Shown here: piece by piece, positions 1 through 64,000 of the stretch
Numbering within the stretch: the first letter of the stretch is position 1
Layout of the letters: each line of letters starts with the position of its first letter
Source: Dehalococcoides mccartyi 195
GTDB lineage: Bacteria > Chloroflexota > Dehalococcoidia > Dehalococcoidales > Dehalococcoidaceae
NCBI RefSeq assembly: GCF_000011905.1
Contig: NC_002936.3
Coordinates: 620,001 to 684,000 of the forward strand
DNA length: 64,000 bases
Reading direction: 5' to 3'
The notes under the pieces: model-generated
What the model was told of the DNA's origin: nothing
What the model saw: the letters and a program-made list of their open reading frames with translations, nothing else
The model's database searches: none
Position numbers and translations under genes: made by a program

Positions 1-111
1 ACATAGCCCTGTTCCGGCGGCAATAGCCAAATCAAGCAGGCTGTCCCCCTTCTGGCCATTTATAATTTTATGGCCGGGCTCAAAGCAGACGCTAAATTTC
101 TTCTCGGTCAT
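1..111 (-). CDS. acsV: AcsV/RACo corrinoid-protein reductive activator, N-terminal fragment at window edge (unit 1 copy)
   Basis: Only the first 37 codons are in the window and the gene runs off the left edge. The visible peptide is identical to the N-terminus of the complete gene at 29201-31123, including the first cysteine of the [2Fe-2S] ferredoxin domain. It lies 37 bases downstream of fhs on the same strand, so the operon order of unit 2 is repeated here. The full gene is presumed to exist in unit 1 outside the window. Confidence 0.9.
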   Translation of the reverse strand, partial: MTEKKFSVCFEPGHKIINGQKGDSLLDLAIAAGTGLC

Positions 112-148
112 CTTACTATTTTATCAGCTTTAAACAGATTAGACCAAT

Positions 149-1942
149 TTAGAACAGGCCCTTAACCTTGCCGGTGTGAGTATCTATATCTATCCGCCTG
201 AAATTGGGGTCAGACGAAGTACCGGGCATAAGTTTGATATCCCCCGCCACCGGCACTACCAGGCCTGCCCCCATATAGGTGAGTATATCACGTATAGGCA
301 GGGTAAAGCCGCCGGGGCGTCCTTTAAGTGCGGGGTCATGCGAGAGGCTGAGGTGGGTTTTGACCATACAGCTGGGCATAAACTGGGTGTTGCCCGTGTT
401 TTCCAGGCGGGCAAGTTTTTCCAAGGCTGTCTGGGTGTAGGAAACGCCGTCTGCCCCGTAAACCTTACGGGCAATGGTATAAATCCGTTCCCTCAGCGGC
501 ATATCTTCGGGGTAAAGGAAGTGAAAGTCATTAGGTTCGTTACAGGCATCTATCACTGCTTCGGCCAGTTCGGCTGCCCCTTCACCGCCGTTTGCCCAGT
601 GATAGGAAACAGCTACTCTGGCACCTGCCTGCTCGGCTGTGCGGCGGATAATATCTATTTCCTGAGCTGTGTCTGCGGCAAAGTGGTTTATGCAGACCAC
701 CGGGTTTATGCCTGCCGTTTTTACGGTCTGGATGTGGGCAAGCATATTCTGGCAGCCCTTTTCCACCAGCGCCGCATTGGGAGTGGTATAGGCAGGGTCA
801 AGGGGGGCGCCGGGAGTTACTTTGGGCCCGCCGCCGTGCATCTTTAAAGCCCTGACCGTAGCCACAATAACTGCACAATCCGGTTTTAAGCCGCTTAAGC
901 GGCACTTTATATTCCAGAACTTTTCAAAACCGATATCCGCCCCGAAACCGCTTTCGGTCACATGGTAATCAGCCAGTTTAAGTGCCAGCCGGTCAGCCAC
1001 AATAGATGACTGCCCGATAGCAATATTGGCAAAAGGCCCGGCATGGACAAACACCGGCTGGCCTTCTATAGTTTGAAGCAGGTTCGGGTTTACCGCCCGA
1101 AGGAGCAGGGCGGTCATGGCGCCGTCTACCTCAAGGTCTGCGGTGGTAACCGGTTCGCCGTTTTGACGGTAGGCTACAATTATCTTGCTCATGCGTTCCC
1201 GCAGGTCTGCCAAGCCGGTAAAAACCGAAAGTATGGCCATCACCTCGGAGCTTACGGATATGCCGAAGCCGGAGTGCATCTGGTAGCCGTCTGTTTTACC
1301 GCCTATACCCATTATGATTTCCCTGAGGGACTGGGCGCAAAAGTCTATTGCCCATTTCAGTTCCACTCTGGCAGGGTCTATATCCAGCCGTTTTAAACTG
1401 CGGCTGGACAGAAATTCATCTGTATTATTCGCTTCGTGCTGAATCCTGGCCTGAAGGGCGACCATGGCCAGATTGTGGGAATTGGTAACAGCATCTATAT
1501 CCCCGGTCAGCCCCAGAGTAAAGGGTGAAAGCGGCAGGCACTGGGAGCGTCCTCCCCCGGCTGCCGAGCCTTTTATATTAAAGGTGGGGCCGCTGGAAGG
1601 CTGGCGGATTGCTCCGGTTACTTTCTTGCCCAGATTTCCCAGCCCCTGCACCAGCCCCATAGTGGTGGTGCTTTTACCTTCACCCAGCGGGGTGGGGGTA
1701 ATGGCGGTTACATCTATATACTTGCCGTTTGGTCTGTCTTTCAGGCGGGTAAGTACCCCGGCAAAATCCACTTTGGCAACATATTTGCCGTGGGGGATTA
1801 TTTCATCTTCGGTCAGGCCCAGTTCCTCGGCCAGCATTTTTGACGGTTTCAGGAATTCTTCGGCCTTTTCGGCTATTTCCCAGTCTTTCATCAGGCCGGG
1901 GTCAAGGTCTTTTAAGTGTGATTTGCGGTTATTTATAGTCAA
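149..1942 (-). CDS. fhs: formate-tetrahydrofolate ligase (10-formyl-THF synthetase), unit 1 copy
   Basis: The enzyme joins formate to tetrahydrofolate with ATP hydrolysis, the entry step of the methyl branch of the Wood-Ljungdahl pathway and a source of folate C1 units. The 597-residue protein has the ATP-binding loop [11 protein letters not shown] at residues 82-92 and the family motif RQPSSGPTF at 113-121. It is about 40 residues longer than the usual ~557, partly through an N-terminal extension. The start is a TTG preceded by GGGGAG. A promoter lies at 1980-2007. The protein is identical to that encoded at 31161-32954, so the cell has two full copies. It is first in a minus-strand operon continuing into acsV. 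Confidence 0.95.
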
Positions 1943-1979
1943 AATACTCCCCGTAAAATCTTTAAAAGGTACTGAACCC

Positions 1980-2007
1980 AGTATATCAGACAGCCCCTTT
2001 TTTGCAA
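1980..2007 (-). promoter_or_regulatory. Promoter of the fhs-acs operon, unit 1 copy
   Basis: On the minus strand TTGCAA (2002-2007) and TATACT (1980-1985) are separated by 16 bases, giving a sigma-70-like promoter about 35 bases upstream of the fhs start. It is back to back with the promoter of the plus-strand gene at 2072. Confidence 0.5.
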
Positions 2008-2053
2008 TGATTTAAGTATAGAAAATGGTAATACGAAAGGCTTTTCCTGCCGG

Positions 2054-2074
2054 TTCTGGTATAATAAAAAAATG
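2054..2074 (+). promoter_or_regulatory. Extended -10 promoter abutting the start codon (probable leaderless transcript), unit 1 copy
   Basis: The sequence TGGTATAAT has its TATAAT at 2060-2065, and the ATG of the next gene is at 2072. Initiation six to seven bases after the -10 box would place the transcript start on or next to the ATG. There is no Shine-Dalgarno sequence in between, only an A-run. Confidence 0.5.
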
Positions 2075-2653
2075 CACGAACTATTGCCCTTTTACGGCAA
2101 ACGCCAGAAGTCATTTCTGAAGTGGTATATGCGTCTGGCATCACTCAGCCGCTGGCCGCTTGCAGGCGGTCTGGTAAAGAAATATGCCAACCATTATGCC
2201 CGCAAACAGCATGGCGGGTATTTGCTGAATCTGTCCGAAGCCAAAGAGATACTGGACATGTCCGAAAATATTTATCTCGGCCCGTGCAGCTGCCGTGAGG
2301 TTTTTAAAAACTGTGATGCCCCGGTTATGGCGGAGATTATAATAGGGGCGGGCGGGCATGTCTACCGGGATACACTTGGAAAGTTTAAGCCCATCAGCCG
2401 TGAGCAGGCACTGGAGGTTATTATATCCTGCCAGCAGGCCGGGCTGATGACCACCCTGGTACACTGCAAAGAGCATTTTTATTCTATCTGCAACTGCTGC
2501 CGCTGCTGCTGTGTGCCGTACCGTCTAAAGCACCAGTACGGCATAGAGTTTGCCTTGGTAAGGGATAAAAATATTGTTAACCGTTTTGCACAGTTTCTAA
2601 AGGAGGAAGGCCTGCATGGAGTACCGGAAAATATACAGCCGCCTAAAACCTGA
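2072..2653 (+). CDS. cysteine-rich putative iron-sulfur protein, unit 1 copy
   Basis: I do not recognise a named family. The 193-residue protein has cysteines at 72, 74 and 81 (PCSCR then NCD) and a dense cluster CNCCRCCC at 140-147. Similar spacing occurs in uncharacterised ferredoxin-like proteins of anaerobes, so an Fe-S role is inferred. It has no transmembrane segment or signal peptide. It is divergent from fhs and overlaps the next gene by 38 bases. The start codon sits directly after an extended -10 element, suggesting a leaderless mRNA. An identical copy is at 33084-33665. Confidence 0.7.
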   Translation: MHELLPFYGKRQKSFLKWYMRLASLSRWPLAGGLVKKYANHYARKQHGGYLLNLSEAKEILDMSENIYLGPCSCREVFKNCDAPVMAEIIIGAGGHVYRDTLGKFKPISREQALEVIISCQQAGLMTTLVHCKEHFYSICNCCRCCCVPYRLKHQYGIEFALVRDKNIVNRFAQFLKEEGLHGVPENIQPPKT

Positions 2654-2951
2654 GCTTCTTTTTGATACCCTTAAAGACTTAATTACCAAACATGGCGGGC
2701 ATCTGGAAAGTGCCAGCAGTGACAATTACTCTGTAACCGACTCTTCTTCAGATTTCATTTTCAAAGGAACTATGGTCTTCAGCCGGGTGAAAAACAGCTC
2801 TGCTGCCTGTGCCAGTGTGTATGTAATGGGGTCTGAACGTAAGGACAGCCGGGTAATACTGGATATAGAGCCGGGTGCTTTCGGCGAGGCGGCTGTAAAA
2901 TGCCTGCTGGATGAGGTGGATTTTTTGCTGGGCGAATACGAAAAAAAATAG
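2616..2951 (+). CDS. small hypothetical protein, unit 1 copy
   Basis: The protein has 111 residues and no family I can name. It looks like a small soluble alpha/beta protein, with no cysteine cluster or membrane segment. A strong AAGGAGG lies about nine bases before the ATG. The gene overlaps the end of the iron-sulfur protein gene in another frame, so the two are probably cotranscribed and translationally coupled. An identical copy is at 33628-33963. Gene structure supports it being real; function is unknown. Confidence 0.65.
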   Translation: MEYRKIYSRLKPELLFDTLKDLITKHGGHLESASSDNYSVTDSSSDFIFKGTMVFSRVKNSSAACASVYVMGSERKDSRVILDIEPGAFGEAAVKCLLDEVDFLLGEYEKK

Positions 2952-2961
2952 CTTTCAGCGT

Positions 2962-2990
2962 TTGAACAAACACAATGTATAGGATATAAT
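2962..2990 (+). promoter_or_regulatory. aspS promoter, here driving the aspS-usp chimera
   Basis: TTGAAC (2962-2967) and TATAAT (2985-2990) are 17 bases apart, 38 bases upstream of the ATG at 3028. The same promoter drives intact aspS at 33974-34002. Confidence 0.65.
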
Positions 2991-3027
2991 CTTTTCTAAT
3001 TGTCTTGACTAAATTTAGAAGGTGCGC

Positions 3028-3918
3028 ATGCTTAAAACTCATAGCTGTGCCTTAACTCAGGAAAATATTGGCACTGAAGTTACTCTGGCAGGTTGGGTAC
3101 ACCGCCGCCGAGACCATGGCGGGGTTATATTTATTGACCTTCGTGACCGGGAAGGCATTGTTCAGGTGGTATTTAACCCCGAACAGTCCGCTGCCTGTCT
3201 GGATATCGGTAAAGAACTGCGGAGTGAATATGTCCTGCAGGTAAAAGGCATTAAATCCAGCGGAAAAATGTTTTGCGGTGAACTGCTGCCGCTCATTTTG
3301 AAGTGTATAAGGGATAATGATATTGACCTGCTGTGTGTGGCTTCTCATGGATATACCGGTATTAAGAAAATGGTACTGGGCAGCGTTTCCGAAAAGCTTA
3401 TTAAATCTACCAATCTGCCGGTTTTGCTGGTAAAAGATGGGTACGACGCAGACAAGGCAGCTTTCGGGAATATTTTATTGCCACTGGATGGCTCTCTTTT
3501 TTCAGAGGCTTGTCTGAAGCAGGTATCAGTTCTGGCCCGTGATTTTAAAAGCAAACTTACCCTGCTGGTGGTTATTCAGCCCCCCTGCATACCCTCAGAT
3601 CGTTCCCCCAGTATTCAACCCAGCTGGGATGAATACTATCAGGCGCTTCTGGAGGAGCTTAAACAACAGGCGCAGGCCTATCTGGAGCGGCTTACCGGCG
3701 AATTGCGGGAAAATGGAATTGAAACTGAATTCCGTATGGAAGTTTCAGATAATATTCCTGAAACTATTTTGAGTACCGCCGAAGATATAAATGCCTCTCT
3801 TATTTCATTTACCACCCATAACCGCTCCGGAATAGAGAAATGGTATTATGGAAGTGTGGCAGCCGGTTTGATTGAAAATTCCCCGCGCCCCATGCTGTTA
3901 TGGCGGAACAGCATTTAA
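3028..3918 (+). CDS. Chimeric protein: AspRS N-terminus fused to universal stress protein C-terminus (duplication junction)
   Basis: Residues 1-74 are identical to the start of aspartyl-tRNA synthetase (part of the anticodon-binding OB fold). From residue 75 the sequence is universal stress protein: the end of one Usp domain with the ATP-loop-like stretch [15 protein letters not shown] (105-119), then a second Usp domain beginning NILLPLDGS and ending in a matching [14 protein letters not shown] loop. The breakpoint is after base 3250. The 296-residue frame is open across the junction. The start is the ATG at 3028, five bases after AGAAGG. It has the aspS promoter, so it may be expressed. It cannot be a synthetase, since the catalytic domain is absent. 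The intact usp gene should lie upstream of unit 1. Confidence 0.85.
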
Positions 3919-3925
3919 ACTTTGC

Positions 3926-3955
3926 TTGACACTTGCCTTTACTCCTTCCTACAAT
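3926..3955 (+). promoter_or_regulatory. Promoter of the cyclase-rpe pair
   Basis: TTGACA (3926-3931) and TACAAT (3950-3955) are 18 bases apart. Transcription would start near 3962, just before the ATG at 3972. This supports that start over any upstream in-frame codon. Confidence 0.65.
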
Positions 3956-3971
3956 TAGACAAGAAAAAGGC

Positions 3972-4598
3972 ATGAAAAAGATTTATGACTTAAGCCCCGA
4001 AATACGCCCTGAAATGATTAGCTGGCCGGGTGATGGCCCTCCGCAGATAAAGCTTTTGCATAGTATCAGGGGTGGTTTTCCCACCAACCTCGGTCAGCTT
4101 ACCATGACATTACATAACGGCAGCCATATTGATGCCCCCCTCCATTTTTTTGAAGATGGCGATGGGGTGGGTGAGATACCCCTTGAGATACTTATTGGCA
4201 ATGTCCGTGTTTTGTGCTTTAGCGGGGTGAAAACTATAACCCGTGATATGCTTGAGCAGGCTGAACTAAGGGGGGTAACCCGGCTTATACTGGCTACGGA
4301 TAATGAAACCCTTTGGGATAAGCCTGATTTTGACCGGAACTATACTTATATAGACATCGGGGCTGCCCGTTATCTGACCGAGATAGGTATACGCCTGCTG
4401 GGTATAGATTACCTTTCGGTAGAGGATTTTGAAGAGACTCAGGGAGTGCACAAGCACCTTTTAAGCCGTGGGGTAGTTATATTGGAAAGTCTGCAGCTTG
4501 CAGGTGTGGCTGAAGGGGATTATGAGCTTTTTTGCCTGCCCTTGAAACTGGGTAAAGTAGACGGTGCCCCCGCCAGAGTAATATTAATAGAGAGATAA
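3972..4598 (+). CDS. cyclase-family (kynurenine formamidase-like) metal-dependent hydrolase
   Basis: This 208-residue protein belongs to the cyclase/KynB-like family. The metal-binding signature is LHNGSHIDAPLHF near residues 47-59, with His48, His52, Asp54 and His58 as likely ligands of divalent metal. Family members hydrolyse amides or lactones such as N-formylkynurenine; the substrate here is not evident, and no tryptophan catabolism genes are nearby. The ATG at 3972 has AAAAAGG just upstream and fits the promoter at 3926-3955. The gene is followed four bases later by rpe. Confidence 0.75.
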   Translation: MKKIYDLSPEIRPEMISWPGDGPPQIKLLHSIRGGFPTNLGQLTMTLHNGSHIDAPLHFFEDGDGVGEIPLEILIGNVRVLCFSGVKTITRDMLEQAELRGVTRLILATDNETLWDKPDFDRNYTYIDIGAARYLTEIGIRLLGIDYLSVEDFEETQGVHKHLLSRGVVILESLQLAGVAEGDYELFCLPLKLGKVDGAPARVILIER

Positions 4599-4602
4599 CA
4601 GT

Positions 4603-5265
4603 TTGAAAGACGTAAAGATAGTGCCGGCTGTACTTACCGATGACCCTGCGGCCTTTGAGTGTATGCTAAACCAGCTGGAGAGTTTTGCTCCTTCTGCCCA
4701 GATAGATATTATGGACGGGCAGTTTGTGCCTTCGCTAAGCATCCCACCTGAAGTACTGGGCAGATACAAGCCCCGTTTTGCCTCTGAAATACACCTGATG
4801 ACCCTTAATCCAGAAGAATACCTTACCTATTGCAAGCAGCACGGCGCTTTCAGGGTAATATTCCATTTTGAAGCAACAACCCGCCCCGAATATGTTATCA
4901 GCAGGATAAAGGAATTGGGTTTTCAAGCAGGGCTGGCGGTGAACCCTGAAACACCTGTTTCAGATTTTGCTTATCTGGTGCCGCAGCTGGACATGGTGCT
5001 TTTTATGTCGGTTATTCCCGGTTTTTACGGCGCGCCGTTTATACCTGAGGTGCTCCTGAAGGTAAAAGAGTTTAAACGCCGTTTTCCCGAAACTGAAATA
5101 GGTCTGGACGGCGGTGCTAAAGAGGGCAACATACCTGAGATTGTGGCGGCCGGGGTAAATGATATATGCGTGGGAAGTGCTATCTTCCGGCAAACTGACC
5201 CTAAGTCAAGCTACCTGTATTTGGATAAACTGGCTAAAAATGCCTCCAAAGAAGCGGGTATTTAG
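4603..5265 (+). CDS. rpe: ribulose-phosphate 3-epimerase
   Basis: The enzyme interconverts ribulose 5-phosphate and xylulose 5-phosphate in the non-oxidative pentose phosphate pathway. The 220-residue TIM-barrel protein shows the expected blocks: IDIMDGQFVPS, EIHLM, FHFEA, LAVNPETP, MSVIPGFYG and LDGGAKEGNI, then GSAIF. The metal and phosphate residues of the family are mostly present, although the usual GQ after PGF is replaced by GA. The start is TTG. The gene converges with rpiB, overlapping its end by four bases. Together with rpiB and tkt it forms a pentose-phosphate cluster. Confidence 0.9.
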   Translation: MKDVKIVPAVLTDDPAAFECMLNQLESFAPSAQIDIMDGQFVPSLSIPPEVLGRYKPRFASEIHLMTLNPEEYLTYCKQHGAFRVIFHFEATTRPEYVISRIKELGFQAGLAVNPETPVSDFAYLVPQLDMVLFMSVIPGFYGAPFIPEVLLKVKEFKRRFPETEIGLDGGAKEGNIPEIVAAGVNDICVGSAIFRQTDPKSSYLYLDKLAKNASKEAGI

Positions 5266-5720
5266 CCCTCTTTTTCAGCCTGAAGCAGCTTTTCCAGGCG
5301 GCGTTTGTGCCGTTCTTCGCCGGTAAAGCGGGCATTTAAAAAGGCCGTAATAATCTCTTTGGCTACTTCAATGCCTATTACCCTGGCCCCTAAACAAAGC
5401 ACGTTCATATCATCATGCTCCACCCCCTGGTGGGCGGAGTAAACATCGTGGCAGAGGCCGGCCCTGACGCCTTTGATTTTATTGGCGGTGATACAGGCGC
5501 CCACCCCGCTGCCGCAGATGATAATGCCGCGGTCTGTCTGCCCGCAGGCAACCTTTCGGGCCACCGCTAAAGCAAAATCAGGATAGTCATCAGCACTATC
5601 ATAGGTACATGCCCCCAAATCCAGCACCTTTATCCCCAATTGATTTAAAAAGGGTAAGAGGTCTGTTTTCAGGCCGTAACCGCCGTGGTCTGCCCCGATG
5701 GCAACAGAGATATTACTCAT
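5262..5720 (-). CDS. rpiB: ribose-5-phosphate isomerase B
   Basis: The protein (152 residues from the chosen start) is of the RpiB/LacA family, which interconverts ribose 5-phosphate and ribulose 5-phosphate. It begins [11 protein letters not shown] and has the ICGSGVG phosphate-binding loop and the [16 protein letters not shown] block. The ATG at 5720 lies seven bases after GGAG and overlaps the tkt stop (ATGAGTAA), which suggests translational coupling. Another in-frame ATG at 5726 is too close to the GGAG. It is downstream of tkt in the same operon. Confidence 0.92.
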
Positions 5721-7713
5721 CTTCATTCTCCAAAAGCTTTAAAGCCTTTTCAGCCATATTTTCCGGGGTTAGCCCAAAGTGTTGGTAAAGCACAGGCGCC
5801 GGGGCTGATGCCCCGAAATGGTCAATGGAAATAATATCACCGTTTGCGCCCAAATATTTGCACCATCCCTGTGCACTGCCGGCTTCTATTATTACCCGCG
5901 GCAGGGAAGCGGGCAAGATGCTCTGGCGGTAGGTCCGGGGTTGGGCCTCAAAAAGCTGCCACGAAGGGAAGGATACTACCCTTGACGAGACGCCTTTATT
6001 TTTAAGTATTTCAGCCGCCTGAACGGCTATGCTTACTTCTGAGCCGCTGGCTACCAGGGCAACCTGCGGGCGGGAATCTGTTTCTGCCAGTATATATGCC
6101 CCTTTGGCCAAGTTTACGGAATTTGCCTGTGAGTTATCTAAGAGAGGCAGTTTCTGGCGGGAGAGGGCAATGGCGGTCGGGCCGTCCTTGCGGAGTATGG
6201 CCGTTTTCCATGCCTGGGCTGTTTCATACGAATCTGCCGGGCGGATAGTAACCAGACCGGGCACCGAACGTAAACCGGCCAGCTGTTCAATAGGCTGGTG
6301 GGTAGGGCCGTCCTCTCCCAGACCGATAGAGTCATGGGTAAAAATATAAATAACCCTTTGACCCATAAGGGATGCCAGCCTTACCGCCGGACGCATGTAA
6401 TCATAAAATATAAGGAAAGTGGCAACATAAGGTATAATCCCGCCGTGGAGAGCCAGCCCGTTGGCTATTGCTCCCATGGCGTGTTCACGTACGCCGAAAT
6501 GGATATTCCGCCCCTCATAATGCGGCGGTTCATATTCGCCGCCGTCTTTGATAACAGTTTTGTTAGACGGGCTGAGGTCTGCCGAACCGCCCATAAGGGC
6601 TGGCAGGCGGGAAGCCAGTGTATTTATAATCAAACCGGAAGCCTCGCGGCTGGCCATAGCCTTGTCAAAAAGTTTATCCAGCTCATTATCCCAGTTGTCT
6701 GGCAGCTTACCAGAAAGCCTGTCCTGCAAAAGGGCGGCTTTTTCGGGATAACGGCTTGAATAGTAGTCCAGCTTGGATTGCCAAACCTGCTGGGCTGTTT
6801 TGCCTTTATCCAGTGCCATGCGGAATTCCGCCAGAGCTTCAGGCGGTATTACAAAAGGCTCGTAATCCCACCCTAAAGATTTGCGGCTTTTGGCCACTTC
6901 GTCTGTTCCCAGCGGCTCACCATGGGCAGAGGCCTTGCCGGCCTTGTTCGGGCTGCCAAAACCGATAACTGTTTTACAGATAATCAGGCTGGGGCGGGCG
7001 GAATCTGACTGGGCTTCTTTGATAGCCCCTGAAACTGCCTCAGGGTTAAGCCCGTCTACCGGGCCAATTACCTGCCAGCCGTAACTTTCAAAACGCAGAG
7101 CCGTATTTTCGGTAAAAGCCAGCTCTGTTGAACCTTCAATAGATATTTCATTATCGTCATACAGGTAAATCAGCTTACCCAGTGCCAAATGCCCCGCCAA
7201 AGAGGCGGCTTCCGAGGCTACGCCCTCCATCAAATCCCCGTCAGAGACTATGCCGTAGGTATAATGGTCTATTATTTTGCAATCCGGCTGGTTAAAAACC
7301 GCGGCCAGATGGGCTTCGGCCATAGCCATACCCACACCGCTGGCAAAACCCTGCCCAAGCGGGCCGGTAGTCATCTCAACGCCGGGGGTCAGGCCGTATT
7401 CCGGGTGCCCCGGGGTTTTACTGCCCCACTGGCGGAAATTTTTAAGCTCATCCAGCGGCAAATCATAACCGGTAAGGTGGAGAAGTGAGTAAAGCAAGGC
7501 TGAGGCATGGCCGGCAGAAAGTATGAAACGGTCACGGTTAGGCCAGGCCGGGTCTTGGGGGTTATGCTTGAGGAAATTTTGCCACAGGGCATAGGCCATA
7601 GCGGCCATACCCATAGGTGCTCCGGGATGCCCCGAATTTGCCTTCTGAACGGCGTCTACCGCAAGAAAGCGCAGGGCATTTATACATAAACTATCTGATT
7701 TTGTATTTGACAT
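5713..7713 (-). CDS. tkt: transketolase
   Basis: The thiamine-diphosphate enzyme transfers two-carbon units between sugar phosphates. The 666-residue length is normal. Visible features are [11 protein letters not shown] near residues 27-37, the TPP/Mg motif beginning GDLMEG at about 159, then DDNEIS, the pyrimidine-domain [13 protein letters not shown] and the [15 protein letters not shown] loop. It is first in a two-gene operon with rpiB and, with rpe, supplies ribose and erythrose phosphates. It probably serves biosynthesis only, because no oxidative branch genes are seen. Confidence 0.95.
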
Positions 7714-7757
7714 GGCGTTTAATTTTAACGTTTAGCGGGCTCTTTTTCAAATCTGGT

Positions 7758-8273
7758 CTAAACCTGCCAGCCATTTTTGTGTATATGGCTTTCCAAATAT
7801 CGCCCGGCCGGAGGTTTTACCTCCCCCTTCTTGCCAATGGCTATAAGGCTAAGCGGAGAGATATTGGCCGGAAGGTTTAAAAGCTGTGAGATGCCCTTTT
7901 TCCGTTCCTCACGGGGGTGCAGCCCCAGCCAGCAGGCACCTAAGCCCAAAGCCTCGGCCGCCAGCAGGATATTCTGGCTGGCGGCAGCGCAGTCCTGTAT
8001 CCAGTAACCGGGTTTGGTTTCGGCGCTTGTATCTGCACAGACCATAATAGCCATGGGGGCTTCTTTCAGCATTTTAGAGTAGGGGTGAATGTCGGGTATT
8101 TTATCAAGTATGCGGCGTTCATCTATAACTACAAAATGCCAGACTTGCTGGTTTCCGGCGGAAGGGGCGGCCATGCCTGCCCTCAAAAGGGTATCCAGTT
8201 CGGAGGGGCTTACATCTCCGTTTTGATAGTGGCGGGTGCTTCGGCGGCTGAATATTGCTTCAAGTGTGTCCAT
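7758..8273 (-). CDS. nitroreductase-family FMN oxidoreductase
   Basis: The 171-residue protein has the nitroreductase fold signature: IFSRRSTRHYQ at the N-terminus (FMN phosphate contacts), GMAAPSAGNQQVWHFVV, and AAASQNILLAAEALGLGACWLG in the middle. These enzymes use NAD(P)H and FMN to reduce nitro or quinone-type compounds; the true substrate is not predictable. The start is supported by AAGGAG five bases before the ATG. An inverted repeat lies upstream at 8309-8326. It stands alone, convergent with nothing and divergent from the methyltransferase gene. Confidence 0.85.
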   Translation of the reverse strand: MDTLEAIFSRRSTRHYQNGDVSPSELDTLLRAGMAAPSAGNQQVWHFVVIDERRILDKIPDIHPYSKMLKEAPMAIMVCADTSAETKPGYWIQDCAAASQNILLAAEALGLGACWLGLHPREERKKGISQLLNLPANISPLSLIAIGKKGEVKPPAGRYLESHIHKNGWQV

Positions 8274-8308
8274 TTCATACTCCTTGACGAATACTGTTAT
8301 CTCTTTAT

Positions 8309-8326
8309 ATCATATCGTATTATGAT
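8309..8326. promoter_or_regulatory. Inverted repeat ATCATA-N6-TATGAT, possible operator
   Basis: A perfect 6+6 inverted repeat sits in the 126-base divergent region between the nitroreductase and methyltransferase genes. Its position upstream of both starts would suit a dimeric repressor, but no regulator gene is adjacent. A short AT-rich palindrome can arise by chance. Confidence 0.25.
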
Positions 8327-8399
8327 CTGCTAAATACTTCCCGAATGTCAGGGGCTTAAGTGCCCGGTTTTCCATTTTTTAAAATAAAAGGGGAAGTTT

Positions 8400-9242
8400 G
8401 TGTTTAAAAAACTGGCAGATATAAATAATAAGCCTGAGTTATATCAGCAGTACAGTGCGCCTGTACTCTGGAATGACCCTCATATCTCCTCCCGTATGCT
8501 GGAGTTTCACCTCAACCCGGATATTGAGCCTGCATCACGCAAAGCAGTCTTCATTGAAAAATCTGCCCGCTGGATAGCAGAATATTTTGGTTTGGGTGAC
8601 GGCAAGCGGGTCTGTGATTTCGGTTGCGGGCCGGGGCTTTATACCAGCCATTTGGCGGCTGCGGGTGCAGATGTGACCGGTATAGATTTTTCAAGCCGCT
8701 CTATAGCTTATGCCCGTGAATCCGCATCTGCCCATAATCTGGATATCCATTATATAGAGCAAAACTATCTGGAGTTTGCTGCCCCGAAGAAGTTTGACCT
8801 GATAACTCTTATCTACTGTGATTACTGCGCGCTCAGCCCGGCCCAGCGTTGCCGGCTTCTTTCGGTCTGGCGGAAATGCCTGAAAGATGGCGGGCAGATA
8901 TTGCTGGATGTATTTTCTCTTTCAGCTTACGAAGGGCGGGCGGAAAGTGCAGCTTACGGACACCGCTTGATGGACGGCTTCTGGTCAGGCCATGATTATT
9001 TCGGCTTTGTTAACACTTTTAAATATCCGCTCGAAAAAGTAGTGCTGGATAAATACACTATTATAGAGGCGGATAGGGAGTGGCAGGTCTTCAACTGGCT
9101 GAAGTATTTTTCTGCCGCAGAGCTGAAAGACGAGTTAGCCGAAAACGGGTTTGAGGTAACAGGTGTATTTTCAGATGTTGCCGGGAAGGTTTACTGCGAA
9201 ACTTCACCTGAAATTGCCGTAGTTGCCCGCAAGAAAAACTAA
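8400..9242 (+). CDS. SAM-dependent class I methyltransferase
   Basis: The 280-residue protein has a typical Rossmann methyltransferase core: motif I VCDFGCGPG at residues 71-79, the acidic end of strand 2 in VTGIDFS at 92-98, and a later FDLITLIYCDY segment. The substrate cannot be inferred. The start is a GTG preceded by AAGGGGAAG. A terminator follows at 9267-9300, so it is monocistronic. Confidence 0.8.
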   Translation: MFKKLADINNKPELYQQYSAPVLWNDPHISSRMLEFHLNPDIEPASRKAVFIEKSARWIAEYFGLGDGKRVCDFGCGPGLYTSHLAAAGADVTGIDFSSRSIAYARESASAHNLDIHYIEQNYLEFAAPKKFDLITLIYCDYCALSPAQRCRLLSVWRKCLKDGGQILLDVFSLSAYEGRAESAAYGHRLMDGFWSGHDYFGFVNTFKYPLEKVVLDKYTIIEADREWQVFNWLKYFSAAELKDELAENGFEVTGVFSDVAGKVYCETSPEIAVVARKKN

Positions 9243-9266
9243 CTTATTAGCTAGGATACTGGTTTT

Positions 9267-9300
9267 AACAGCCGCAGTTTTTGAGTCTGCGGCTGTTTTA
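9267..9300 (+). terminator. Rho-independent terminator after the methyltransferase gene
   Basis: An 11-base stem AACAGCCGCAG/CTGCGGCTGTT (9267-9277 with 9287-9297) encloses a nine-base loop and ends in a T-rich stretch. Confidence 0.85.
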
Positions 9301-9304
9301 TTGA

Positions 9305-9333
9305 TTGAGATAAACCCGTTTATTAGGTAAAAT
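9305..9333 (+). promoter_or_regulatory. Promoter of the LOG-family gene
   Basis: TTGAGA (9305-9310) and TAAAAT (9328-9333) are 17 bases apart, about 50 bases upstream of the ATG at 9382. Confidence 0.5.
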
Positions 9334-9381
9334 GGTTTGCAGTTATATATCCTTAAACCTTACAAGAGAGAAGCGAGCGTA

Positions 9382-10010
9382 ATGATAAAACCAACCAAGC
9401 TGATTCCGCCTTTTCCCCAGATGACAATAGGGGTTATGGGTTCTGCCGGCGGGGCAATGTCTGATGAAACCAAAAAAATCTACGTTGTCTGGGTGAGTGC
9501 ATAGCCAAGCGTAAACATGTACTTATTACCGGTGCCTGTCCCGGTATGCCCCATGAAACTGTGCTGGGGGCTAAGGAAGAAGGCGGAGTAGTAGTGGGTA
9601 TTTCTCCGGCCCTCAATCTGGAAGAACACGTAGAAAAATACCATTCTCCCACCCGCGGATATGACGCCATTATCTATACCGGCTCAGGTCTGATGGGACG
9701 GGAGATTGAAAATATCCGCAGCTGTGACGTAGTTATATTTGCCGGGGGGCGCTCCGGCACTCTGGGTGAGTTTGCCATAGCTTATGACGAAGGCAAGGTT
9801 ATAGGCGTGTTGCGGGGGAGCGGCGGTATTGCTGACCATCTGGACAAGATTATTGCCATGGTGGACAAGGAAACCGGTGCCCGGGTCTACTACGAATCAG
9901 ACCCGCATAAACTGCTGGACGTACTGGAAGCAGTTTACCGGGAACGTATTTTCCCCAGGCATAAGCTTCTGCTGGAAAACCACAGCCCTGACGGTATTTA
10001 CGACGGCTAA
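9382..10010 (+). pseudogene. LOG-family (lysine-decarboxylase-like) protein gene with a frameshift
   Basis: The reading frame from the ATG at 9382 encodes GVMGSAGGAMSDETKK, the nucleotide-binding N-terminus of the LOG/TIGR00725 family, then hits TAG at about 9502. Shifting frame in the run of seven A (9472-9478) restores a continuous protein: LGECIAKRKHVLITGACPGM, then ALNLEEH, FAGGRSGTLGE and the C-terminus ending at 10010. One extra A would give a ~209-residue intact protein. Related enzymes are phosphoribohydrolases. Without recoding, only a 154-residue fragment from 9546, lacking the N-terminal glycine-rich loop, could be made. Authentic mutation, programmed slippage and sequencing error are all possible. 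Confidence 0.8.
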
Positions 10011-10025
10011 TCTAATTTTAATCTG

Positions 10026-10055
10026 AAAGGGATTTAGTTTCTAAATCCCTTTTTT
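10026..10055 (+). terminator. Rho-independent terminator after the LOG-family gene
   Basis: A perfect 12-base stem AAAGGGATTTAG/CTAAATCCCTTT with a three-base loop is followed by further T residues. Confidence 0.9.
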
Positions 10056-10148
10056 ATGTCCCCGGAATGCTTGGGATAGGGGGTCTGTCAAAGCAGGTTT
10101 ACGGGTCTGGTTTCCCTGAGAATATATTTCAGGTTTTTCGTTTATGTA

Positions 10149-10177
10149 TTGACTAAACAAAATAACTGGAGTAAACT
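10149..10177 (+). promoter_or_regulatory. Promoter of the btu-cbi operon
   Basis: TTGACT (10149-10154) and TAAACT (10172-10177) are 17 bases apart. Transcription would start near 10184, immediately before the first cobalamin riboswitch, leaving a leader of about 435 bases before btuF. Confidence 0.6.
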
Positions 10178-10184
10178 AAAATTT

Positions 10185-10325
10185 AGTTGAATATATGACG
10201 GGATAGCTATGAGTGCAAGACCGGTGCGAATCCGGCGCAGTACCGCCTACTGTGACCGAGGGGAGACCTTCGGGAGCCAGAACCTCAAATTCCGTTACCA
10301 GGCACTCCGCGGAATAGGGAGGGTA
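10185..10325 (+). ncRNA. Cobalamin riboswitch 1 (first of two in series)
   Basis: The leader has the conserved core GAGTGCAAGACCGGTGCGAA followed by TCCGGCGCAGTACCGCCTACTGTGACC, then GGGAGCCAGAAC and CTCCGCGG, a layout typical of cobalamin aptamers. It is followed by an intrinsic terminator at 10344-10378, suggesting control by transcription attenuation: ligand binding should favour termination. The downstream genes are corrinoid transport and remodelling genes, as expected for this class. Boundaries are approximate. Confidence 0.85.
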
Positions 10326-10343
10326 GTCATTTTAAAGTGACTG

Positions 10344-10378
10344 AAATACCTTTGTCCGATGAGGCAGAGGTATTTTTT
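10344..10378 (+). terminator. Riboswitch-1 expression-platform terminator
   Basis: An 11-base stem (10344-10354 with 10365-10375, one G-T pair) is followed by a T-run. It lies between the two cobalamin aptamers, so riboswitch 1 can stop transcription before riboswitch 2 is made. A small hairpin AGTCA/TGACT at about 10325-10342 precedes it and may be part of the antiterminator switch. Confidence 0.75.
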
Positions 10379-10419
10379 ATGTCTGGCAGAGTATATAAAA
10401 AATAACAGGGCCTTGAACT

Positions 10420-10533
10420 TTGAGTGCAAGACCGGTGCAATTCCGGCGCAGTACCGCCTGCTGTAATGGGGCAAATACCCCGAAGTCAGAACTTCAAAGT
10501 TCGGTTTTAGAGGCTCTCCGCGGTAAGAGGAGG
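10420..10533 (+). ncRNA. Cobalamin riboswitch 2 (second in series)
   Basis: A second aptamer repeats the core of the first: GAGTGCAAGACCGGTGCAAT then TCCGGCGCAGTACCGCCTGCTGTAATG, GAAGTCAGAACTT and CTCTCCGCGG. No T-run terminator follows before btuF. Instead an AGAGGAGG (10526-10533) lies at its 3' edge opposite a CTCTCC that could mask it, which suggests translational control. Aptamer arrangement is seen; mechanism is inferred. Confidence 0.85.
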
Positions 10534-10542
10534 TACGTGGCC

Positions 10543-10560
10543 ATGCAGAAAAACTTGTAA
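10543..10560 (+). CDS. Possible five-codon leader peptide before btuF
   Basis: ATG CAG AAA AAC TTG TAA would encode MQKNL. It sits nine bases after AGAGGAGG, the best Shine-Dalgarno match in the leader, while btuF itself starts 59 bases further on with its own GGAG. It could be a true leader peptide, or the purine-rich motif may only be part of riboswitch 2. Confidence 0.3.
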   Translation: MQKNL

Positions 10561-10618
10561 GAGGAAACAGTTTTGCCCGTGGTTTTGGTTTCCGATATTA
10601 AAAATGAATGGAGCAGTT

Positions 10619-11635
10619 ATGCTGAGTGATATTAAAATGAAACTTAACAGTAAGAGTGCCCGCTTGGGTACGGCTGTTGCCAGTATCTTCTTAAGTTTGG
10701 TTTTGCTGCTGGGTTTGGCAGGCGGCTGTAAAACGGCAGACGATACCGAAAATGAAGATGATACCCCGGTAGTAACCGAAGTAAGCTATCCCTTGACAGT
10801 GACAGACCAGCTGGGCAGGACGGTAACTATTCAGTCCGAACCCCAGACTATAGTCTCTCTTTCCCCCAGCAATACCGAAACTATTTATGCTATGGGACTG
10901 GAAGATAAACTGGTGGGTGTGACTACTTACTGCAACTACCCTGAGGCCGCCGCAGATAAGCCCAAGGTGGGCGGTTTTTCAACCGTAGATGTTGAAGCGG
11001 TGACTGCTATAGGACCTGATATTATTCTGGCCTCCAATCTTCATGAATCTACCGTTATCCCTCAGCTTGAACAGCTGGGTCTGACTGTGATAGCTATCAG
11101 CCCGGATAATCTGGAAGAAGTAATCTCATCTATTGAGCTTATTGGCAAATGCCTTAATCAGGTTGAAAAAGCCAATTCGCTGGTAGACGGGATGCAAACC
11201 CGTATAGATGCGGTAACAGCCAAGGTCAAAAACCTGTCTGACAGTCAGAAACCGCGTGTTTTATACATTGTCTGGCATGAACCTCTTATGAGTGTTGGTT
11301 CTACTGCCTTTATAACCGGCTTGATTACTGCTGCCGGAAGCGTTAGTATTACTGCTGATTCTGTAGAAGCTTATCCTACCATTAGTTTGGAAACAGTACT
11401 CGGGGCTAATCCCCAGGTGATAGTGGTGGGTACCGGTATGGGTTCAGGGGCGGATGCGCCGCTGATTTTTATGCAGGATGAGCCCCGTCTGGCGGCTATT
11501 GATGCCAGAATAAACGGCAATATATATAGTATCAATACAGACCTTATCGGCCGTACCGGCCCGCGGATTGTAGATGCTCTGGAGCAGCTGGCCCAGATGC
11601 TCCACCCTGAAATATTCGGGGCTTTCAGCGGATAA
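10619..11635 (+). CDS. btuF: corrinoid-binding lipoprotein of the B12 ABC transporter
   Basis: This is the extracytoplasmic solute-binding component for corrinoid import. From the ATG at 10619 (GGAG five bases upstream) it has 338 residues, with a hydrophobic signal segment at about 19-34 and the lipobox LAGGC placing the lipid-modified cysteine at residue 37. The mature part has the helical-backbone (TroA/BtuF) layout: TIVSLSPSNTETIYAMGLEDKL, VGGFSTVDVEAV and a C-terminal lobe. An ATG at 10604 lacks a ribosome site. It is controlled by two riboswitches and followed by btuC after a 138-base gap. Confidence 0.92.
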   Translation: MLSDIKMKLNSKSARLGTAVASIFLSLVLLLGLAGGCKTADDTENEDDTPVVTEVSYPLTVTDQLGRTVTIQSEPQTIVSLSPSNTETIYAMGLEDKLVGVTTYCNYPEAAADKPKVGGFSTVDVEAVTAIGPDIILASNLHESTVIPQLEQLGLTVIAISPDNLEEVISSIELIGKCLNQVEKANSLVDGMQTRIDAVTAKVKNLSDSQKPRVLYIVWHEPLMSVGSTAFITGLITAAGSVSITADSVEAYPTISLETVLGANPQVIVVGTGMGSGADAPLIFMQDEPRLAAIDARINGNIYSINTDLIGRTGPRIVDALEQLAQMLHPEIFGAFSG

Positions 11636-11645
11636 AGAATTCGGC

Positions 11646-11669
11646 TGGGGCAGGTATATACCTGCCCCA
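11646..11669 (+). repeat. Perfect 24-base palindrome between btuF and btuC
   Basis: TGGGGCAGGTAT is followed directly by its reverse complement. In RNA it gives a GC-rich hairpin of about ten pairs just after the btuF stop. The following T tract is weak, so it may be a partial terminator or mRNA-stabilising structure that lowers btuC relative to btuF. Confidence 0.6.
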
Positions 11670-11773
11670 CAGTTTTGCAGGTAAGAATGGGTGTTAATAC
11701 AAGTCTGAATAAAGAAAACTGCCCGGCAGTACCCGGCGGTCTGCACCCTCACTAGCAGGGCAGGCTTTATGCA

Positions 11774-12778
11774 ATGCTCGGGTTGCTTGGATTGCTGCTG
11801 CTGGCGGCAATCTTTGCTATTTCATTCGGCTCGGTTGAAGTGCCGTTTTTTACCACTATATCCATTATAATTTCAAAAATCCCCTTTATACATATCAGCC
11901 CTGACTGGACTGTAAATACCCAGACTATTATTTGGGATATCCGTTTGCCCAGAGTCCTGCTGGCCGGAGTGGTGGGTATGGCTTTGGCTGTGGCCGGGGC
12001 TACATATCAGGGGCTTTTCTGTAACCCTCTGGCAGACCCTTATCTTATCGGTGTGGCCCAAGGGGCGGCGGTAGGCGCTGTACTGGGGCTGATACTAGGT
12101 ATCGGTTTTGATATACTGGGTATTTTCGCAACCCCGCTGTTTGCCTTTGTGGGGGCGTTCGGGGCGGTAGGTGTTGTGTATATGCTGGCCAGGGTGGGAA
12201 ACCGCCTTACGGTTACCACTTTGATACTGGCCGGTGTGGCACTGGGCTCATTCCTTACGGCTGTTGTATCGTATTTGATTACGGTCAGCGGCGACAAGAT
12301 TCACTCTGTTATGTTCTGGCTGATGGGCAGTTTTTCTATGGCTGCCTGGGACAGTGTAAAAATAGTTGTACCTATTGTAATCATAGGTACTATAGTTATA
12401 CTTTTATTTGCCCGTTCGCTGAACCTTATTCAGCTGGGTGAAGAGCAGGCTCAGGAACTGGGGGTAGATGTGGAGCGGATGAAAATCTTCCTCCTTACGG
12501 CAGCTACCCTGATAACAGCCGCAGCGGTATCTTTTGTGGGTATTATCGGTTTTGTGGGTATTATAGTTCCCCACGCCGTGAGACTAATCTGGGGGGCGGA
12601 TTACCGTTTCCTGCTGCCGCTTTCGGCTCTGGTGGGGGCGGTATTTATGATAATGGCTGACATTGCCTCCCGTACGTTGGTTGCTCCCAATGAAATCCCG
12701 GTGGGGGCTATTACGGCACTGGTGGGTGCGCCCTTTTTCCTGTATTTGCTTAGAAAACGCACCCGAATGCTCTTTTAG
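11774..12778 (+). CDS. btuC: corrinoid ABC transporter permease
   Basis: The 334-residue membrane protein is of the FecCD/BtuC family and would form the transport channel as a dimer with BtuD. About ten hydrophobic segments are visible, the first at residues 2-19. Family motifs include LPRVLLAGVVGMALAVAGAT with CNPLADPYLIGVAQGAAVGA after it, and GFVGIIVPHAVRL near the C-terminus. The ATG at 11774 has only a weak GGCAGG upstream. In the same frame an amber TAG (11753-11755) separates it from an ATG at 11687 with a better ribosome site, so the ancestral N-terminus may have been 29 codons longer. Confidence 0.88.
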   Translation: MLGLLGLLLLAAIFAISFGSVEVPFFTTISIIISKIPFIHISPDWTVNTQTIIWDIRLPRVLLAGVVGMALAVAGATYQGLFCNPLADPYLIGVAQGAAVGAVLGLILGIGFDILGIFATPLFAFVGAFGAVGVVYMLARVGNRLTVTTLILAGVALGSFLTAVVSYLITVSGDKIHSVMFWLMGSFSMAAWDSVKIVVPIVIIGTIVILLFARSLNLIQLGEEQAQELGVDVERMKIFLLTAATLITAAAVSFVGIIGFVGIIVPHAVRLIWGADYRFLLPLSALVGAVFMIMADIASRTLVAPNEIPVGAITALVGAPFFLYLLRKRTRMLF

Positions 12779-12789
12779 GTATATGAAAA

Positions 12790-13614
12790 ATGTTTGAACT
12801 TGAAGTCCGGGATATAACCCTGGCCTATGGTGCGGTTGATGTTTTGAGGAATGTCAGCTTTAAAACCATGCCCGGTGAAATGATAGGCTTGGTAGGGCTG
12901 AATGGTTCAGGCAAGTCTACCCTGATAAAATCTTTGGCCAGAGTTATAGAGCCGCGTCTGGGGCATATTTACATAAACGGGCGTGATTCGCGTACTATTC
13001 CCCGCCTGGAGCTGGCTAAGATGGTAGGGGTTGTGCCTCAGATACCGGTACTTCCCAGCGCTTTTACCGCTTTTGAGATTGTCCTGATGGGCCGAAACCC
13101 TCATATGGGAACGTTTCAATATGAAAGCCGCAAGGATATTGCCATTGCCTGGGAGGCGATGGAGAGGGCAGGGGTACTGCATCTGGCTGAAAGACAAATA
13201 GGCGAACTTTCGGGTGGTGAAATACAAAGTGTAGTCATTGCCCGTTCGTTATGCCAGAAAACCGAGGCTATTTTGCTGGATGAGCCTACTTCCAATCTGG
13301 ATATAGGCCGCCAGATAGAGGTACTTGACCTTATAAAATCAGAGTGCCGCGAACGGAATATTACCGTAATTGCCGCCCTGCACGACCTTAATCTGGCTGC
13401 CCACTATTGTGAAAGGCTGATACTTATTGATCACAACGGCATTCATGCAGACGGCAGTCCGGCCGAGGTAATAACCACTGAAAATATCAGCCGTGTTTAC
13501 GGCCCCGGCAGTTATGTCCATACTCATCCCCTAAGCGGACTTCCGGCGGTACTGCCGCGTTTAGGTAATACCCGCTGTGCAAACGGCGAAAAGGGAGGCA
13601 CGGGTGCCCGCTGA
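12790..13614 (+). CDS. btuD: corrinoid ABC transporter ATP-binding protein
   Basis: The ATPase powers BtuC. The 274 residues include Walker A GLNGSGKS (36-43), a Q-loop near VVPQIPVLP (81-89), the ABC signature LSGGE (140-144), Walker B ILLDEP (161-166) and the switch histidine in ALHD (about 198). It starts 11 bases after btuC and overlaps the start of cbiZ by 11 bases, so uptake and remodelling genes are tightly coupled. Confidence 0.95.
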   Translation: MFELEVRDITLAYGAVDVLRNVSFKTMPGEMIGLVGLNGSGKSTLIKSLARVIEPRLGHIYINGRDSRTIPRLELAKMVGVVPQIPVLPSAFTAFEIVLMGRNPHMGTFQYESRKDIAIAWEAMERAGVLHLAERQIGELSGGEIQSVVIARSLCQKTEAILLDEPTSNLDIGRQIEVLDLIKSECRERNITVIAALHDLNLAAHYCERLILIDHNGIHADGSPAEVITTENISRVYGPGSYVHTHPLSGLPAVLPRLGNTRCANGEKGGTGAR

Positions 13615-14374
13615 GAAGGTAAATATCCGGACAGTTGCCGAATTTCACGGCATAAAGGCCGAGGTTATTGAGCATGAGGTCTGGGGTGTTCCCGCCAATG
13701 CTTTAGTGGTTACTTTTCCCGAAGAACGGCGGGCACTTTCCGGCAGGCAGGGTTACCGCAAGGTCAAGGCAGTCTGCAATATTTATCTGCCGGATGCTAT
13801 CTGGCCGCGTCTGCATAATGATAAATTAAGCTGGAATGGCTATTACCGTCAGGTTTTTTCCAAAGCCCTGAGTGCTATCGGCATTCCCCTTTCCAAAGTG
13901 CTGGTTTTATCCACCGGGGTTACCATGGACCATCTGGCCTTCCATGAAGAAAAACAGGGTGATTTATGGGTGGTGGTTCTGGCTACCGCCGGGGTGGAGT
14001 CTAATGCCTTACGCATTGGGCAGGATAAGTCTTCGGGTATTGACCGTAACGGCAAGTTCAAACCCTTCGGCACTATAAATACTATTATTCTTACCAGTGA
14101 AAGCCTGCCGCAGTCTGCTCTGGCTTCCTGTTTTATAACCGCTACTGAGGCGAAGACTATCGCTTTGGATGAACTGGGTGTCATGAGTGCTTATACCCCC
14201 GGCCTAAAAGCCAGCGGCACCGGCACTGACCAGATAGTGGCAGTTTCCGGCACAGGTGACAAGGCAACCTACGTGGGCGGGCATACTTTGCTGGGTGAAC
14301 TGATGGGGCGGAGTGTTACCCTGGCTATAAAAGAAGCCCTGACCAAGCGTATGGCCAGCAGAAAAGGGCATTAG
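13604..14374 (+). CDS. cbiZ: adenosylcobinamide amidohydrolase
   Basis: CbiZ cleaves the aminopropanol linkage of adenosylcobinamide to give adenosylcobyric acid, letting a cell strip the lower ligand arm from imported corrinoids. The 256-residue protein has the family blocks VLSTGVTMDHLAF, WVVVLATAGVESNALRIG and the C-terminal SGTGDKATYVGGHTLLGELM. The GTG at 13604 follows GGGAGG and overlaps the btuD stop. A start further upstream would lie inside btuD without a ribosome site. It is followed at once by cbiB, which rebuilds the product. Confidence 0.9.
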   Translation: MPAEKVNIRTVAEFHGIKAEVIEHEVWGVPANALVVTFPEERRALSGRQGYRKVKAVCNIYLPDAIWPRLHNDKLSWNGYYRQVFSKALSAIGIPLSKVLVLSTGVTMDHLAFHEEKQGDLWVVVLATAGVESNALRIGQDKSSGIDRNGKFKPFGTINTIILTSESLPQSALASCFITATEAKTIALDELGVMSAYTPGLKASGTGTDQIVAVSGTGDKATYVGGHTLLGELMGRSVTLAIKEALTKRMASRKGH

Positions 14375-14375
14375 G

Positions 14376-15302
14376 TTGGAAGTCCTTTTTATATTCCTGC
14401 TGGCGCTCATTATTGATTTGGTTTTTGGAGACCCGCCTAATGCTTTTCATCCGGTAGCCTATATGGGCAGGGTAATTGCCCTTTTTGAGCGGGCAGGGTT
14501 TAAGGGCGGTAGGGTCTACCAGTTTGTTTACGGTATAGTCATGGTTTTTATTGCCATGGCACTTTTTTTTATACCGGTATATTTTCTGCTGGACTGGCTG
14601 CATGGAGTAAACAGTGTAGTTTACATAATAGTGTCGGCCGTTTTACTCAAGATGTGTTTTACGGTAACCGGCTTGCGTAAGGCCGCTTTGCTGATTAAAC
14701 AATTGTTAGAAAAAGATGACATTGCCCAGGCCCGTTTTGAGCTCCGCTCACTGGTTTCACGTGATACCTCCAAACTGCCTCAGCCCAAACTGGTGGCGGC
14801 GGCGGTGGAATCTGTGGCGGAGAGTATCGGAGACGGGTTTGTGGCGCCGCTCTTTTTCTTTCTGATATTCGGCGTGCCCGGTGTTATGGCCTACCGGGTA
14901 GTTAGCACCTTTGACAGCATGGTGGGTTACCGCGGCAAATACGAATATCTGGGCAAGTTTGCCGCCAGATTTGATGATGTGCTTAATTTTATTCCGGCCA
15001 GACTGTCTGCCTTGTGCATACTGATTGCCAGCTTATTTGGGCGTTACAGCCCGGCAGGGGCATGGCGGATAATGTGGCGTGACCACGCCAAGACCCAAAG
15101 CCCCAATGCCGGCTGGCCAATGGCGACTGCGGCCGGTGCCCTTGAAGTTTGTCTGGAAAAAGTGGGACACTACTCACTGGGGGATAATATCAGGGAGCTT
15201 GTTCCCCAAACTATCAGCCGTTCGCTGCTGCTTATAAACAGTGCGGCCTTTATCTGGGTTTTAATAAGCGCGGGAGTGATTTATTTTGTCCGTATCGCCT
15301 AA
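14376..15302 (+). CDS. cbiB: adenosylcobinamide-phosphate synthase
   Basis: This integral membrane enzyme attaches aminopropanol phosphate to adenosylcobyric acid. The 308-residue sequence has the typical start LIIDLVFGDPPNAFHPVAYMG, several hydrophobic segments, and the conserved blocks LVSRDTSKL and YRVVSTFDSMVGYR. The start is TTG one base after the cbiZ stop. It overlaps cobD by 17 bases. CbiB regenerates what CbiZ cleaved, which fits corrinoid remodelling. Confidence 0.93.
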   Translation: MEVLFIFLLALIIDLVFGDPPNAFHPVAYMGRVIALFERAGFKGGRVYQFVYGIVMVFIAMALFFIPVYFLLDWLHGVNSVVYIIVSAVLLKMCFTVTGLRKAALLIKQLLEKDDIAQARFELRSLVSRDTSKLPQPKLVAAAVESVAESIGDGFVAPLFFFLIFGVPGVMAYRVVSTFDSMVGYRGKYEYLGKFAARFDDVLNFIPARLSALCILIASLFGRYSPAGAWRIMWRDHAKTQSPNAGWPMATAAGALEVCLEKVGHYSLGDNIRELVPQTISRSLLLINSAAFIWVLISAGVIYFVRIA

Positions 15303-16392
15303 GCCGCAGGTAGAAAAATTAAAGCCGTGTTACCACGGCGGGCCGAACTATGCCGAGCTTAGAAAACTGGGTATCAGCCCGGATGCGGTTATGGATTTTT
15401 CGGTAAGCTCAAATCCCTATCCGGCACCTGTTGAGCTCAAAAACGCCCTTTGCTCTTTGGTTATTGACCGCTACCCTGATTCAGATTCTGCCGAACTAAA
15501 AGAATACCTGGCAGGCAGGCTTTCACTTAAGCCCGAAAACCTGATTATGGGCAACGGCTCTATGGAAATTATCCGTCTGGTTGCCGGGGCATATTTCGGG
15601 GTGGGGGATACGGTTTTAATACTCAAACCCACCTTCGGGGAATATGAACTGGCAGCAGAAGTGGCCGGTGCGGATATAATTGAGCAGTGGGCAGACGAAG
15701 AGAGCGGCTTTAAGTTTGATTTGGATTTAACCTGCCGCATTATTAAAAAACACCAGCCCAAAGCGGTATTTATCTGCAATCCCAATAACCCTACCGGGGT
15801 TTATCTTTCCAAAGCGGATATTGAAAAAGTGCTGAGCGTCTGCACTGATACCCTGCTGGTGCTGGACGAAGCTTATATAGCCTTTGCTGAAGGCGGCTGG
15901 AAATCAACAGATTTGCTCGAAACGGGCAATATTATAGTTATCCGCTCTATGACCAAAGATTGCGCTTTGGCCGGGCTGAGGCTTGGTTATGGCATGGCTT
16001 CGGCGGAGATAATAACCAACCTCAAAAAGGTCTGTCCGCCGTGGAATGTTAATTCTGCCGCCCAGAAAGCCGGGCTTGTTTGCCTGTGTCACCCCAGCTA
16101 TCTGGCGGAATCTGAGAAAAAGATAAAGGCCTCTAAGGAGTATCTCAGGCAGGGTTTTGCAGGCTTGGGCTTTAGAGTGCTGCCCTCCGAGACCAATTTT
16201 TTCCTGCTGAAAGTGAAAAAGGCCGCGGATTTCCGTTCGGCACTCCTTAAGCACGGGCTTATGGTGCGGGACTGCACTTCATTCGGCTTGCCACAGTATG
16301 TCCGTATTGCTCCCCGCACCCAAAGTGAGTGTGAACGCCTGCTTGCGGTTGCGGCTGAATTGAAAAGTAAGTCTGAGATTTATCCAGCCTGA
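15286..16392 (+). CDS. cobD: threonine-phosphate decarboxylase-like (HisC/CobD family) PLP enzyme
   Basis: The enzyme should supply (R)-1-amino-2-propanol phosphate to CbiB by decarboxylating threonine phosphate. The 368 residues show the fold type I hallmarks: NPNNPTG (165-171), DEAY (194-197), the PLP-binding lysine in SMTKD (Lys224) and LRLGYG just after. Histidinol-phosphate aminotransferase is a close relative; the B12 operon position favours CobD. The start is TTG, overlapping cbiB. It ends the first B12 operon; a new promoter and riboswitch follow. Confidence 0.88.
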   Translation: MSVSPKPQVEKLKPCYHGGPNYAELRKLGISPDAVMDFSVSSNPYPAPVELKNALCSLVIDRYPDSDSAELKEYLAGRLSLKPENLIMGNGSMEIIRLVAGAYFGVGDTVLILKPTFGEYELAAEVAGADIIEQWADEESGFKFDLDLTCRIIKKHQPKAVFICNPNNPTGVYLSKADIEKVLSVCTDTLLVLDEAYIAFAEGGWKSTDLLETGNIIVIRSMTKDCALAGLRLGYGMASAEIITNLKKVCPPWNVNSAAQKAGLVCLCHPSYLAESEKKIKASKEYLRQGFAGLGFRVLPSETNFFLLKVKKAADFRSALLKHGLMVRDCTSFGLPQYVRIAPRTQSECERLLAVAAELKSKSEIYPA

Positions 16393-16421
16393 TTGACTGA
16401 CAGGGTTTTGTCTGATATAGT
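16393..16421 (+). promoter_or_regulatory. Promoter of the cobTSCU operon
   Basis: TTGACT (16393-16398) and TATAGT (16416-16421) are 17 bases apart, starting right after the cobD stop and ahead of the third riboswitch. Confidence 0.65.
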
Positions 16422-16427
16422 TTTTAA

Positions 16428-16592
16428 TGGTGATTAGCAAACGGAACACGGTTTGAATCCGTGGCGGTCCCGCCGCTGTAACCGGGGACTTTGGTTTCTT
16501 AAAGCACTTTTTGTGCGGCCACTGTCAGGGCAGTACCCTGATGGGAAGGGCGGAACCGGGGGATAATCCGGAAGCCAGAAGACGTGTTAACA
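16428..16592 (+). ncRNA. Cobalamin riboswitch 3, upstream of cobT
   Basis: The leader has AAACGGAACACGGTTTGAAT followed by CCGTGGCGGTCCCGCCGCTGTAACCGGGG and the B12-box-like GGAAGCCAGAAGAC. A large extra stem (about 16500-16550) lies in the peripheral region. This aptamer is of a more classical type than the two upstream of btuF. It is followed by a terminator at 16614-16665, so control is probably by transcription termination. The start codon of cobT lies about 95 bases beyond the terminator. Confidence 0.88.
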
Positions 16593-16613
16593 CCAAACCG
16601 GATACCTGATGGT

Positions 16614-16665
16614 AAAGGGGCCGGCTCATCTTGAAGATATTTTGAGATGTGCCAGCCCCTTTTTT
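16614..16665 (+). terminator. Riboswitch-3 expression-platform terminator
   Basis: A long stem starting AAAGGGGC and ending GCCCCTTT, about 18 positions with two mismatches, is followed by a T-run. It sits between the aptamer and cobT. Confidence 0.85.
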
Positions 16666-16761
16666 ATTTGGGCAGGCGCCAGAGGAGGATAAACTGAGCA
16701 TAGCCTGAAATACCACCATGGATATTATGACCAAAGTTTGTAATATAGGAGTTTTAAAAAT

Positions 16762-17820
16762 ATGGAACTATTAAATGCAACACTGGCAAAGATACACGGG
16801 CTTGATAAAGAGGCCATGACCAAGGCTCAGGCCCATCAGGATATCCTGACTAAACCACAGGGTTCTTTAGGCAAGCTGGAAGCCATTGCGGTTCAGCTTG
16901 CAGGCATTCAGGGGAATGCTAAGCCCCAAACTGCCCGCAAAGCCATTATCACCATGGCTGGCGACCACGGTATTATTGATGAAAAGTTTCACAACTGGCC
17001 CAAAGAAGTAACCGCCCAGATGCTGCAAAATTTCGCCCATGGCGGTGCCGCCATAAATGTCCTTTCCAGACAGGTGGGGGCGCGTAATGTGGTGGTTGCT
17101 TTGGGGGTGGCCACCCCCATGGCGGAAGACCCGAATATAATCAACCGCAATATTGCCCCCGGTACCAATAACATGGTTTACGGTCCGGCTATGACCCGCG
17201 AGCAGGCGGTAAAAGCTATTGAAACAGGTATAGAGATTGTAAACGCCGAGGTTAAAAAGGGGCTGGATTTGGTAGGTACCGGTGATATGGGTATCGGCAA
17301 TACTTCCCCTTCCGCCGCTATCTGCTCTGTCATTACCGGGCGGTCACTTGAAGAGGTAACCGGGCGGGGTACCGGTGCGTCAGACGAGCAGATGAAGCTG
17401 AAACGCAATGCCATTGCCAAGGCAATTGCCCTTAACAAACCCAATGCCCAAGATGCGCTGGATGTGCTGTCCAAGGTGGGCGGCTATGAAATAGGCGGTC
17501 TGGCAGGAGTAATACTGGGTGCGGCAGCCAACAGAGTGGGGGTGGTTGTAGACGGCTTTATTTCAGGTGCGGCGGCACTTATTGCGTATACTATCTGCCC
17601 GCAGGCAAAGGACTTTATGTTTGCCGCTCACCAGTCGGTAGAGCCGGGACACCGTATTTTGCTTGAACACATGGGGCTGGATGCTATTTTGAAAATGGAT
17701 ATGCGGCTGGGTGAAGGCACTGGTGCCGCCCTTGCCATGAATATTATCGAAGCATCCAACCGTATCCAGCACGAGATGGCCTCTTTTGCAGATGCCGGGG
17801 TTTCCGAAAAGCAAAGTTAG
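16762..17820 (+). CDS. cobT: nicotinate-nucleotide--dimethylbenzimidazole phosphoribosyltransferase
   Basis: CobT activates the lower-ligand base, classically 5,6-dimethylbenzimidazole, to its alpha-ribotide. The 352-residue length is normal. Seen are TKPQGSLGKLE, the MAGDHG motif, a GIGNTSPSAA segment and the C-terminal LGEGTGAALAMNI that carries the catalytic glutamate. AGGAG lies ten bases before the ATG. It is under the third cobalamin riboswitch and followed by cobS. No base-synthesis gene (bluB or bzaA) is in the window, so the base must come from elsewhere. Confidence 0.95.
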   Translation: MELLNATLAKIHGLDKEAMTKAQAHQDILTKPQGSLGKLEAIAVQLAGIQGNAKPQTARKAIITMAGDHGIIDEKFHNWPKEVTAQMLQNFAHGGAAINVLSRQVGARNVVVALGVATPMAEDPNIINRNIAPGTNNMVYGPAMTREQAVKAIETGIEIVNAEVKKGLDLVGTGDMGIGNTSPSAAICSVITGRSLEEVTGRGTGASDEQMKLKRNAIAKAIALNKPNAQDALDVLSKVGGYEIGGLAGVILGAAANRVGVVVDGFISGAAALIAYTICPQAKDFMFAAHQSVEPGHRILLEHMGLDAILKMDMRLGEGTGAALAMNIIEASNRIQHEMASFADAGVSEKQS

Positions 17821-17828
17821 GTGTATTC

Positions 17829-17837
17829 TGGTATAAT
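17829..17837 (+). promoter_or_regulatory. Possible internal promoter before cobS
   Basis: TGGTATAAT is an extended -10 element in the 37-base gap between cobT and cobS, with no clear -35. It could allow riboswitch-independent expression of cobSCU. The start codon context is GAGGAAATATATG. Confidence 0.35.
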
Positions 17838-17857
17838 CCCGGTTTGAGGAAATATAT

Positions 17858-18622
17858 ATGGGTTCATTCTTAGCGGCTTTCCGCTTTCTTACCAATATAC
17901 CTGTACCCTGGCTGAAAGAAGACTGGCAGGGGGAGAAGTCACATCTGGATTTTGCCCGCTCACTTGGCTTCTACCCCCTGGTGGGTTTAATTGTCGGGTT
18001 GATACTGGCCGTTTTGGGCTGGGTTTTCAGCCTTTTTTTACCGGATGTACTTACGGCCGCTTTGCTGACAGTAAGCCTGGTGGTGATTACCGGCGGTTTG
18101 CATCTTGACGGCCTGACAGATACCTTTGACGGTATTGCCGCCGGCCACAAGTCCTTTGAACGCGCCCAGGAGGTAATGCATTTGCCGGGGGTGGGGGCTA
18201 TCGGGGTACTTGCGGCAATCTGCCTGTTACTTTCAAAGTTTGCCGCTATCGTTAGCCTTCCTTCAGGCAGTTTCATAACCGGGCTTATCCTGTTTCCTGT
18301 AATCAGCCGCTGGGCTATGGTCTATGCGGTGGTTTGTTACCCGTATGTCAGGTCACAGGGTTTGGGCAAAGAGCTTAAGGGCGGGTCTGCAAAAGCCAGC
18401 TTGTGGCTTGCTACCATTTTCTGTCTGGCAGTCTGTGTAATACTGGGTGGCTGGGCAGGGTTGCTGGCTATGTTCGGCAGCTGGCTGCTGATTATGTATC
18501 TGGCATCTTTCTTCAGACGCAGGCTTGGCGGACTAAACGGGGATACTTACGGCTCAATTAACGAGTTTACCGAGGTAGCGGCGCTGATATTTATAGTGGC
18601 CTTGTCCGGGTATTTCAGCTGA
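17858..18622 (+). CDS. cobS: adenosylcobinamide-GDP ribazoletransferase (cobalamin synthase)
   Basis: CobS joins adenosylcobinamide-GDP with alpha-ribazole phosphate in the membrane, the last assembly step of cobalamin. The 254-residue protein is hydrophobic, with several membrane segments, and contains the signature GGLHLDGLTDTFDG and later the NGDTYGSINEFTE block. A GAGG site precedes the ATG. It is followed 19 bases later by cobC. Confidence 0.93.
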   Translation: MGSFLAAFRFLTNIPVPWLKEDWQGEKSHLDFARSLGFYPLVGLIVGLILAVLGWVFSLFLPDVLTAALLTVSLVVITGGLHLDGLTDTFDGIAAGHKSFERAQEVMHLPGVGAIGVLAAICLLLSKFAAIVSLPSGSFITGLILFPVISRWAMVYAVVCYPYVRSQGLGKELKGGSAKASLWLATIFCLAVCVILGGWAGLLAMFGSWLLIMYLASFFRRRLGGLNGDTYGSINEFTEVAALIFIVALSGYFS

Positions 18623-18641
18623 AATAGAGGGAGTTTATAGC

Positions 18642-19244
18642 ATGAAACTGATACTGGTGCGTCACGGGGAGACCGAAACAGATAACTGCCGCTGTTACTG
18701 GGGGCATAGTGATATCGGCCTTTCAGACTCCGGCCATGCTCAGGCTAACTCCCTGCGGGAATATTTGTCTGCGGTCAGGATAGATGCCATTTATTCCAGC
18801 CCTCTTAAACGCTGCATGGAAACTGCTGAAACCATTGCCTACGGGCGGCCTCTTTCAGTCAATAAAAATAATGACCTGAAGGAAATAGATTTCGGGCGGG
18901 TAGAGGGCCTTACCTACGATGATGTTTTAGAACGCTACCCGGATATTGCCCAGAAATGGGCTGAGGGCAGTTTTGACGTGCATTTCCCGGACGGGGAAGG
19001 CATGGAACATTTTGCCCAGCGGGTTGTTAAATTTGTAAAAATGCTCTCCAAGCACCGGGAGGATGAGACTTTATTACTGGTGGGGCACGGGGGTGTTTTC
19101 CGTATCCTTATCTGCCATTTTCTGGGCATTGATTACAAACACTGGTGGCAGTTTACGCTGGGTGTTGGCTCGGTAACTGTTCTGGATATTTATCCCGAGG
19201 GGTCTATACTGGAAAAACTGAACGATAAATCCCATCTGGGCTGA
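18642..19244 (+). CDS. cobC: alpha-ribazole phosphatase-type histidine phosphatase
   Basis: The 200-residue protein is a histidine phosphatase with the catalytic LVRHGETETD at about 6-15, a second conserved block SPLKRCMETAE and the C-terminal VGHGGVFR. In this operon the likely job is to remove the phosphate from alpha-ribazole phosphate or adenosylcobalamin phosphate. Family membership is clear; the substrate is inferred from position. Confidence 0.85.
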   Translation: MKLILVRHGETETDNCRCYWGHSDIGLSDSGHAQANSLREYLSAVRIDAIYSSPLKRCMETAETIAYGRPLSVNKNNDLKEIDFGRVEGLTYDDVLERYPDIAQKWAEGSFDVHFPDGEGMEHFAQRVVKFVKMLSKHREDETLLLVGHGGVFRILICHFLGIDYKHWWQFTLGVGSVTVLDIYPEGSILEKLNDKSHLG

Positions 19245-19297
19245 TTTTTAACTTTTGTTCAGGCAGGGCGTTTTTATAATACCGGAGGGTCATTAAA

Positions 19298-19864
19298 ATG
19301 AATTATTTACTTATCGGCGGTGCCCGCAGCGGCAAAAGCAGTTATGCGGAGGAACTGGCCAAATCCATAGGTGGCAATATTGTGTTTGTGGCAACAGCCG
19401 AAGCCGGTGATGATGAAATGAAAACCCGTATCCTGCGGCATCAGCAGGCCCGTCCGCCTGAGTGGGGTCTTATAGAGGCCAGTCTGGGGGTGGGTGAAAA
19501 AATAAGCGCTCACGGGAAAAATGCCGATGTGATTATACTGGACTGCATTACCCTGCTGGTAAATAACATAATGTGCCGGTATATGCTTGAACATGGTGAT
19601 GAGCTTACCGGTGATGCGGCTGACTATCTGGATGCGGCGGTTAAAAAAGAAATAAACGATGTTATAAAAGCTATGGAAAAGACGGGTGCGTCATTTATTG
19701 TGGTGACCAATGACGTGGGTGCGGGGCTTATCCCCCCTAATGCCATGGCCAGAATTTACCGGGATTTGCTGGGCAGGGCAAACCAGATGCTGGGTGCATA
19801 TGTGGAATATGTGTACCTTATGGTGGCCGGACTGCCCATGCAGGTTAAGCCTTTGCTCCGCTAG
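19298..19864 (+). CDS. cobU: adenosylcobinamide kinase / adenosylcobinamide-phosphate guanylyltransferase
   Basis: CobU phosphorylates adenosylcobinamide and then forms adenosylcobinamide-GDP for CobS. The 188-residue protein has the P-loop GGARSGKSS (7-15), a conserved RILRHQQARPPEWG block with the guanylylated histidine region, LDCITLLVNN, and VTNDVGAGLIPPNAMAR. GGAGGG precedes the ATG. It closes the cob operon, before a bidirectional terminator. CobU coexists with CbiZ, the enzyme that opens an alternative salvage route. Confidence 0.94.
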   Translation: MNYLLIGGARSGKSSYAEELAKSIGGNIVFVATAEAGDDEMKTRILRHQQARPPEWGLIEASLGVGEKISAHGKNADVIILDCITLLVNNIMCRYMLEHGDELTGDAADYLDAAVKKEINDVIKAMEKTGASFIVVTNDVGAGLIPPNAMARIYRDLLGRANQMLGAYVEYVYLMVAGLPMQVKPLLR

Positions 19865-19891
19865 GGGCAATTTTATAGTAAAAAGAATATG

Positions 19892-19922
19892 AAAAACCCC
19901 CGCTAAAGACGGGGGCTTTTGT
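19892..19922. terminator. Bidirectional terminator between cobU and trxA
   Basis: A CCCCCG/CGGGGG stem is flanked by A-rich sequence on the left and T-rich on the right, so it can serve both converging genes. Confidence 0.88.
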
Positions 19923-19941
19923 TTATAGGGTATTAAAAAAT

Positions 19942-20265
19942 TTACTTCTGGAGTAACTGGTCAATCTTCTGGCTTAAGGCAGATTCGGGTACTGCACCTA
20001 CCACCATGTCAGCTACCTGACCGCTCTTGAAAAACAGCAGGGTAGGTATGGACATAACCCGGTATTGGGCGGCAGTAGTTTTATTTTCATCTACATTCAG
20101 CTTGCAAAATTTAAACTTGCCTTCGTATTTAGTAGATAATTTGTCTATTATGGGGGCTACCATGCGGCAGGGGCCGCACCACGGTGCCCAAAAATCTACC
20201 AGCACGGGTTTATCTGATTTTAGTACCTCGGCCGCAAAACTCTGGTCGGTTATTTCCATTACCAT
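19942..20265 (-). CDS. trxA: thioredoxin
   Basis: This is a 107-residue single-domain thioredoxin with the redox motif WCGPC at residues 29-33, preceded by LVDFWAP, and the cis-proline loop [10 protein letters not shown]. It acts as a cytoplasmic disulfide reductant. AAGGAG precedes the ATG, and a promoter with TTGACA and TAGTAT lies at 20302-20330. It is monocistronic. Confidence 0.97.
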
Positions 20266-20301
20266 CTTGTTTCTCCTTAGTGTATATTCCTGTCTCTTTT
20301 A

Positions 20302-20330
20302 ATACTACTTTGAGGTTCATTTGCTGTCAA
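20302..20330 (-). promoter_or_regulatory. Promoter of trxA
   Basis: On the minus strand TTGACA (20325-20330) and TAGTAT (20302-20307) are 17 bases apart, a near-consensus sigma-70 promoter. Confidence 0.7.
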
Positions 20331-20355
20331 GGCGGCCCGAAACTGGCATCAGGCT

Positions 20356-21502
20356 TTAAACCTCATTATCCTCCAGGTTGCCGGAATTTGGTACGGCTAC
20401 TGTTACCATGGTACCTACCTCCGGTTTGGACTGGATGGAGAGCCGCCCGCCAATAAGCTGTGCCCGTTCCTGCATACCGGTCAGTCCCAGTTTGCCCAGA
20501 GCGGCCAAATCTCCTACCCGTTCCGGCAGCAAAAACCCCCTGCCGTTATCTTTTATGGTCAGGGATGGCTTTGTATTTGCCGAAGTCTATATAAACCCAG
20601 GCTTTGGTTGCCTGAGCGTGCTTGCCTACGTTACGCAATGACTCCTGGACTATACGGAATAACACCAGTTCGGTTTCGGGGGCAAAACGGCGGATTTCCC
20701 CGTTTACATCTATATCAATATTTATGCCGAAGTGCTTTGAAAGGTCAGGTATCAGCCATTCCAAAGCCGGAATCAACCCCAAATCATCTAGTACCGAAGG
20801 CCGTAAATCCTGGGCAAAGCGGCGGACTTCACTTAAGGTGCGGTTTACATGGTTCTGCAGCTCTTCCAGTTCAGCCAGATTGTCTTCGCCCAGATTGGGG
20901 TTTTGGGTAACAAAGCGGTCTATGGCTCGTGATATGACAATCAGGTCCTGAGCGGTATCATCGTGCAGCTCCTGGGCAATACGGCGGCGTTCGTCTTCCT
21001 GGGCTATAGTGATTTGTTTAAGATAAAAACGCAGGTTTTGCTGCATACGCTGAAGTTCGCGCTGGGCTGTTTCCATTTTGAGGTAAGCCTGCTGGCGGTG
21101 TTTTTTATCAGTCTCATAGCTTTCCAGCCAGAGGTTTACCACCAGCCCGATGATAATAATGCCGATAATTTCAATAATATCATCAGGGGTGACCGTATCA
21201 GTTACGAAAATATTCGGAATAATAATAGCAATAGCCAGTACCAGGGAGAGAAGGCCCGGTCTTAAGCCAAATACCAGAGCGGTGTAGGTAACCGGCAGCA
21301 GCATTATAAGCCGTCCTACCGAATGGCGGGTCAGGTACAGAAAAGAATCAGGTTCTATCTGGCCTATAAAGGGCAGTAACTGGGGGTAATGCAGGAAAAA
21401 ACCGCCGGTAAAAAGTAGTATCAGTATCCAGATATGCACATTGGCAAATAATCTGGGCAGGCGGCGGATTTGGCTGTAGAAGAAACTAAATACTTTTTTC
21501 AT
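20356..21502 (-). pseudogene. NarX/DesK-type sensor histidine kinase gene with a frameshift in the ATPase domain
   Basis: The first frame gives 318 residues: hydrophobic membrane segments between about 23 and 125, a linker helix, and the HisKA_3 phosphoacceptor box RIAQELHDDTAQD with His180. It then runs off into a stop at 20546 in the middle of the ATPase domain. In the neighbouring frame the domain continues with SLTIKDNGRGF (G1 box), LTGMQERAQLIGG and a natural end at 20356. The break is at about 20570-20573 in an AAA run; one base fewer would restore KPSLTIKDNG and a ~382-residue kinase. It lies 16 bases downstream of its probable partner regulator. Mutation or sequencing error cannot be separated here. 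Confidence 0.82.
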
Positions 21503-21518
21503 AGGGTAATATCAAGTT

Positions 21519-22193
21519 CTAGGGCAAATCTTCCATAATAAACCAGCCGCGTTTAAGCCCGTAGAGAATAGCTTCAGTCCGCGACCCTACGGATAACTTT
21601 TTGAAAATATTGGAGAGATGGGTCTGAATGGTACGGTTGGATAAATAAAGCTGGTCGGCTATATCTTTGTTGCTGACCCCCCGGGCGGCCATCTTAAGCA
21701 CTTCTATCTCGCGGTCGGTCAGCGGGTTTACGGCTGAAACCTCTTCTGTCTTAGTGGCTTTGTTAATCAGCTGGTCAATAACCCGGCGGGTGGTAGAGGG
21801 CTGAAGTACTGATTCTCCGGCATATACAGCCCGGATAGCTTCCAGCAGCTGAGTACCTTTAACATTTTTCAGCAGAAAGCTGGCTGCGCCTGCTTCCAGT
21901 ATGGCCAAAATATATTGCTCAGATTCGTAGGCGGTAAGTATAAGTATAGCCGTGGTGGGCAAAAGCTGTTTTATTTGCTTGGTGGCCTCAATCCCGTTTA
22001 AGCGGGGCATGGCAATATCCATAACAACTACGTCAGGGTGAACCTTCATGGACATTTCCACTGCCTCAACCCCGTCTGAGGCTTCGCCGACGACCATCAT
22101 GCCGGATTCGCGCTGGATAAGCTCACGCGTGCCCTCACGCACAATTACGTGGTCATCTGCCAAAAGCACCTTTATCATCTGGGTAGTTTGCAT
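21519..22193 (-). CDS. NarL/FixJ-family response regulator
   Basis: The 224-residue protein has a receiver domain (residues 8-125, phosphoacceptor Asp59 in VVMDIAMPR) and a C-terminal LuxR-type helix-turn-helix with LTDREIEVLKMAARGVSNKD. It should be a DNA-binding transcription factor controlled by the adjacent histidine kinase. The pair follows the acs operon on the same strand, with a gap of about 70 bases after the DUF3786 gene, so it might be cotranscribed with it. Target genes are unknown. Confidence 0.9.
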   Translation of the reverse strand: MQTTQMIKVLLADDHVIVREGTRELIQRESGMMVVGEASDGVEAVEMSMKVHPDVVVMDIAMPRLNGIEATKQIKQLLPTTAILILTAYESEQYILAILEAGAASFLLKNVKGTQLLEAIRAVYAGESVLQPSTTRRVIDQLINKATKTEEVSAVNPLTDREIEVLKMAARGVSNKDIADQLYLSNRTIQTHLSNIFKKLSVGSRTEAILYGLKRGWFIMEDLP

Positions 22194-22263
22194 TTCATTT
22201 CCCTCGTTCTAATTATATACTCAGGACTGGGCTGCTTCAACGCATTTATCAGACGGCATATCT

Positions 22264-22908
22264 TCAAGGGGTTTTTTGGCTGAGCCTGTGGCCAAGGTTC
22301 TGGCAGATTTCGGTAATGGCTTCAGTATCCAGATAGTGTGAAATGGAGCGGTCAAAGATAATATTACCCTCCGGGGGGAATTCATCGTCTCCCTGCCAGA
22401 ATACCAGCCAGAGGGGCAGTCGGGGCAGGGCTTGAAATAAGAAACTCATATCAGCCTGGTCTGTTTTTTTACCGCCTAGTGACAGAGCGGATAAGCTCAG
22501 TTTAGCCTTATCTGCGGTATAAAGGGCTATCAGCCCTTTGAGCACCCTGTTATAGAAAACAGGCTGGTAGTTGGCACCTTCGGGCAGTTCTTTAAAGCTT
22601 ATCTGTTCGTGCAGAACTGGTGTCCTGTCTGCCTTTAGCAGGTAATGCAGTATCAGGGCTTCTTCACGCAGTGACAGGTCTGTATCAGGGCTGGTTACGG
22701 CTGCGTTTCGGGTGTCTACCTTTACCTTAAACCCGAAATATTCCAGCTGGATAAAGGGCGGCTGGAATACCGCACCTGAGTTTTGGCATATCTTATTAAA
22801 ATCCTGCGTGGCCAGAAAACGGCTGCGGTTAAGTTCAAGGGTGCGCTGGGTGGCCAGCTCAAAATTGCGCTGGTCAGGCAGGCGGAAACCTTCTCCTGAA
22901 TTTATCAT
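22264..22908 (-). CDS. DUF3786-like protein
   Basis: This 214-residue soluble protein resembles DUF3786, judged from the C-terminal block LPLWLVFWQGDDEFPPEG followed by IIFDRSISHYL. The molecular function of the family is unknown. It starts 18 bases after acsC ends and appears to be the last gene of the acs operon. DUF3786 genes often sit beside corrinoid or Wood-Ljungdahl genes in anaerobes (from memory), so a role in that pathway is plausible. Confidence 0.7.
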   Translation of the reverse strand: MINSGEGFRLPDQRNFELATQRTLELNRSRFLATQDFNKICQNSGAVFQPPFIQLEYFGFKVKVDTRNAAVTSPDTDLSLREEALILHYLLKADRTPVLHEQISFKELPEGANYQPVFYNRVLKGLIALYTADKAKLSLSALSLGGKKTDQADMSFLFQALPRLPLWLVFWQGDDEFPPEGNIIFDRSISHYLDTEAITEICQNLGHRLSQKTP

Positions 22909-22926
22909 TTAACCCTCCGGTTTATG

Positions 22927-24273
22927 TTAGGGTTTAAACTGCTTTAAATAGGCCGGTATATGGGCGGCTTCACGCGGGCCGACCATTATCTCCCAGCCGG
23001 ACAGCTCTTCTTCCAAGCCACCGCTTTCCATTGAGGCGTAGCCCGGTATAATCAGCTTGCGGTGGTTGATTTTAGCGGCAATACCGCTGTTTTTTACAAA
23101 TTTACCGATTGTATCCGCCCCGAATTTGCCTGCCGCCCAGGCGGTCATGACCGAAAGCCCTTCGGTGTCTTTTATCATCAGGTAACAGGGTACGCGGCTG
23201 TTTTCCATCTCACCGGAGACAATAAAATATGTCAGCGAAAAATTGCAGGTGAGTATGACCGGTGAATTGGCATCCGGGTTGTTTATTTCATAAATACCCT
23301 CGGTAGTAGCCAAAGGCCGCTGGGGGTCAGTGTAAAGGTTCATACGAGTTACCAGCAAAGGGAACAGGGTTTCGCCGCTAAAGTCAGACAGCACCAGTAT
23401 ACCGGCGTATTTGGCAGTCAGTATGCCGGCAAACAGTGATTCTTTCATGGGGTCTTGGGTCATCTGGCCGGGGAAATTGATGACCGGAAAACCCATGGGG
23501 CGGAACTTTTTCAAAATGGCTGAGCGCCTTATGGCAACATTGTCAGATAAGGCCTGTTTTAAATTTTCGGCAGAGCTGTCAAGCACAATATCTTTTATTC
23601 CCAGTGATTGAAGCTTGACGCTAAGGTCAGCCAAATCTGCCAGGTTAGCCGCTTTGGCTACCAGCGGGCAGTTGTATTTTTTAGCCAGCTCTGCCATTTC
23701 GCTGCTGTTTTCGGCTGTGGCGGCGTAAAGAAGCGGTTTGCGTTCAGCGCAAATCTTCAAAGATTCATCAAGTACGGCTGTATCAGCACACATCAGCATG
23801 AGGCTGGCCGGGCATTTTCCGGCGGCCAGTTTGACCAGCTTCAGGTATTTTTCACCTGAGCCGCTGTCTGCCCTGAGTGCCAGCATATCCGGCTTCAGGA
23901 TAGCACCCACCCGTTTGTACTGAAAACGGGTGAAAGCGGCCAGTTTGGCATCCTGTTCCGTCTCGCTCAGGCTGTCTGAGATGAGCAGGGCAATACCCGG
24001 CTGGTGCTCAAAGCGTTTTTCATGTCGGTGCATGACAGTTTCGCCGCCGGTTTTAAAAGAGTAATCACCTGTACCTATGCTCACTGTCCTGACCGGGGGG
24101 GCGGAAGCTTCCTCCAGCTTCTGTTTGGCTTCTTCCGAAACGTAAGGGCAGGCAGAAAGTTCAGCCCGGCCTCCTGCCAGACTCATGGCAAATGCCAGAC
24201 AGGTGGGTACGCCGCATTCGCCGCAGTTAGTTCGGGGCAAAAATTTATAAATCTCTATACCGGTAGGTGACAT
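22927..24273 (-). CDS. acsC: corrinoid iron-sulfur protein large subunit
   Basis: AcsC with AcsD carries a methyl group on its corrinoid and delivers it to acetyl-CoA synthase. The 448-residue protein begins with a four-cysteine [4Fe-4S] motif (Cys17, Cys20, Cys25, Cys42 in NCGECGVPTC and SACPY), followed by a TIM barrel and a C-terminal corrinoid-binding domain. Length and order match the family. It lies between acsB and the DUF3786 gene. It is the consumer of the corrinoid cofactor supplied by the btu/cob operons. Confidence 0.95.
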   Translation of the reverse strand: MSPTGIEIYKFLPRTNCGECGVPTCLAFAMSLAGGRAELSACPYVSEEAKQKLEEASAPPVRTVSIGTGDYSFKTGGETVMHRHEKRFEHQPGIALLISDSLSETEQDAKLAAFTRFQYKRVGAILKPDMLALRADSGSGEKYLKLVKLAAGKCPASLMLMCADTAVLDESLKICAERKPLLYAATAENSSEMAELAKKYNCPLVAKAANLADLADLSVKLQSLGIKDIVLDSSAENLKQALSDNVAIRRSAILKKFRPMGFPVINFPGQMTQDPMKESLFAGILTAKYAGILVLSDFSGETLFPLLVTRMNLYTDPQRPLATTEGIYEINNPDANSPVILTCNFSLTYFIVSGEMENSRVPCYLMIKDTEGLSVMTAWAAGKFGADTIGKFVKNSGIAAKINHRKLIIPGYASMESGGLEEELSGWEIMVGPREAAHIPAYLKQFKP

Positions 24274-24293
24274 AATATCAAACGGGCTCCTTT

Positions 24294-26495
24294 CTAGATA
24301 AGTGGCTCAAGGGTCAGCGCCGGGTGTTGTTTTGCTTCAAGGAAGGGGAGTATTTCTTCCTCGGTAGTGCCTACGCTTTCGTCTGCAATCCGCTCCAGTA
24401 AATCCGGTATACCCAGTTCGGCGGCTCTGGCATTAAACCGTTCCCGTATCTCGTCTTTCAGAGATTTGGGCATCCAGACCAGCCGGAGCAGTCCGTCTTC
24501 GGCGGAGATAAATTTGCGTTGGGTAATATTGTATTTGCTGTGGCCCAGAAAACCGGGGGTGGTAATGCCCCCGCCGATAGTCCCGGCCAGAGTAGTAAAT
24601 TTCATACCGCAGGGGGTCATACCGGCGTATTCCCGGTTTACGGTCATAACCCCGTTGCACAGGGGGAGTATGGCCGCAATACATTCGCAGCAGCCGCAGG
24701 TGGTCATGGGGTCATGGATTATGCTGTAAAGATTGTAATGGCTGACCACCCCGCCGGATGTTTTTTCTACAAACTGGTTTATACCTGACCATTGCCCCAG
24801 CTTGGCATCAATAACTGCCCCCTTGTTTACCGGCTGGTTAGGCCCTAAATTATTAATCTCGTTGGAAGCCCGGCAGTCCATCCAGTTGTAAGCCCCGCAC
24901 AGCCCGGTTCTTTCTGGGCTGACTATACAGACATGGCTGGGGGCAAATGACTGGCAGAGGGTGCAGGAATAAAAAGTCTCGGTATTTTCGTCAGTCATAC
25001 CCTCAATGCGTTCATCCCGTTTGGCATAAATCTTTTTGGACTGCCCGCTTATCTCGGCCACTTTTTCAGGGGTGGTATATAGTTTTATCTGTATTTTGTC
25101 TACTATACCGCCGAAATCCTGATGCAGTTTGGCATGGAGAATAGAGCCGATATGCTTTAAGGAAAAGCCCTTGGCGGCTGCGCCTTTGCTTACACGCAGC
25201 CAGGCTATATCCCTCTGGCCGATATGCATAACACCCTGGGCGTAGTTCAGGAGGTGGTGTATCTGGCGTTCCAGTATAGGTTCGTAATCTTCATTCATTT
25301 TGTGTCCGGCTGCTTCTACCACTATAGCCAGCGGCAGGCGGGAGCCTTCGGGCACATTTGCTATATCCTGCCCGAACAGTTCTATTTTGCCGTCGGTAAC
25401 ATCATCCATTCCGGCGGTTGTTACCAGCTCTACCATCTGGGTGCGTCCGCCGCCGCATTCCAGATATATCTGTTCACCCCGTACCCGTTCGCCTTCGTAG
25501 GCAGGGCCGTAAGCCACCGGAACAGGCACTTTGGTTATATTTACTTTTATTCCCCGGACGTCCATAGCCTTGGAGACAATACGGTCATAAGGTATGCCTG
25601 CCAGCACTGAATCAACCGTATCTACCCCCGGCAGAATGGGCAGCACGGATTTGTCCGCAATTATGGGGAAGCCGAAATTTAGCGCCCCGGCGGCATTGGC
25701 ATACCATTCGTCACTTATATCTCCCAGCGGCATAACAAAGGCCTTTATGCGCTCCTGGCTGTATTCAAACAGTTTGGCCCGGTTGCCCGGCTCTACATTG
25801 CCGAATGACAGGGCTACCCTGACGGCAAAGCCGAAGGCAAAGATGGCGGCGGTGGGTTCATCCCCGAAGGAAACCAGACGGGGTGTCCAGCCAAGCTCAA
25901 CCCCGGCATCAGCCAGCTGGCTGGCAAAACGCTTGCCTTGAGATTCACCGCACATAAACGTATAAAGGTTTTTCTGCTGAAGCTCGGCGGCTATGCTTTC
26001 GGCCGTGGCGTTATCAGGTGCCGCACCTATAATGGCGGCAAAACCGGGGGCGGTGCCGTCTACAAACTCTACCCCGCGTTTACGCAGAATAATATCATCA
26101 GCCGCACCCAGCCAGATATTATCCGGGGTGGGGTCTTCGGTATTGGTGTAATATTCCGGCTGGCTCAGATAACGCAGAGCTTCCAGCATTTCCTCTGCAA
26201 ACAGGGTGGCCAGACCGGCCTCCAGCACCGCACCCAGCTCGGTTATCTCTTCGGCTTTTACCTCCGGCGGAGGCAGCATTTTGAAGCATTTATCAAAAAC
26301 GGCCTCCATATCAGACAGTTTTTCAACCTGAATACCCAGTATGCCGTAAATAACCGGCAGGAAATAGGCGGTATTCGGGAAACCTACTGCTGTATCAGGG
26401 CAGTTTGCGGCTAGTTCTTGTTTAAATATTTTATAACTGGCATTTACTATGTTTCTGGCGCTATTTATAGAAGCTTCGGCTACTGTATTACTCAT
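24294..26495 (-). CDS. acsB: acetyl-CoA synthase (CODH/ACS beta/alpha subunit)
   Basis: AcsB condenses a methyl group, CO and CoA, or runs the reverse cleavage of acetyl-CoA, at the Ni-Ni-[4Fe-4S] A cluster. The 733 residues match the bacterial enzyme of ~729. Ligands are visible: the cubane cysteines in YSCTLCQSFAPSHVC and TGLCGAYNW, and the CGCC segment (in TTCGCCECI) that binds the distal and bridging nickel. The N-terminal domain that normally contacts CO dehydrogenase is present, yet no CO dehydrogenase gene (acsA) is in this operon. Confidence 0.96.
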   Translation of the reverse strand: MSNTVAEASINSARNIVNASYKIFKQELAANCPDTAVGFPNTAYFLPVIYGILGIQVEKLSDMEAVFDKCFKMLPPPEVKAEEITELGAVLEAGLATLFAEEMLEALRYLSQPEYYTNTEDPTPDNIWLGAADDIILRKRGVEFVDGTAPGFAAIIGAAPDNATAESIAAELQQKNLYTFMCGESQGKRFASQLADAGVELGWTPRLVSFGDEPTAAIFAFGFAVRVALSFGNVEPGNRAKLFEYSQERIKAFVMPLGDISDEWYANAAGALNFGFPIIADKSVLPILPGVDTVDSVLAGIPYDRIVSKAMDVRGIKVNITKVPVPVAYGPAYEGERVRGEQIYLECGGGRTQMVELVTTAGMDDVTDGKIELFGQDIANVPEGSRLPLAIVVEAAGHKMNEDYEPILERQIHHLLNYAQGVMHIGQRDIAWLRVSKGAAAKGFSLKHIGSILHAKLHQDFGGIVDKIQIKLYTTPEKVAEISGQSKKIYAKRDERIEGMTDENTETFYSCTLCQSFAPSHVCIVSPERTGLCGAYNWMDCRASNEINNLGPNQPVNKGAVIDAKLGQWSGINQFVEKTSGGVVSHYNLYSIIHDPMTTCGCCECIAAILPLCNGVMTVNREYAGMTPCGMKFTTLAGTIGGGITTPGFLGHSKYNITQRKFISAEDGLLRLVWMPKSLKDEIRERFNARAAELGIPDLLERIADESVGTTEEEILPFLEAKQHPALTLEPLI

Positions 26496-26554
26496 TTTTC
26501 ATGTCCCTCCTTGATAATCAGGGCATTACCTGTAAGTGCATTACGCGGGCGGGG

Positions 26555-27496
26555 TTAGCTAAGTTCGTCTATCAGTTCACCCGCCAGCCGCATGGATTCC
26601 GGATGGCGTATTACCAGTATATCCGCCCCGGCAATAAGTAAAATAGCAGCGGACATAGCTTCAATCATAATAGCCCGTTTTTCGGTATTGCCCATTTCCG
26701 GGCTTTCCGCTTCGGGTATTTTGGCTTCTTTGGTTTTCCAGGCTTCCCGCCCGATATTGCAGATAAGGGGGTACTGGAGACGTTCGTCCTGCTGGGTGAG
26801 CGCCGCCAGACGGATGCGTTCTATCACCGAATACGAATATTCTATGCCGTATCCTATGCTGCTGACAGTGGGGTCCATAATAAGCCCTTCGGCGGGTACG
26901 CCCAGATTGCCCAGCAGGATATTAAGCTGTTTAGCCAAGTTTATATCTATGGGTGACGAAGCGATAATAGTATGTTTATAGGCCATGGCCTGGGCGGCTA
27001 TTTTCTTATAGTCACCCTCTTCCACCGGCCCCAGTATAAGCTTTTTATCAGGGCAGGCTTCACTTGCCTTGCGGAGTACCTCGGTGTCCTTTTCATGGTT
27101 AGCCGTTCCCCAGACTATCAGGGGTACATCCACGGCATCTGCCACTTCCCGGACAATTTTGGCAGATTCTTCGGCAGAACGGTCAAGCCCGTTCGGGTCA
27201 GTGCTTTCCAGTTGAAGGCAGATAAGCTCCGCCCCGTATGTATCAACACATTTTTTAGCCCAGCTGACCGGGTTATTGACTGCATCCCCAAAGGGCTTTA
27301 AAACATCTTCCGGCCAATCTTCAGGCGGGGTGTCCTGTATTTCCATGGCTATTTTAGGTTTGCGGGGCATTTCCCCCTCAAACAGGTAAAAGGGCATGGA
27401 AGTTTCACCGCCTACAGTGACGGCTTTCGGCCCTTCACCCAGGGTTATTTCCTTGATACGGCCGTTGTAGTTTATTTTGGGTATTTCAAATGCCAT
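26555..27496 (-). CDS. acsD: corrinoid iron-sulfur protein small subunit
   Basis: AcsD is the TIM-barrel partner of AcsC and helps hold the corrinoid and dock the methyltransferase. The 313-residue protein starts AFEIPKINYNGRIKEI and contains LICLQLESTDPNG and GLIMDPTVSSIGYGIEYSYS, typical of the family. It is between folD and acsB in the operon. No separate acsE methyltransferase gene is in the window. Confidence 0.95.
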   Translation of the reverse strand: MAFEIPKINYNGRIKEITLGEGPKAVTVGGETSMPFYLFEGEMPRKPKIAMEIQDTPPEDWPEDVLKPFGDAVNNPVSWAKKCVDTYGAELICLQLESTDPNGLDRSAEESAKIVREVADAVDVPLIVWGTANHEKDTEVLRKASEACPDKKLILGPVEEGDYKKIAAQAMAYKHTIIASSPIDINLAKQLNILLGNLGVPAEGLIMDPTVSSIGYGIEYSYSVIERIRLAALTQQDERLQYPLICNIGREAWKTKEAKIPEAESPEMGNTEKRAIMIEAMSAAILLIAGADILVIRHPESMRLAGELIDELS

Positions 27497-27531
27497 AAAC
27501 TTTCCTCCATGAGGGGGTTAAAAGTATTTGT

Positions 27532-28422
27532 CTATTTTACCAGACCGGCAGCCCTTTTGGCGGCGGTCAGGGTATTTAGCATAAGCATAATAATAGTCAT
27601 AGGACCTACACCTTTGGGTACGGGGGTAATGGCAAAGGCCTTTTCCTTGACGGCTTCAAAATCAACATCACCGGAAAGTATCCGCTTGCCTTCGGGTGTG
27701 TAGCCTATACAGGTTGTGCCTACATCTATCACCACCGCGCCCTGCCTGACCATATCTGCGGTGATAAATTTGGGCTTGCCCATGGCGGATACCAGTATAT
27801 CTGCCTGCGAAGTTATCAGCGGCAGGTTTTTAGTGCCGCTGTGGCAGATAGTGACTGTGGCGTTTGCCCCCGGGGCTTTTTGGAGCAGAATATTGGCCAG
27901 CGGTTTGCCGACCAGATTGCTCCGCCCCACTATAACTACATGGGTGCCCTCTATCTTTATGCCCGAACGGATTAAGAGTTCCTGAACGCCGTGGGGGGTG
28001 CAGGGCAAAAAGCAGGGTTCACCCAGGCACATTCTGCCTACGTTTACCGGGTGGAAACCGTCTACATCTTTATCCGGATTTATGGCATTTAAGACCAGAT
28101 TTTCCGAAATCTGGACGGGCAGGGGTACCTGTACCAGAATACCGCTTATTTTGGGGTCTGCATTCAGCCTGGCTATCAGGGTCAGCAAATCCTCATTGGT
28201 GGCACTCTGTGGCAGCGGGTGATGCTCTGAATATATACCCAGATTCTGGCACATTTTTATTTTGGAGTCTACATAAGAGTGCGAAGCAGGGTCATCTCCC
28301 ACCAGTACGGTGGCCAGACCGGGTACTATGCCGTGCTTGGCTTTAAGTGCAGTTACTTCACTGCGTATTTCTTCGCGGATGGCGGCGGCTATTTCTGTGC
28401 CGTTTATAATATGTGCGCTCAT
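27532..28422 (-). CDS. folD: methylenetetrahydrofolate dehydrogenase / methenyl-THF cyclohydrolase
   Basis: FolD carries out two middle steps of the folate C1 branch. The 296-residue protein shows the catalytic region HSYVDSKIKMCQNLGI with the conserved lysine, QVPLPVQI, PCTPHGVQELL, and the nucleotide-binding VVIGRSNLVGKPLA-like segment (VIVGRSNLVGKP). Its start overlaps the stop of cooC by one base (28422). With fhs it makes methylene-THF from formate. No metF is present next to it. Confidence 0.96.
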   Translation of the reverse strand: MSAHIINGTEIAAAIREEIRSEVTALKAKHGIVPGLATVLVGDDPASHSYVDSKIKMCQNLGIYSEHHPLPQSATNEDLLTLIARLNADPKISGILVQVPLPVQISENLVLNAINPDKDVDGFHPVNVGRMCLGEPCFLPCTPHGVQELLIRSGIKIEGTHVVIVGRSNLVGKPLANILLQKAPGANATVTICHSGTKNLPLITSQADILVSAMGKPKFITADMVRQGAVVIDVGTTCIGYTPEGKRILSGDVDFEAVKEKAFAITPVPKGVGPMTIIMLMLNTLTAAKRAAGLVK

Positions 28423-29204
28423 TATTCTGATACCTCTGTACGGTTTTTAATGCCAAGCCGGGTTGAAAGTATTTTGGCCACTGCCTGCACTGCCGGAGAG
28501 TTGTCAGGCAATTTAAGCAGGGGGGTTTGCTTCAGGTCAAATTCACGTATCATTTCATCTGCCGGCACGGTATCTGTATAGGCTATGCCCAGTTTATTAA
28601 TCTCTGCTTCCAGACGCGGGTCAAGCGTTCCGGTGACCATGTTTATAATAACAGAAATCTGGCTGACATTAAGTTTCATTTCATCTACCAGCTGGCGTAT
28701 CCGCCCCAGTGTCCGCACCCCTTTGACCGAGTGGTCAGATACTATAAAAAGGTGGTCTACATTCTGGGTGGTGCGGCGGGACAGGTGTTCCATACCGGCC
28801 TCGTTATCCATAACCACATAGCGGTAGTTCTGGCTGAGCTTGTCTATATAACTGCGCAGGATGCTGTTAGGGTAGCAGTAACAGCCATCACCTTCGCCCC
28901 GGCCCATGCTTATCATATCCAGCCCTGTGCTTTCCGCCAGAGTGGTATTCAGCTGATATTCCAGATAAGCTTCTTTGGTCATGCCGGGCGGCAGGTTTAA
29001 TTTTACATTGTTAAAGCTGGCTATCAGCCCGCCCACAGTCTGCGGCACGTCTAAACCCAGGCTTTCCCCCAGATTGGCGTTGGCATCAGCATCTACCGCC
29101 AGCACCGGGGTGAGAGAGTTTTTTAAAAGCTGGCGTATAATCAGACTGGAAACGGATGTTTTGCCTACCCCGCCCTTGCCTGCCAGTGCAATAGTATAGG
29201 TCAA
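28422..29204 (-). CDS. cooC: CooC/AcsF-type nickel-insertion ATPase
   Basis: The MinD/CooC-type P-loop ATPase has the deviant Walker A motif GKGGVGKTS (9-17) and the CooC-specific Cys-x-Cys (Cys108, Cys110) that binds metal in related proteins. The family matures Ni centres in CO dehydrogenase or acetyl-CoA synthase. With no CO dehydrogenase gene here, the likely client is AcsB. The 260-residue gene overlaps acsV by four bases on one side and folD on the other. Confidence 0.9.
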   Translation of the reverse strand: MTYTIALAGKGGVGKTSVSSLIIRQLLKNSLTPVLAVDADANANLGESLGLDVPQTVGGLIASFNNVKLNLPPGMTKEAYLEYQLNTTLAESTGLDMISMGRGEGDGCYCYPNSILRSYIDKLSQNYRYVVMDNEAGMEHLSRRTTQNVDHLFIVSDHSVKGVRTLGRIRQLVDEMKLNVSQISVIINMVTGTLDPRLEAEINKLGIAYTDTVPADEMIREFDLKQTPLLKLPDNSPAVQAVAKILSTRLGIKNRTEVSE

Positions 29205-31123
29205 GTATTGCCTCCGTTAAATTTACTTAAAGCGGCATATACCTCAGGGAAATCACTGGATTTGGTATGAGGCAGGAACATGGCCGCCATATAGTTATCC
29301 ATAAAGCTGGTGCTTTCAGACAGCTCTACATTGGTCATCATTTTGGCGGCGGCAGCGGCCTGTGTTTGGGCATTGGCATCAAAAGCACACAACCTGGCAC
29401 CCGCCAAAGAGCCGTTGCCTACAAAAATGAAACGTTCTTCGGGAAGTTCGGGCAGCAAGCCTATATTGATAGCTTTTTTAATATTCAGTTTGGCCCCGAA
29501 AGTCCCGGCAATAATCACCTTTTCAAGGTTGTCAAAACCGGCGCCAGCACTTTCCAGCAGTGTCTGGTAACCGGCATACATGGCAGCCTTGGCCCGGATA
29601 AGGTTGTCTATATCTACCTCTGAAAGGGTTATATTCTGTCCCTGCCCGAATTCGCGGCCAAAGGCCAGTACATATTCGCAGCCGTCAGCACCTTTGCGAA
29701 GGCGGTTGGTTTTAATATTTGAGTTATATTTGCCGTTTTGCCCCAGCAGGCCGCATTTGAGCAGGGCGGATACCGTATTTATAAGACCTGCACCGCAGAT
29801 GCCCTTGGGACTGCCGCCGCCTATAATGCTAAGTTTGGGTTCAAAATTTTGGGTATCCAGTTCAATATCTTCTACCGCCCCCGGTTTGGCCAGCATGCCG
29901 TTTTTTATGCCGCCGCCCTCAAAAGCCGGCCCGGCAGAGCAGGAAGCAGTTAACATAAAGTCTTTGTTACCAACTACTATTTCCCCGTTGGTGCCAATAT
30001 CTATATACAGCACCAAACCTTCCCGGCGGGGGATATTGGTGCTTATTACTCCGGCCACTATATCACCGCCCACGTAGCTGGCAACACAGGGCAGGGTGTA
30101 TATATATGCCTGCGGGCAGATGCTCAGATTTATATGGCGGGCAGGTATCAGCGGCAGCTCATTTGCCGCGGGTACGTACGGGGCAAGCCTGAGGTGTTTG
30201 GGGTCAAGCCCGTAAAGCAGCTGGGTAATGGTGGTATTGGCGGCTATGGTTGCAAACGAAATATCCTCCGCGGTAAGTCCGTATTCGGAAAGCATGGCGT
30301 TACCCAGATTGTTAAGGGTGTTTACTACTGCCCGCTGAAGCTGAATAAGACCGCCCTCTCTGGCAGCATAGTTTATCCGGCTGATAACGTCTTCCCCGAA
30401 GGGTATCTGACCGTTATATTCGGTTGCCTGTGCCAGCACCTTAGATTCGGTAAACTCCACTAGCTGTCCGCGGACACCGGTAGTGCCTATATCAAAAGCA
30501 AAAGCGTATGTTGCCTTAGTCTGGTCTCCCGGTTGGATATTTATTATCTTTTCCCCGCCGGGGGTTTTAAGCAAACTCACACTTACTTCCCAGTTATTTT
30601 CCCGCAGGGTTTCGGAAAGACCCGAAAGCAGGTGATAATCTATATCCGGCTCTGCCGGACACACAGGTTTAAGAAAACGTTTTAATCTGGCAAGGTCACT
30701 TGCGTTATCCGTACCGGACGGGGGGGTAAGTTTCAGAAAAACCTTTCGGAGAGGCAAAACGGCTTTATTTTCAGCAGGTTCAGGCTGGCTTTGCAGGGTG
30801 CAGCTTATAGTATCACCGCTTAGGGCGGTATCAAAACGTGATTCGGCCAGAATCTCCACTGTTACGTTTGATATAAGACGGCTCTGGCAGGCCAGCCGTA
30901 TTCCCTGGGCAAACTCTTCAGCGCTTATCTGGAGGTGGTCTTCGCACTCCAGTTCGCCTTCCACCAGTTTTATACGGCAGCGTCCGCATACGCCTTCGCC
31001 CCCGCAGGAGGCACATAGCCCTGTTCCGGCGGCAATAGCCAAATCAAGCAGGCTGTCCCCCTTCTGGCCATTTATAATTTTATGGCCGGGCTCAAAGCAG
31101 ACGCTAAATTTCTTCTCGGTCAT
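29201..31123 (-). CDS. acsV: reductive activator of corrinoid iron-sulfur protein (RACo/AcsV)
   Basis: The protein couples ATP hydrolysis to low-potential electron transfer that rescues inactive Co(II) corrinoid protein. The 640 residues comprise an N-terminal [2Fe-2S] ferredoxin domain (cysteines 40, 46, 49 and 79, in CASCGGEGVCGRC), a linker, and a C-terminal ASKHA-type ATPase domain with FDIGTTGVRGQLV near residue 210, YIDIGTNGEIV and GAGLINT. It lies 37 bases downstream of fhs. The N-terminus of the unit 1 copy is at 1-111. Confidence 0.93.
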   Translation of the reverse strand: MTEKKFSVCFEPGHKIINGQKGDSLLDLAIAAGTGLCASCGGEGVCGRCRIKLVEGELECEDHLQISAEEFAQGIRLACQSRLISNVTVEILAESRFDTALSGDTISCTLQSQPEPAENKAVLPLRKVFLKLTPPSGTDNASDLARLKRFLKPVCPAEPDIDYHLLSGLSETLRENNWEVSVSLLKTPGGEKIINIQPGDQTKATYAFAFDIGTTGVRGQLVEFTESKVLAQATEYNGQIPFGEDVISRINYAAREGGLIQLQRAVVNTLNNLGNAMLSEYGLTAEDISFATIAANTTITQLLYGLDPKHLRLAPYVPAANELPLIPARHINLSICPQAYIYTLPCVASYVGGDIVAGVISTNIPRREGLVLYIDIGTNGEIVVGNKDFMLTASCSAGPAFEGGGIKNGMLAKPGAVEDIELDTQNFEPKLSIIGGGSPKGICGAGLINTVSALLKCGLLGQNGKYNSNIKTNRLRKGADGCEYVLAFGREFGQGQNITLSEVDIDNLIRAKAAMYAGYQTLLESAGAGFDNLEKVIIAGTFGAKLNIKKAINIGLLPELPEERFIFVGNGSLAGARLCAFDANAQTQAAAAAKMMTNVELSESTSFMDNYMAAMFLPHTKSSDFPEVYAALSKFNGGNT

Positions 31124-31160
31124 CTTACTATTTTATCAGCTTTAAACAGATTAGACCAAT

Positions 31161-32954
31161 TTAGAACAGGCCCTTAACCTTGCCGGTGTGAGTATCTATA
31201 TCTATCCGCCTGAAATTGGGGTCAGACGAAGTACCGGGCATAAGTTTGATATCCCCCGCCACCGGCACTACCAGGCCTGCCCCCATATAGGTGAGTATAT
31301 CACGTATAGGCAGGGTAAAGCCGCCGGGGCGTCCTTTAAGTGCGGGGTCATGCGAGAGGCTGAGGTGGGTTTTGACCATACAGCTGGGCATAAACTGGGT
31401 GTTGCCCGTGTTTTCCAGGCGGGCAAGTTTTTCCAAGGCTGTCTGGGTGTAGGAAACGCCGTCTGCCCCGTAAACCTTACGGGCAATGGTATAAATCCGT
31501 TCCCTCAGCGGCATATCTTCGGGGTAAAGGAAGTGAAAGTCATTAGGTTCGTTACAGGCATCTATCACTGCTTCGGCCAGTTCGGCTGCCCCTTCACCGC
31601 CGTTTGCCCAGTGATAGGAAACAGCTACTCTGGCACCTGCCTGCTCGGCTGTGCGGCGGATAATATCTATTTCCTGAGCTGTGTCTGCGGCAAAGTGGTT
31701 TATGCAGACCACCGGGTTTATGCCTGCCGTTTTTACGGTCTGGATGTGGGCAAGCATATTCTGGCAGCCCTTTTCCACCAGCGCCGCATTGGGAGTGGTA
31801 TAGGCAGGGTCAAGGGGGGCGCCGGGAGTTACTTTGGGCCCGCCGCCGTGCATCTTTAAAGCCCTGACCGTAGCCACAATAACTGCACAATCCGGTTTTA
31901 AGCCGCTTAAGCGGCACTTTATATTCCAGAACTTTTCAAAACCGATATCCGCCCCGAAACCGCTTTCGGTCACATGGTAATCAGCCAGTTTAAGTGCCAG
32001 CCGGTCAGCCACAATAGATGACTGCCCGATAGCAATATTGGCAAAAGGCCCGGCATGGACAAACACCGGCTGGCCTTCTATAGTTTGAAGCAGGTTCGGG
32101 TTTACCGCCCGAAGGAGCAGGGCGGTCATGGCGCCGTCTACCTCAAGGTCTGCGGTGGTAACCGGTTCGCCGTTTTGACGGTAGGCTACAATTATCTTGC
32201 TCATGCGTTCCCGCAGGTCTGCCAAGCCGGTAAAAACCGAAAGTATGGCCATCACCTCGGAGCTTACGGATATGCCGAAGCCGGAGTGCATCTGGTAGCC
32301 GTCTGTTTTACCGCCTATACCCATTATGATTTCCCTGAGGGACTGGGCGCAAAAGTCTATTGCCCATTTCAGTTCCACTCTGGCAGGGTCTATATCCAGC
32401 CGTTTTAAACTGCGGCTGGACAGAAATTCATCTGTATTATTCGCTTCGTGCTGAATCCTGGCCTGAAGGGCGACCATGGCCAGATTGTGGGAATTGGTAA
32501 CAGCATCTATATCCCCGGTCAGCCCCAGAGTAAAGGGTGAAAGCGGCAGGCACTGGGAGCGTCCTCCCCCGGCTGCCGAGCCTTTTATATTAAAGGTGGG
32601 GCCGCTGGAAGGCTGGCGGATTGCTCCGGTTACTTTCTTGCCCAGATTTCCCAGCCCCTGCACCAGCCCCATAGTGGTGGTGCTTTTACCTTCACCCAGC
32701 GGGGTGGGGGTAATGGCGGTTACATCTATATACTTGCCGTTTGGTCTGTCTTTCAGGCGGGTAAGTACCCCGGCAAAATCCACTTTGGCAACATATTTGC
32801 CGTGGGGGATTATTTCATCTTCGGTCAGGCCCAGTTCCTCGGCCAGCATTTTTGACGGTTTCAGGAATTCTTCGGCCTTTTCGGCTATTTCCCAGTCTTT
32901 CATCAGGCCGGGGTCAAGGTCTTTTAAGTGTGATTTGCGGTTATTTATAGTCAA
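31161..32954 (-). CDS. fhs: formate-tetrahydrofolate ligase, unit 2 copy
   Basis: The sequence is identical to the copy at 149-1942, so the same enzyme is encoded: ATP loop [11 protein letters not shown] at 82-92 of 597 residues, TTG start after GGGGAG. This copy heads the complete acs operon in the window (acsV, cooC, folD, acsD, acsB, acsC, DUF3786). Two identical expressed copies would raise gene dosage for C1 entry. Confidence 0.95.
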
Positions 32955-32991
32955 AATACTCCCCGTAAAATCTTTAAAAGGTACTGAACCC

Positions 32992-33019
32992 AGTATATCA
33001 GACAGCCCCTTTTTTGCAA
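32992..33019 (-). promoter_or_regulatory. Promoter of the fhs-acs operon, unit 2 copy
   Basis: TTGCAA (33014-33019) and TATACT (32992-32997) on the minus strand are 16 bases apart, identical to 1980-2007. Confidence 0.5.
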
Positions 33020-33083
33020 TGATTTAAGTATAGAAAATGGTAATACGAAAGGCTTTTCCTGCCGGTTCTGGTATAATAAAAAA

Positions 33084-33665
33084 ATGCACGAACTATTGCC
33101 CTTTTACGGCAAACGCCAGAAGTCATTTCTGAAGTGGTATATGCGTCTGGCATCACTCAGCCGCTGGCCGCTTGCAGGCGGTCTGGTAAAGAAATATGCC
33201 AACCATTATGCCCGCAAACAGCATGGCGGGTATTTGCTGAATCTGTCCGAAGCCAAAGAGATACTGGACATGTCCGAAAATATTTATCTCGGCCCGTGCA
33301 GCTGCCGTGAGGTTTTTAAAAACTGTGATGCCCCGGTTATGGCGGAGATTATAATAGGGGCGGGCGGGCATGTCTACCGGGATACACTTGGAAAGTTTAA
33401 GCCCATCAGCCGTGAGCAGGCACTGGAGGTTATTATATCCTGCCAGCAGGCCGGGCTGATGACCACCCTGGTACACTGCAAAGAGCATTTTTATTCTATC
33501 TGCAACTGCTGCCGCTGCTGCTGTGTGCCGTACCGTCTAAAGCACCAGTACGGCATAGAGTTTGCCTTGGTAAGGGATAAAAATATTGTTAACCGTTTTG
33601 CACAGTTTCTAAAGGAGGAAGGCCTGCATGGAGTACCGGAAAATATACAGCCGCCTAAAACCTGA
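33084..33665 (+). CDS. cysteine-rich putative iron-sulfur protein, unit 2 copy
   Basis: This copy is identical to 2072-2653, with the same CNCCRCCC cluster at residues 140-147 and the same extended -10 element (TATAAT at 33072-33077) directly before the ATG. It is divergent from the fhs-acs operon, and its Fe-S-like cysteines suggest an electron-transfer or redox-sensing role near that pathway, which is only an inference. Confidence 0.7.
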   Translation: MHELLPFYGKRQKSFLKWYMRLASLSRWPLAGGLVKKYANHYARKQHGGYLLNLSEAKEILDMSENIYLGPCSCREVFKNCDAPVMAEIIIGAGGHVYRDTLGKFKPISREQALEVIISCQQAGLMTTLVHCKEHFYSICNCCRCCCVPYRLKHQYGIEFALVRDKNIVNRFAQFLKEEGLHGVPENIQPPKT

Positions 33666-33963
33666 GCTTCTTTTTGATACCCTTAAAGACTTAATTACCA
33701 AACATGGCGGGCATCTGGAAAGTGCCAGCAGTGACAATTACTCTGTAACCGACTCTTCTTCAGATTTCATTTTCAAAGGAACTATGGTCTTCAGCCGGGT
33801 GAAAAACAGCTCTGCTGCCTGTGCCAGTGTGTATGTAATGGGGTCTGAACGTAAGGACAGCCGGGTAATACTGGATATAGAGCCGGGTGCTTTCGGCGAG
33901 GCGGCTGTAAAATGCCTGCTGGATGAGGTGGATTTTTTGCTGGGCGAATACGAAAAAAAATAG
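33628..33963 (+). CDS. small hypothetical protein, unit 2 copy
   Basis: This is identical to 2616-2951 (111 residues, AAGGAGG before the ATG, 38-base overlap with the previous gene). In this copy it precedes the intact aspS, which has its own promoter at 33974-34002. No family is recognised. Confidence 0.65.
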   Translation: MEYRKIYSRLKPELLFDTLKDLITKHGGHLESASSDNYSVTDSSSDFIFKGTMVFSRVKNSSAACASVYVMGSERKDSRVILDIEPGAFGEAAVKCLLDEVDFLLGEYEKK

Positions 33964-33973
33964 CTTTCAGCGT

Positions 33974-34002
33974 TTGAACAAACACAATGTATAGGATATA
34001 AT
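33974..34002 (+). promoter_or_regulatory. aspS-tig-clpP promoter
   Basis: TTGAAC (33974-33979) and TATAAT (33997-34002) are 17 bases apart, 38 bases before the aspS ATG. Confidence 0.65.
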
Positions 34003-34039
34003 CTTTTCTAATTGTCTTGACTAAATTTAGAAGGTGCGC

Positions 34040-35836
34040 ATGCTTAAAACTCATAGCTGTGCCTTAACTCAGGAAAATATTGGCACTGAAGTTACTCTGG
34101 CAGGTTGGGTACACCGCCGCCGAGACCATGGCGGGGTTATATTTATTGACCTTCGTGACCGGGAAGGCATTGTTCAGGTGGTATTTAACCCCGAACAGTC
34201 CGCTGCCTGTCTGGATATCGGTAAAGAACTGCGGAGTGAATATGTCCTGCAGGTAAAAGGCACTGTCAGCCACCGCCCGGCCGGTACGGAAAACAGCCGT
34301 ATGCTCTCCGGTTTGGTGGAAGTGGTGGCGGAAGGTGCCAAAATCTTAAATACAGCCAAAACCCCGCCCTTTTATATTAACGAAGAGGTAGAGGTGGACG
34401 AGAGCTTAAGGCTCAAGTACCGCTATCTGGATATACGCCGCCAGGGCATGAAAAACAACCTGATTATCCGCCATAAAACTGTCAGCTTTATGAGGCAGTT
34501 TTTAAATGACCGGGGTTTTATAGAGATTGAAACCCCCATTCTGATTAAAAGCACGCCTGAGGGGGCGCGTGACTATCTGGTTCCCTCCCGCTTGTTTCCG
34601 GGGCAGTTTTTTGCCTTGCCCCAGTCTCCCCAGCAGTTAAAACAGCTGCTTATGGTGGCGGGTATGGAAAAATACTATCAGGTAGCCCGCTGTTTCCGTG
34701 ATGAAGACTTAAGGGCAGACCGCCAGCCGGAATTTACCCAGCTTGATATGGAAATGAGCTTTGTTGACGAAAATGATATGATGCAGCTCATGGAAGACCT
34801 GTTTACCGGGCTGGTAGCCAGTGTCCGCCCGGATATGAAATATAATAAAAAGTTTCCCCGTATCAGCTTTGCTGATGCTATGGAGAAATACGGCTGTGAC
34901 AAGCCTGACCTTCGCTTCGGTATGGAACTGGCAGATATTACCGATATCGGCGCTTCTTCGGCTTTCGGTGTTTTTAAAAATGTGGCTGCCCAGGGCGGAG
35001 CTATCAAAGCCATTTCCGCTCCCGGTTGCGGCGGGTACAACAAGAGCCAGCAGGAAGAACTGATAAATCTGGCTAAGAAGTACGGGGCGGCCGGTTTGGT
35101 ACCCATTTCACTGGGTGCGGAAAGCGGGGAGCTTAAAGATTTGACTATGGAAATGGTTAAATCGGTATCTGCCAAGTACCTTACTCTGGAAGAAATCAAA
35201 ACCATAGCCGAACGCAGCGGGGCTAAGCCGGGTGGCCTTATTTTGATTGTGGCCGGTGCCCGTAAAATGGTGAACAGCGTACTGGGTGAAATGAGAAACC
35301 ATCTGGCTGCAAAGCTTGATTTATGTGATAAAAATGAACTCAGTTTTGCCTTTGTGGTAGATTTCCCTCTCTTCCAGTGGGATGAGGAAGGCAAACGCTG
35401 GGATTCGGTTCATCACCCCTTTACCGCTCCGCTTGAGTCTGACCTGCCCCTTATGGATACCGACCCCGCCAGGGTAGGCAGCCGGGCTTATGACGTGGTT
35501 TGCAACGGCTATGAGATTGCCGGCGGCAGTATCAGAATCCACCAGGCAGACCTGCAGAGGAAAGTATTCCATCTGCTGGGGTATAATAACGAGCAGATAG
35601 ATGAACGCTTCGGCCACCTGCTGGAAGCTTTTGAATTCGGGGCTCCCCCCCATGGAGGTGTTGCCCCCGGTATAGACCGCTTTGTAATGCTGCTGGCAGG
35701 GGAAACTTCCATACGTGAAGTCATACCCTTCCCCAAGAATCAGGCCGCTCAGGACCTTCTGTTTGGGGCTCCGTCAGTGGTAGATGACAAGCAAATAAGG
35801 GATTTACATATCCGTATTCAAACGGAAAAAGAATAG
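34040..35836 (+). CDS. aspS: aspartyl-tRNA synthetase
   Basis: This class II synthetase charges tRNA-Asp (possibly also tRNA-Asn). The 598 residues have the N-terminal OB-fold anticodon domain, class II motif 2 FRDEDLRADRQPEFTQ near residue 217, the bacterial GAD insertion domain in the middle, and motif 3 GIDRFVMLL near 543. The ATG at 34040 has AGAAGG five bases upstream; a GTG six bases earlier is less likely. The first 74 codons are duplicated at 3028-3250, where they are fused to a stress protein gene. It heads an operon with tig and clpP. Confidence 0.96.
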   Translation: MLKTHSCALTQENIGTEVTLAGWVHRRRDHGGVIFIDLRDREGIVQVVFNPEQSAACLDIGKELRSEYVLQVKGTVSHRPAGTENSRMLSGLVEVVAEGAKILNTAKTPPFYINEEVEVDESLRLKYRYLDIRRQGMKNNLIIRHKTVSFMRQFLNDRGFIEIETPILIKSTPEGARDYLVPSRLFPGQFFALPQSPQQLKQLLMVAGMEKYYQVARCFRDEDLRADRQPEFTQLDMEMSFVDENDMMQLMEDLFTGLVASVRPDMKYNKKFPRISFADAMEKYGCDKPDLRFGMELADITDIGASSAFGVFKNVAAQGGAIKAISAPGCGGYNKSQQEELINLAKKYGAAGLVPISLGAESGELKDLTMEMVKSVSAKYLTLEEIKTIAERSGAKPGGLILIVAGARKMVNSVLGEMRNHLAAKLDLCDKNELSFAFVVDFPLFQWDEEGKRWDSVHHPFTAPLESDLPLMDTDPARVGSRAYDVVCNGYEIAGGSIRIHQADLQRKVFHLLGYNNEQIDERFGHLLEAFEFGAPPHGGVAPGIDRFVMLLAGETSIREVIPFPKNQAAQDLLFGAPSVVDDKQIRDLHIRIQTEKE

Positions 35837-35855
35837 TTTTTTAGATTGAGGTGCC

Positions 35856-37202
35856 ATGAAAGTAACAGATAAAAAGATAGAGGGCTGCCAGGCCAGCATA
35901 ACGGTAGAGATGGATCCGGCTGAAGTTGAGGCGGGTCTGTCCAAAACTTACCGCCGTCTGGTAAAAAAGGTGGAAATTCCGGGTTTCCGCAAGGGTAAAA
36001 CCCCCAGAGACGTGTTTGAAAAATACCTCGGCCGTGAAAAAATGCTGGATGAGGTAGTGGATGATATCGTCCCCGAAGCCTGCCAGCAGGCTATAAATGA
36101 TGATGAGGAAATAAAACCCTTTGCCGCCCCCAAGATAGCCATGGTCACCACCGAACCTTTTGTATTTTCCGCCCGCATACCCCTGCCTCCGGTAGTGGAA
36201 CTGGGTGATTATAAAACCATAAGAGCCGCTAAAGAAAAGGTGGAAATTACCGAAGAAAATATTGATACCGTTATAGACCAAGTACTCCACCAGAGAGCTA
36301 CCTGGGAAAAAGCGGAGCGCCCTGTTAAAATGGGTGATATGCTGCTTATGAAAGTTGAGAGTACCCTGAACGGCGAACCTTATCTGAACCGTGAGGATAT
36401 GCAGTATTCTGTCAGAGAAGAAGCTATTTATCCCGCCCCCGGTTTCGGTGAGCATCTGGTAGATATGGTAGTGGGCGAACCTAAAGAGTTTTCCATAGTT
36501 TTCCCCGAAGACCATGCCCGGGCGGAACTTGCCGGTAAGACAGCTGCTTTCAAGGTTACCATTCAGGAAATCAGGGAAGAAAAACTGCCTGAACTGAATG
36601 ATGCCTTTGCCCACGAATTAAACCCTGAATTCAATACTCTGGCTGAGCTTCGCCAGCGTATCCGGGAGAATATGCAGGAAAGACAGGATGACCAGGCTCA
36701 GGCCAAGTTTGAAGACCAGATTGTTGAAGCTTTGATAAAAATGAGTAAAATAGATTATCCGGAAGTTATGGTGGAAACAGAGCTGGACCAGATAATTGAA
36801 CAGCAGCTGCAGCGTCTGCAAAGCACTATAAAGAGCCCTGAAGAATTCCGGGCTACGCTTTCCCAGCTGAGTCCGGCAGATATGCAGCAGCGGTACCGCC
36901 CTCTGGCTGAGCAGCGGGTGGCATCTTCGCTGGCCCTGGGCAAACTGGCCACTACTGAAAATCTGATACCCAGTGACGAAGAAGTAGATGCCGAAATTGA
37001 AAGGCTTACCCAGGATTCCGGTGATAAAAAAGAAGAAGAAAAAGCTTTTTACAATAAGCCGGATACCAGAGATCGTCTTATTCAGCTCCTTACGGCCCGT
37101 AAGACCATGGCCTTTATAGATGAAATAGCCCTCCAGCCAGCTCTTGAGGCTGTTGAACCTAAATCTGATGAAGGTGAAAAAACAGAGGAGGCAGATAAAT
37201 GA
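35856..37202 (+). CDS. tig: trigger factor
   Basis: Trigger factor is the ribosome-associated chaperone that meets nascent chains. The 448-residue protein has the ribosome-binding signature [15 protein letters not shown] at about 43-57, a PPIase-like middle domain (about 150-240), and a long helical C-terminal chaperone domain. The acidic, lysine-rich tail is typical. It overlaps clpP by four bases (ATGA), and tig-clpP is a widely conserved pairing. Confidence 0.95.
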
Positions 37203-37801
37203 TAAGCCCTGAAAACGTAGTACCTATGGTTATTGAAAGCAGCGCCAGAGGCGAACGCGCCTTTGACATTTATTCTCTGCTGCTAAAGGAAAGGATTATC
37301 TTTCTGGGTTCGCAAATAAATGACCAGGTAGCCAATCTGGTTATTGCCCAGCTATTGTTTCTTGACCGTGAAGACCCTGACAAGGACATAAGCCTTTATA
37401 TTCACAGCCCCGGCGGCGTAATATCTGCCGGCCTTGCCATGTATGATACCATGCAGCTTATCCGGCCCAAAGTGTCCACCATTTGCGTGGGTGTGGCGGC
37501 TTCCATGGCTACAGTTTTGCTGTGTGCCGGTGCTAAGGGGAAACGCTATGCTCTGCCCAATGCCACCATCCATATGCATCAGGCTATGGGGGGTGCTCAG
37601 GGACAGGCCTCAGATATTGAAATTGCCGCCCGTGAGATTATGCGCCAGCAGGATATCCTCAGGAATATCCTGGTAAAACACACTGGCCAGCCTATGGAAA
37701 AAATTATCCATGACAGTGACCGTGATTATTACCTGAATGCCCAGCAGGCTGTGGAATACGGCCTGATAGATGAGATTTTGCAGAAACCCGAAAACAAATA
37801 G
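37199..37801 (+). CDS. clpP: ATP-dependent Clp protease proteolytic subunit
   Basis: ClpP forms the tetradecameric protease chamber used with Clp ATPases. The 200-residue protein has the catalytic serine in GVAASMA (Ser102), histidine in IHMHQAMGG (His127) and an aspartate near 172. It follows tig with a four-base overlap and is closed by a terminator at 37829-37866. No clpX is adjacent. Confidence 0.97.
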
Positions 37802-37828
37802 TTAATAACCGGTTGTTTCGTATCTAAA

Positions 37829-37866
37829 AGAAAAACGCCCCTTCGTAACAGAGGGGGCGTTTTTCT
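37829..37866. terminator. Terminator between clpP and the PfkB-family gene
   Basis: The stem AAAAACGCCCCTTC/GAGGGGGCGTTTTT has a six-base loop and T-rich ends on both strands, so it can serve both converging operons. Confidence 0.9.
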
Positions 37867-37883
37867 TTCAGCCAGATAATGAA

Positions 37884-38870
37884 TCAGCTGGTAAAATAGT
37901 GCATACCAAAGCGCTCCTTCAGCGCCTCAAGGTCAGGCAGGCCTGAGCGGGCACCCAGCTTGCCTATACAGAAACGGGCAGAAATATCCCCCAGCAAACC
38001 GCATTCTTCAATAGGCTTTTCTTCCATAAGCCCGAACAGGAAACCTGTAGTAAACGCATCTGCCGCGCCGATTGTATCCACTACTGTGCGGATATCTTTC
38101 CTGAGGCTGACGGTTGACTCCATATGGCATTCGTGGTCTTTGTCCCGTATGTAAGTCTGCAGGGTTATTTTGCCTTTTCGCTGGAAGCGGCGGCTCTCAC
38201 CCAAAGTCACTACCACGTGTTCACACCCGCTGCGGATACACATATCTGTCGCCCGCTGATAGTTTTTCTGGGTCATTTTTTCTATATCCTGCTGGTTGGT
38301 AAAAAGGGCATTGGTGCGGGAAAGTATGGGGGCAAGCTTTTTAATCCCCTGGGCGGCAAAAAGAGACCCCGGTGAGAAACTGAAAAGTATATCCGGTGCC
38401 AGCCGTTCCGCTATTTCATGGCACAGGGCAAACTCATTCTGGTTAAAAAAGGTGGACATATGCACCAGCTTGGCCTGGCTTAGGTATTCCAGATTTACAT
38501 CAGAAAGGTCAAGGTAGTTATTGGCGCCGGGATTGACGTAAGTTGAGCGGCGTCCTGAAGATTCGCTAAGCGAAACCACAGAGCCGGTTTGGGCTTCATT
38601 TTTTACTAACAGGTAACGGTTATCTATACCCGCATTTTCAAAATCACTAATCAGCAGATTGCCGTCAGGGTCATTTCCCACGGCCCCTATGAAGCCGCAT
38701 TTTAATCCCAGACGGGATAACCCGTGTATGGTATTGGCACCCGAACCGCCGGGAAACGAGGCAGATTCAGTAACCACGCATTCTCCGTCATGGAGTATCT
38801 GTTCCACAGTGTATATATGGTCCACATGCACCGCCCCCAGGCCGATAGCCTCAAGACGATAAGCAGTCAT
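37884..38870 (-). CDS. PfkB-family sugar/nucleoside kinase
   Basis: The 328-residue protein belongs to the ribokinase/PfkB family. It shows the N-terminal substrate-binding glycine pair in SFPGGSGANTIHGLSRLG and the C-terminal catalytic motif DTIGAADAFTTGFLFGL with the base aspartate. The substrate is not predictable. It is cotranscribed with a formyltransferase-like gene one base away and a PHP-domain gene. Confidence 0.85.
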   Translation of the reverse strand: MTAYRLEAIGLGAVHVDHIYTVEQILHDGECVVTESASFPGGSGANTIHGLSRLGLKCGFIGAVGNDPDGNLLISDFENAGIDNRYLLVKNEAQTGSVVSLSESSGRRSTYVNPGANNYLDLSDVNLEYLSQAKLVHMSTFFNQNEFALCHEIAERLAPDILFSFSPGSLFAAQGIKKLAPILSRTNALFTNQQDIEKMTQKNYQRATDMCIRSGCEHVVVTLGESRRFQRKGKITLQTYIRDKDHECHMESTVSLRKDIRTVVDTIGAADAFTTGFLFGLMEEKPIEECGLLGDISARFCIGKLGARSGLPDLEALKERFGMHYFTS

Positions 38871-38871
38871 A

Positions 38872-39693
38872 TCATTCTCTCCCCTGAATTATGCGGTCAA
38901 TTTCGCTGCTCAGGTCGTATCCCGCTATGGCCTGGCCGCGGTTATCCGTAATTTGTCCCTTGCATATATTAACCCGCTCTTCGCTTATGGCTTTTATACT
39001 GCGGACTATAAGCGGCAGTTCACGGATAGTGCCCTGATGGCGGATAGCTTTGAAGAGGGCATTTTCTTCCCCTTCTTCCGCTTTTATTTCAGCTGCCGTC
39101 CGCCCTGAAATACTATCCCACAGCGGTTTGAAGGCCTCTGCCTGAATAGAAAAGCGGCAATAGCTGACCACTGGCCCTCTGTCCAGTTCAGGTGTTACCA
39201 AATGTATCATAGCCCCGGTCTCGGCAGCCTTTTGCTGGATAAGCTCCCAGATGACCTCTTTCCAGGTGCCTTTTGGTCCCCAGGGGGTGGCGGGGTGCAG
39301 ATTGATGATGTTATACCGGCTGCACATTTCCGGCCCCATTATCAGCATATAGCCGGCCAGTACGCATAACTGGGGATTATACGGCCTAAGGCGTTTTAAG
39401 ACTTCGCTGTCATAGTCCAGTCTCCACTGGGGCAGGCTGCCGCCGGGAGTTTCGTCACTGCCGTTTACCTTGGCCTTATATTTCTGGTAGGAAAAGGTAA
39501 TAAGCGGTATATTATGGCTTTTTACCAGTTCAAAAAAAGCGTCTGTTTCGGCTGATTCGCCGGGGTCGCGGCTGCAAAAGACAAAACTTATTTTGGCTTT
39601 AAGCTCTCCCGTTTGGATGCTGTCCAGTACGGCAGTCAGCAGATTGCGTGACCCCTTGCCTCTGGCGGTTGAAAACCAGCCCAGTTCAAACAT
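38872..39693 (-). CDS. formyltransferase-fold protein (PurN-like)
   Basis: The 273-residue protein has a formyltransferase core: NIINLHPATPWGPKGTW, ETGAMIHLVTPELDRGPVV and the GYMLIMGPEM segment resemble glycinamide ribonucleotide formyltransferase. It is longer than PurN (~190-215) and the N-terminal loop differs (FSTARGKGSRNLL), so a different acceptor is possible. The histidine and aspartate of the catalytic region are present. It lies between PfkB and PHP genes, a context unlike a purine operon. Confidence 0.7.
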   Translation of the reverse strand: MFELGWFSTARGKGSRNLLTAVLDSIQTGELKAKISFVFCSRDPGESAETDAFFELVKSHNIPLITFSYQKYKAKVNGSDETPGGSLPQWRLDYDSEVLKRLRPYNPQLCVLAGYMLIMGPEMCSRYNIINLHPATPWGPKGTWKEVIWELIQQKAAETGAMIHLVTPELDRGPVVSYCRFSIQAEAFKPLWDSISGRTAAEIKAEEGEENALFKAIRHQGTIRELPLIVRSIKAISEERVNICKGQITDNRGQAIAGYDLSSEIDRIIQGRE

Positions 39694-39695
39694 GC

Positions 39696-40355
39696 TTATT
39701 TCTCCGGTTTGATATATTTGGAAAGTTTGCGAATCAGCGCCCGTATCCGTACCATGCGGTTCTGGCGGCCGGTTATCCGCCCCTGCCTGAGGGCGGCTAT
39801 AAATTCTTTGGGGGTATTGAAATCAGGCATGGTAACGTAGGTAGTGCCTATTTCGGGCAGGGTATGGGAATCTGTGCCGGCACTTGTGGGCAGGTCATAC
39901 TGTTTGGCCAGTTTGCGGGCTTTTTTAAGGCTTCCGTTCAGCAGGGTGCGGGAGTTAAATACCTCCAGCACGTCTATTTTCCCTTCGGAAGCCAGCCTTT
40001 CCAGTTCCGAATCTATCAGAGCCGAACCCCTTAGCTTGTCATAAGGGTGGGGAATGCAGACCAGAGCGCCCTGGGCTTTTATCCGGGATACACATTCGTC
40101 TACTGATATTCCGCTGGGTATGCTCTCCTTGAGAAACATACCCATAATCTCTCCGTGGGGGGTAAGCACTTCCTCAGAGACTATTATTTTGATGGGGCTG
40201 TTTTTAGCCAGCATTAAAGCTCCCTCGGCTGTGCCGTGGTCACACACAGAAATGCAGTTTATGCCTTTTTCAAGACACCTCTTTATCAAATCTTCGGGTT
40301 TGGTATTTGAGTCCATAGAATAATTGGTATGGACGTGTAAATCAGCTTTTAACAT
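39696..40355 (-). CDS. PHP-domain metal-dependent phosphoesterase
   Basis: The 219-residue protein has the PHP motifs: LHVHTNYSMDS at about 6-16, a second His in VCDHGTAEG, a EEVLTPHGEIMG block, IPHPYD and GTDSHTLPEIG. These bind two or three metals for phosphate ester hydrolysis. Single-domain members include RNase AM/TrpH-like enzymes that degrade short RNAs or dephosphorylate nucleotides; assignment here is family-level only. Confidence 0.82.
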   Translation of the reverse strand: MLKADLHVHTNYSMDSNTKPEDLIKRCLEKGINCISVCDHGTAEGALMLAKNSPIKIIVSEEVLTPHGEIMGMFLKESIPSGISVDECVSRIKAQGALVCIPHPYDKLRGSALIDSELERLASEGKIDVLEVFNSRTLLNGSLKKARKLAKQYDLPTSAGTDSHTLPEIGTTYVTMPDFNTPKEFIAALRQGRITGRQNRMVRIRALIRKLSKYIKPEK

Positions 40356-40357
40356 TA

Positions 40358-40918
40358 CTAATTGGTTGCCTTTCCCAGATATTGGCCGCTGCGGGTGTCT
40401 ACCCTGATTAGGTCTTCGTTATTTATAAATAAGGGCACCTGTACCACCAGTCCCGTTTCCAAAGTAGCCGGTTTGGTAGTGGTGGCGGCGGTGTCACCCT
40501 TAAAACCCGGTTCGGTATGGGCAATTTTCAGGTTAACCGATGCCGGCAGCTCAACCCCGATGGCTTCTTCCTGAAAGGTCATTACCCTGACACTGCCGTT
40601 TTCCAGCAGGTAGTTGACAGCGTCACCCAAGACACTTTTATTTAGAGCTATCTGCTCAAAAGTTTTATCATCCATAAAATGGTAAACGTTTTCGTCATTA
40701 TATAAAAATTGCATATGGCGGTATTCCAGATTTACCAGATTGAACTTTTCGTCTGACTGAAAGGTTTGTTCCATAGTATGCCCGTCCCGTATGTCTTTGA
40801 GTTTCAGACGGAGCAGGGCAGTGTGTTTCATCTTGACATGTTGGATATCCATGACCTGAAACAGGCCGTTTTCCTGTTGGATGATGCAGCTTTTCTTTAA
40901 TTCGTTTCCAGTGGCCAT
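40358..40918 (-). CDS. efp: elongation factor P
   Basis: EF-P relieves ribosome stalling at proline runs. The 186-residue protein has three beta-barrel domains; the C-terminal signature GLVVQVPLFINNEDLIRVDTRSG-type block is clear. The domain I loop is unusual: the normal PGKG tip after HVK is replaced, reading HVKMKHTALLR, one residue shorter than the typical loop, with a lysine still near the tip. No epmA/epmB gene is adjacent. It is next to the Xaa-Pro peptidase gene, a common pairing. Confidence 0.92.
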   Translation of the reverse strand: MATGNELKKSCIIQQENGLFQVMDIQHVKMKHTALLRLKLKDIRDGHTMEQTFQSDEKFNLVNLEYRHMQFLYNDENVYHFMDDKTFEQIALNKSVLGDAVNYLLENGSVRVMTFQEEAIGVELPASVNLKIAHTEPGFKGDTAATTTKPATLETGLVVQVPLFINNEDLIRVDTRSGQYLGKATN

Positions 40919-40933
40919 ATAAACCTTTCTTCT

Positions 40934-42022
40934 TTAAATATAGGGGTTTTGTTTATCTGATTTTGAGAGCAATTCTATTTTACCATTTTTAAGGGTGCAG
41001 GTATCTTCTATACGGATGCCTCCCCAGCCCGGCAGGTATATGCCCGGCTCTATGCTGAAAACCATTCCGTCTTCAAGTATATCCGTACTTCTGGGGCTGA
41101 GGCGGGGTGCTTCATGCACCTCCAGTCCCACCCCGTGTCCCAGACTATGCCCGAAATTGGCACCGTAGCCGGCTTTTTCAATAACATCTCTGGCTATAGT
41201 ATCAGCCTCCTGTCCGGTCATTCCGGAGGTGATTTGGTCTATGGCTTTTTGCTGGGCGGCCAGAACTATATCATATATTTTCTTAAATTGGCTATCCGCT
41301 TTCCCCTGTAATACAGTTCTGGTCATGTCACTGGCGTACCAGTTTACTTTTGCCCCGTAGTCCATGAGCAGGGGCTGTCCGTAAACCACAGCGGCCGGGC
41401 GGGTTCGGGCATGGGGCAGGGCGGAGTTTGCCCCGGTAGCGGCAATAACCTCAAACGGCATAGACTGGCTGCCGTGGTTTCGCATAAATTTCTCAAGTTC
41501 CCAGGCCAGTTGCTGTTCGGTTATACCCGGTTTTAGCAGGGAGGGCAGGGCGGAGAAAGCGGCATCACCAATGGCGGCGGCCTGTTTGATAGCGTCTATT
41601 TCTTTTTCAGATTTTATCTGCCGCAGTTTGCCTGCCAAGTCTGCTGTTTCTGTAAGTAAAATATCTAAACCGCCTTTGCTGAGTGCGGTCTTTAGTTTGC
41701 TGTATTCTTCAAAAGTAATATAGAAAGATTCAAAACCCAGACGGCGGATATGTTCGGAGCTTAACAGTTCGGGCAGCCAGCGGGACATTCCGTTAGTAAC
41801 TTTACATAAGGTATATTCAGGGGATTCATTTTCCGCTTGCTCGTAGTAACGAAAATCCACCGCAATAAAGGCATGTGTCTGGGTGATAAGCAGATGGCCT
41901 TCGCCGCCGGTAAAGCCGGACAGATAAAAAATATTTTCAGGTTTGGACACCAACAGGCCATCCAGCTCATTTTCGGCCATAAGCTTTCGCAGGAGTGCAA
42001 GCCGGGTGTTTAACTGTTTCAT
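40934..42022 (-). CDS. pepP: Xaa-Pro aminopeptidase (M24 family)
   Basis: The 362-residue protein has an N-terminal creatinase-like domain and a C-terminal pita-bread metallopeptidase domain. Metal ligands appear in LLMDYGAKVNWYASDMTRT, GHSLGHGVGLEVHEAPRL, VFSIEPGIYLPGWGGIRIED. It removes N-terminal residues preceding proline. It lies between efp and the recombinase gene, overlapping the latter by four bases. PepP versus PepQ-type prolidase cannot be settled from sequence alone. Confidence 0.88.
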   Translation of the reverse strand: MKQLNTRLALLRKLMAENELDGLLVSKPENIFYLSGFTGGEGHLLITQTHAFIAVDFRYYEQAENESPEYTLCKVTNGMSRWLPELLSSEHIRRLGFESFYITFEEYSKLKTALSKGGLDILLTETADLAGKLRQIKSEKEIDAIKQAAAIGDAAFSALPSLLKPGITEQQLAWELEKFMRNHGSQSMPFEVIAATGANSALPHARTRPAAVVYGQPLLMDYGAKVNWYASDMTRTVLQGKADSQFKKIYDIVLAAQQKAIDQITSGMTGQEADTIARDVIEKAGYGANFGHSLGHGVGLEVHEAPRLSPRSTDILEDGMVFSIEPGIYLPGWGGIRIEDTCTLKNGKIELLSKSDKQNPYI

Positions 42023-42942
42023 TCGTCTTCACTCCCCGAAATATCATTCTGCGGTTTGGCCAGCGGGTGGCTGGACATATAGACTTTGCGGGCTTGGCTT
42101 TTGGTAACATGGGTATATATCTGGGTAGTAGAAAGGTTTGAGTGGCCGAGTAGCTCCTGTACTACCCTTAAGTCTGCCCCGCCGTCCAGCAGGTGAGTGG
42201 CAAAGGTATGGCGCAGCATGTGGGGGTGTACGTGTTTTTCAATACCGGCTTGGTGTGCCAATTTATCCAGCCTTTCCTGAAAACTGCGGGCACTCAGTCT
42301 GCCGCCGTTTGGATTAAGGAATAAAGCCGGAGTATTCCGCTTGCCTTTCAGCAAAGGTCTGCCCAGGTTTAGATAGGTTTGGATTGACTGGATTGCAGGC
42401 AGACCCATCAGAACTATGCGTTCTTTAGACCCTTTGCCCCAGACCCGTATCTGGTGGGAGTGCAAATCCAGGTTTTCTATATCCAGTTTGACCAGCTCAC
42501 TCACCCGCAGGCCGCTGGCATAAAGCAGCTCCATAAATGCTTTGTCCCGCAAACCCTGGGGGGTGGAGGAATCAGGTATCCGCAGCAGTTTATTAACTTC
42601 AGCGGTAGTCAGAAACTCCGGCAGGCGTTTATCCAGACGGGGGCTGGAGGCATTTAGGGTGGGGTTTTTCTGAATAAGACCTTCCCGCATAAGGTAACGG
42701 TAAAAAGAACGTACAGCTGAAAGTTTACGGGCGATACTGCCCTTAACAATCCCTTTTTCTATCAGGCTGGACATATAATCCCGCAAAATATAGCGGTCTA
42801 CCTTGTCAAAAGAACTCACTTTTTTTTCAATCAGGTAGTTAACAAACCCAATCAAATCTGTGCGGTAGTTTCTAAGGGTATAAGCCGAAACATTTTTTTC
42901 TACCGTCAGATATTCAAGGTATTTGTTAAAATTCTCCTGCAT
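42019..42942 (-). CDS. xerC: XerC/XerD tyrosine recombinase
   Basis: The 307-residue protein has an N-terminal SAM-like domain and a C-terminal catalytic domain with the arginine in SGLRVSELVKL, HMLRHTFATHLL and LGHSNLSTTQIYTHV, ending with the nucleophilic tyrosine. The probable role is resolution of chromosome dimers at dif. The neighbourhood dprA-topA-xer is conserved in many bacteria, so I do not treat it as a phage integrase. The XerC or XerD label is uncertain. Confidence 0.88.
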   Translation of the reverse strand: MQENFNKYLEYLTVEKNVSAYTLRNYRTDLIGFVNYLIEKKVSSFDKVDRYILRDYMSSLIEKGIVKGSIARKLSAVRSFYRYLMREGLIQKNPTLNASSPRLDKRLPEFLTTAEVNKLLRIPDSSTPQGLRDKAFMELLYASGLRVSELVKLDIENLDLHSHQIRVWGKGSKERIVLMGLPAIQSIQTYLNLGRPLLKGKRNTPALFLNPNGGRLSARSFQERLDKLAHQAGIEKHVHPHMLRHTFATHLLDGGADLRVVQELLGHSNLSTTQIYTHVTKSQARKVYMSSHPLAKPQNDISGSEDE

Positions 42943-45054
42943 TTAGCTTTCATCTTCAAGTTTTTTGCGTTTGCCGCACTTGGTGCATTTAGCCCAGTTC
43001 TTGCCGCTCTTGATCATAAGGGCGCCGCATTCCGGGCAGGGTTTGCTTAGCGGCTTGTAGAAAGATACAAATTTGCAGTTCGGGTAACCGGCACAGCCGT
43101 AAAATATCTTGCCCTTTTTGCTGTATTTTTCAACTATATCCGAATTGCACTCAGGGCATTTGGCACCTGTTTTTATCTGGTATGAGCGGGTATAACGGCA
43201 GCCGCCCTCTTCTTTGGTATAACGCGAGCAGGCAATAAATTTACCGAAACGCCCCCGTTTTACTACCAGCTTGGCATTGCATTCGGGGCAAAGCTCGTCC
43301 AGCTCTTCTTCCGGCGGTTTAATTTTTTCAATTTTTTCACTGGCGGCTTCTATCTCTTTTATAAAAGGTTCGTAGAACCGCCTGATTATAGGCACCCAGT
43401 CCAGTTTTTCAGTAGCTATTTTGTCCAGTTCGGTTTCCATGGCGGCCGTAAAATCTATACCGATAATATCCGGGAAATACTCTACCAGCAGGTCATTTAC
43501 CAGCATTCCCAGTTCACTGGGTTTCAGGCTGCCTTTGAGCTTGGTAATGTATTCCCGTTCCTGTATTGTGGAAATAGTGGGGGCGTAGGTGCTGGGGCGG
43601 CCTATGCCGTATTGCTCCAGTGCCTTGATTAGCGTGGCCTCTGTATAACGGGGAGGAGGCTGGGTAAAATGCTGGCTGGCTTCCAGACTTTTCAGCTTCA
43701 GCTCTTCGCCTTCTTCCATGGGCGGTAGGCTGGACTGCGCCGCTTCCTCATCTTCGTCCTTGCCTTCTATATATACAATGGTAAAACCCGGAAAAGTATT
43801 TACCGAACTGGTGGTTCTAAGCAGGTAGCGGGTTTTTGAGGGCTGGTGTTTGGCCTCTATGTCTATTGTAGTATTATCAAAGACGGCCGGGCTCATCTGG
43901 CTGGCCATCATACGCTGCCAGATAAGCTGGTAAAGCTTGAACTGTTCGGTAGACAAGCTCTTTTTTATCAAGTCAGGGGTGCGGATTATACGGGTAGGGC
44001 GGATAGCTTCATGGGCTTCCTGTGCTCCCTTAACCTTGCTTGAAAATACTCTGGCCTGTTTGGGCAGGTAAGCCGGGCCGTATTTTTCACTTATATAATC
44101 ACGGGTTTCGGCTACGGCGGTACGGGCTACGTTGGTAGAGTCAGTACGCATATAGGTAATAAGACCCACTTCCCCTTCGCCCTCTATATTCAGGCCTTCA
44201 TACAGCTGCTGGGCTATCACCATGGTTTGCTTGGCTGAAAAATGGAGCTTCCGCCAGGCCTCCTGCTGAAGGGTGCTGGTAATAAAGGGGGCGGGGGACT
44301 GCCTGAGATTTGATTTCTTTTTTATCTTCAGTACCTGATAGTCAGATACTTCCAGTTCTTTTTTAATTTGTTCGGCTTCAGATTCGTTATGTATCTCCAG
44401 TTTGCCTTTGGTTACATAACCTGCCAGAGAAGCTTTGAAAGCGGCTGATTTAACCTTTTTATTCAGCAGGGCTTCTATATTCCAGTATTCGGCAGATACA
44501 AATTTTTCTATTTCCCGTTCGCGGTCAACAATTATTTTCAGGGAAACAGACTGCACCCGCCCGGCTGAAAGCCCCCGTTGTACCTTTCGCCAGAGCAGCG
44601 GGCTTAATTTGTAACCTACCAGCCGGTCAAGCACCCGCCGGGCCTGCTGGGCATTTACCAAATCCATATCCAGTTCGCGGGTGTTTTTAAAAGCCTTATC
44701 TATGGCTTCTTTGGTAATCTCGTGAAAGACTACCCGTTTGGGCTTAGCCAGATTTGCTTTGGTAACTTCGGATATATGCCAGGCAATAGCCTCACCTTCG
44801 CGGTCAGGGTCGGTAGCCAGGTAGATTGCCTTGGAATTTTTAACTGCGTCTTTGAGTTCCTTTATGACCTTGGCCTTGGCTTTTAAGGAGACATACTTGG
44901 GGGTAAAACTGTTTTCAACATCTACGCCCAGGGTGCTTTTGGGTAAATCCCGTATATGCCCCATGGTGGCCATAATATTAAAGTCTTTGCCCAGCATTTT
45001 GCTGATAGTACGGGCTTTGGCAGGTGACTCAACGATAACAAGTTTTTCTTTCAT
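42943..45054 (-). CDS. topA: DNA topoisomerase I
   Basis: This type IA topoisomerase relaxes negative supercoils. The 703 residues have the Toprim motifs (VIVESPAKART near 7 and the ATDPDREGEAIAWH block), the active-site tyrosine in LITYMRTDSTN, and C-terminal four-cysteine zinc ribbons (LCPECNAKLV, KCPECNSDIV and PCPECGALM). It directly follows dprA and abuts the recombinase gene. Confidence 0.96.
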   Translation of the reverse strand: MKEKLVIVESPAKARTISKMLGKDFNIMATMGHIRDLPKSTLGVDVENSFTPKYVSLKAKAKVIKELKDAVKNSKAIYLATDPDREGEAIAWHISEVTKANLAKPKRVVFHEITKEAIDKAFKNTRELDMDLVNAQQARRVLDRLVGYKLSPLLWRKVQRGLSAGRVQSVSLKIIVDREREIEKFVSAEYWNIEALLNKKVKSAAFKASLAGYVTKGKLEIHNESEAEQIKKELEVSDYQVLKIKKKSNLRQSPAPFITSTLQQEAWRKLHFSAKQTMVIAQQLYEGLNIEGEGEVGLITYMRTDSTNVARTAVAETRDYISEKYGPAYLPKQARVFSSKVKGAQEAHEAIRPTRIIRTPDLIKKSLSTEQFKLYQLIWQRMMASQMSPAVFDNTTIDIEAKHQPSKTRYLLRTTSSVNTFPGFTIVYIEGKDEDEEAAQSSLPPMEEGEELKLKSLEASQHFTQPPPRYTEATLIKALEQYGIGRPSTYAPTISTIQEREYITKLKGSLKPSELGMLVNDLLVEYFPDIIGIDFTAAMETELDKIATEKLDWVPIIRRFYEPFIKEIEAASEKIEKIKPPEEELDELCPECNAKLVVKRGRFGKFIACSRYTKEEGGCRYTRSYQIKTGAKCPECNSDIVEKYSKKGKIFYGCAGYPNCKFVSFYKPLSKPCPECGALMIKSGKNWAKCTKCGKRKKLEDES

Positions 45055-45060
45055 GACAGC

Positions 45061-46182
45061 TTAATTCATCTCCAGCTGGTAGATTTCTTTCTTTTCACGG
45101 GTGCGCACATAATTCATGCCTCCGGCAGAGCGGACCTGGCCTCTTAGTTCCATTATGGCCAAAGTGCTGCTGACCAAGGCTATCCCCAGGCCGCACTCAC
45201 GGCAAAGCTGGTCAATATGTATTGGCTCATAGCCCAGTTTATCCAGTATCAGGCTTTCGGTCTGGTTTTCAGGTACAGCTTTGGTAGTGTTATCCGGCAC
45301 TGAAAGCAGGCCTATATTCAGTTCTTCAAGGACATCTTTGGCGGAACAAACCAGCTTGGCTCCTTCCTGAATAAGACGGTTTGTTCCCACTGAAGCCGCT
45401 GATAGTATACTCCCCGGAACGGCAAAAATCTCGCGGTTTTGTTCAAGTGCAAAATTGGCGGTTATCACAGCCCCGCTGTTTTCTCCCGCTTCGGTTACCA
45501 GTATTCCGCGGCAAAGGCCTGAGAGTATACGGTTGCGGCGGGGGAAAAATTCGGGCCGGGGGCGGATTCCGGGCGGGTGTTCACTTACCAGGGCTCCGTT
45601 TTCAGCTATCTGGCGGGCAAGGCAGCTGTTTTCAGATGGATAAATTATATCCAGTCCGCAGCCGAAAACCGCAATGCTTCTGCCGCCGGCTTTAAGGGCG
45701 GCAGTATGGGCAACTGTATCTATTCCTCTGGCCAGACCGGAAACTATAGTCAGGCCTGATCGTGCCAGTGATTCGGCCAGTTCTTCGGTGGTCAGTTTGC
45801 CGTAGACGGTGGGCTGGCGGGTGCCCACTATCCCCAGACACAGTTCATCATTCCCCAAAAGCTGTCCCTTTACAAAAATAAGGGGAGGGTAATCATGTAT
45901 TTGCTTAAGTCTGGCAGGGTAATCACTATCTGTATGGGTGAATACCTGAATATCGTGCCGCTTCAAAGTTTCAAGGGTTTTAGGCAGGTCTATTTTGGGG
46001 CGGGAAGCAACTATATTTTCCGCCAGAGAGTTATCAAGCCCGGCTGATACCAGCGCTTCCTTACCGGCGTGCCAGGCACTTTCCAGATTGCCGAAATAGC
46101 TTTCCAGCAGGTTCAGGCGCACCCGGCCGACCCCGTTTATATAACTGAATCCTATGGCGTATTTGCAGTCTTGGTTTTGCAT
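45061..46182 (-). CDS. dprA: DNA processing protein DprA
   Basis: DprA loads RecA on incoming single-stranded DNA in natural transformation. The central Rossmann-like domain shows LGIVGTRQPTVYG, VSGLARGIDTVAH, FGCGLDIIYP, and RRNRILSGL. The C-terminal part resembles the winged-helix (DprA_WH) domain. From the Met at 46182 (MQNQDCKYAIG) it has 373 residues, the usual size; a longer frame reaches 46281 but its first 33 residues are unlike the family. A complete competence system is not visible here. Confidence 0.9.
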   Translation of the reverse strand: MQNQDCKYAIGFSYINGVGRVRLNLLESYFGNLESAWHAGKEALVSAGLDNSLAENIVASRPKIDLPKTLETLKRHDIQVFTHTDSDYPARLKQIHDYPPLIFVKGQLLGNDELCLGIVGTRQPTVYGKLTTEELAESLARSGLTIVSGLARGIDTVAHTAALKAGGRSIAVFGCGLDIIYPSENSCLARQIAENGALVSEHPPGIRPRPEFFPRRNRILSGLCRGILVTEAGENSGAVITANFALEQNREIFAVPGSILSAASVGTNRLIQEGAKLVCSAKDVLEELNIGLLSVPDNTTKAVPENQTESLILDKLGYEPIHIDQLCRECGLGIALVSSTLAIMELRGQVRSAGGMNYVRTREKKEIYQLEMN

Positions 46183-46314
46183 CTTGTTCTTTGGGAATTC
46201 TAGCACAGGCACAATATCCAAACAATAAAACATTATTAAGGAAGAGATGCGCTGGCTGGACGGCAAAAAAATAGCCTTCAAAACTATGAAGGCTTTAGTG
46301 TTTAAATGTAATGG

Positions 46315-46401
46315 CGGAGAAGGTGGGATTCGAACCCACGGTCACCTTGCGGCGACACACGCTTTCCAGGCGTGCCTGATAGACCACTCCAGCACCTCTC
46401 C
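46315..46401 (-). tRNA. tRNA-Ser (anticodon GGA)
   Basis: The 87-base gene has a seven-base acceptor GGAGAGG/CTTCTCC, an anticodon loop CTGGAAA giving GGA, a long variable arm typical of serine tRNA, and the TTCGAAT T-loop. CCA is not encoded. It is next to a second tRNA-Ser. Confidence 0.95.
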
Positions 46402-46438
46402 GTATTGTCTGCAAGTATTCTTTTATTAAACCCTGTGG

Positions 46439-46525
46439 CGGAGAGGGTGGGATTCGAACCCACGCTCCGCTTTCACGGAGACCGCTTTTCGAGAGCAGCA
46501 CCATCAACCACTCGGACACCTCTCC
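46439..46525 (-). tRNA. tRNA-Ser (anticodon CGA)
   Basis: The 87-base gene has the acceptor GGAGAGG, anticodon loop CTCGAAA giving CGA, and a long variable arm. CCA is not encoded. It is 37 bases upstream of the GGA isoacceptor on the same strand, so both probably come from one transcript. Confidence 0.95.
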
Positions 46526-46896
46526 GGAGGCTATATTTTACTTGAATGCAAGCAAAATTAAAAGCCAATCAGGAATGTATCCAAATGCAGGAGTAATGAT
46601 ATAATGAAACCCACCCCGAATTCAAATTTGTCTCATATATTTCCCGGATAGTATTGCCGGGTGTAAAGGTGCCAATGTTATTACGGGTATTCGTGGATGA
46701 CGGATGAACTTATTGCTCATACCTGTGAAAAATTTAAACAAACAGGACGGACCGGGGTTTCTGACGGGCAGGCAGTCGGTAAAATTTATTCTTCTAAAAT
46801 ATATTTCCCTTTGGTTATTCTGCAATAGCAGCTCATAAATTAGATTATCAGCCGTATTTTTGCTAAAATAGATCAAATTATTCTTAAGTGACTGGT
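46526..46896. other. Intergenic stretch between tRNA-Ser and the antiporter
   Basis: About 370 bases with no convincing gene. A TGCTAAAAT at about 46862-46870 could be an extended -10 for the antiporter. A short open frame on the minus strand (46622-46876) has no ribosome site or family resemblance and is not called. Confidence 0.5.
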
Positions 46897-48171
46897 ATGG
46901 AAACAGAAATCTATTTTAAATTTATACTCTCTTTTGGGCTTATTTTGCTTGTTGCCCGTTTGGGCGGAGCCTTTGCAGAACGCTTTCTGAAACAACCGGC
47001 AGTTATCGGTGAACTTTTGGCCGGTATTATCATCTCACCCTTTCTGCTGGGGCATTTCCTTTTTGCCAATGACCCGGTTATTTTGAACTTTGCCCTTATT
47101 GACGGGGTATTCAGCCAGAATGGTGAACATCTGAGCGAATTTGCCCCTATGGAAATTATTTCGCAGATAGCGGTTGTGGTTTTGCTGTTTGTGGCGGGTC
47201 TGGAAACAAACGTGGCCTCATTTATTAAAAACAGCTTTACCGGCGCTATGGTAGCCATTGGCGGGGTTGTTGTACCCTTTGCTTTGGGTGTCTTTGGCGC
47301 CATGTACTTTTTCCCTGATTTGCATATTGCCGGATGGCTCTTTATCGGTGCTATTCTGACTGCCACCAGCATCGGTATCACGGTACGCATACTAATGGAT
47401 ATGGGTAAACTCAGTTCCCGTGAGGGCACTATTATTCTGGTTGCCGCCGTGGTGGATGATATTATCGGTCTGGTCATTTTGTCTGTGGTTATTTCCATGG
47501 CTCAGAGCGGCAGTATCAATGCCTTAAGTGCTATAGGCACCGGTGTTATCGGCTTTGCAGTCTGGCTGGGTATACTTTTGCTGGGTGTGTACGGCCACAA
47601 ATATATTTCAAAATATATACTTACCCCGTTTAAGGCCTCCGGCACTATGCCAGTCATGGCCTTGATTGTGGGTCTGTTGGTTTCCTATATGGTCACGCTG
47701 GTGGGTCTGCATCCGGTAGTTGGTGCTTATGTAGCCGGGCTTATGTTTGCTTCCACCGCGGAAAAAGAAGAAATACTCCATCAAACCCGCCCGATAATGC
47801 TTTTTATTGCCCCGTTCTTCTTTGCTTACCTGGGTATGCAGGTGGATTTGAAGGAAGTCTGGGCAGTAATTGTTCCGGCGCTGGTTATAGTTGTGCTGGC
47901 CATTATCGGCAAGATTATCGGCTGTTATTTTCCCGCCCGGTTTGTGGGCAAGACCAGTCATAAAGGTGCTTTGATTGTCGGTGTAGGTATGGTACCTAGA
48001 GGTGAAGTGGGTCTTATCGTAGCCGGGGCGGGACTTATTGCCGGGGCTATCACCCGTGACCTTTTCGGCATTGCGGTAGCTGTCAGTATTTTGACTACCC
48101 TCGTTATGCCCCTTATGATAAAACCTTTATTCAAACCTAAAGCTGAAGCTAACGGCAAAGAGCTTCCTTGA
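46897..48171 (+). CDS. CPA2-type cation:proton antiporter
   Basis: The 424-residue membrane protein is of the monovalent cation:proton antiporter-2 family (KefB/NapA-like). About 12-13 hydrophobic segments are seen. The family motif with two acidic residues is VVDDIIGLVIL near residue 190, and a basic loop MVPRGEVGLIVAGAG follows near residue 372. There is no C-terminal TrkA domain. A GTG nine bases upstream (46888) is an alternative start; neither has a good ribosome site. It probably exchanges Na+ or K+ for H+. Confidence 0.85.
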   Translation: METEIYFKFILSFGLILLVARLGGAFAERFLKQPAVIGELLAGIIISPFLLGHFLFANDPVILNFALIDGVFSQNGEHLSEFAPMEIISQIAVVVLLFVAGLETNVASFIKNSFTGAMVAIGGVVVPFALGVFGAMYFFPDLHIAGWLFIGAILTATSIGITVRILMDMGKLSSREGTIILVAAVVDDIIGLVILSVVISMAQSGSINALSAIGTGVIGFAVWLGILLLGVYGHKYISKYILTPFKASGTMPVMALIVGLLVSYMVTLVGLHPVVGAYVAGLMFASTAEKEEILHQTRPIMLFIAPFFFAYLGMQVDLKEVWAVIVPALVIVVLAIIGKIIGCYFPARFVGKTSHKGALIVGVGMVPRGEVGLIVAGAGLIAGAITRDLFGIAVAVSILTTLVMPLMIKPLFKPKAEANGKELP

Positions 48172-48206
48172 GTAAAAACATAGCTTAAGGTAAAATTGGG
48201 TACTAT

Positions 48207-48278
48207 GCCTCTGTAGCTCAGTGGATAGAGCACCAGCCTCCGAAGCTGGTGGCGAGAGTTCGAGTCTCTCCAGGGGCA
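48207..48278 (+). tRNA. tRNA-Arg (anticodon CCG)
   Basis: The acceptor GCCTCTG pairs with CAGGGGC, the anticodon stem CCAGC/GCTGG encloses CTCCGAA giving CCG, and the T-arm GAGAG-TTCGAGT-CTCTC is perfect. CCA is not encoded. Confidence 0.95.
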
Positions 48279-48312
48279 CTTTTATAAAACGGGGAGGATT
48301 ACCACCATAGAC

Positions 48313-48885
48313 ATGAAACATTTTATTGAAATCAGATGGCATGGGCGTGGCGGTCAGGGTGCGGTAACCTCAGCCGAGCTTATCGCTCAGGCGGCAATTG
48401 GCAAGGGAAAATATGCCCAGGCTTTCCCCAGTTTCGGGCCTGAACGCAGAGGAGCTCCGGTTCAATCTTTCAACCGTATCAGTGATGATAAACCTATCCG
48501 TGAGCGTTCCGGTATAAGCGAGCCGGATATTGTGGTAGTACTTGACCCCAGTCTGGTTATTATCGGCAACGTTATTTCCGGGCTTAAAGAAGGCGGTACT
48601 CTTATTATAAATACCACTAAACCGCTGGATTATTTCGTATCTGAATATGGTGACCGCTGGAAAATAGCCACAGTGGATGCCACCGCTATTGCCAAAGAAT
48701 TACTGGGTGTCAATATCGTTAATACAACCATGCTTGGCGCTCTTATCAAGGCTACCGGTCTGGCAGGTATAGAAGACTTCGAAGAACCTTTGAAACACCG
48801 CTTCGGAAAGCTGGCTGCCAAAAATATGGCGGCTATGAAAAAGGCCTTGGAAGAGACCGCTGTAAAGGAGCTTAAAGTTGGCTAA
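48313..48885 (+). CDS. porC: 2-oxoacid:ferredoxin oxidoreductase gamma subunit
   Basis: This is the gamma subunit of a pyruvate-type ferredoxin oxidoreductase that makes acyl-CoA, CO2 and reduced ferredoxin, or runs in reverse for carbon fixation. The 190 residues begin IRWHGRGGQGAVTSAELIAQ, followed by SFGPERRGAPVQSFNRIS, both hallmarks. GGGGAGG ends 15 bases before the ATG, which is far; an in-frame ATA at 48307 would have better spacing, so the start is uncertain. Order porC, porD, porA, porB is an operon. Confidence 0.93.
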   Translation: MKHFIEIRWHGRGGQGAVTSAELIAQAAIGKGKYAQAFPSFGPERRGAPVQSFNRISDDKPIRERSGISEPDIVVVLDPSLVIIGNVISGLKEGGTLIINTTKPLDYFVSEYGDRWKIATVDATAIAKELLGVNIVNTTMLGALIKATGLAGIEDFEEPLKHRFGKLAAKNMAAMKKALEETAVKELKVG

Positions 48886-49174
48886 ACAGGAAAATAAGAT
48901 TACCTGGCAGGAAATGACCCCTGGCTGTATAGTCAGTGAACCCGGAAATGCCAGTCAGTATAAGACTGGTGACTGGCGTTCCCAGCTGCCTGTGCATAAT
49001 TTTAAAAAATGTATCAAGTGCGGCTTGTGTTATGTATTCTGCCCCGAAGCTTGTATAAATGAAACCAAAGAGGGCTTTTTTGAGGCCGACCTTTTCTATT
49101 GTAAGGGTTGCGGTATCTGCGCCCATGAATGTCCCACCGGGGCTATTGTTATGAAGGATGAGGAGGAGAAATAA
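48878..49174 (+). CDS. porD: 2-oxoacid:ferredoxin oxidoreductase delta (ferredoxin) subunit
   Basis: The 98-residue protein carries two [4Fe-4S] motifs: cysteines 45, 48, 51 and 55 (CIKCGLCYVFC) and 75, 78, 81 and 85 (CKGCGICAHEC). It passes electrons from the TPP site to free ferredoxin. The start is TTG after AAAGGAG, overlapping porC by eight bases. The last base is shared with the porA start. Confidence 0.94.
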   Translation: MAKQENKITWQEMTPGCIVSEPGNASQYKTGDWRSQLPVHNFKKCIKCGLCYVFCPEACINETKEGFFEADLFYCKGCGICAHECPTGAIVMKDEEEK

Positions 49175-50346
49175 TGGCCAGAGTAGGCGTAGAAGTTTCT
49201 ATCGCTCTGAGTGAGGCAGTCGGGCTTTGCAATGCTGATGTTATTGCCGCTTATCCCATTACTCCTCAGACACATATTGTTGAGCATTTGGCCGAGATGG
49301 TGGCCGATGGAGAACTGGATGCCGAATATATCCCGGTAGAATCTGAGCATTCGGCTCTGAGTGCCTGCCTGGGCTCGGCGGCAGCCGGTGCCCGCACCTT
49401 TACCGCCACTGCCGGTCAGGGGCTTGAGCTCATGCACGAAGTGCTTTATGTGGCTTCATCCATGCGGCTGCCCGTCATAATGGCGGTTGCCAACCGGGCT
49501 CTTTCAGGCCCCCTTTCAGTTTGGGGTGACCACTCTGACGTCATGTCCTGCCGGGATATAGGCTGGATACAAATATTTACTGAAAACGGGCAGGAAGTAG
49601 TTGATAACGCTATCTGTTCTTTTAAAATAGGCGAAGATAAGAGGGTGCTTTTACCTGTTATGGTTCACCTGGACGGTTTCCATCTGTCCCATGTTATTGA
49701 GCCTATTGATATGCCTGAGAGAGCACAGGTAGATGCTTTCCTTAGCGTTAATGATTACCCCTATGCCCTGAATCCTGATAACCCCCATGCTATGGGTGAC
49801 TTTGCCCCTCCGGTGGTCTTCACCGAAGCCAAGTGGGCCCAGGAACAGGATTTTCAAAAATCTAAAGCCGTTATTCTGGAAGTCTGGAAAGACTTTGAAA
49901 AACAGTTTGGCCGTTCTTACAAACCGGTTGAAACCTACCGCACCGAAGGTGCTGAGAACCTGTTGTTCACCATGGGCAGTTTTTCTGAGACTGCCATGGC
50001 CGCCATTGATAAAATGCGTGATGATGGTATGAGTGTCGGTCTGGTAAGGCTGCGGCTGTGGCGTCCCTTCCCGTTTGAAGAGTTGCGGGACGCGGTTAAA
50101 GATGCCAAAAACCTTATTGTTCTGGACCGTGCTCTGTCAATAGGCGGTCCGGGCGGGCCGGTCTGCTCTGAAATTAAGGCTGCTTTGTATCCGCTGGAGA
50201 AAAAGCCCAAGATTGTCAGCATTATCGGCGGTTTGGGCGGACGGGATATAACTGTTGCCAATTTTGAAGATATCATGAAAAGAGGTCTGGAGATTGCTGA
50301 AAAAGGCAGTCCCAACGAATACGAAATATATGGAGTGAGGGCGTGA
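49174..50346 (+). CDS. porA: 2-oxoacid:ferredoxin oxidoreductase alpha subunit
   Basis: The 390-residue protein has the alpha-subunit markers AYPITPQTHIVEHLAEM near 26-42, EYIPVESEHSALSACLGSAA, RTFTATAGQGLELMHE and RALSGPLSVWGDHSDVM. It contributes to the TPP-binding active site with PorB. Pyruvate is the likely substrate; 2-oxoglutarate or other oxoacids cannot be excluded from sequence. Confidence 0.94.
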   Translation: MARVGVEVSIALSEAVGLCNADVIAAYPITPQTHIVEHLAEMVADGELDAEYIPVESEHSALSACLGSAAAGARTFTATAGQGLELMHEVLYVASSMRLPVIMAVANRALSGPLSVWGDHSDVMSCRDIGWIQIFTENGQEVVDNAICSFKIGEDKRVLLPVMVHLDGFHLSHVIEPIDMPERAQVDAFLSVNDYPYALNPDNPHAMGDFAPPVVFTEAKWAQEQDFQKSKAVILEVWKDFEKQFGRSYKPVETYRTEGAENLLFTMGSFSETAMAAIDKMRDDGMSVGLVRLRLWRPFPFEELRDAVKDAKNLIVLDRALSIGGPGGPVCSEIKAALYPLEKKPKIVSIIGGLGGRDITVANFEDIMKRGLEIAEKGSPNEYEIYGVRA

Positions 50347-51287
50347 TGCAGAACTATTCAGTATTTGTTCCCAAGCTACTGCCCAAGCGTGAGTTATTTG
50401 CCCCCGGTCATCGCGGGTGTATAGGTTGCGGTGAGGCTCTGGCAGTTCGTCTGGCTACCAAGGCTATGGATGAAAACACCATAATAGTGAATGCCACCGG
50501 CTGCATGGAAATTATCGCTTCCCAGTACCCGTATACCTCATGGCGTTTACCCTGGATACATACCCTGTTTGAAAATACAGCCGCAGTTGCCTCTGGCGTT
50601 GAGTCAGCTATAAAGGTGCTTAAACGGAAAAAGAGGATAGAGGACAGGGATATAAAGATTGTAGCCATTGGCGGTGACGGTGCAACTGTGGATATTGGTC
50701 TTCAGGCACTTTCAGGCGCTATGGAACGCGGGCATAACTTCACTTATATCTGTTTTGACAATGAAGCTTATATGAATACCGGTATCCAGCGTTCCTCGGC
50801 TACCCCTTTCGGTGCGTCCACCACTACCTCACCGGCCGGTAAAGTAGGCAAAGGCCAGTTCTCATGGAAAAAAGATATGCCGGCCATAGCTGTGGCCCAT
50901 AATATTCCTTATGTGGCTACCTGTTGCCCTAGCTATCCTTTTGATATGATTGAAAAAGTAGGTAAGGCCCTGGCGGCTGACGGTCCGGCCTATATACACT
51001 GTTTATCTGTTTGTCCCACCGGCTGGCGCTGTGCCACTGAAGATACCGTGAAGATAGGGCGTTTGGCAGTTGAAACCGGTGTTTTCCCGCTGTATGAGGT
51101 TGTTAACGGCCAGTACAAAATGAGCATGGAAACGCCTGAGCTTAAGCCTTTGCGTGAGTACACCAGTCTTCAGCGGCGGTTCCGCCACCTGACAGAAGAA
51201 TCTCTGGACCTTATTCAGGAAAGAGTTCAGCTGGAATACAATAAGATTGCAGAGAGGGCGGCATGTGCACCGAAACTAGAGAAATAG
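50343..51287 (+). CDS. porB: 2-oxoacid:ferredoxin oxidoreductase beta subunit
   Basis: The beta subunit binds thiamine diphosphate and a proximal [4Fe-4S] cluster. The 314 residues have HRGCIGCGEALAVRLA near 22-37, the TPP motif GGDGATVDIGLQAL through FDNEAYMNTGIQ, and SVCPTGWR. The start is GTG overlapping the porA stop, or ATG three bases later. It overlaps the next gene by 25 bases, tying the POR operon to the NuoE-like module. Confidence 0.94.
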   Translation: MMQNYSVFVPKLLPKRELFAPGHRGCIGCGEALAVRLATKAMDENTIIVNATGCMEIIASQYPYTSWRLPWIHTLFENTAAVASGVESAIKVLKRKKRIEDRDIKIVAIGGDGATVDIGLQALSGAMERGHNFTYICFDNEAYMNTGIQRSSATPFGASTTTSPAGKVGKGQFSWKKDMPAIAVAHNIPYVATCCPSYPFDMIEKVGKALAADGPAYIHCLSVCPTGWRCATEDTVKIGRLAVETGVFPLYEVVNGQYKMSMETPELKPLREYTSLQRRFRHLTEESLDLIQERVQLEYNKIAERAACAPKLEK

Positions 51288-51742
51288 TAGCGCCAAAAGT
51301 TAAAAATATTCTGGATAAATATGCCAAAGACAAGGGTATGCTGGTAGCTATACTGCAGGATATCCAGACTGAGTTCAACTATCTTCCCCGTCCCGCTCTG
51401 GAGACCGTAAGCGAGGGCTTGGGTGTTCCCATGAGCCAGGTTTACAGTGTGGCCACTTTCTTCAAGGCTTTCAGCCTGAAACCCAAGGGCAAACACTCTA
51501 TTCATGTATGTATGGGTACTGCCTGCCACGTACGCGGTGCTAATAAGATACTGGATAAACTGGTTGAAAAACTGGGTTGTTGTGCCGGTGAAAATACCGC
51601 AGACATGAAATTCAGCCTTGATGCCGTAAACTGCGTGGGCGCCTGTGCTTTGGGGCCTGTGGTGGTAGTGGACGGGCAGTATGTAGGCAATATGACTACT
51701 GAAAAGGTCAAACCTTTGATTGAGGGATGCCAGGATGATTAA
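51263..51742 (+). CDS. NuoE/HymA-like [2Fe-2S] subunit
   Basis: The 159-residue protein matches the 24-kDa complex I / HndA-type hydrogenase subunit: cysteines 83, 88, 124 and 128 in CMGTACHV and NCVGACALGP bind one [2Fe-2S] cluster. It should hand electrons to or from the flavoprotein encoded next. It overlaps porB and the next gene. Names from hydrogenase complexes (HymA/HndA) would be misleading here because no hydrogenase catalytic subunit follows. Confidence 0.9.
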   Translation: MCTETREIVAPKVKNILDKYAKDKGMLVAILQDIQTEFNYLPRPALETVSEGLGVPMSQVYSVATFFKAFSLKPKGKHSIHVCMGTACHVRGANKILDKLVEKLGCCAGENTADMKFSLDAVNCVGACALGPVVVVDGQYVGNMTTEKVKPLIEGCQDD

Positions 51743-53606
51743 TACAGCAATTAAAAAGTTTAACAGTGTAGCCGAACTTGAGGCCAAACGGCAGGAAATC
51801 CTTAAAGACAGGAATTCCCAAAAGACGGTTATTGCTATTTGCTGCGGTACCGGCTGCCAGGCTTACGGGGCTAAAAAAGTTGCCGATGCCTTTGAGGAAG
51901 AGCTTTCCAAAGCCGGTTTGGGAGATAAGGTTGAGGTCAGAACTACTGGCTGTCACGGCTTTTGCGAACGCGGCCCGCTGGTAGTTATCCGCCCCCAGAA
52001 TATTTTTTATCAGCGCCTGAAGATTTCAGATATACCAGAAATCATTGAAAAAACCATAAAAAACAATGAAGTTATTGAACGCCTGCTGTATGTTGACCCC
52101 ATGACCAAAGACAAAAAGGTGCATGAACATGATGTGCCTTTCTATAAAAAACAGATGCGTCTGGTTTTCGGCAACAACGGCAATATAGACCCTACCTCTA
52201 TAGATGACTATCTGGCGGTGGGCGGCTATAAATCCTTGGCCAAGGCTATATCTGGCCTGAAGCCGGAAGAAATTGTGGAAGAGGTTATCAAATCCGGACT
52301 GCGCGGACGGGGCGGCGGCGGTTTCCCCACCGGCTGGAAATGGAAGTCCTGCCGGGACGCCCATGACCCGGTAAAATATGTAATCTGCAACTGTGACGAG
52401 GGTGACCCGGGTGCGTTTATGGACCGCTCACTTATGGAGGGCAATCCCCATAGCGTTATAGAAGGCATGATTATCGGTGCTTATGCTATTGGCTCTCATG
52501 AAGCTTATATTTATATCCGTGATGAATATCCTATGGCTGTAAAGCACGCCCTTTTGGCTATAAAACAGGCCGAAGACTATGGTCTGCTGGGTGAAAACAT
52601 ACTGGGCAGCGGCTTTGACCTGAAAATCCATATCAACCGGGGTGGCGGTGCCTTTGTCTGCGGTGAGTCCACGGCCCTTATGGCCTCTCTGGAGGGCAAG
52701 GTCGGCGAACCCCGTGCCAAGTATGTTCATACCTCTGAAAAGGGTCTGCATGACAAGCCTACCACCCTGAATAATGTGGAAACCTGGGCTAATATACCCC
52801 TGATTATAGAAAAAGGAGCAGACTGGTTTAACAAAATAGGTACAGAGGGCAGCAAGGGAACCAAGATATTCTCACTGGTGGGTAAGGTAAACAATACCGG
52901 CCTGATTGAGGTTCCCATGGGTATTACCCTTCGGGAAATTGTATATGATATAGGCGGCGGCATTCCCAAAGGCAAAAAATTCAAGGCTATTCAGACCGGC
53001 GGCCCTTCAGGCGGCTGTCTGCCCGAAAGTATGCTGGATTTGCCGGTAGACTTTGATGAACTTACCAAGGCCGGTTCTATGATGGGTTCGGGTGCCATGA
53101 TTGTTATGGACGAAGATAACTGCATGGTGGAGATTGCCCGTTACTTCCTGAGCTTCCTTGAAGGAGAATCCTGCGGCAAATGTGTACCCTGCCGTGAGGG
53201 TGTCAAGCGTATGCGCCAGATTCTGGAAAGAATAACCAAGGGCGAAGGCGAAGAGGGAGATATAGAGCTTCTGGAGCAGCTTTCACAAGCGATACAGGAC
53301 GCTTCTTTATGTGCTTTGGGCGGCAGTGCTCCTAATCCGGTTTTATCTACCATTAAATACTTCCGTGATGAGTACGAAGCCCATATCCGCCAGAAGACCT
53401 GTCCGGCTAAGGAATGTAAAGCCCTTATAACTTATAACATCATTGATGCCAATTGCCCCGGCTGCGGTTTATGTTACAAAGCCTGTCCGACAGGGGCTAT
53501 TATTTCACAGGGTAAAAAGATGCCGGTCATACTTGACCAGAGCAAATGTACTAAATGCGGTGCGTGTTTTGATGCTTGTAAGCTCCACGCCGTAGAAATC
53601 AGATAA
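51735..53606 (+). CDS. NuoF/HymB-like NAD(P)H-binding flavoprotein with extra Fe-S domains
   Basis: The 623-residue protein has an N-terminal thioredoxin-like [2Fe-2S] domain (ICCGTGCQAYGAKK near 35-48), the FMN/NADH domain with GRGGGGFPTG near 188, the [4Fe-4S] motif CGKCVPCREG near 478, and a C-terminal two-cluster ferredoxin domain (CPGCGLCYKAC and CTKCGACFDAC). It is the diaphorase component that exchanges electrons with NAD(P)H. The ATG at 51735 overlaps the stop of the NuoE-like gene by eight bases; an upstream alternative start is less likely. Confidence 0.93.
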   Translation: MINTAIKKFNSVAELEAKRQEILKDRNSQKTVIAICCGTGCQAYGAKKVADAFEEELSKAGLGDKVEVRTTGCHGFCERGPLVVIRPQNIFYQRLKISDIPEIIEKTIKNNEVIERLLYVDPMTKDKKVHEHDVPFYKKQMRLVFGNNGNIDPTSIDDYLAVGGYKSLAKAISGLKPEEIVEEVIKSGLRGRGGGGFPTGWKWKSCRDAHDPVKYVICNCDEGDPGAFMDRSLMEGNPHSVIEGMIIGAYAIGSHEAYIYIRDEYPMAVKHALLAIKQAEDYGLLGENILGSGFDLKIHINRGGGAFVCGESTALMASLEGKVGEPRAKYVHTSEKGLHDKPTTLNNVETWANIPLIIEKGADWFNKIGTEGSKGTKIFSLVGKVNNTGLIEVPMGITLREIVYDIGGGIPKGKKFKAIQTGGPSGGCLPESMLDLPVDFDELTKAGSMMGSGAMIVMDEDNCMVEIARYFLSFLEGESCGKCVPCREGVKRMRQILERITKGEGEEGDIELLEQLSQAIQDASLCALGGSAPNPVLSTIKYFRDEYEAHIRQKTCPAKECKALITYNIIDANCPGCGLCYKACPTGAIISQGKKMPVILDQSKCTKCGACFDACKLHAVEIR

Positions 53607-53618
53607 GGTAGGGTGGCT

Positions 53619-54340
53619 ATGATAAATTTAACCATAGACGGCAAGAAATATCAGGCAGAAGAAGGTCAGACAATACTGGAAGTAGCCAACCGGCATGGTA
53701 TTTTTATTCCTACCCTATGCGTAGATGAAGCGGTTTCAGCTTATGGAGCCTGCCGTTTGTGTATGGTGGAAATTGAGCGGAAAGGCCGCAAAAAACTGGT
53801 GGCTTCCTGTCTGTATGAGGTTGAAGAGGGTTTGGCTGTCAGCACCCAGAATGAGCGGATTGCCAATATCCGCAAGACTGTTATAGAGCTGCTGCTGGCA
53901 CGCTGTCCCCAGTCCGAGGGTGTTCAGGCTATGGCTAAGAAACTGGGGGTTACCTGCTCCCGGTTTGAAAGTGAAAAACCTGAAAATCTGTGCACCTTAT
54001 GCGCCCTTTGCACCAGAGTTTGCTCTGAGGTAGTGGGTAAGAGCGCTATAAGCCTGGTAAGCAGGGGCACCAGCCGTGAAGTAGCCTTGCCCTATTACGA
54101 AGATAAAACAGATTGTATTGCCTGTGGTTCGTGTGCTTATATCTGCCCAACCGGGGCTATAAAGATGGAAGACGGGAATGGTATGCGTACTATTACCTGG
54201 CCTAACTGCCAGGTCAGCTTTAACTTAAGCGCTGTGCCAAGTGCGGCGCCGAATGGATTCCCGAAAAACAGGTCAAGCATATCTTGAATACCACCGAGGT
54301 TCCGGCAGAGTTTTTTGATATCTGCCCTGATTGCCGCTAG
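53619..54340 (+). pseudogene. HoxU/NuoG-N-like iron-sulfur subunit gene with a frameshift near its 3' end
   Basis: The frame encodes a plant-type [2Fe-2S] domain (cysteines 34, 45, 48 and 64), a NuoG-type segment, and ferredoxin clusters CTLCALCTRVC and CIACGSCAYIC. It reads on to 54287 with an unrelated tail. In another frame, from about 54227, the sequence KRCAKCGAEWIPEKQ continues to ICPDCR and stop at 54340, which gives a four-cysteine ribbon expected of the family. The break is within 54224-54228 (CTTAAG), as if one base had been lost. The encoded protein keeps all other clusters, so it may still work in part. It ends the operon. Confidence 0.78.
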
Positions 54341-54394
54341 TCCTGGGGCAATCGTCCTTGACCCTATAATATAGCTTTGTTATACTGGCGCCTG

Positions 54395-54472
<78 letters not shown>

Positions 54473-54883
54473 GGCCCTTTTTTTCTAAACTCTATCCTGG
54501 CCTTCCATATGTTTCCAATCTGTATATTCCAGTCTACCTGGCTTCTGTTTTGTGCCTCTTTATTTCAGACTAACTCTTCATATTTAGACTAACTTTAAAA
54601 GCTGTTTTTGCCCTCTTGTGCCAGAGTTAATTGCATTTGACTGCCTTAAGAAGATATACAGCCAAGTTTCAGAATGGATATTTTAGTTTGTAAGCTTAGT
54701 TTCTTTTTTACTCAAAAAAGCATTGACTTGCCGCTAGTGCCTGATAGAATAAAATTAACATTTGCCTGGCTGTAGATTACATAATATAAAGATTGGTTCG
54801 CTGATATAGAGTGTGAACGGGGTGGGGGAGGGATTAGATTCTGTGTTGGGTTAAGAGATTTGCCAGGCAGAAAGAGAACAGAT
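54473..54883 (+). promoter_or_regulatory. 411-base AT-rich leader region of the flavoprotein gene
   Basis: There is no gene here. A promoter with TTGACT (54723-54728) and TAGAAT (54745-54750), 16 bases apart, would give a 5' leader of about 125 bases. In that leader TGCCTGGC (54763-54770) can pair with GCCAGGCA (54862-54869), enclosing about 90 bases and ending just before the weak ribosome site. The upstream 250 bases show nothing clear. Confidence 0.4.
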
Positions 54884-56353
54884 ATGAAATATCAATATGA
54901 TTTGGTGGTTATCGGTGGCGGGCTGGCTGGATTTACTGCCGCTGTTTTTGCAAATGGTCTTGGCAAAAAAGTGGCCATAGTGGAGAAGGGTAAGCTGGGC
55001 GGGGCTTGTACCTGGAATGCCTGCGTGCCGTCTAAGGCTTTACTCCAGCTGGGTCTGCGTATCCGTCAATTAAACAACTATAACCGCAGCGGTACCAAAC
55101 TGGCCAGCGTAAACTTGCAAACAGAAAATGTTATGCCATACCTGCACTCGGTGCTGGAAAATATTTCCCGGATTGATGATTTTGCAAGTTTAGTAAACAC
55201 GGGCATAGATATATTAAATGGTGAGGCGGTATTCAACGGCCGGCATCAGGTAAGTCTAAACGGACAGCTTATATCTGCCAAGCACTTTATTATTGCAACC
55301 GGCTCAAGCCCGGCAATTCCCCCAGTAGAAGGACTGTCTGATATACCCTATTATACTAATGAGACTGTCTTTGACATAAAGGCTATACCATCTTCTATGA
55401 TAGTGTTAGGCGGGGGTCCGGCCGGTATTGAGTTGGGGCTGGCTTTTGCCTGGCTGGGCTGCAAAGTAGATATCATTGAAATGGCAGACCGTATATTGCC
55501 GAAGGACGATACCGAACTAAGTGCCTTGTTACTGGAATACCTGAATGCTGAAGAAAACTTAAATATTCATATATCCACTAAAGCTGTTCGCTTTCAAAGT
55601 CAGACTGATGGCAGTCTGAAACTTGAAATGCAGACGCGTGAAGGCAAGATTAGTGAAATATCTTCCGAGACGGTGCTGGTAGCAGTAGGCAGACGGGCAA
55701 ATGTAGCCGGTCTTGCACTGGAAAAAGCTGGTGTTAAGTATACCCCCCGGGGTATCAGTATCAATAACAGGCTTCAAACCAGCTCTTCAAACATCTTTGC
55801 AGCCGGTGATGTGGCCGGACCTATCCAACTGGGTATGATGGCTGAAAAACAGGCTATTTTGGCGGCAAGTAACGCCTGCTTGCCGTTTAAGCAGAGCATT
55901 AGGTATGAAGATGTGGCTTGGGTAACATATTCCGAACCTCAAATGGCTCATATCGGTTTAACCGAGGATGAAGCCCGGCGGAAATATGGTAATAATGTGC
56001 GGGTTATCCGCTATCCGCTTACTAAAGTGCGCCGGGCGGTTATGGACCATGATACCCGCGGTCTGTGTAAATTTATACTTGATAAAAATGACAGGCTGAT
56101 AGGGGCACATCTGCTGTGTTCTCATGCCGAAAACCTTGTCCATGAACTGCAAATAGTAAAGTGCCTGAATAAGCCGCTTTCAAAACTGCATACCATTCCC
56201 CATATTTATCCTACTTATGAAGAAGGGATAATAAAACGGGCAGCGGATATCAGCTATACAATAAAAATGCAGCGCAATCCATTTGTCAGGCTGGTACTGC
56301 GCTACTGGCCTGGTTATAAGGACAGGCTGGATACAGTGATAAGCCGGCTGTAA
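54884..56353 (+). CDS. FAD-dependent disulfide oxidoreductase (dihydrolipoamide/mercuric reductase family)
   Basis: The 489-residue protein has the FAD-binding GGGLAGFTAA (11-20), the redox-active pair Cys42 and Cys47 in ACTWNACVPSK, an NAD(P) domain with VLGGGPAGIELGLAF, ATGSSPAIPP, and the FAD-binding AAGDVAGPIQLG. The C-terminal dimer domain lacks the usual HAHPT and has HTIPHIYPTYEE instead. The substrate is unknown; no lipoyl enzyme complex or mer genes are near. The ATG at 54884 is chosen over a TTG 24 bases earlier. It stands alone. Confidence 0.85.
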   Translation: MKYQYDLVVIGGGLAGFTAAVFANGLGKKVAIVEKGKLGGACTWNACVPSKALLQLGLRIRQLNNYNRSGTKLASVNLQTENVMPYLHSVLENISRIDDFASLVNTGIDILNGEAVFNGRHQVSLNGQLISAKHFIIATGSSPAIPPVEGLSDIPYYTNETVFDIKAIPSSMIVLGGGPAGIELGLAFAWLGCKVDIIEMADRILPKDDTELSALLLEYLNAEENLNIHISTKAVRFQSQTDGSLKLEMQTREGKISEISSETVLVAVGRRANVAGLALEKAGVKYTPRGISINNRLQTSSSNIFAAGDVAGPIQLGMMAEKQAILAASNACLPFKQSIRYEDVAWVTYSEPQMAHIGLTEDEARRKYGNNVRVIRYPLTKVRRAVMDHDTRGLCKFILDKNDRLIGAHLLCSHAENLVHELQIVKCLNKPLSKLHTIPHIYPTYEEGIIKRAADISYTIKMQRNPFVRLVLRYWPGYKDRLDTVISRL

Positions 56354-56391
56354 GGCTTTCAGTTAGATATATAAACAGGGGGAAAGTATGG

Positions 56392-56463
56392 AGCGGGAGA
56401 CGGGGCTCGAACCCGCGACAGCCTGCTTGGAAGGCAGGAACTCTACCACTGAGTTACTCCCGC
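56392..56463 (-). tRNA. tRNA-Gly (anticodon TCC)
   Basis: The acceptor GCGGGAG pairs with CTCCCGC, the anticodon stem CCTGC/GCAGG holds CTTCCAA giving TCC, and the T-loop TTCGAGC is present. CCA is not encoded. Confidence 0.95.
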
Positions 56464-56612
56464 TGATTTTGTATGGTTATTCTAACCTGAACACCCTGAC
56501 ATGTCAAAGGTGTTTTATGAGTAAAGACAGCAGCTTTTCTGCTTGAACGAAGATATAAAACGTGTTAGAATTCTTTGCAGATTAAAGACAACAAGTTCAT
56601 CGGAGGTAACTC

Positions 56613-56999
56613 ATGCCAATCTATGAATATTCATGTTCAAAGTGTAACAAGGTCTTTGAACTTATGAGGCCACGGAGTGAGTCCAGTTTGTCTGCTACTT
56701 GCCCTGTTTGCAATGCGGATGCACCCCGTATTATTTCGGATTTTACCCATGGGGTGGCTTTTGCTAAAGATGGAGCTGAATCCCGCAGAGACTCTGCTAA
56801 TGAAAAGATGTGGATTTCCCAGCAAAAAGTAGCTGAAGATAAAATTAAAAATCCTGATCCGTTGAAAAAATGGCGTGAAGAGCGTGAAAAAACCTGCGGC
56901 AAAGGGCCTGAAGCCTGGGTGGAATATGCCAAACAGGAAGAGGCTAAAGAACAGAAGGTCAAAGATTACGGCACTGGTTTTACCGGACGCGAAGTATAA
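56613..56999 (+). CDS. FmdB-family zinc ribbon protein
   Basis: The 128-residue protein has the FmdB start MPIYEYSCSKC with two CxxC knuckles (Cys8/Cys11 and Cys30/Cys33). The remainder is charged and probably helical. FmdB-type proteins are putative regulators of uncertain function. GGAGG precedes the ATG. It lies between two tRNA genes. Confidence 0.82.
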   Translation: MPIYEYSCSKCNKVFELMRPRSESSLSATCPVCNADAPRIISDFTHGVAFAKDGAESRRDSANEKMWISQQKVAEDKIKNPDPLKKWREEREKTCGKGPEAWVEYAKQEEAKEQKVKDYGTGFTGREV

Positions 57000-57015
57000 A
57001 ACAGTTTTATCCTGA

Positions 57016-57090
57016 GGGCTCGTAGCTCAAGGGCAGAGCGGGCGGCTCATAACCGCTTGGTCGTAGGTTCGAAACCTACCGAGCCCACCA
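57016..57090 (+). tRNA. tRNA with CAT anticodon (elongator Met or Ile2)
   Basis: The acceptor GGGCTCG pairs with CGAGCCC, the loop CTCATAA gives CAT, and CCA is encoded. The anticodon arm and following bases (GGCTCATAACCG then GGTCGTAGGTTCGA) look more like bacterial tRNA-Ile2, whose C34 is modified to lysidine, than elongator tRNA-Met. The initiator is ruled out by the paired acceptor end. Confidence 0.85.
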
Positions 57091-57105
57091 TATATATAGA
57101 AAGCA

Positions 57106-57133
57106 AAGAGGGGGAGTGAAAACTCCCCCTCTT
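57106..57133. terminator. Terminator after the CAT-anticodon tRNA
   Basis: AAGAGGGGGAGT pairs with ACTCCCCCTCTT around a GAAA-type loop, between the tRNA and the convergent short-chain dehydrogenase gene, and could serve both. Confidence 0.85.
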
Positions 57134-57161
57134 GTTATTTAAGAAATTACTCTTAGGTCTT

Positions 57162-57959
57162 TTAGACCAGAAGAGCGCCGCCGTCAGCTACAATTACCCC
57201 GCCGACCATATAATCGGCAGCTGCGCTGGCCAGGAAAAGGACTACTTTGCCGATATCGTCCGGTTCGCCCATCCGTTTGAGCGGCAGCTTTTCTACAAAA
57301 GATTTTGATAGCTCCATTAATTGTTCGGTTGACATACTTCCGCTGGGCGTCAGCGCGGAAGCGCCGGGAGTGTTTATACCGCCTGGGGCAACGGCATTAA
57401 CCAGTATGCCATGGGGTGCCCATTCCTGTGCCATAGCCTTGGTCAGCATTATTACCCCGCCCTTGGATGCGTCATAATGAGATAAGTTGCCGGTGGGGCG
57501 GAAGCCGTCTATAGAGGCAATGTTTATTATCTTACCGCCGTGTTTTGCCGCTATCATGGCTTTGGCGGCTGCCTGTGAGAAAAACATAAGCCCTTTAAGA
57601 TTTATGCCAAGGGTTTTATCCCACATGGCTTCGGTCATATCTATGGCAGGCATAAAGCGATAAATGCCGGCATTATTCACCATAATATTCAGGTCGCCAA
57701 ATTCTTTGATGGTGGCATCTACGACTTTTTGAGCATCACTTATATTACTTACATCAGCCTGGATTGCCGCCGCCTTGCCTCCGAGAGCCTTAATTTCAGC
57801 TGCGGTCTTTTGGGCGACTTCAAGGTTTAAGTCCGGAATCATTATACTGGCACCTGCTTCGGCCAAACGCATGGAAATACCTTTTCCAATACCCATTGCA
57901 CCACCGGTTACAATAGCCACCTTGCCGCTTAGGTCAAATAACTCGGCTACGGTCATCAT
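57162..57959 (-). CDS. short-chain dehydrogenase/reductase
   Basis: The 265-residue classical SDR has the cofactor loop TGGAMGIGKG near 18-27, NNAG near 92-95 and the catalytic Ser in NIASIDGF with Tyr and Lys in HYDASKGG. An acidic residue after the second strand (PDLN) suggests NAD preference. The substrate is not predictable (3-oxoacyl, alcohol or sugar). It is monocistronic, with GGAGG before its start. Confidence 0.88.
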   Translation of the reverse strand: MMTVAELFDLSGKVAIVTGGAMGIGKGISMRLAEAGASIMIPDLNLEVAQKTAAEIKALGGKAAAIQADVSNISDAQKVVDATIKEFGDLNIMVNNAGIYRFMPAIDMTEAMWDKTLGINLKGLMFFSQAAAKAMIAAKHGGKIINIASIDGFRPTGNLSHYDASKGGVIMLTKAMAQEWAPHGILVNAVAPGGINTPGASALTPSGSMSTEQLMELSKSFVEKLPLKRMGEPDDIGKVVLFLASAAADYMVGGVIVADGGALLV

Positions 57960-58117
57960 GGTCTTTCCTCCTAACAGTATTAATCCATTGGTACTAGCCC
58001 TTATTTATTTTGATTTATCAGGCGGGTGTGTGTCAATACCTGATTTAACTTAATTATGTGAGCAATATGGTATATAATAGATAAATATGTATTTACTTTA
58101 CATAACTGGAGGCTATT

Positions 58118-59314
58118 ATTAATAAGGCATCTATAAATAGCGTAATAATTCAGCCGGAAAAAGCTGTTCTGGTGGCGGTGGATACTGATAATAACGCAAA
58201 CTGGGATATAGAGGATTCTTTAGATGAGTTAGCTCAGTTGGTGCTTACTGCCGGTGCAACAGTGGTAGGGCGTTTGACCCAGAAACTTCAGGCACCTGCC
58301 CGAAACTCATACCTGGGAAAAGGCAAACTGGATGAACTGGTTGAATTGAAAAAAGAACTTGGCTATAACCTGGTCATTTTTGATGATGAACTTTCGCCTA
58401 TTCAGCAGAGATTACTGGAAGAAGCGCTAGGGGTTAAAGTCATTGACCGGGTAGCGCTCATCTTGGATATATTTGCTAAACATGCCCATACCCGTGAGGG
58501 TCAGCTTCAGGTAGAGCTGGCTCAAATGCAGTATATATTGCCCCGGCTGGCCGGCCAATGGAGTCATCTTGAAAGACTTGGCGGCGGGATAGGCACCAGA
58601 GGCCCGGGTGAATCACAGCTTGAAACCGATAAACGTATTATCCGTACCAAGATACGCAACCTTCAAGAACAGTTGGACGACGTAACAACTCACCGGGACT
58701 TATACCGGGAGAGAAGGCGTATGCGGGGCGTGCCGGTGGTTTCCCTGGTTGGTTATACAAATAGCGGTAAGAGCAGCCTGCTTAATGCGGTGGTCAAAGC
58801 TGATGTATTGGCTGAAAACAAACTTTTTGCCACGCTTGACCCGACTACCAGGAGAATGTATATAAACGGACTTGGTAATGTACTGCTGACAGATACAGTA
58901 GGGTTTATCCGGAAGTTACCCCCGGCTATTGTGAAGGCTTTTAGGGCTACGCTGGAAGAAATAAACCAGGCAGACCTGCTGGTGCACGTGGTTGACATAA
59001 CAGCGAAAAATGCCTTTGAACAGTGCCAGACAGTGGAAAAAATACTTGGAGATATGGGGGTAGCTGAAAAACCCCGCCTGACGGCTATGAATAAGATAGA
59101 CCTGAAGCTGGATAACAGCCGCAAATGGACTGAAGATGAGGCTTTAAGCTTATTGAAGGCGGAATGCCCGGTGGCGGAAGATACAGTGCTTATTTCAGCT
59201 GCGAAGCACTGGGGCTTAGCTGAATTTAACCTCAGGCTGAAAGAAAAATTGATTGGCATGGGGTTTAATCCCGGATACGCGGTTTATGATGAAGATGTCG
59301 GCGGAAAGAAATAA
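58118..59314 (+). CDS. hflX: ribosome-associated GTPase HflX, probable ATT start
   Basis: HflX binds ribosomes and helps split stalled ones under stress. The G domain has GYTNSGKSSLL (G1), DTVGF (G3) and NKID (G4), after an N-terminal domain with the conserved GKGKLDEL and the GGGIGTRGPGESQLE linker. The first usual start, GTG at 58172, would lack the initial strand KAVLVAV that the family carries. In frame upstream, ATT at 58118 lies five bases after GGAGG and gives 398 residues. I therefore propose an ATT start, as in infC. It is followed by a small gene nine bases later. Confidence 0.85.
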   Translation: MNKASINSVIIQPEKAVLVAVDTDNNANWDIEDSLDELAQLVLTAGATVVGRLTQKLQAPARNSYLGKGKLDELVELKKELGYNLVIFDDELSPIQQRLLEEALGVKVIDRVALILDIFAKHAHTREGQLQVELAQMQYILPRLAGQWSHLERLGGGIGTRGPGESQLETDKRIIRTKIRNLQEQLDDVTTHRDLYRERRRMRGVPVVSLVGYTNSGKSSLLNAVVKADVLAENKLFATLDPTTRRMYINGLGNVLLTDTVGFIRKLPPAIVKAFRATLEEINQADLLVHVVDITAKNAFEQCQTVEKILGDMGVAEKPRLTAMNKIDLKLDNSRKWTEDEALSLLKAECPVAEDTVLISAAKHWGLAEFNLRLKEKLIGMGFNPGYAVYDEDVGGKK

Positions 59315-59323
59315 CGGTGATAA

Positions 59324-59527
59324 ATGGAAAAAGAACTGGCTGATAGTATGATGTCCTGTCTGGATGAATTATCAAAGGTGCTTAGCCGCCGGAGAGAATT
59401 ATTGTCCAAAAAGGGTGCCTGTGAAGACTATTATTTCTATTATGATTTAGCAGCTATAGATGAAGAAGAAACAAAGGCTCTGAACAAGCTAAATGAGCTT
59501 GGCCAGACGGGAGATACAGCCGAATAA
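59324..59527 (+). CDS. small hypothetical acidic protein
   Basis: The 67-residue protein starts nine bases after hflX and is predicted mostly helical and charged. No family is recognised. The closeness to hflX, an ATG with GGTGAT upstream, and a terminator at 59543-59573 support it being a real cotranscribed gene. Confidence 0.55.
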   Translation: MEKELADSMMSCLDELSKVLSRRRELLSKKGACEDYYFYYDLAAIDEEETKALNKLNELGQTGDTAE

Positions 59528-59542
59528 ACGTATGAAATATAC

Positions 59543-59573
59543 AAGCCTCTAGAATCCAAATCTAGGGCTTTTG
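59543..59573 (+). terminator. Terminator after the hflX operon
   Basis: AAGCC-CTAGA pairs with TCTAG-GGCTT (one bulge) around a seven-base loop, followed by TTTTG. Confidence 0.7.
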
Positions 59574-60144
59574 TAAGGGTGGGCAATACAATCCCCTTAA
59601 TAAATTATTACCCTTTAATGTATTATGCTCAATTAACATCAGCATAACTTACTATTAGTAGGTTTTAGGCAGTGTGATTGCTGTTGAGCAGCGGGGTCAA
59701 GGCCTGTAGGGTATTGGCTAAATTTTCTGAACAGTTTTTCTAAAATATCCATGTATTTATCTGTAAGCAAAAGTCAGAGATATATTACAAAATATATATA
59801 AACTATTTTCCTGATTATTGGTTTGTGGTGGAACCCTTAAAATTAAGCTTTGGAATGGTTCGCACTATATATGTTATGTAATAAACACGAGTAAAAATAC
59901 AACTTAACATAAATAATGCAGTTAAAAATATATTACAAATATTTCGGTTTGTGCAAGTTTTAGCCTCCGTTTTGAGTTTCCATCTGAAATAAATTTTAGT
60001 CATAAAGAATTTATGCAATCCTGATTAGGTGCTGATTAAAACCCCCCTATCTGATTGTGCTGTTTACTTAATAAATAACGACTCACTCCGGGATTCTTTT
60101 TGTGCCGAAGCGGGTCGTTATTAGTACCGTTACTTATCTGTTAT
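59574..60144. other. AT-rich intergenic stretch between hflX operon and dapL
   Basis: About 570 bases are markedly richer in A+T than the neighbours and contain no convincing gene; a 67-codon frame on the minus strand at 59815-60018 lacks support. At 60074-60122 an imperfect inverted repeat (AATAACGAC ... GTCGTTATT) could be the dapL-operon terminator. The rest shows nothing I can assign. Confidence 0.5.
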
Positions 60145-61311
60145 CTATGCTTGGCTCTTGAAGTTGGCAAGCTTGGCAATGCCTTTTTCCAGTTGTTCGT
60201 CAGGTACGGTCAGTGATAACCTTATGTACCCTTCGCCGGATGTGCCATACCCCGTACCTGGTGTAACTACAACACCGGTTTTATCCAGAAGTTCAGTAGC
60301 AAAGCTGGCTGAAGTATAGCCTTCGGGTACAGGTGCCCAGATATATAAACTGGCTTTTGGGGCTGTAACCTCCATACCGATGTTGCGCAGGGCTTCCACC
60401 AGGCGGTCACGGCGGCGCTGATATACGGCGCAGTTCTGGCTAATCACATCTTGGGAGCCGTTCAAAGCCGCTATTGCCATCAGCTGGATAGCCTGAGGAA
60501 TACCTGAGTCAAGGTTGGATTTAAACCGCCGCAGGGCGTCTATCATTTTGGCATTGCCAACGGCCATGCCAATCCTCCAGCCGGTCATATTGTAGCTTTT
60601 GGAAAGAGAATGAAACTCTATCCCTACCTCTTTGGCACCATCAGCTTCAAGAAAACTTACAGGTCTGTAGCCGTCAAAAGCTATTTCAGAGTACGGTCCG
60701 TCATGGCAGACTGCCAGATTGTGTTTAGCGGCAAATTCCGCTGCTTCCTTAAAAAAGTCCAAGCCTGCCACTGCACCGGTGGGATTGTTGGGATAGTTTA
60801 TCCAGAGAATTTTGGCTTTAGAAAGTACATCTTGCGGTATGGCGTTAAAGTCCGGCAGGAAGTTGTTTTCTTTGTTCAGCGGCATATAAAATACCTCTGC
60901 GCCTGCCAGCTGGCTGCTGATGGCATATACCGGATAGGCCGGGTCTGGCACCAGTGCAACATCACCGGGATCAAGAAAGCACCAGGCAGCGTGCCCTATG
61001 CCCTCTTTTGACCCTATAAGAGGCAATACCTCGGTATCAGGGTTTAGTTTTACCCCGAACCGTTTTTCATACCACTCTGCCATAGCCTTACGCAACACCG
61101 GCAATCCTTCGGTTTCGGGATAGCGGTGATTAGCCGGGTCTTCAGCCGCTTTGCAAAGTTCCGCCAGTATATGTTTGGGCGTCGGTAAATCAGGGTCGCC
61201 AATAGCGAAACTGATTACCTCTTCGCCTTTAGCGCGTTTCTCAGCTATCTTTTTGCTTATCTGGACAAAAAGATACGGCGGCAGATTTTCAATCCGTTTA
61301 GACAGTTTCAT
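60145..61311 (-). CDS. dapL: LL-diaminopimelate aminotransferase
   Basis: DapL converts tetrahydrodipicolinate directly to LL-diaminopimelate using glutamate, bypassing the succinyl or acetyl routes of lysine synthesis. The 388-residue fold type I aminotransferase has SFAIGDPDLPTP, INYPNNPTGAVA, and the PLP lysine in SLSKSYNMTGWRIG. It overlaps dapF by 14 bases, and the pairing with dapF supports this substrate over a generic aspartate aminotransferase. Confidence 0.9.
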   Translation of the reverse strand: MKLSKRIENLPPYLFVQISKKIAEKRAKGEEVISFAIGDPDLPTPKHILAELCKAAEDPANHRYPETEGLPVLRKAMAEWYEKRFGVKLNPDTEVLPLIGSKEGIGHAAWCFLDPGDVALVPDPAYPVYAISSQLAGAEVFYMPLNKENNFLPDFNAIPQDVLSKAKILWINYPNNPTGAVAGLDFFKEAAEFAAKHNLAVCHDGPYSEIAFDGYRPVSFLEADGAKEVGIEFHSLSKSYNMTGWRIGMAVGNAKMIDALRRFKSNLDSGIPQAIQLMAIAALNGSQDVISQNCAVYQRRRDRLVEALRNIGMEVTAPKASLYIWAPVPEGYTSASFATELLDKTGVVVTPGTGYGTSGEGYIRLSLTVPDEQLEKGIAKLANFKSQA

Positions 61312-62152
61312 CTTTCAACCATTCTCCCGTGTATATAATTTCAGCTTTTCCGGTCAGATAGACGTCATTATGGCCATCCCACTCAACGCCCAGTGTTCCG
61401 CCCGGTAACTTTATGTAAACAAATTTTCCGACATACCCAAGTATTTGGGCGGCAACCGCCACGGCAGATGCTCCGCTGCCGCAGCCCAGAGTCTCCCCTA
61501 CCCCCCGTTCCCAAACACGTACTTTGATATGTTCACTGTCCAGAATGTTTGCAACCTCAAAGTTAGTGCGTTTGGGAAAGGCTTTATGAGTTTCCACCAG
61601 TGGGCCAACTTCACCTAGGGGGAATTCTTCTACAGATTTGGTGCAAAAGTGTATGGCATGGGGGTTGCCCATGGATACCAGGGAAAGGAGTAATCTGCGG
61701 TTATTGATATTTAACGGAAAGTCAGAAATAAGCTGCCCGTTATAGTATTTGGGGTCCGGTTCGGCGGCAACAGGTATTTGGTGGGCTTCAAACATGGGTT
61801 TACCCATGGTGGTACGTATCCGCCCGTCGGCAAATATCTGGGCATTGCGTATGCCTGCCAGAGTCTCAATGCTTAGTTCATCCCTGTTGCCAATCAGATT
61901 GTTGGCAGCTATGTAATGAATAAGACAACGCAGACCGTTGCCGCAGATTTCGGCCTCAGAGCCGTCCGCGTTAAATATCCGCATACGGAAATCAGCTTTG
62001 GCTGAAGGTAAAATAAGCATCAGCCCGTCAGCCCCGGCACCGAAATGCCGGTGGCACATGTGGAGTGCCAGTTTTGACCAGTCTTTATCCTCACCCTGAG
62101 GGTCTATCAGCACAAAGTCATTACCTACACTTTGTAACTTAGTAAATTTCAT
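61298..62152 (-). CDS. dapF: diaminopimelate epimerase
   Basis: DapF makes meso-diaminopimelate from the LL form. The 284-residue protein has the two catalytic cysteines in EICGNGLRC (Cys70) and LGCGSGASA (near 218). It lies between miaA and dapL, overlapping both by a few bases. If the organism lacks peptidoglycan, as reported for Dehalococcoides, the product is used only for lysine. Confidence 0.95.
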
Positions 62153-63162
62153 TCTTTTCCTCCGTCAGCCAGGAAATTACGGACTAAATTGATAATCCCG
62201 CTATCCATGCTTTCTTCCAGTGTTATCCAGTGTATATCAGGGTCAGCCAGCCGGAAATAAGTATTCTGCTGGCGGATTAGGCGGTGAGTTTCAAACTGCA
62301 TTTGCTCAATTGCCTCACTCAGGCTGATTTCACCCCCTATATATTTGGCTATCTGGCGGTAACCTATGCCGGACATAGACGGTAAAGTAGCCGCATAGCC
62401 CTGTTCCAGCAGATGGCGGACTTCCGCTTCCAGCCCTTGTTCTAACATTTTTCCCACCCGCAAGTCAACGGTGCGGTAAAGTTCTTCACGGGCTAAATGA
62501 ATACCGATTTTAAGTACTCTGTACGGAGGCGGGTTTTTAGTCTGCAGCTTGGAAAATTCAGCACCGGTTTTATTTATAACCTCCAGTGCCCGTACAACCC
62601 GGCGGATATTGCGGGGGTCTATTTTGGCTGCTGCTTGGGGGTCTTGTTTTACAAGTTCTGCAAAAATAGACGCCCCCCCTTCTTTTTCGGCTTTTTCAAA
62701 CATGGCCGCCCGGAAAGTTTCGTCAGGGGCTATCTGGGGAATACTCCAACCTTCAAGGACTGCTTTCAGGTATTGACCGCTTCCCCCAACCAGTATTGGC
62801 AAACGGTTTTGGGTATGCAGCTTATTTATGGCCTGATAAGCCAGTGACTGGTATTCCGCCAGGCTGAAAGGCTGGTCAGGCTGGATAAAACTGTACAGGT
62901 AGTGAGGTATTTCTGACATTTCTGCCGGTGTGGGTTTGGCGGTGGCTATATCCATCTGGGAATATATCTGGCGGCTATCCGCATTGACTATTCCGGCAGG
63001 AATTTCTCTGGCCAGTTTCAGGGCTAAGGCGCTTTTGCCAGAGCCGGTGTTGCCCAGAATGACCAGTAGAGGCGCTAAGGGCGGATTTGGGGCGGTTGCT
63101 TTGGCGGTGCTGTCAGTTCTCTTCATTGGCTCTCTTACAGGGCCTAAAAGGGGTTTAGGCAA
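62149..63162 (-). CDS. miaA: tRNA dimethylallyltransferase
   Basis: MiaA transfers a dimethylallyl group to A37 of tRNAs reading UNN codons. The P-loop [11 protein letters not shown] lies near 37-47, followed by [27 protein letters not shown] and the C-terminal tRNA-contacting segments. The first ~30 residues are extra relative to the family, and Met13 (63126) is a possible start; no strong ribosome site decides it. Confidence 0.93.
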
Positions 63163-63186
63163 ACTATGATTAACTAATATCCCCGT

Positions 63187-63942
63187 TTATTTTCTTACAT
63201 CAGCAGCCTGGCGGCATATGCTGACAAAAGACTCTGCTTTCAGGGAAGCTCCGCCTACCAAAGCTCCGTCTATATCTGACTGGCAAAGAAGTTCGGCAGT
63301 ATTTTTTTCATTTACGCTGCCGCCATATAGAATAGGCGTAATCCGGGATGCGGTATTGCCCCATATATCACCCAATACCTTGCGGATATAACTTATAGTG
63401 TTATTGGCTTCCGCTGCAGTGGCAGCCTTGCCTGTGCCTATGGCCCAGATAGGCTCATAGGCTATTATGATACTGCTTGGGTTAATCCCGGCTAAAGCCT
63501 CTTTCATCTGGGTTTCCAGTATTTGGCGGGTCTGGCCGTTTTCATTCTCTTCCAGTTTTTCGCCCACGCACACTATTGGCATTATACCTGCCTGAAGGGC
63601 GGCTTTTATCTTCCGGTTAACTACTTGTCCGGTCTCGCCGAAATAGGCCCGCCTTTCAGAGTGGCCTATAATCACATATGGGCAGATATCTTGCAGCATC
63701 AGGGGGGAAATTTCTCCGGTGTAAGCCCCTTTTTCTTCGTAGAAAAGGTTTTGAGCACCCAAATGGATACTGCTGCCGTCCAGTATGGTTTTTACCGGGG
63801 CTAAAGATATAAACGGCGGGCAGACTATTTTCTGAATGCCGCTTATTTGGTCAAGTTCATATTTCATGCCTTGCACTAGTGTACAAGCTTCGGAAAGAGT
63901 GGTATTCATTTTCCAGTTCCCGGCAATAATAATCTGTCTCAT
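63187..63942 (-). CDS. tpiA: triosephosphate isomerase
   Basis: The 251-residue TIM-barrel enzyme interconverts dihydroxyacetone phosphate and glyceraldehyde 3-phosphate. Catalytic residues are in AGNWKMN (Lys11), IGHSERR (His) and AYEPIWAIGTG (Glu), with the phosphate loop LYGGSVNEKN. It lies just downstream of another gene reaching the window edge. Confidence 0.97.
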   Translation of the reverse strand: MRQIIIAGNWKMNTTLSEACTLVQGMKYELDQISGIQKIVCPPFISLAPVKTILDGSSIHLGAQNLFYEEKGAYTGEISPLMLQDICPYVIIGHSERRAYFGETGQVVNRKIKAALQAGIMPIVCVGEKLEENENGQTRQILETQMKEALAGINPSSIIIAYEPIWAIGTGKAATAAEANNTISYIRKVLGDIWGNTASRITPILYGGSVNEKNTAELLCQSDIDGALVGGASLKAESFVSICRQAADVRK

Positions 63943-63953
63943 ACGGCTTGCTC

Positions 63954-64000
63954 CTAGGCTCCGAATTTACCGAGTTTAAGGGCATTAGCCATGGCCAGCG
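63954..64000 (-). CDS. C-terminal fragment of an unidentified gene at the window edge
   Basis: The minus-strand frame ends LAMANALKLGKFGA then TAG, 12 bases before the tpiA start. The tail resembles the end of ApgM-type cofactor-independent phosphoglycerate mutases and the tpiA context would suit that, but 15 codons are too few to be confident. Confidence 0.45.
   Translation of the reverse strand, partial: LAMANALKLGKFGA

Follow-up and report, generated by a model that had tools for sequence, protein, structure and literature searches.

Two class-II-type cobalamin riboswitches in series upstream of btuF in Dehalococcoides mccartyi 195, the second probably acting through a five-codon open reading frame

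Analysing a 64,000-nucleotide stretch of the Dehalococcoides mccartyi 195 genome (hereafter the window; contig NC_002936.3, positions 620,001 to 684,000), we found in the leader of btuF two aptamers in series, an intrinsic terminator after the first, a Shine-Dalgarno sequence (SD) lying within P13 of the second and, downstream of it, a five-codon mini-ORF of a kind that occurs in excess across the class Dehalococcoidia. Taken as a whole, the arrangement is likely explained by two OFF-type elements, the first working by attenuation and the second through a ribosome on the mini-ORF. Because this layout recurs in related genomes, the switch may well include the ribosome as one of its working parts.

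Corrinoids are essential cofactors of the reductive dehalogenases with which Dehalococcoides cleans up chlorinated solvents, and since these bacteria must scavenge them, the control of corrinoid uptake is central to their physiology. The leader studied here opens a vitamin B12 uptake operon (Table 1), with cobT and cobS assigned by Pfam downstream of the aminotransferase gene, in a genome made of a single contig of 1,469,720 bases. The probable promoter matches 9 of 12 positions in a pattern scan and its block is kept in the three Dehalococcoides species, among which the sequence upstream of it diverges. Promoter-like sites on the forward strand are located only upstream of element 1, the same scan finding none on that strand between the two elements; the aptamers lie in one leader with no intervening gene and, as read from the promoter pattern, on a shared transcript. 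An alternative btuF ATG, at 10604, has no SD. Before the promoter, a terminator-like hairpin with a T tail (10115-10133) probably ends the upstream gene (ORF 9546-10010). The only nearby match at the Rfam gathering score was an RF00174 cobalamin riboswitch of the classical kind (window 16414-16605, 74.8 bits); it precedes cobT within this gene cluster and brings the cluster's cobalamin elements to three in all. The btuF leader and its operon are present twice in the genome, the copies being 31,011 bases apart, and the upstream copy of the leader (G000:C1:599129-599629) is identical over 501 bases to that of the window (630140-630640). A tandem leader in two copies was also observed in a Dehalogenimonas-like genome (G010, C1, 838663-839013 and 867987-868337), 29 kb apart.

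Table 1. Features of the btuF leader and operon, in window coordinates.
Feature	Position	Strand	Evidence
Probable promoter: -35 TTGACT 10149-10154, -10 TAAACT 10172-10177 (or TAAAAT 10177-10182)	10149-10182	+	
Element 1: putative cobalamin riboswitch aptamer of class-II type, P13 present	10196-10324	+	R1; RF01482 sub-threshold
Element 1 P5/L5; L5 CCGC complementary to L13 GCGG (kissing loop)	10238-10252	+	
Element 1 P13 (CUCC/GGAG), L13 GCGG 10309-10312	10305-10321	+	
Predicted antiterminator of element 1	10310-10358	+	minimum-energy fold
Element 1 intrinsic terminator	10343-10378	+	pattern; conserved
Element 2: putative cobalamin riboswitch aptamer of class-II type, P13 present	10407-10535	+	R1; RF01482 sub-threshold
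Element 2 P5/L5	10449-10463	+	
Element 2 P13: CUCC 10516-10519/GGAG 10529-10532; L13 GCGG 10520-10523	10516-10532	+	
Shine-Dalgarno AGAGGAGG within element 2 P13 3' arm	10526-10533	+	
Mini-ORF ATG CAG AAA AAC TTG TAA (MQKNL, stop), five codons	10543-10560	+	
SD of btuF itself (GGAG 10610-10613), with ATG 10619 as the likely start	10610-10621	+	
btuF, periplasmic corrinoid-binding protein	10619-11635	+	PF01497, E 4.7e-36
Operon remainder: btuC, btuD, cbiZ, cbiB, aminotransferase	11774-16392	+	Pfam

The initial annotation had described two cobalamin riboswitch cores before btuF, 230 bases apart; both cores are indeed present, and the distance between them, taken from P5/L5 to P5/L5, is 211 nt. 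In the covariance search proposed with it, targeted scanning with RF01482 (AdoCbl, clan CL00101) returned full-length matches for element 1 (10185-10332, 35.3 bits, E 1e-4) and element 2 (10397-10537, 46.5 bits, E 2.5e-7), both under the curated gathering score of 50 bits, and neither element was called by an Rfam scan at gathering scores, exposing a gap where the RF01482 cut-off misses both btuF-leader elements. Sub-threshold matches to PyrR (RF00515) and a snoRNA in the targeted scan were taken as chance. A covariance model of the lineage, R1, was built on an alignment of 31 related Dehalococcoidia sequences, both btuF-leader elements among them, on which P4, P5, P6, P13 and one P3 pair were named. 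R1 scores element 1 at 110.2 bits (E 7e-23) and element 2 at 109.6 bits (E 1e-22), matches that arise by construction, both elements being in the training set. Within the alignment, standard pairs occupy 96.9% of the pair cells versus 87.4% in shuffles, 70 cells are changed on both sides versus 19.4 in shuffles, and pairing drops to 35-48% once the structure is slid by 1-3 columns. Changes on both sides affect every pair of P6; the L5-L13 kissing pairs (CCGC/GCGG) are invariant in 31/31 sequences and hence without covariation support.

Both elements display the features of class II in the broad sense, with a P3-P6 core, a B12-box-like J6/3, P13 and L5-L13 kissing-loop complementarity, and no P7-P11 domain, the P8-P11 insert being absent from the sequence of both. 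Judged by these sequence features, they are class-II-type cobalamin riboswitches, which presumably bind corrinoids. With R1, members of the family were recovered from 140 of 294 Dehalococcoidia genomes and from 93 of the 156 genomes of the order, and a search for the exact subclass pattern across the genomes of ~85,000 species gave 101 loci, the 80 listed all belonging to Dehalococcoidia or unclassified Chloroflexota. Elsewhere in the strain 195 genome, R1 gives about 47 bits to two weaker, divergent elements of cobalamin-like type, at G000:C1:300623-300749 (+) and 1066461-1066587 (-) (L004 and L014), and the reading frame 3' of them resembles by eye the cbiZ of the window.

The terminator hairpin of element 1 (10343-10376), already recognised in the initial annotation, consists of 14 pairs followed by a U-rich tail and is kept in two sister species. 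Judged by structure, the first aptamer would control an intrinsic terminator. The predicted antiterminator joins CGGA 10310-10313 to UCCG 10355-10358 and AGGG 10316-10319 to CCUU 10349-10352, enclosing an apical hairpin (10326-10341), and step-wise folding from P13 passes from P13 to the antiterminator (ends 10358-10367) and on to the terminator (from 10370). Because this fold follows the antiterminator scheme that compensatory mutations proved for P. megaterium metE (PMC10653944), element 1 is most simply read as an ordinary OFF-type transcriptional corrinoid riboswitch. By analogy with metE, in which P13 owes its stability to the L5-L13 kissing loop and pairs through its 3' side with the 5' side of the terminator, corrinoid would stabilise P13 through the kissing loop and let the terminator form; without corrinoid, L13 and the P13 3' arm would pair with the terminator 5' arm, and RNA polymerase would read on. 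The kissing-loop control of P13, the OFF direction and the antiterminator would thus follow from established work on relatives. The metE system differs in being a single corrinoid riboswitch, placed in tandem with a SAM riboswitch, and no mini-ORF is reported in the portion of the study cited here. A conserved ORF after element 1 was ruled out, the frames differing among the three species; because a hairpin of the GUCAUUUU/AAAGUGAC type is conserved there instead, an RNA-only antiterminator was attributed to element 1.

As first proposed, the expression platforms of the two elements differ, the first being apparently transcriptional and the second having a maskable SD and no terminator. The CUCC arm of element 2 can pair with the GGAG inside AGAGGAGG, and a pattern scan found no terminator-like site after this element; a weak hairpin with GTTTTGGTTT, missed by the scan, is found in strain 195 only and was rejected as a non-conserved candidate. 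The masked SD had been taken, by implication, for that of btuF. It is followed at 9 nt by the ATG of the MQKNL mini-ORF, for which an in-frame GTG at 10537 is a possible alternative start, and btuF has its own SD and ATG 58 nt past the mini-ORF stop. From the sequence, the SD that element 2 can mask is that of the mini-ORF, not of btuF. MQKNL is the same in both sister species (G001 and G002), with synonymous changes only and an SD spacing of 7 nt, and the distance from its stop to btuF is exactly 58 nt in all three Dehalococcoides species, through a sequence that is variable. The upstream ORF starts downstream of the putatively gated SD, and its stop does not overlap the main start as in coupled ORFs. 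Fusion of the mini-ORF to btuF by frameshift or readthrough was discarded, the +1 frame being open in strain 195 and stopped, by eye, in G002. With corrinoid, P13 of element 2 would mask AGAGGAGG; without it, a ribosome would load there and translate MQKNL, a step that would be necessary for the response.

Across Dehalococcoidia, 179 elements were collected, and for 150 of them the platform was definable. Of these 150, 61 carry an ATG mini-ORF, against 14.7 expected from 200 dinucleotide shuffles of the spacer (sd 3.6, maximum 26), and 35 carry one of five codons, against 1.9 (maximum 6). Taking one element per cluster, the counts are 30.8/84 versus 3.0 at 85% identity and 16.4/41 versus 1.3 at 80%. 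ATG triplets peak sharply at 6-8 nt downstream of the SD core, with 62 counts there and about 2 per position elsewhere. In 73 elements an ATG falls 4-10 nt from the core, and 59 of these have an in-frame stop within six codons, versus 14 and 32 for the other frames. These mini-ORFs of two to six codons lie between P13 and the terminator, the ATG being at a median of 22 nt from the terminator C-run and the stop mostly 3-11 nt ahead of it, and they encode unrelated peptides such as MTRAP, MSGSP, MFRGT and MLK (elements L020, L021, L028, L038, L040, L045, L064, L085, L089, L109, L120, L123 and others). Mini-ORF codons differ across the class by 110 synonymous and 494 non-synonymous changes, versus 65/522 and 76/491 in control frames, leaving a class-wide conserved peptide unsupported; since the peptide is barely conserved, it would be the position of the ribosome, rather than the product, that matters. 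The mini-ORF is absent from many elements of the family. At two loci related to mini-ORF elements (L162:623 and L188:646), ATA or ACG stands at the place of the start codon with the short frame and stop kept, and could be a near-cognate start.

In relatives, the SD and mini-ORF end right at the 5' arm of the terminator, where a ribosome would act as an antiterminator; it is well documented that ribosomes keep the hairpins of intrinsic terminators from forming (PMC5021804). The strongest competing account, which we nevertheless consider unlikely, is that a conserved small hairpin (CAUGU...ACAUG) in the P13-terminator spacer, topping an RNA-only antiterminator, happens to create the start and stop codons and that no translation takes place. 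A 5-bp spacer hairpin is present in 21 of 59 mini-ORF elements and is kept without an ORF in G355 and in element 1 of G035, and antiterminator complementarity is retained by G-run elements with a mini-ORF (median z -1.87) as well as by mini-ORF-less elements (z -1.40). However, when only hairpin-free spacers are counted, mini-ORFs are still found in 38 of 104 elements versus 3.6 in shuffles; the stop codon changes in identity (TGA 38, TAA 17, TAG 10) but not in position; and in the AGGAGG elements with both a mini-ORF and a terminator (n = 18), complementarity of the L13/P13 arm to the terminator arm is at shuffle level (median z -0.05). Because this AGGAGG group has no obvious RNA antiterminator, a ribosome best explains antitermination there; in the G-run mini-ORF elements, the ribosome would at most assist, an RNA-only antiterminator being retained in many. 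We tentatively put forward, as a possibility for the class, that this class-II riboswitch acts on its target only indirectly, by controlling how ribosomes load on an ORF of two to six codons, the parked ribosome being the effector, as antiterminator beside a terminator and as relay in terminator-less second elements, with the peptide irrelevant and only position counting.

Nine mini-ORF elements have no detected terminator, and in eight of them the ORF has five codons and the main start follows 52-75 nt further on. Six of the eight are second elements, from D. mccartyi 195, both of its sister species, G009, G010 and G035, and two are single elements, from G004 and G008 (the ninth is L190). In this terminator-less set, the relay would have to differ from antitermination, through reinitiation or leader protection. 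A modelled ribosome on the mini-ORF raises the unpaired state of the btuF SD-to-ATG region from 0.37 to 0.45, an opening so slight that simple unwinding of the btuF SD gains little support from it. The mini-ORF ribosome, rather than direct unmasking of that SD, would pass the signal on, most likely by termination-reinitiation at btuF 58 nt on, a gap that is long for efficient reinitiation, or by shielding the untranslated leader from termination or degradation. Rho was considered as a relay: it is present in relatives, and its frame is split in strain 195. This rho locus (G000:C1:1276353-1277595, minus strand) consists of two overlapping pieces, is intact in both sister species and reflects either a real frameshift or a sequence error.

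Less probable still is a plain division of labour in which transcription is stopped by element 1 and the btuF ribosome-binding region is masked directly by element 2, the mini-ORF being incidental. The SD within P13 and the absence of a terminator after element 2 would suit such a design, and SAM-II/SAM-V tandems provide a bi-mechanism precedent (PMC9481103), but the conserved SD and start of btuF lie 77 nt beyond the P13 SD, and mini-ORFs at optimal SD spacing are far above chance. Action of element 2 through the mini-ORF is the reading retained here.

Tandems were seen in seven genomes. On the tree, elements 1 and 2 of the Dehalogenimonas-like genomes G009 and G010 group together, as does the G355 pair, and at least three changes of the element 1/element 2 label are forced, by which a single tandem origin was rejected; from this topology, tandems appear to have arisen at least three times. 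Both elements of G355 are terminator-type, and the mixed design is thus not universal. Repeated tandem duplication, together with the missing terminator, could also make element 2 a decaying or decoy copy, with element 1 alone regulating. This we hold to be improbable, given that among species element 2 is conserved as well as element 1 (90-92% versus 88-91%) and keeps its L5-L13 complementarity, P13, SD and a mini-ORF with synonymous changes only. The two-input gate raised in the initial annotation, with the elements sensing different corrinoids, is very improbable: the aptamers are 77% identical and differ in P6, but they are of the same subclass and essentially share their core junction residues, nothing here points to different ligands, and riboswitches for corrinoids as a rule accept a broad range of ligands (PMC9600662). 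The series could plausibly serve to sharpen the dose response, or to regulate transcription first and a ribosome-binding step afterwards.

Known AdoCbl doublets number 26 and are pseudo-cooperative (Sudarsan 2006/Sherlock 2022, PMC9481103), the latter listing AdoCbl tandems as pseudo-cooperative only, not as bi-mechanism. The btuF leader shares with them two cobalamin riboswitches ahead of one transcription unit, no gene between and independent platforms, and departs from them in having two unlike platforms, of which the second would gate a mini-ORF. Its order, a transcriptional element followed by a translational one, is that of the SAM-II/SAM-V tandem, in which, however, the aptamer classes differ and the second masks the main gene's own ribosome-binding site (PMC9481103). 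Control of upstream ORF translation recalls the class IIb B12 riboswitch of Mycobacterium tuberculosis ppe2 (PMC11260477), where the downstream gene depends on the uORF; there, the uORF overlaps the ppe2 start (AUGA) and ppe2 has no SD, whereas the ORF before btuF has five codons and lies 58 nt away from a gene with its own SD. The pe20 Mbox of M. tuberculosis (PMC12810186) likewise acts through a translational platform on a small upstream ORF, but it is a Mg2+ sensor with a highly conserved uORF and demonstrated Rho-dependent termination.

AdoCbl riboswitches in tandem have been described before, as have uORFs under B12 riboswitches, and what appears new is the lineage-wide set of riboswitch-gated mini-ORFs, the open-access literature searched holding no description of two-to-six-codon ORFs gated by riboswitches on a lineage scale. 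If true, these elements would constitute a large natural set with a ribosome-position readout, joining riboswitch control to classical translational attenuation, and would open transcription-translation coupling in a little-studied phylum to direct tests by simple start- and stop-codon mutations.
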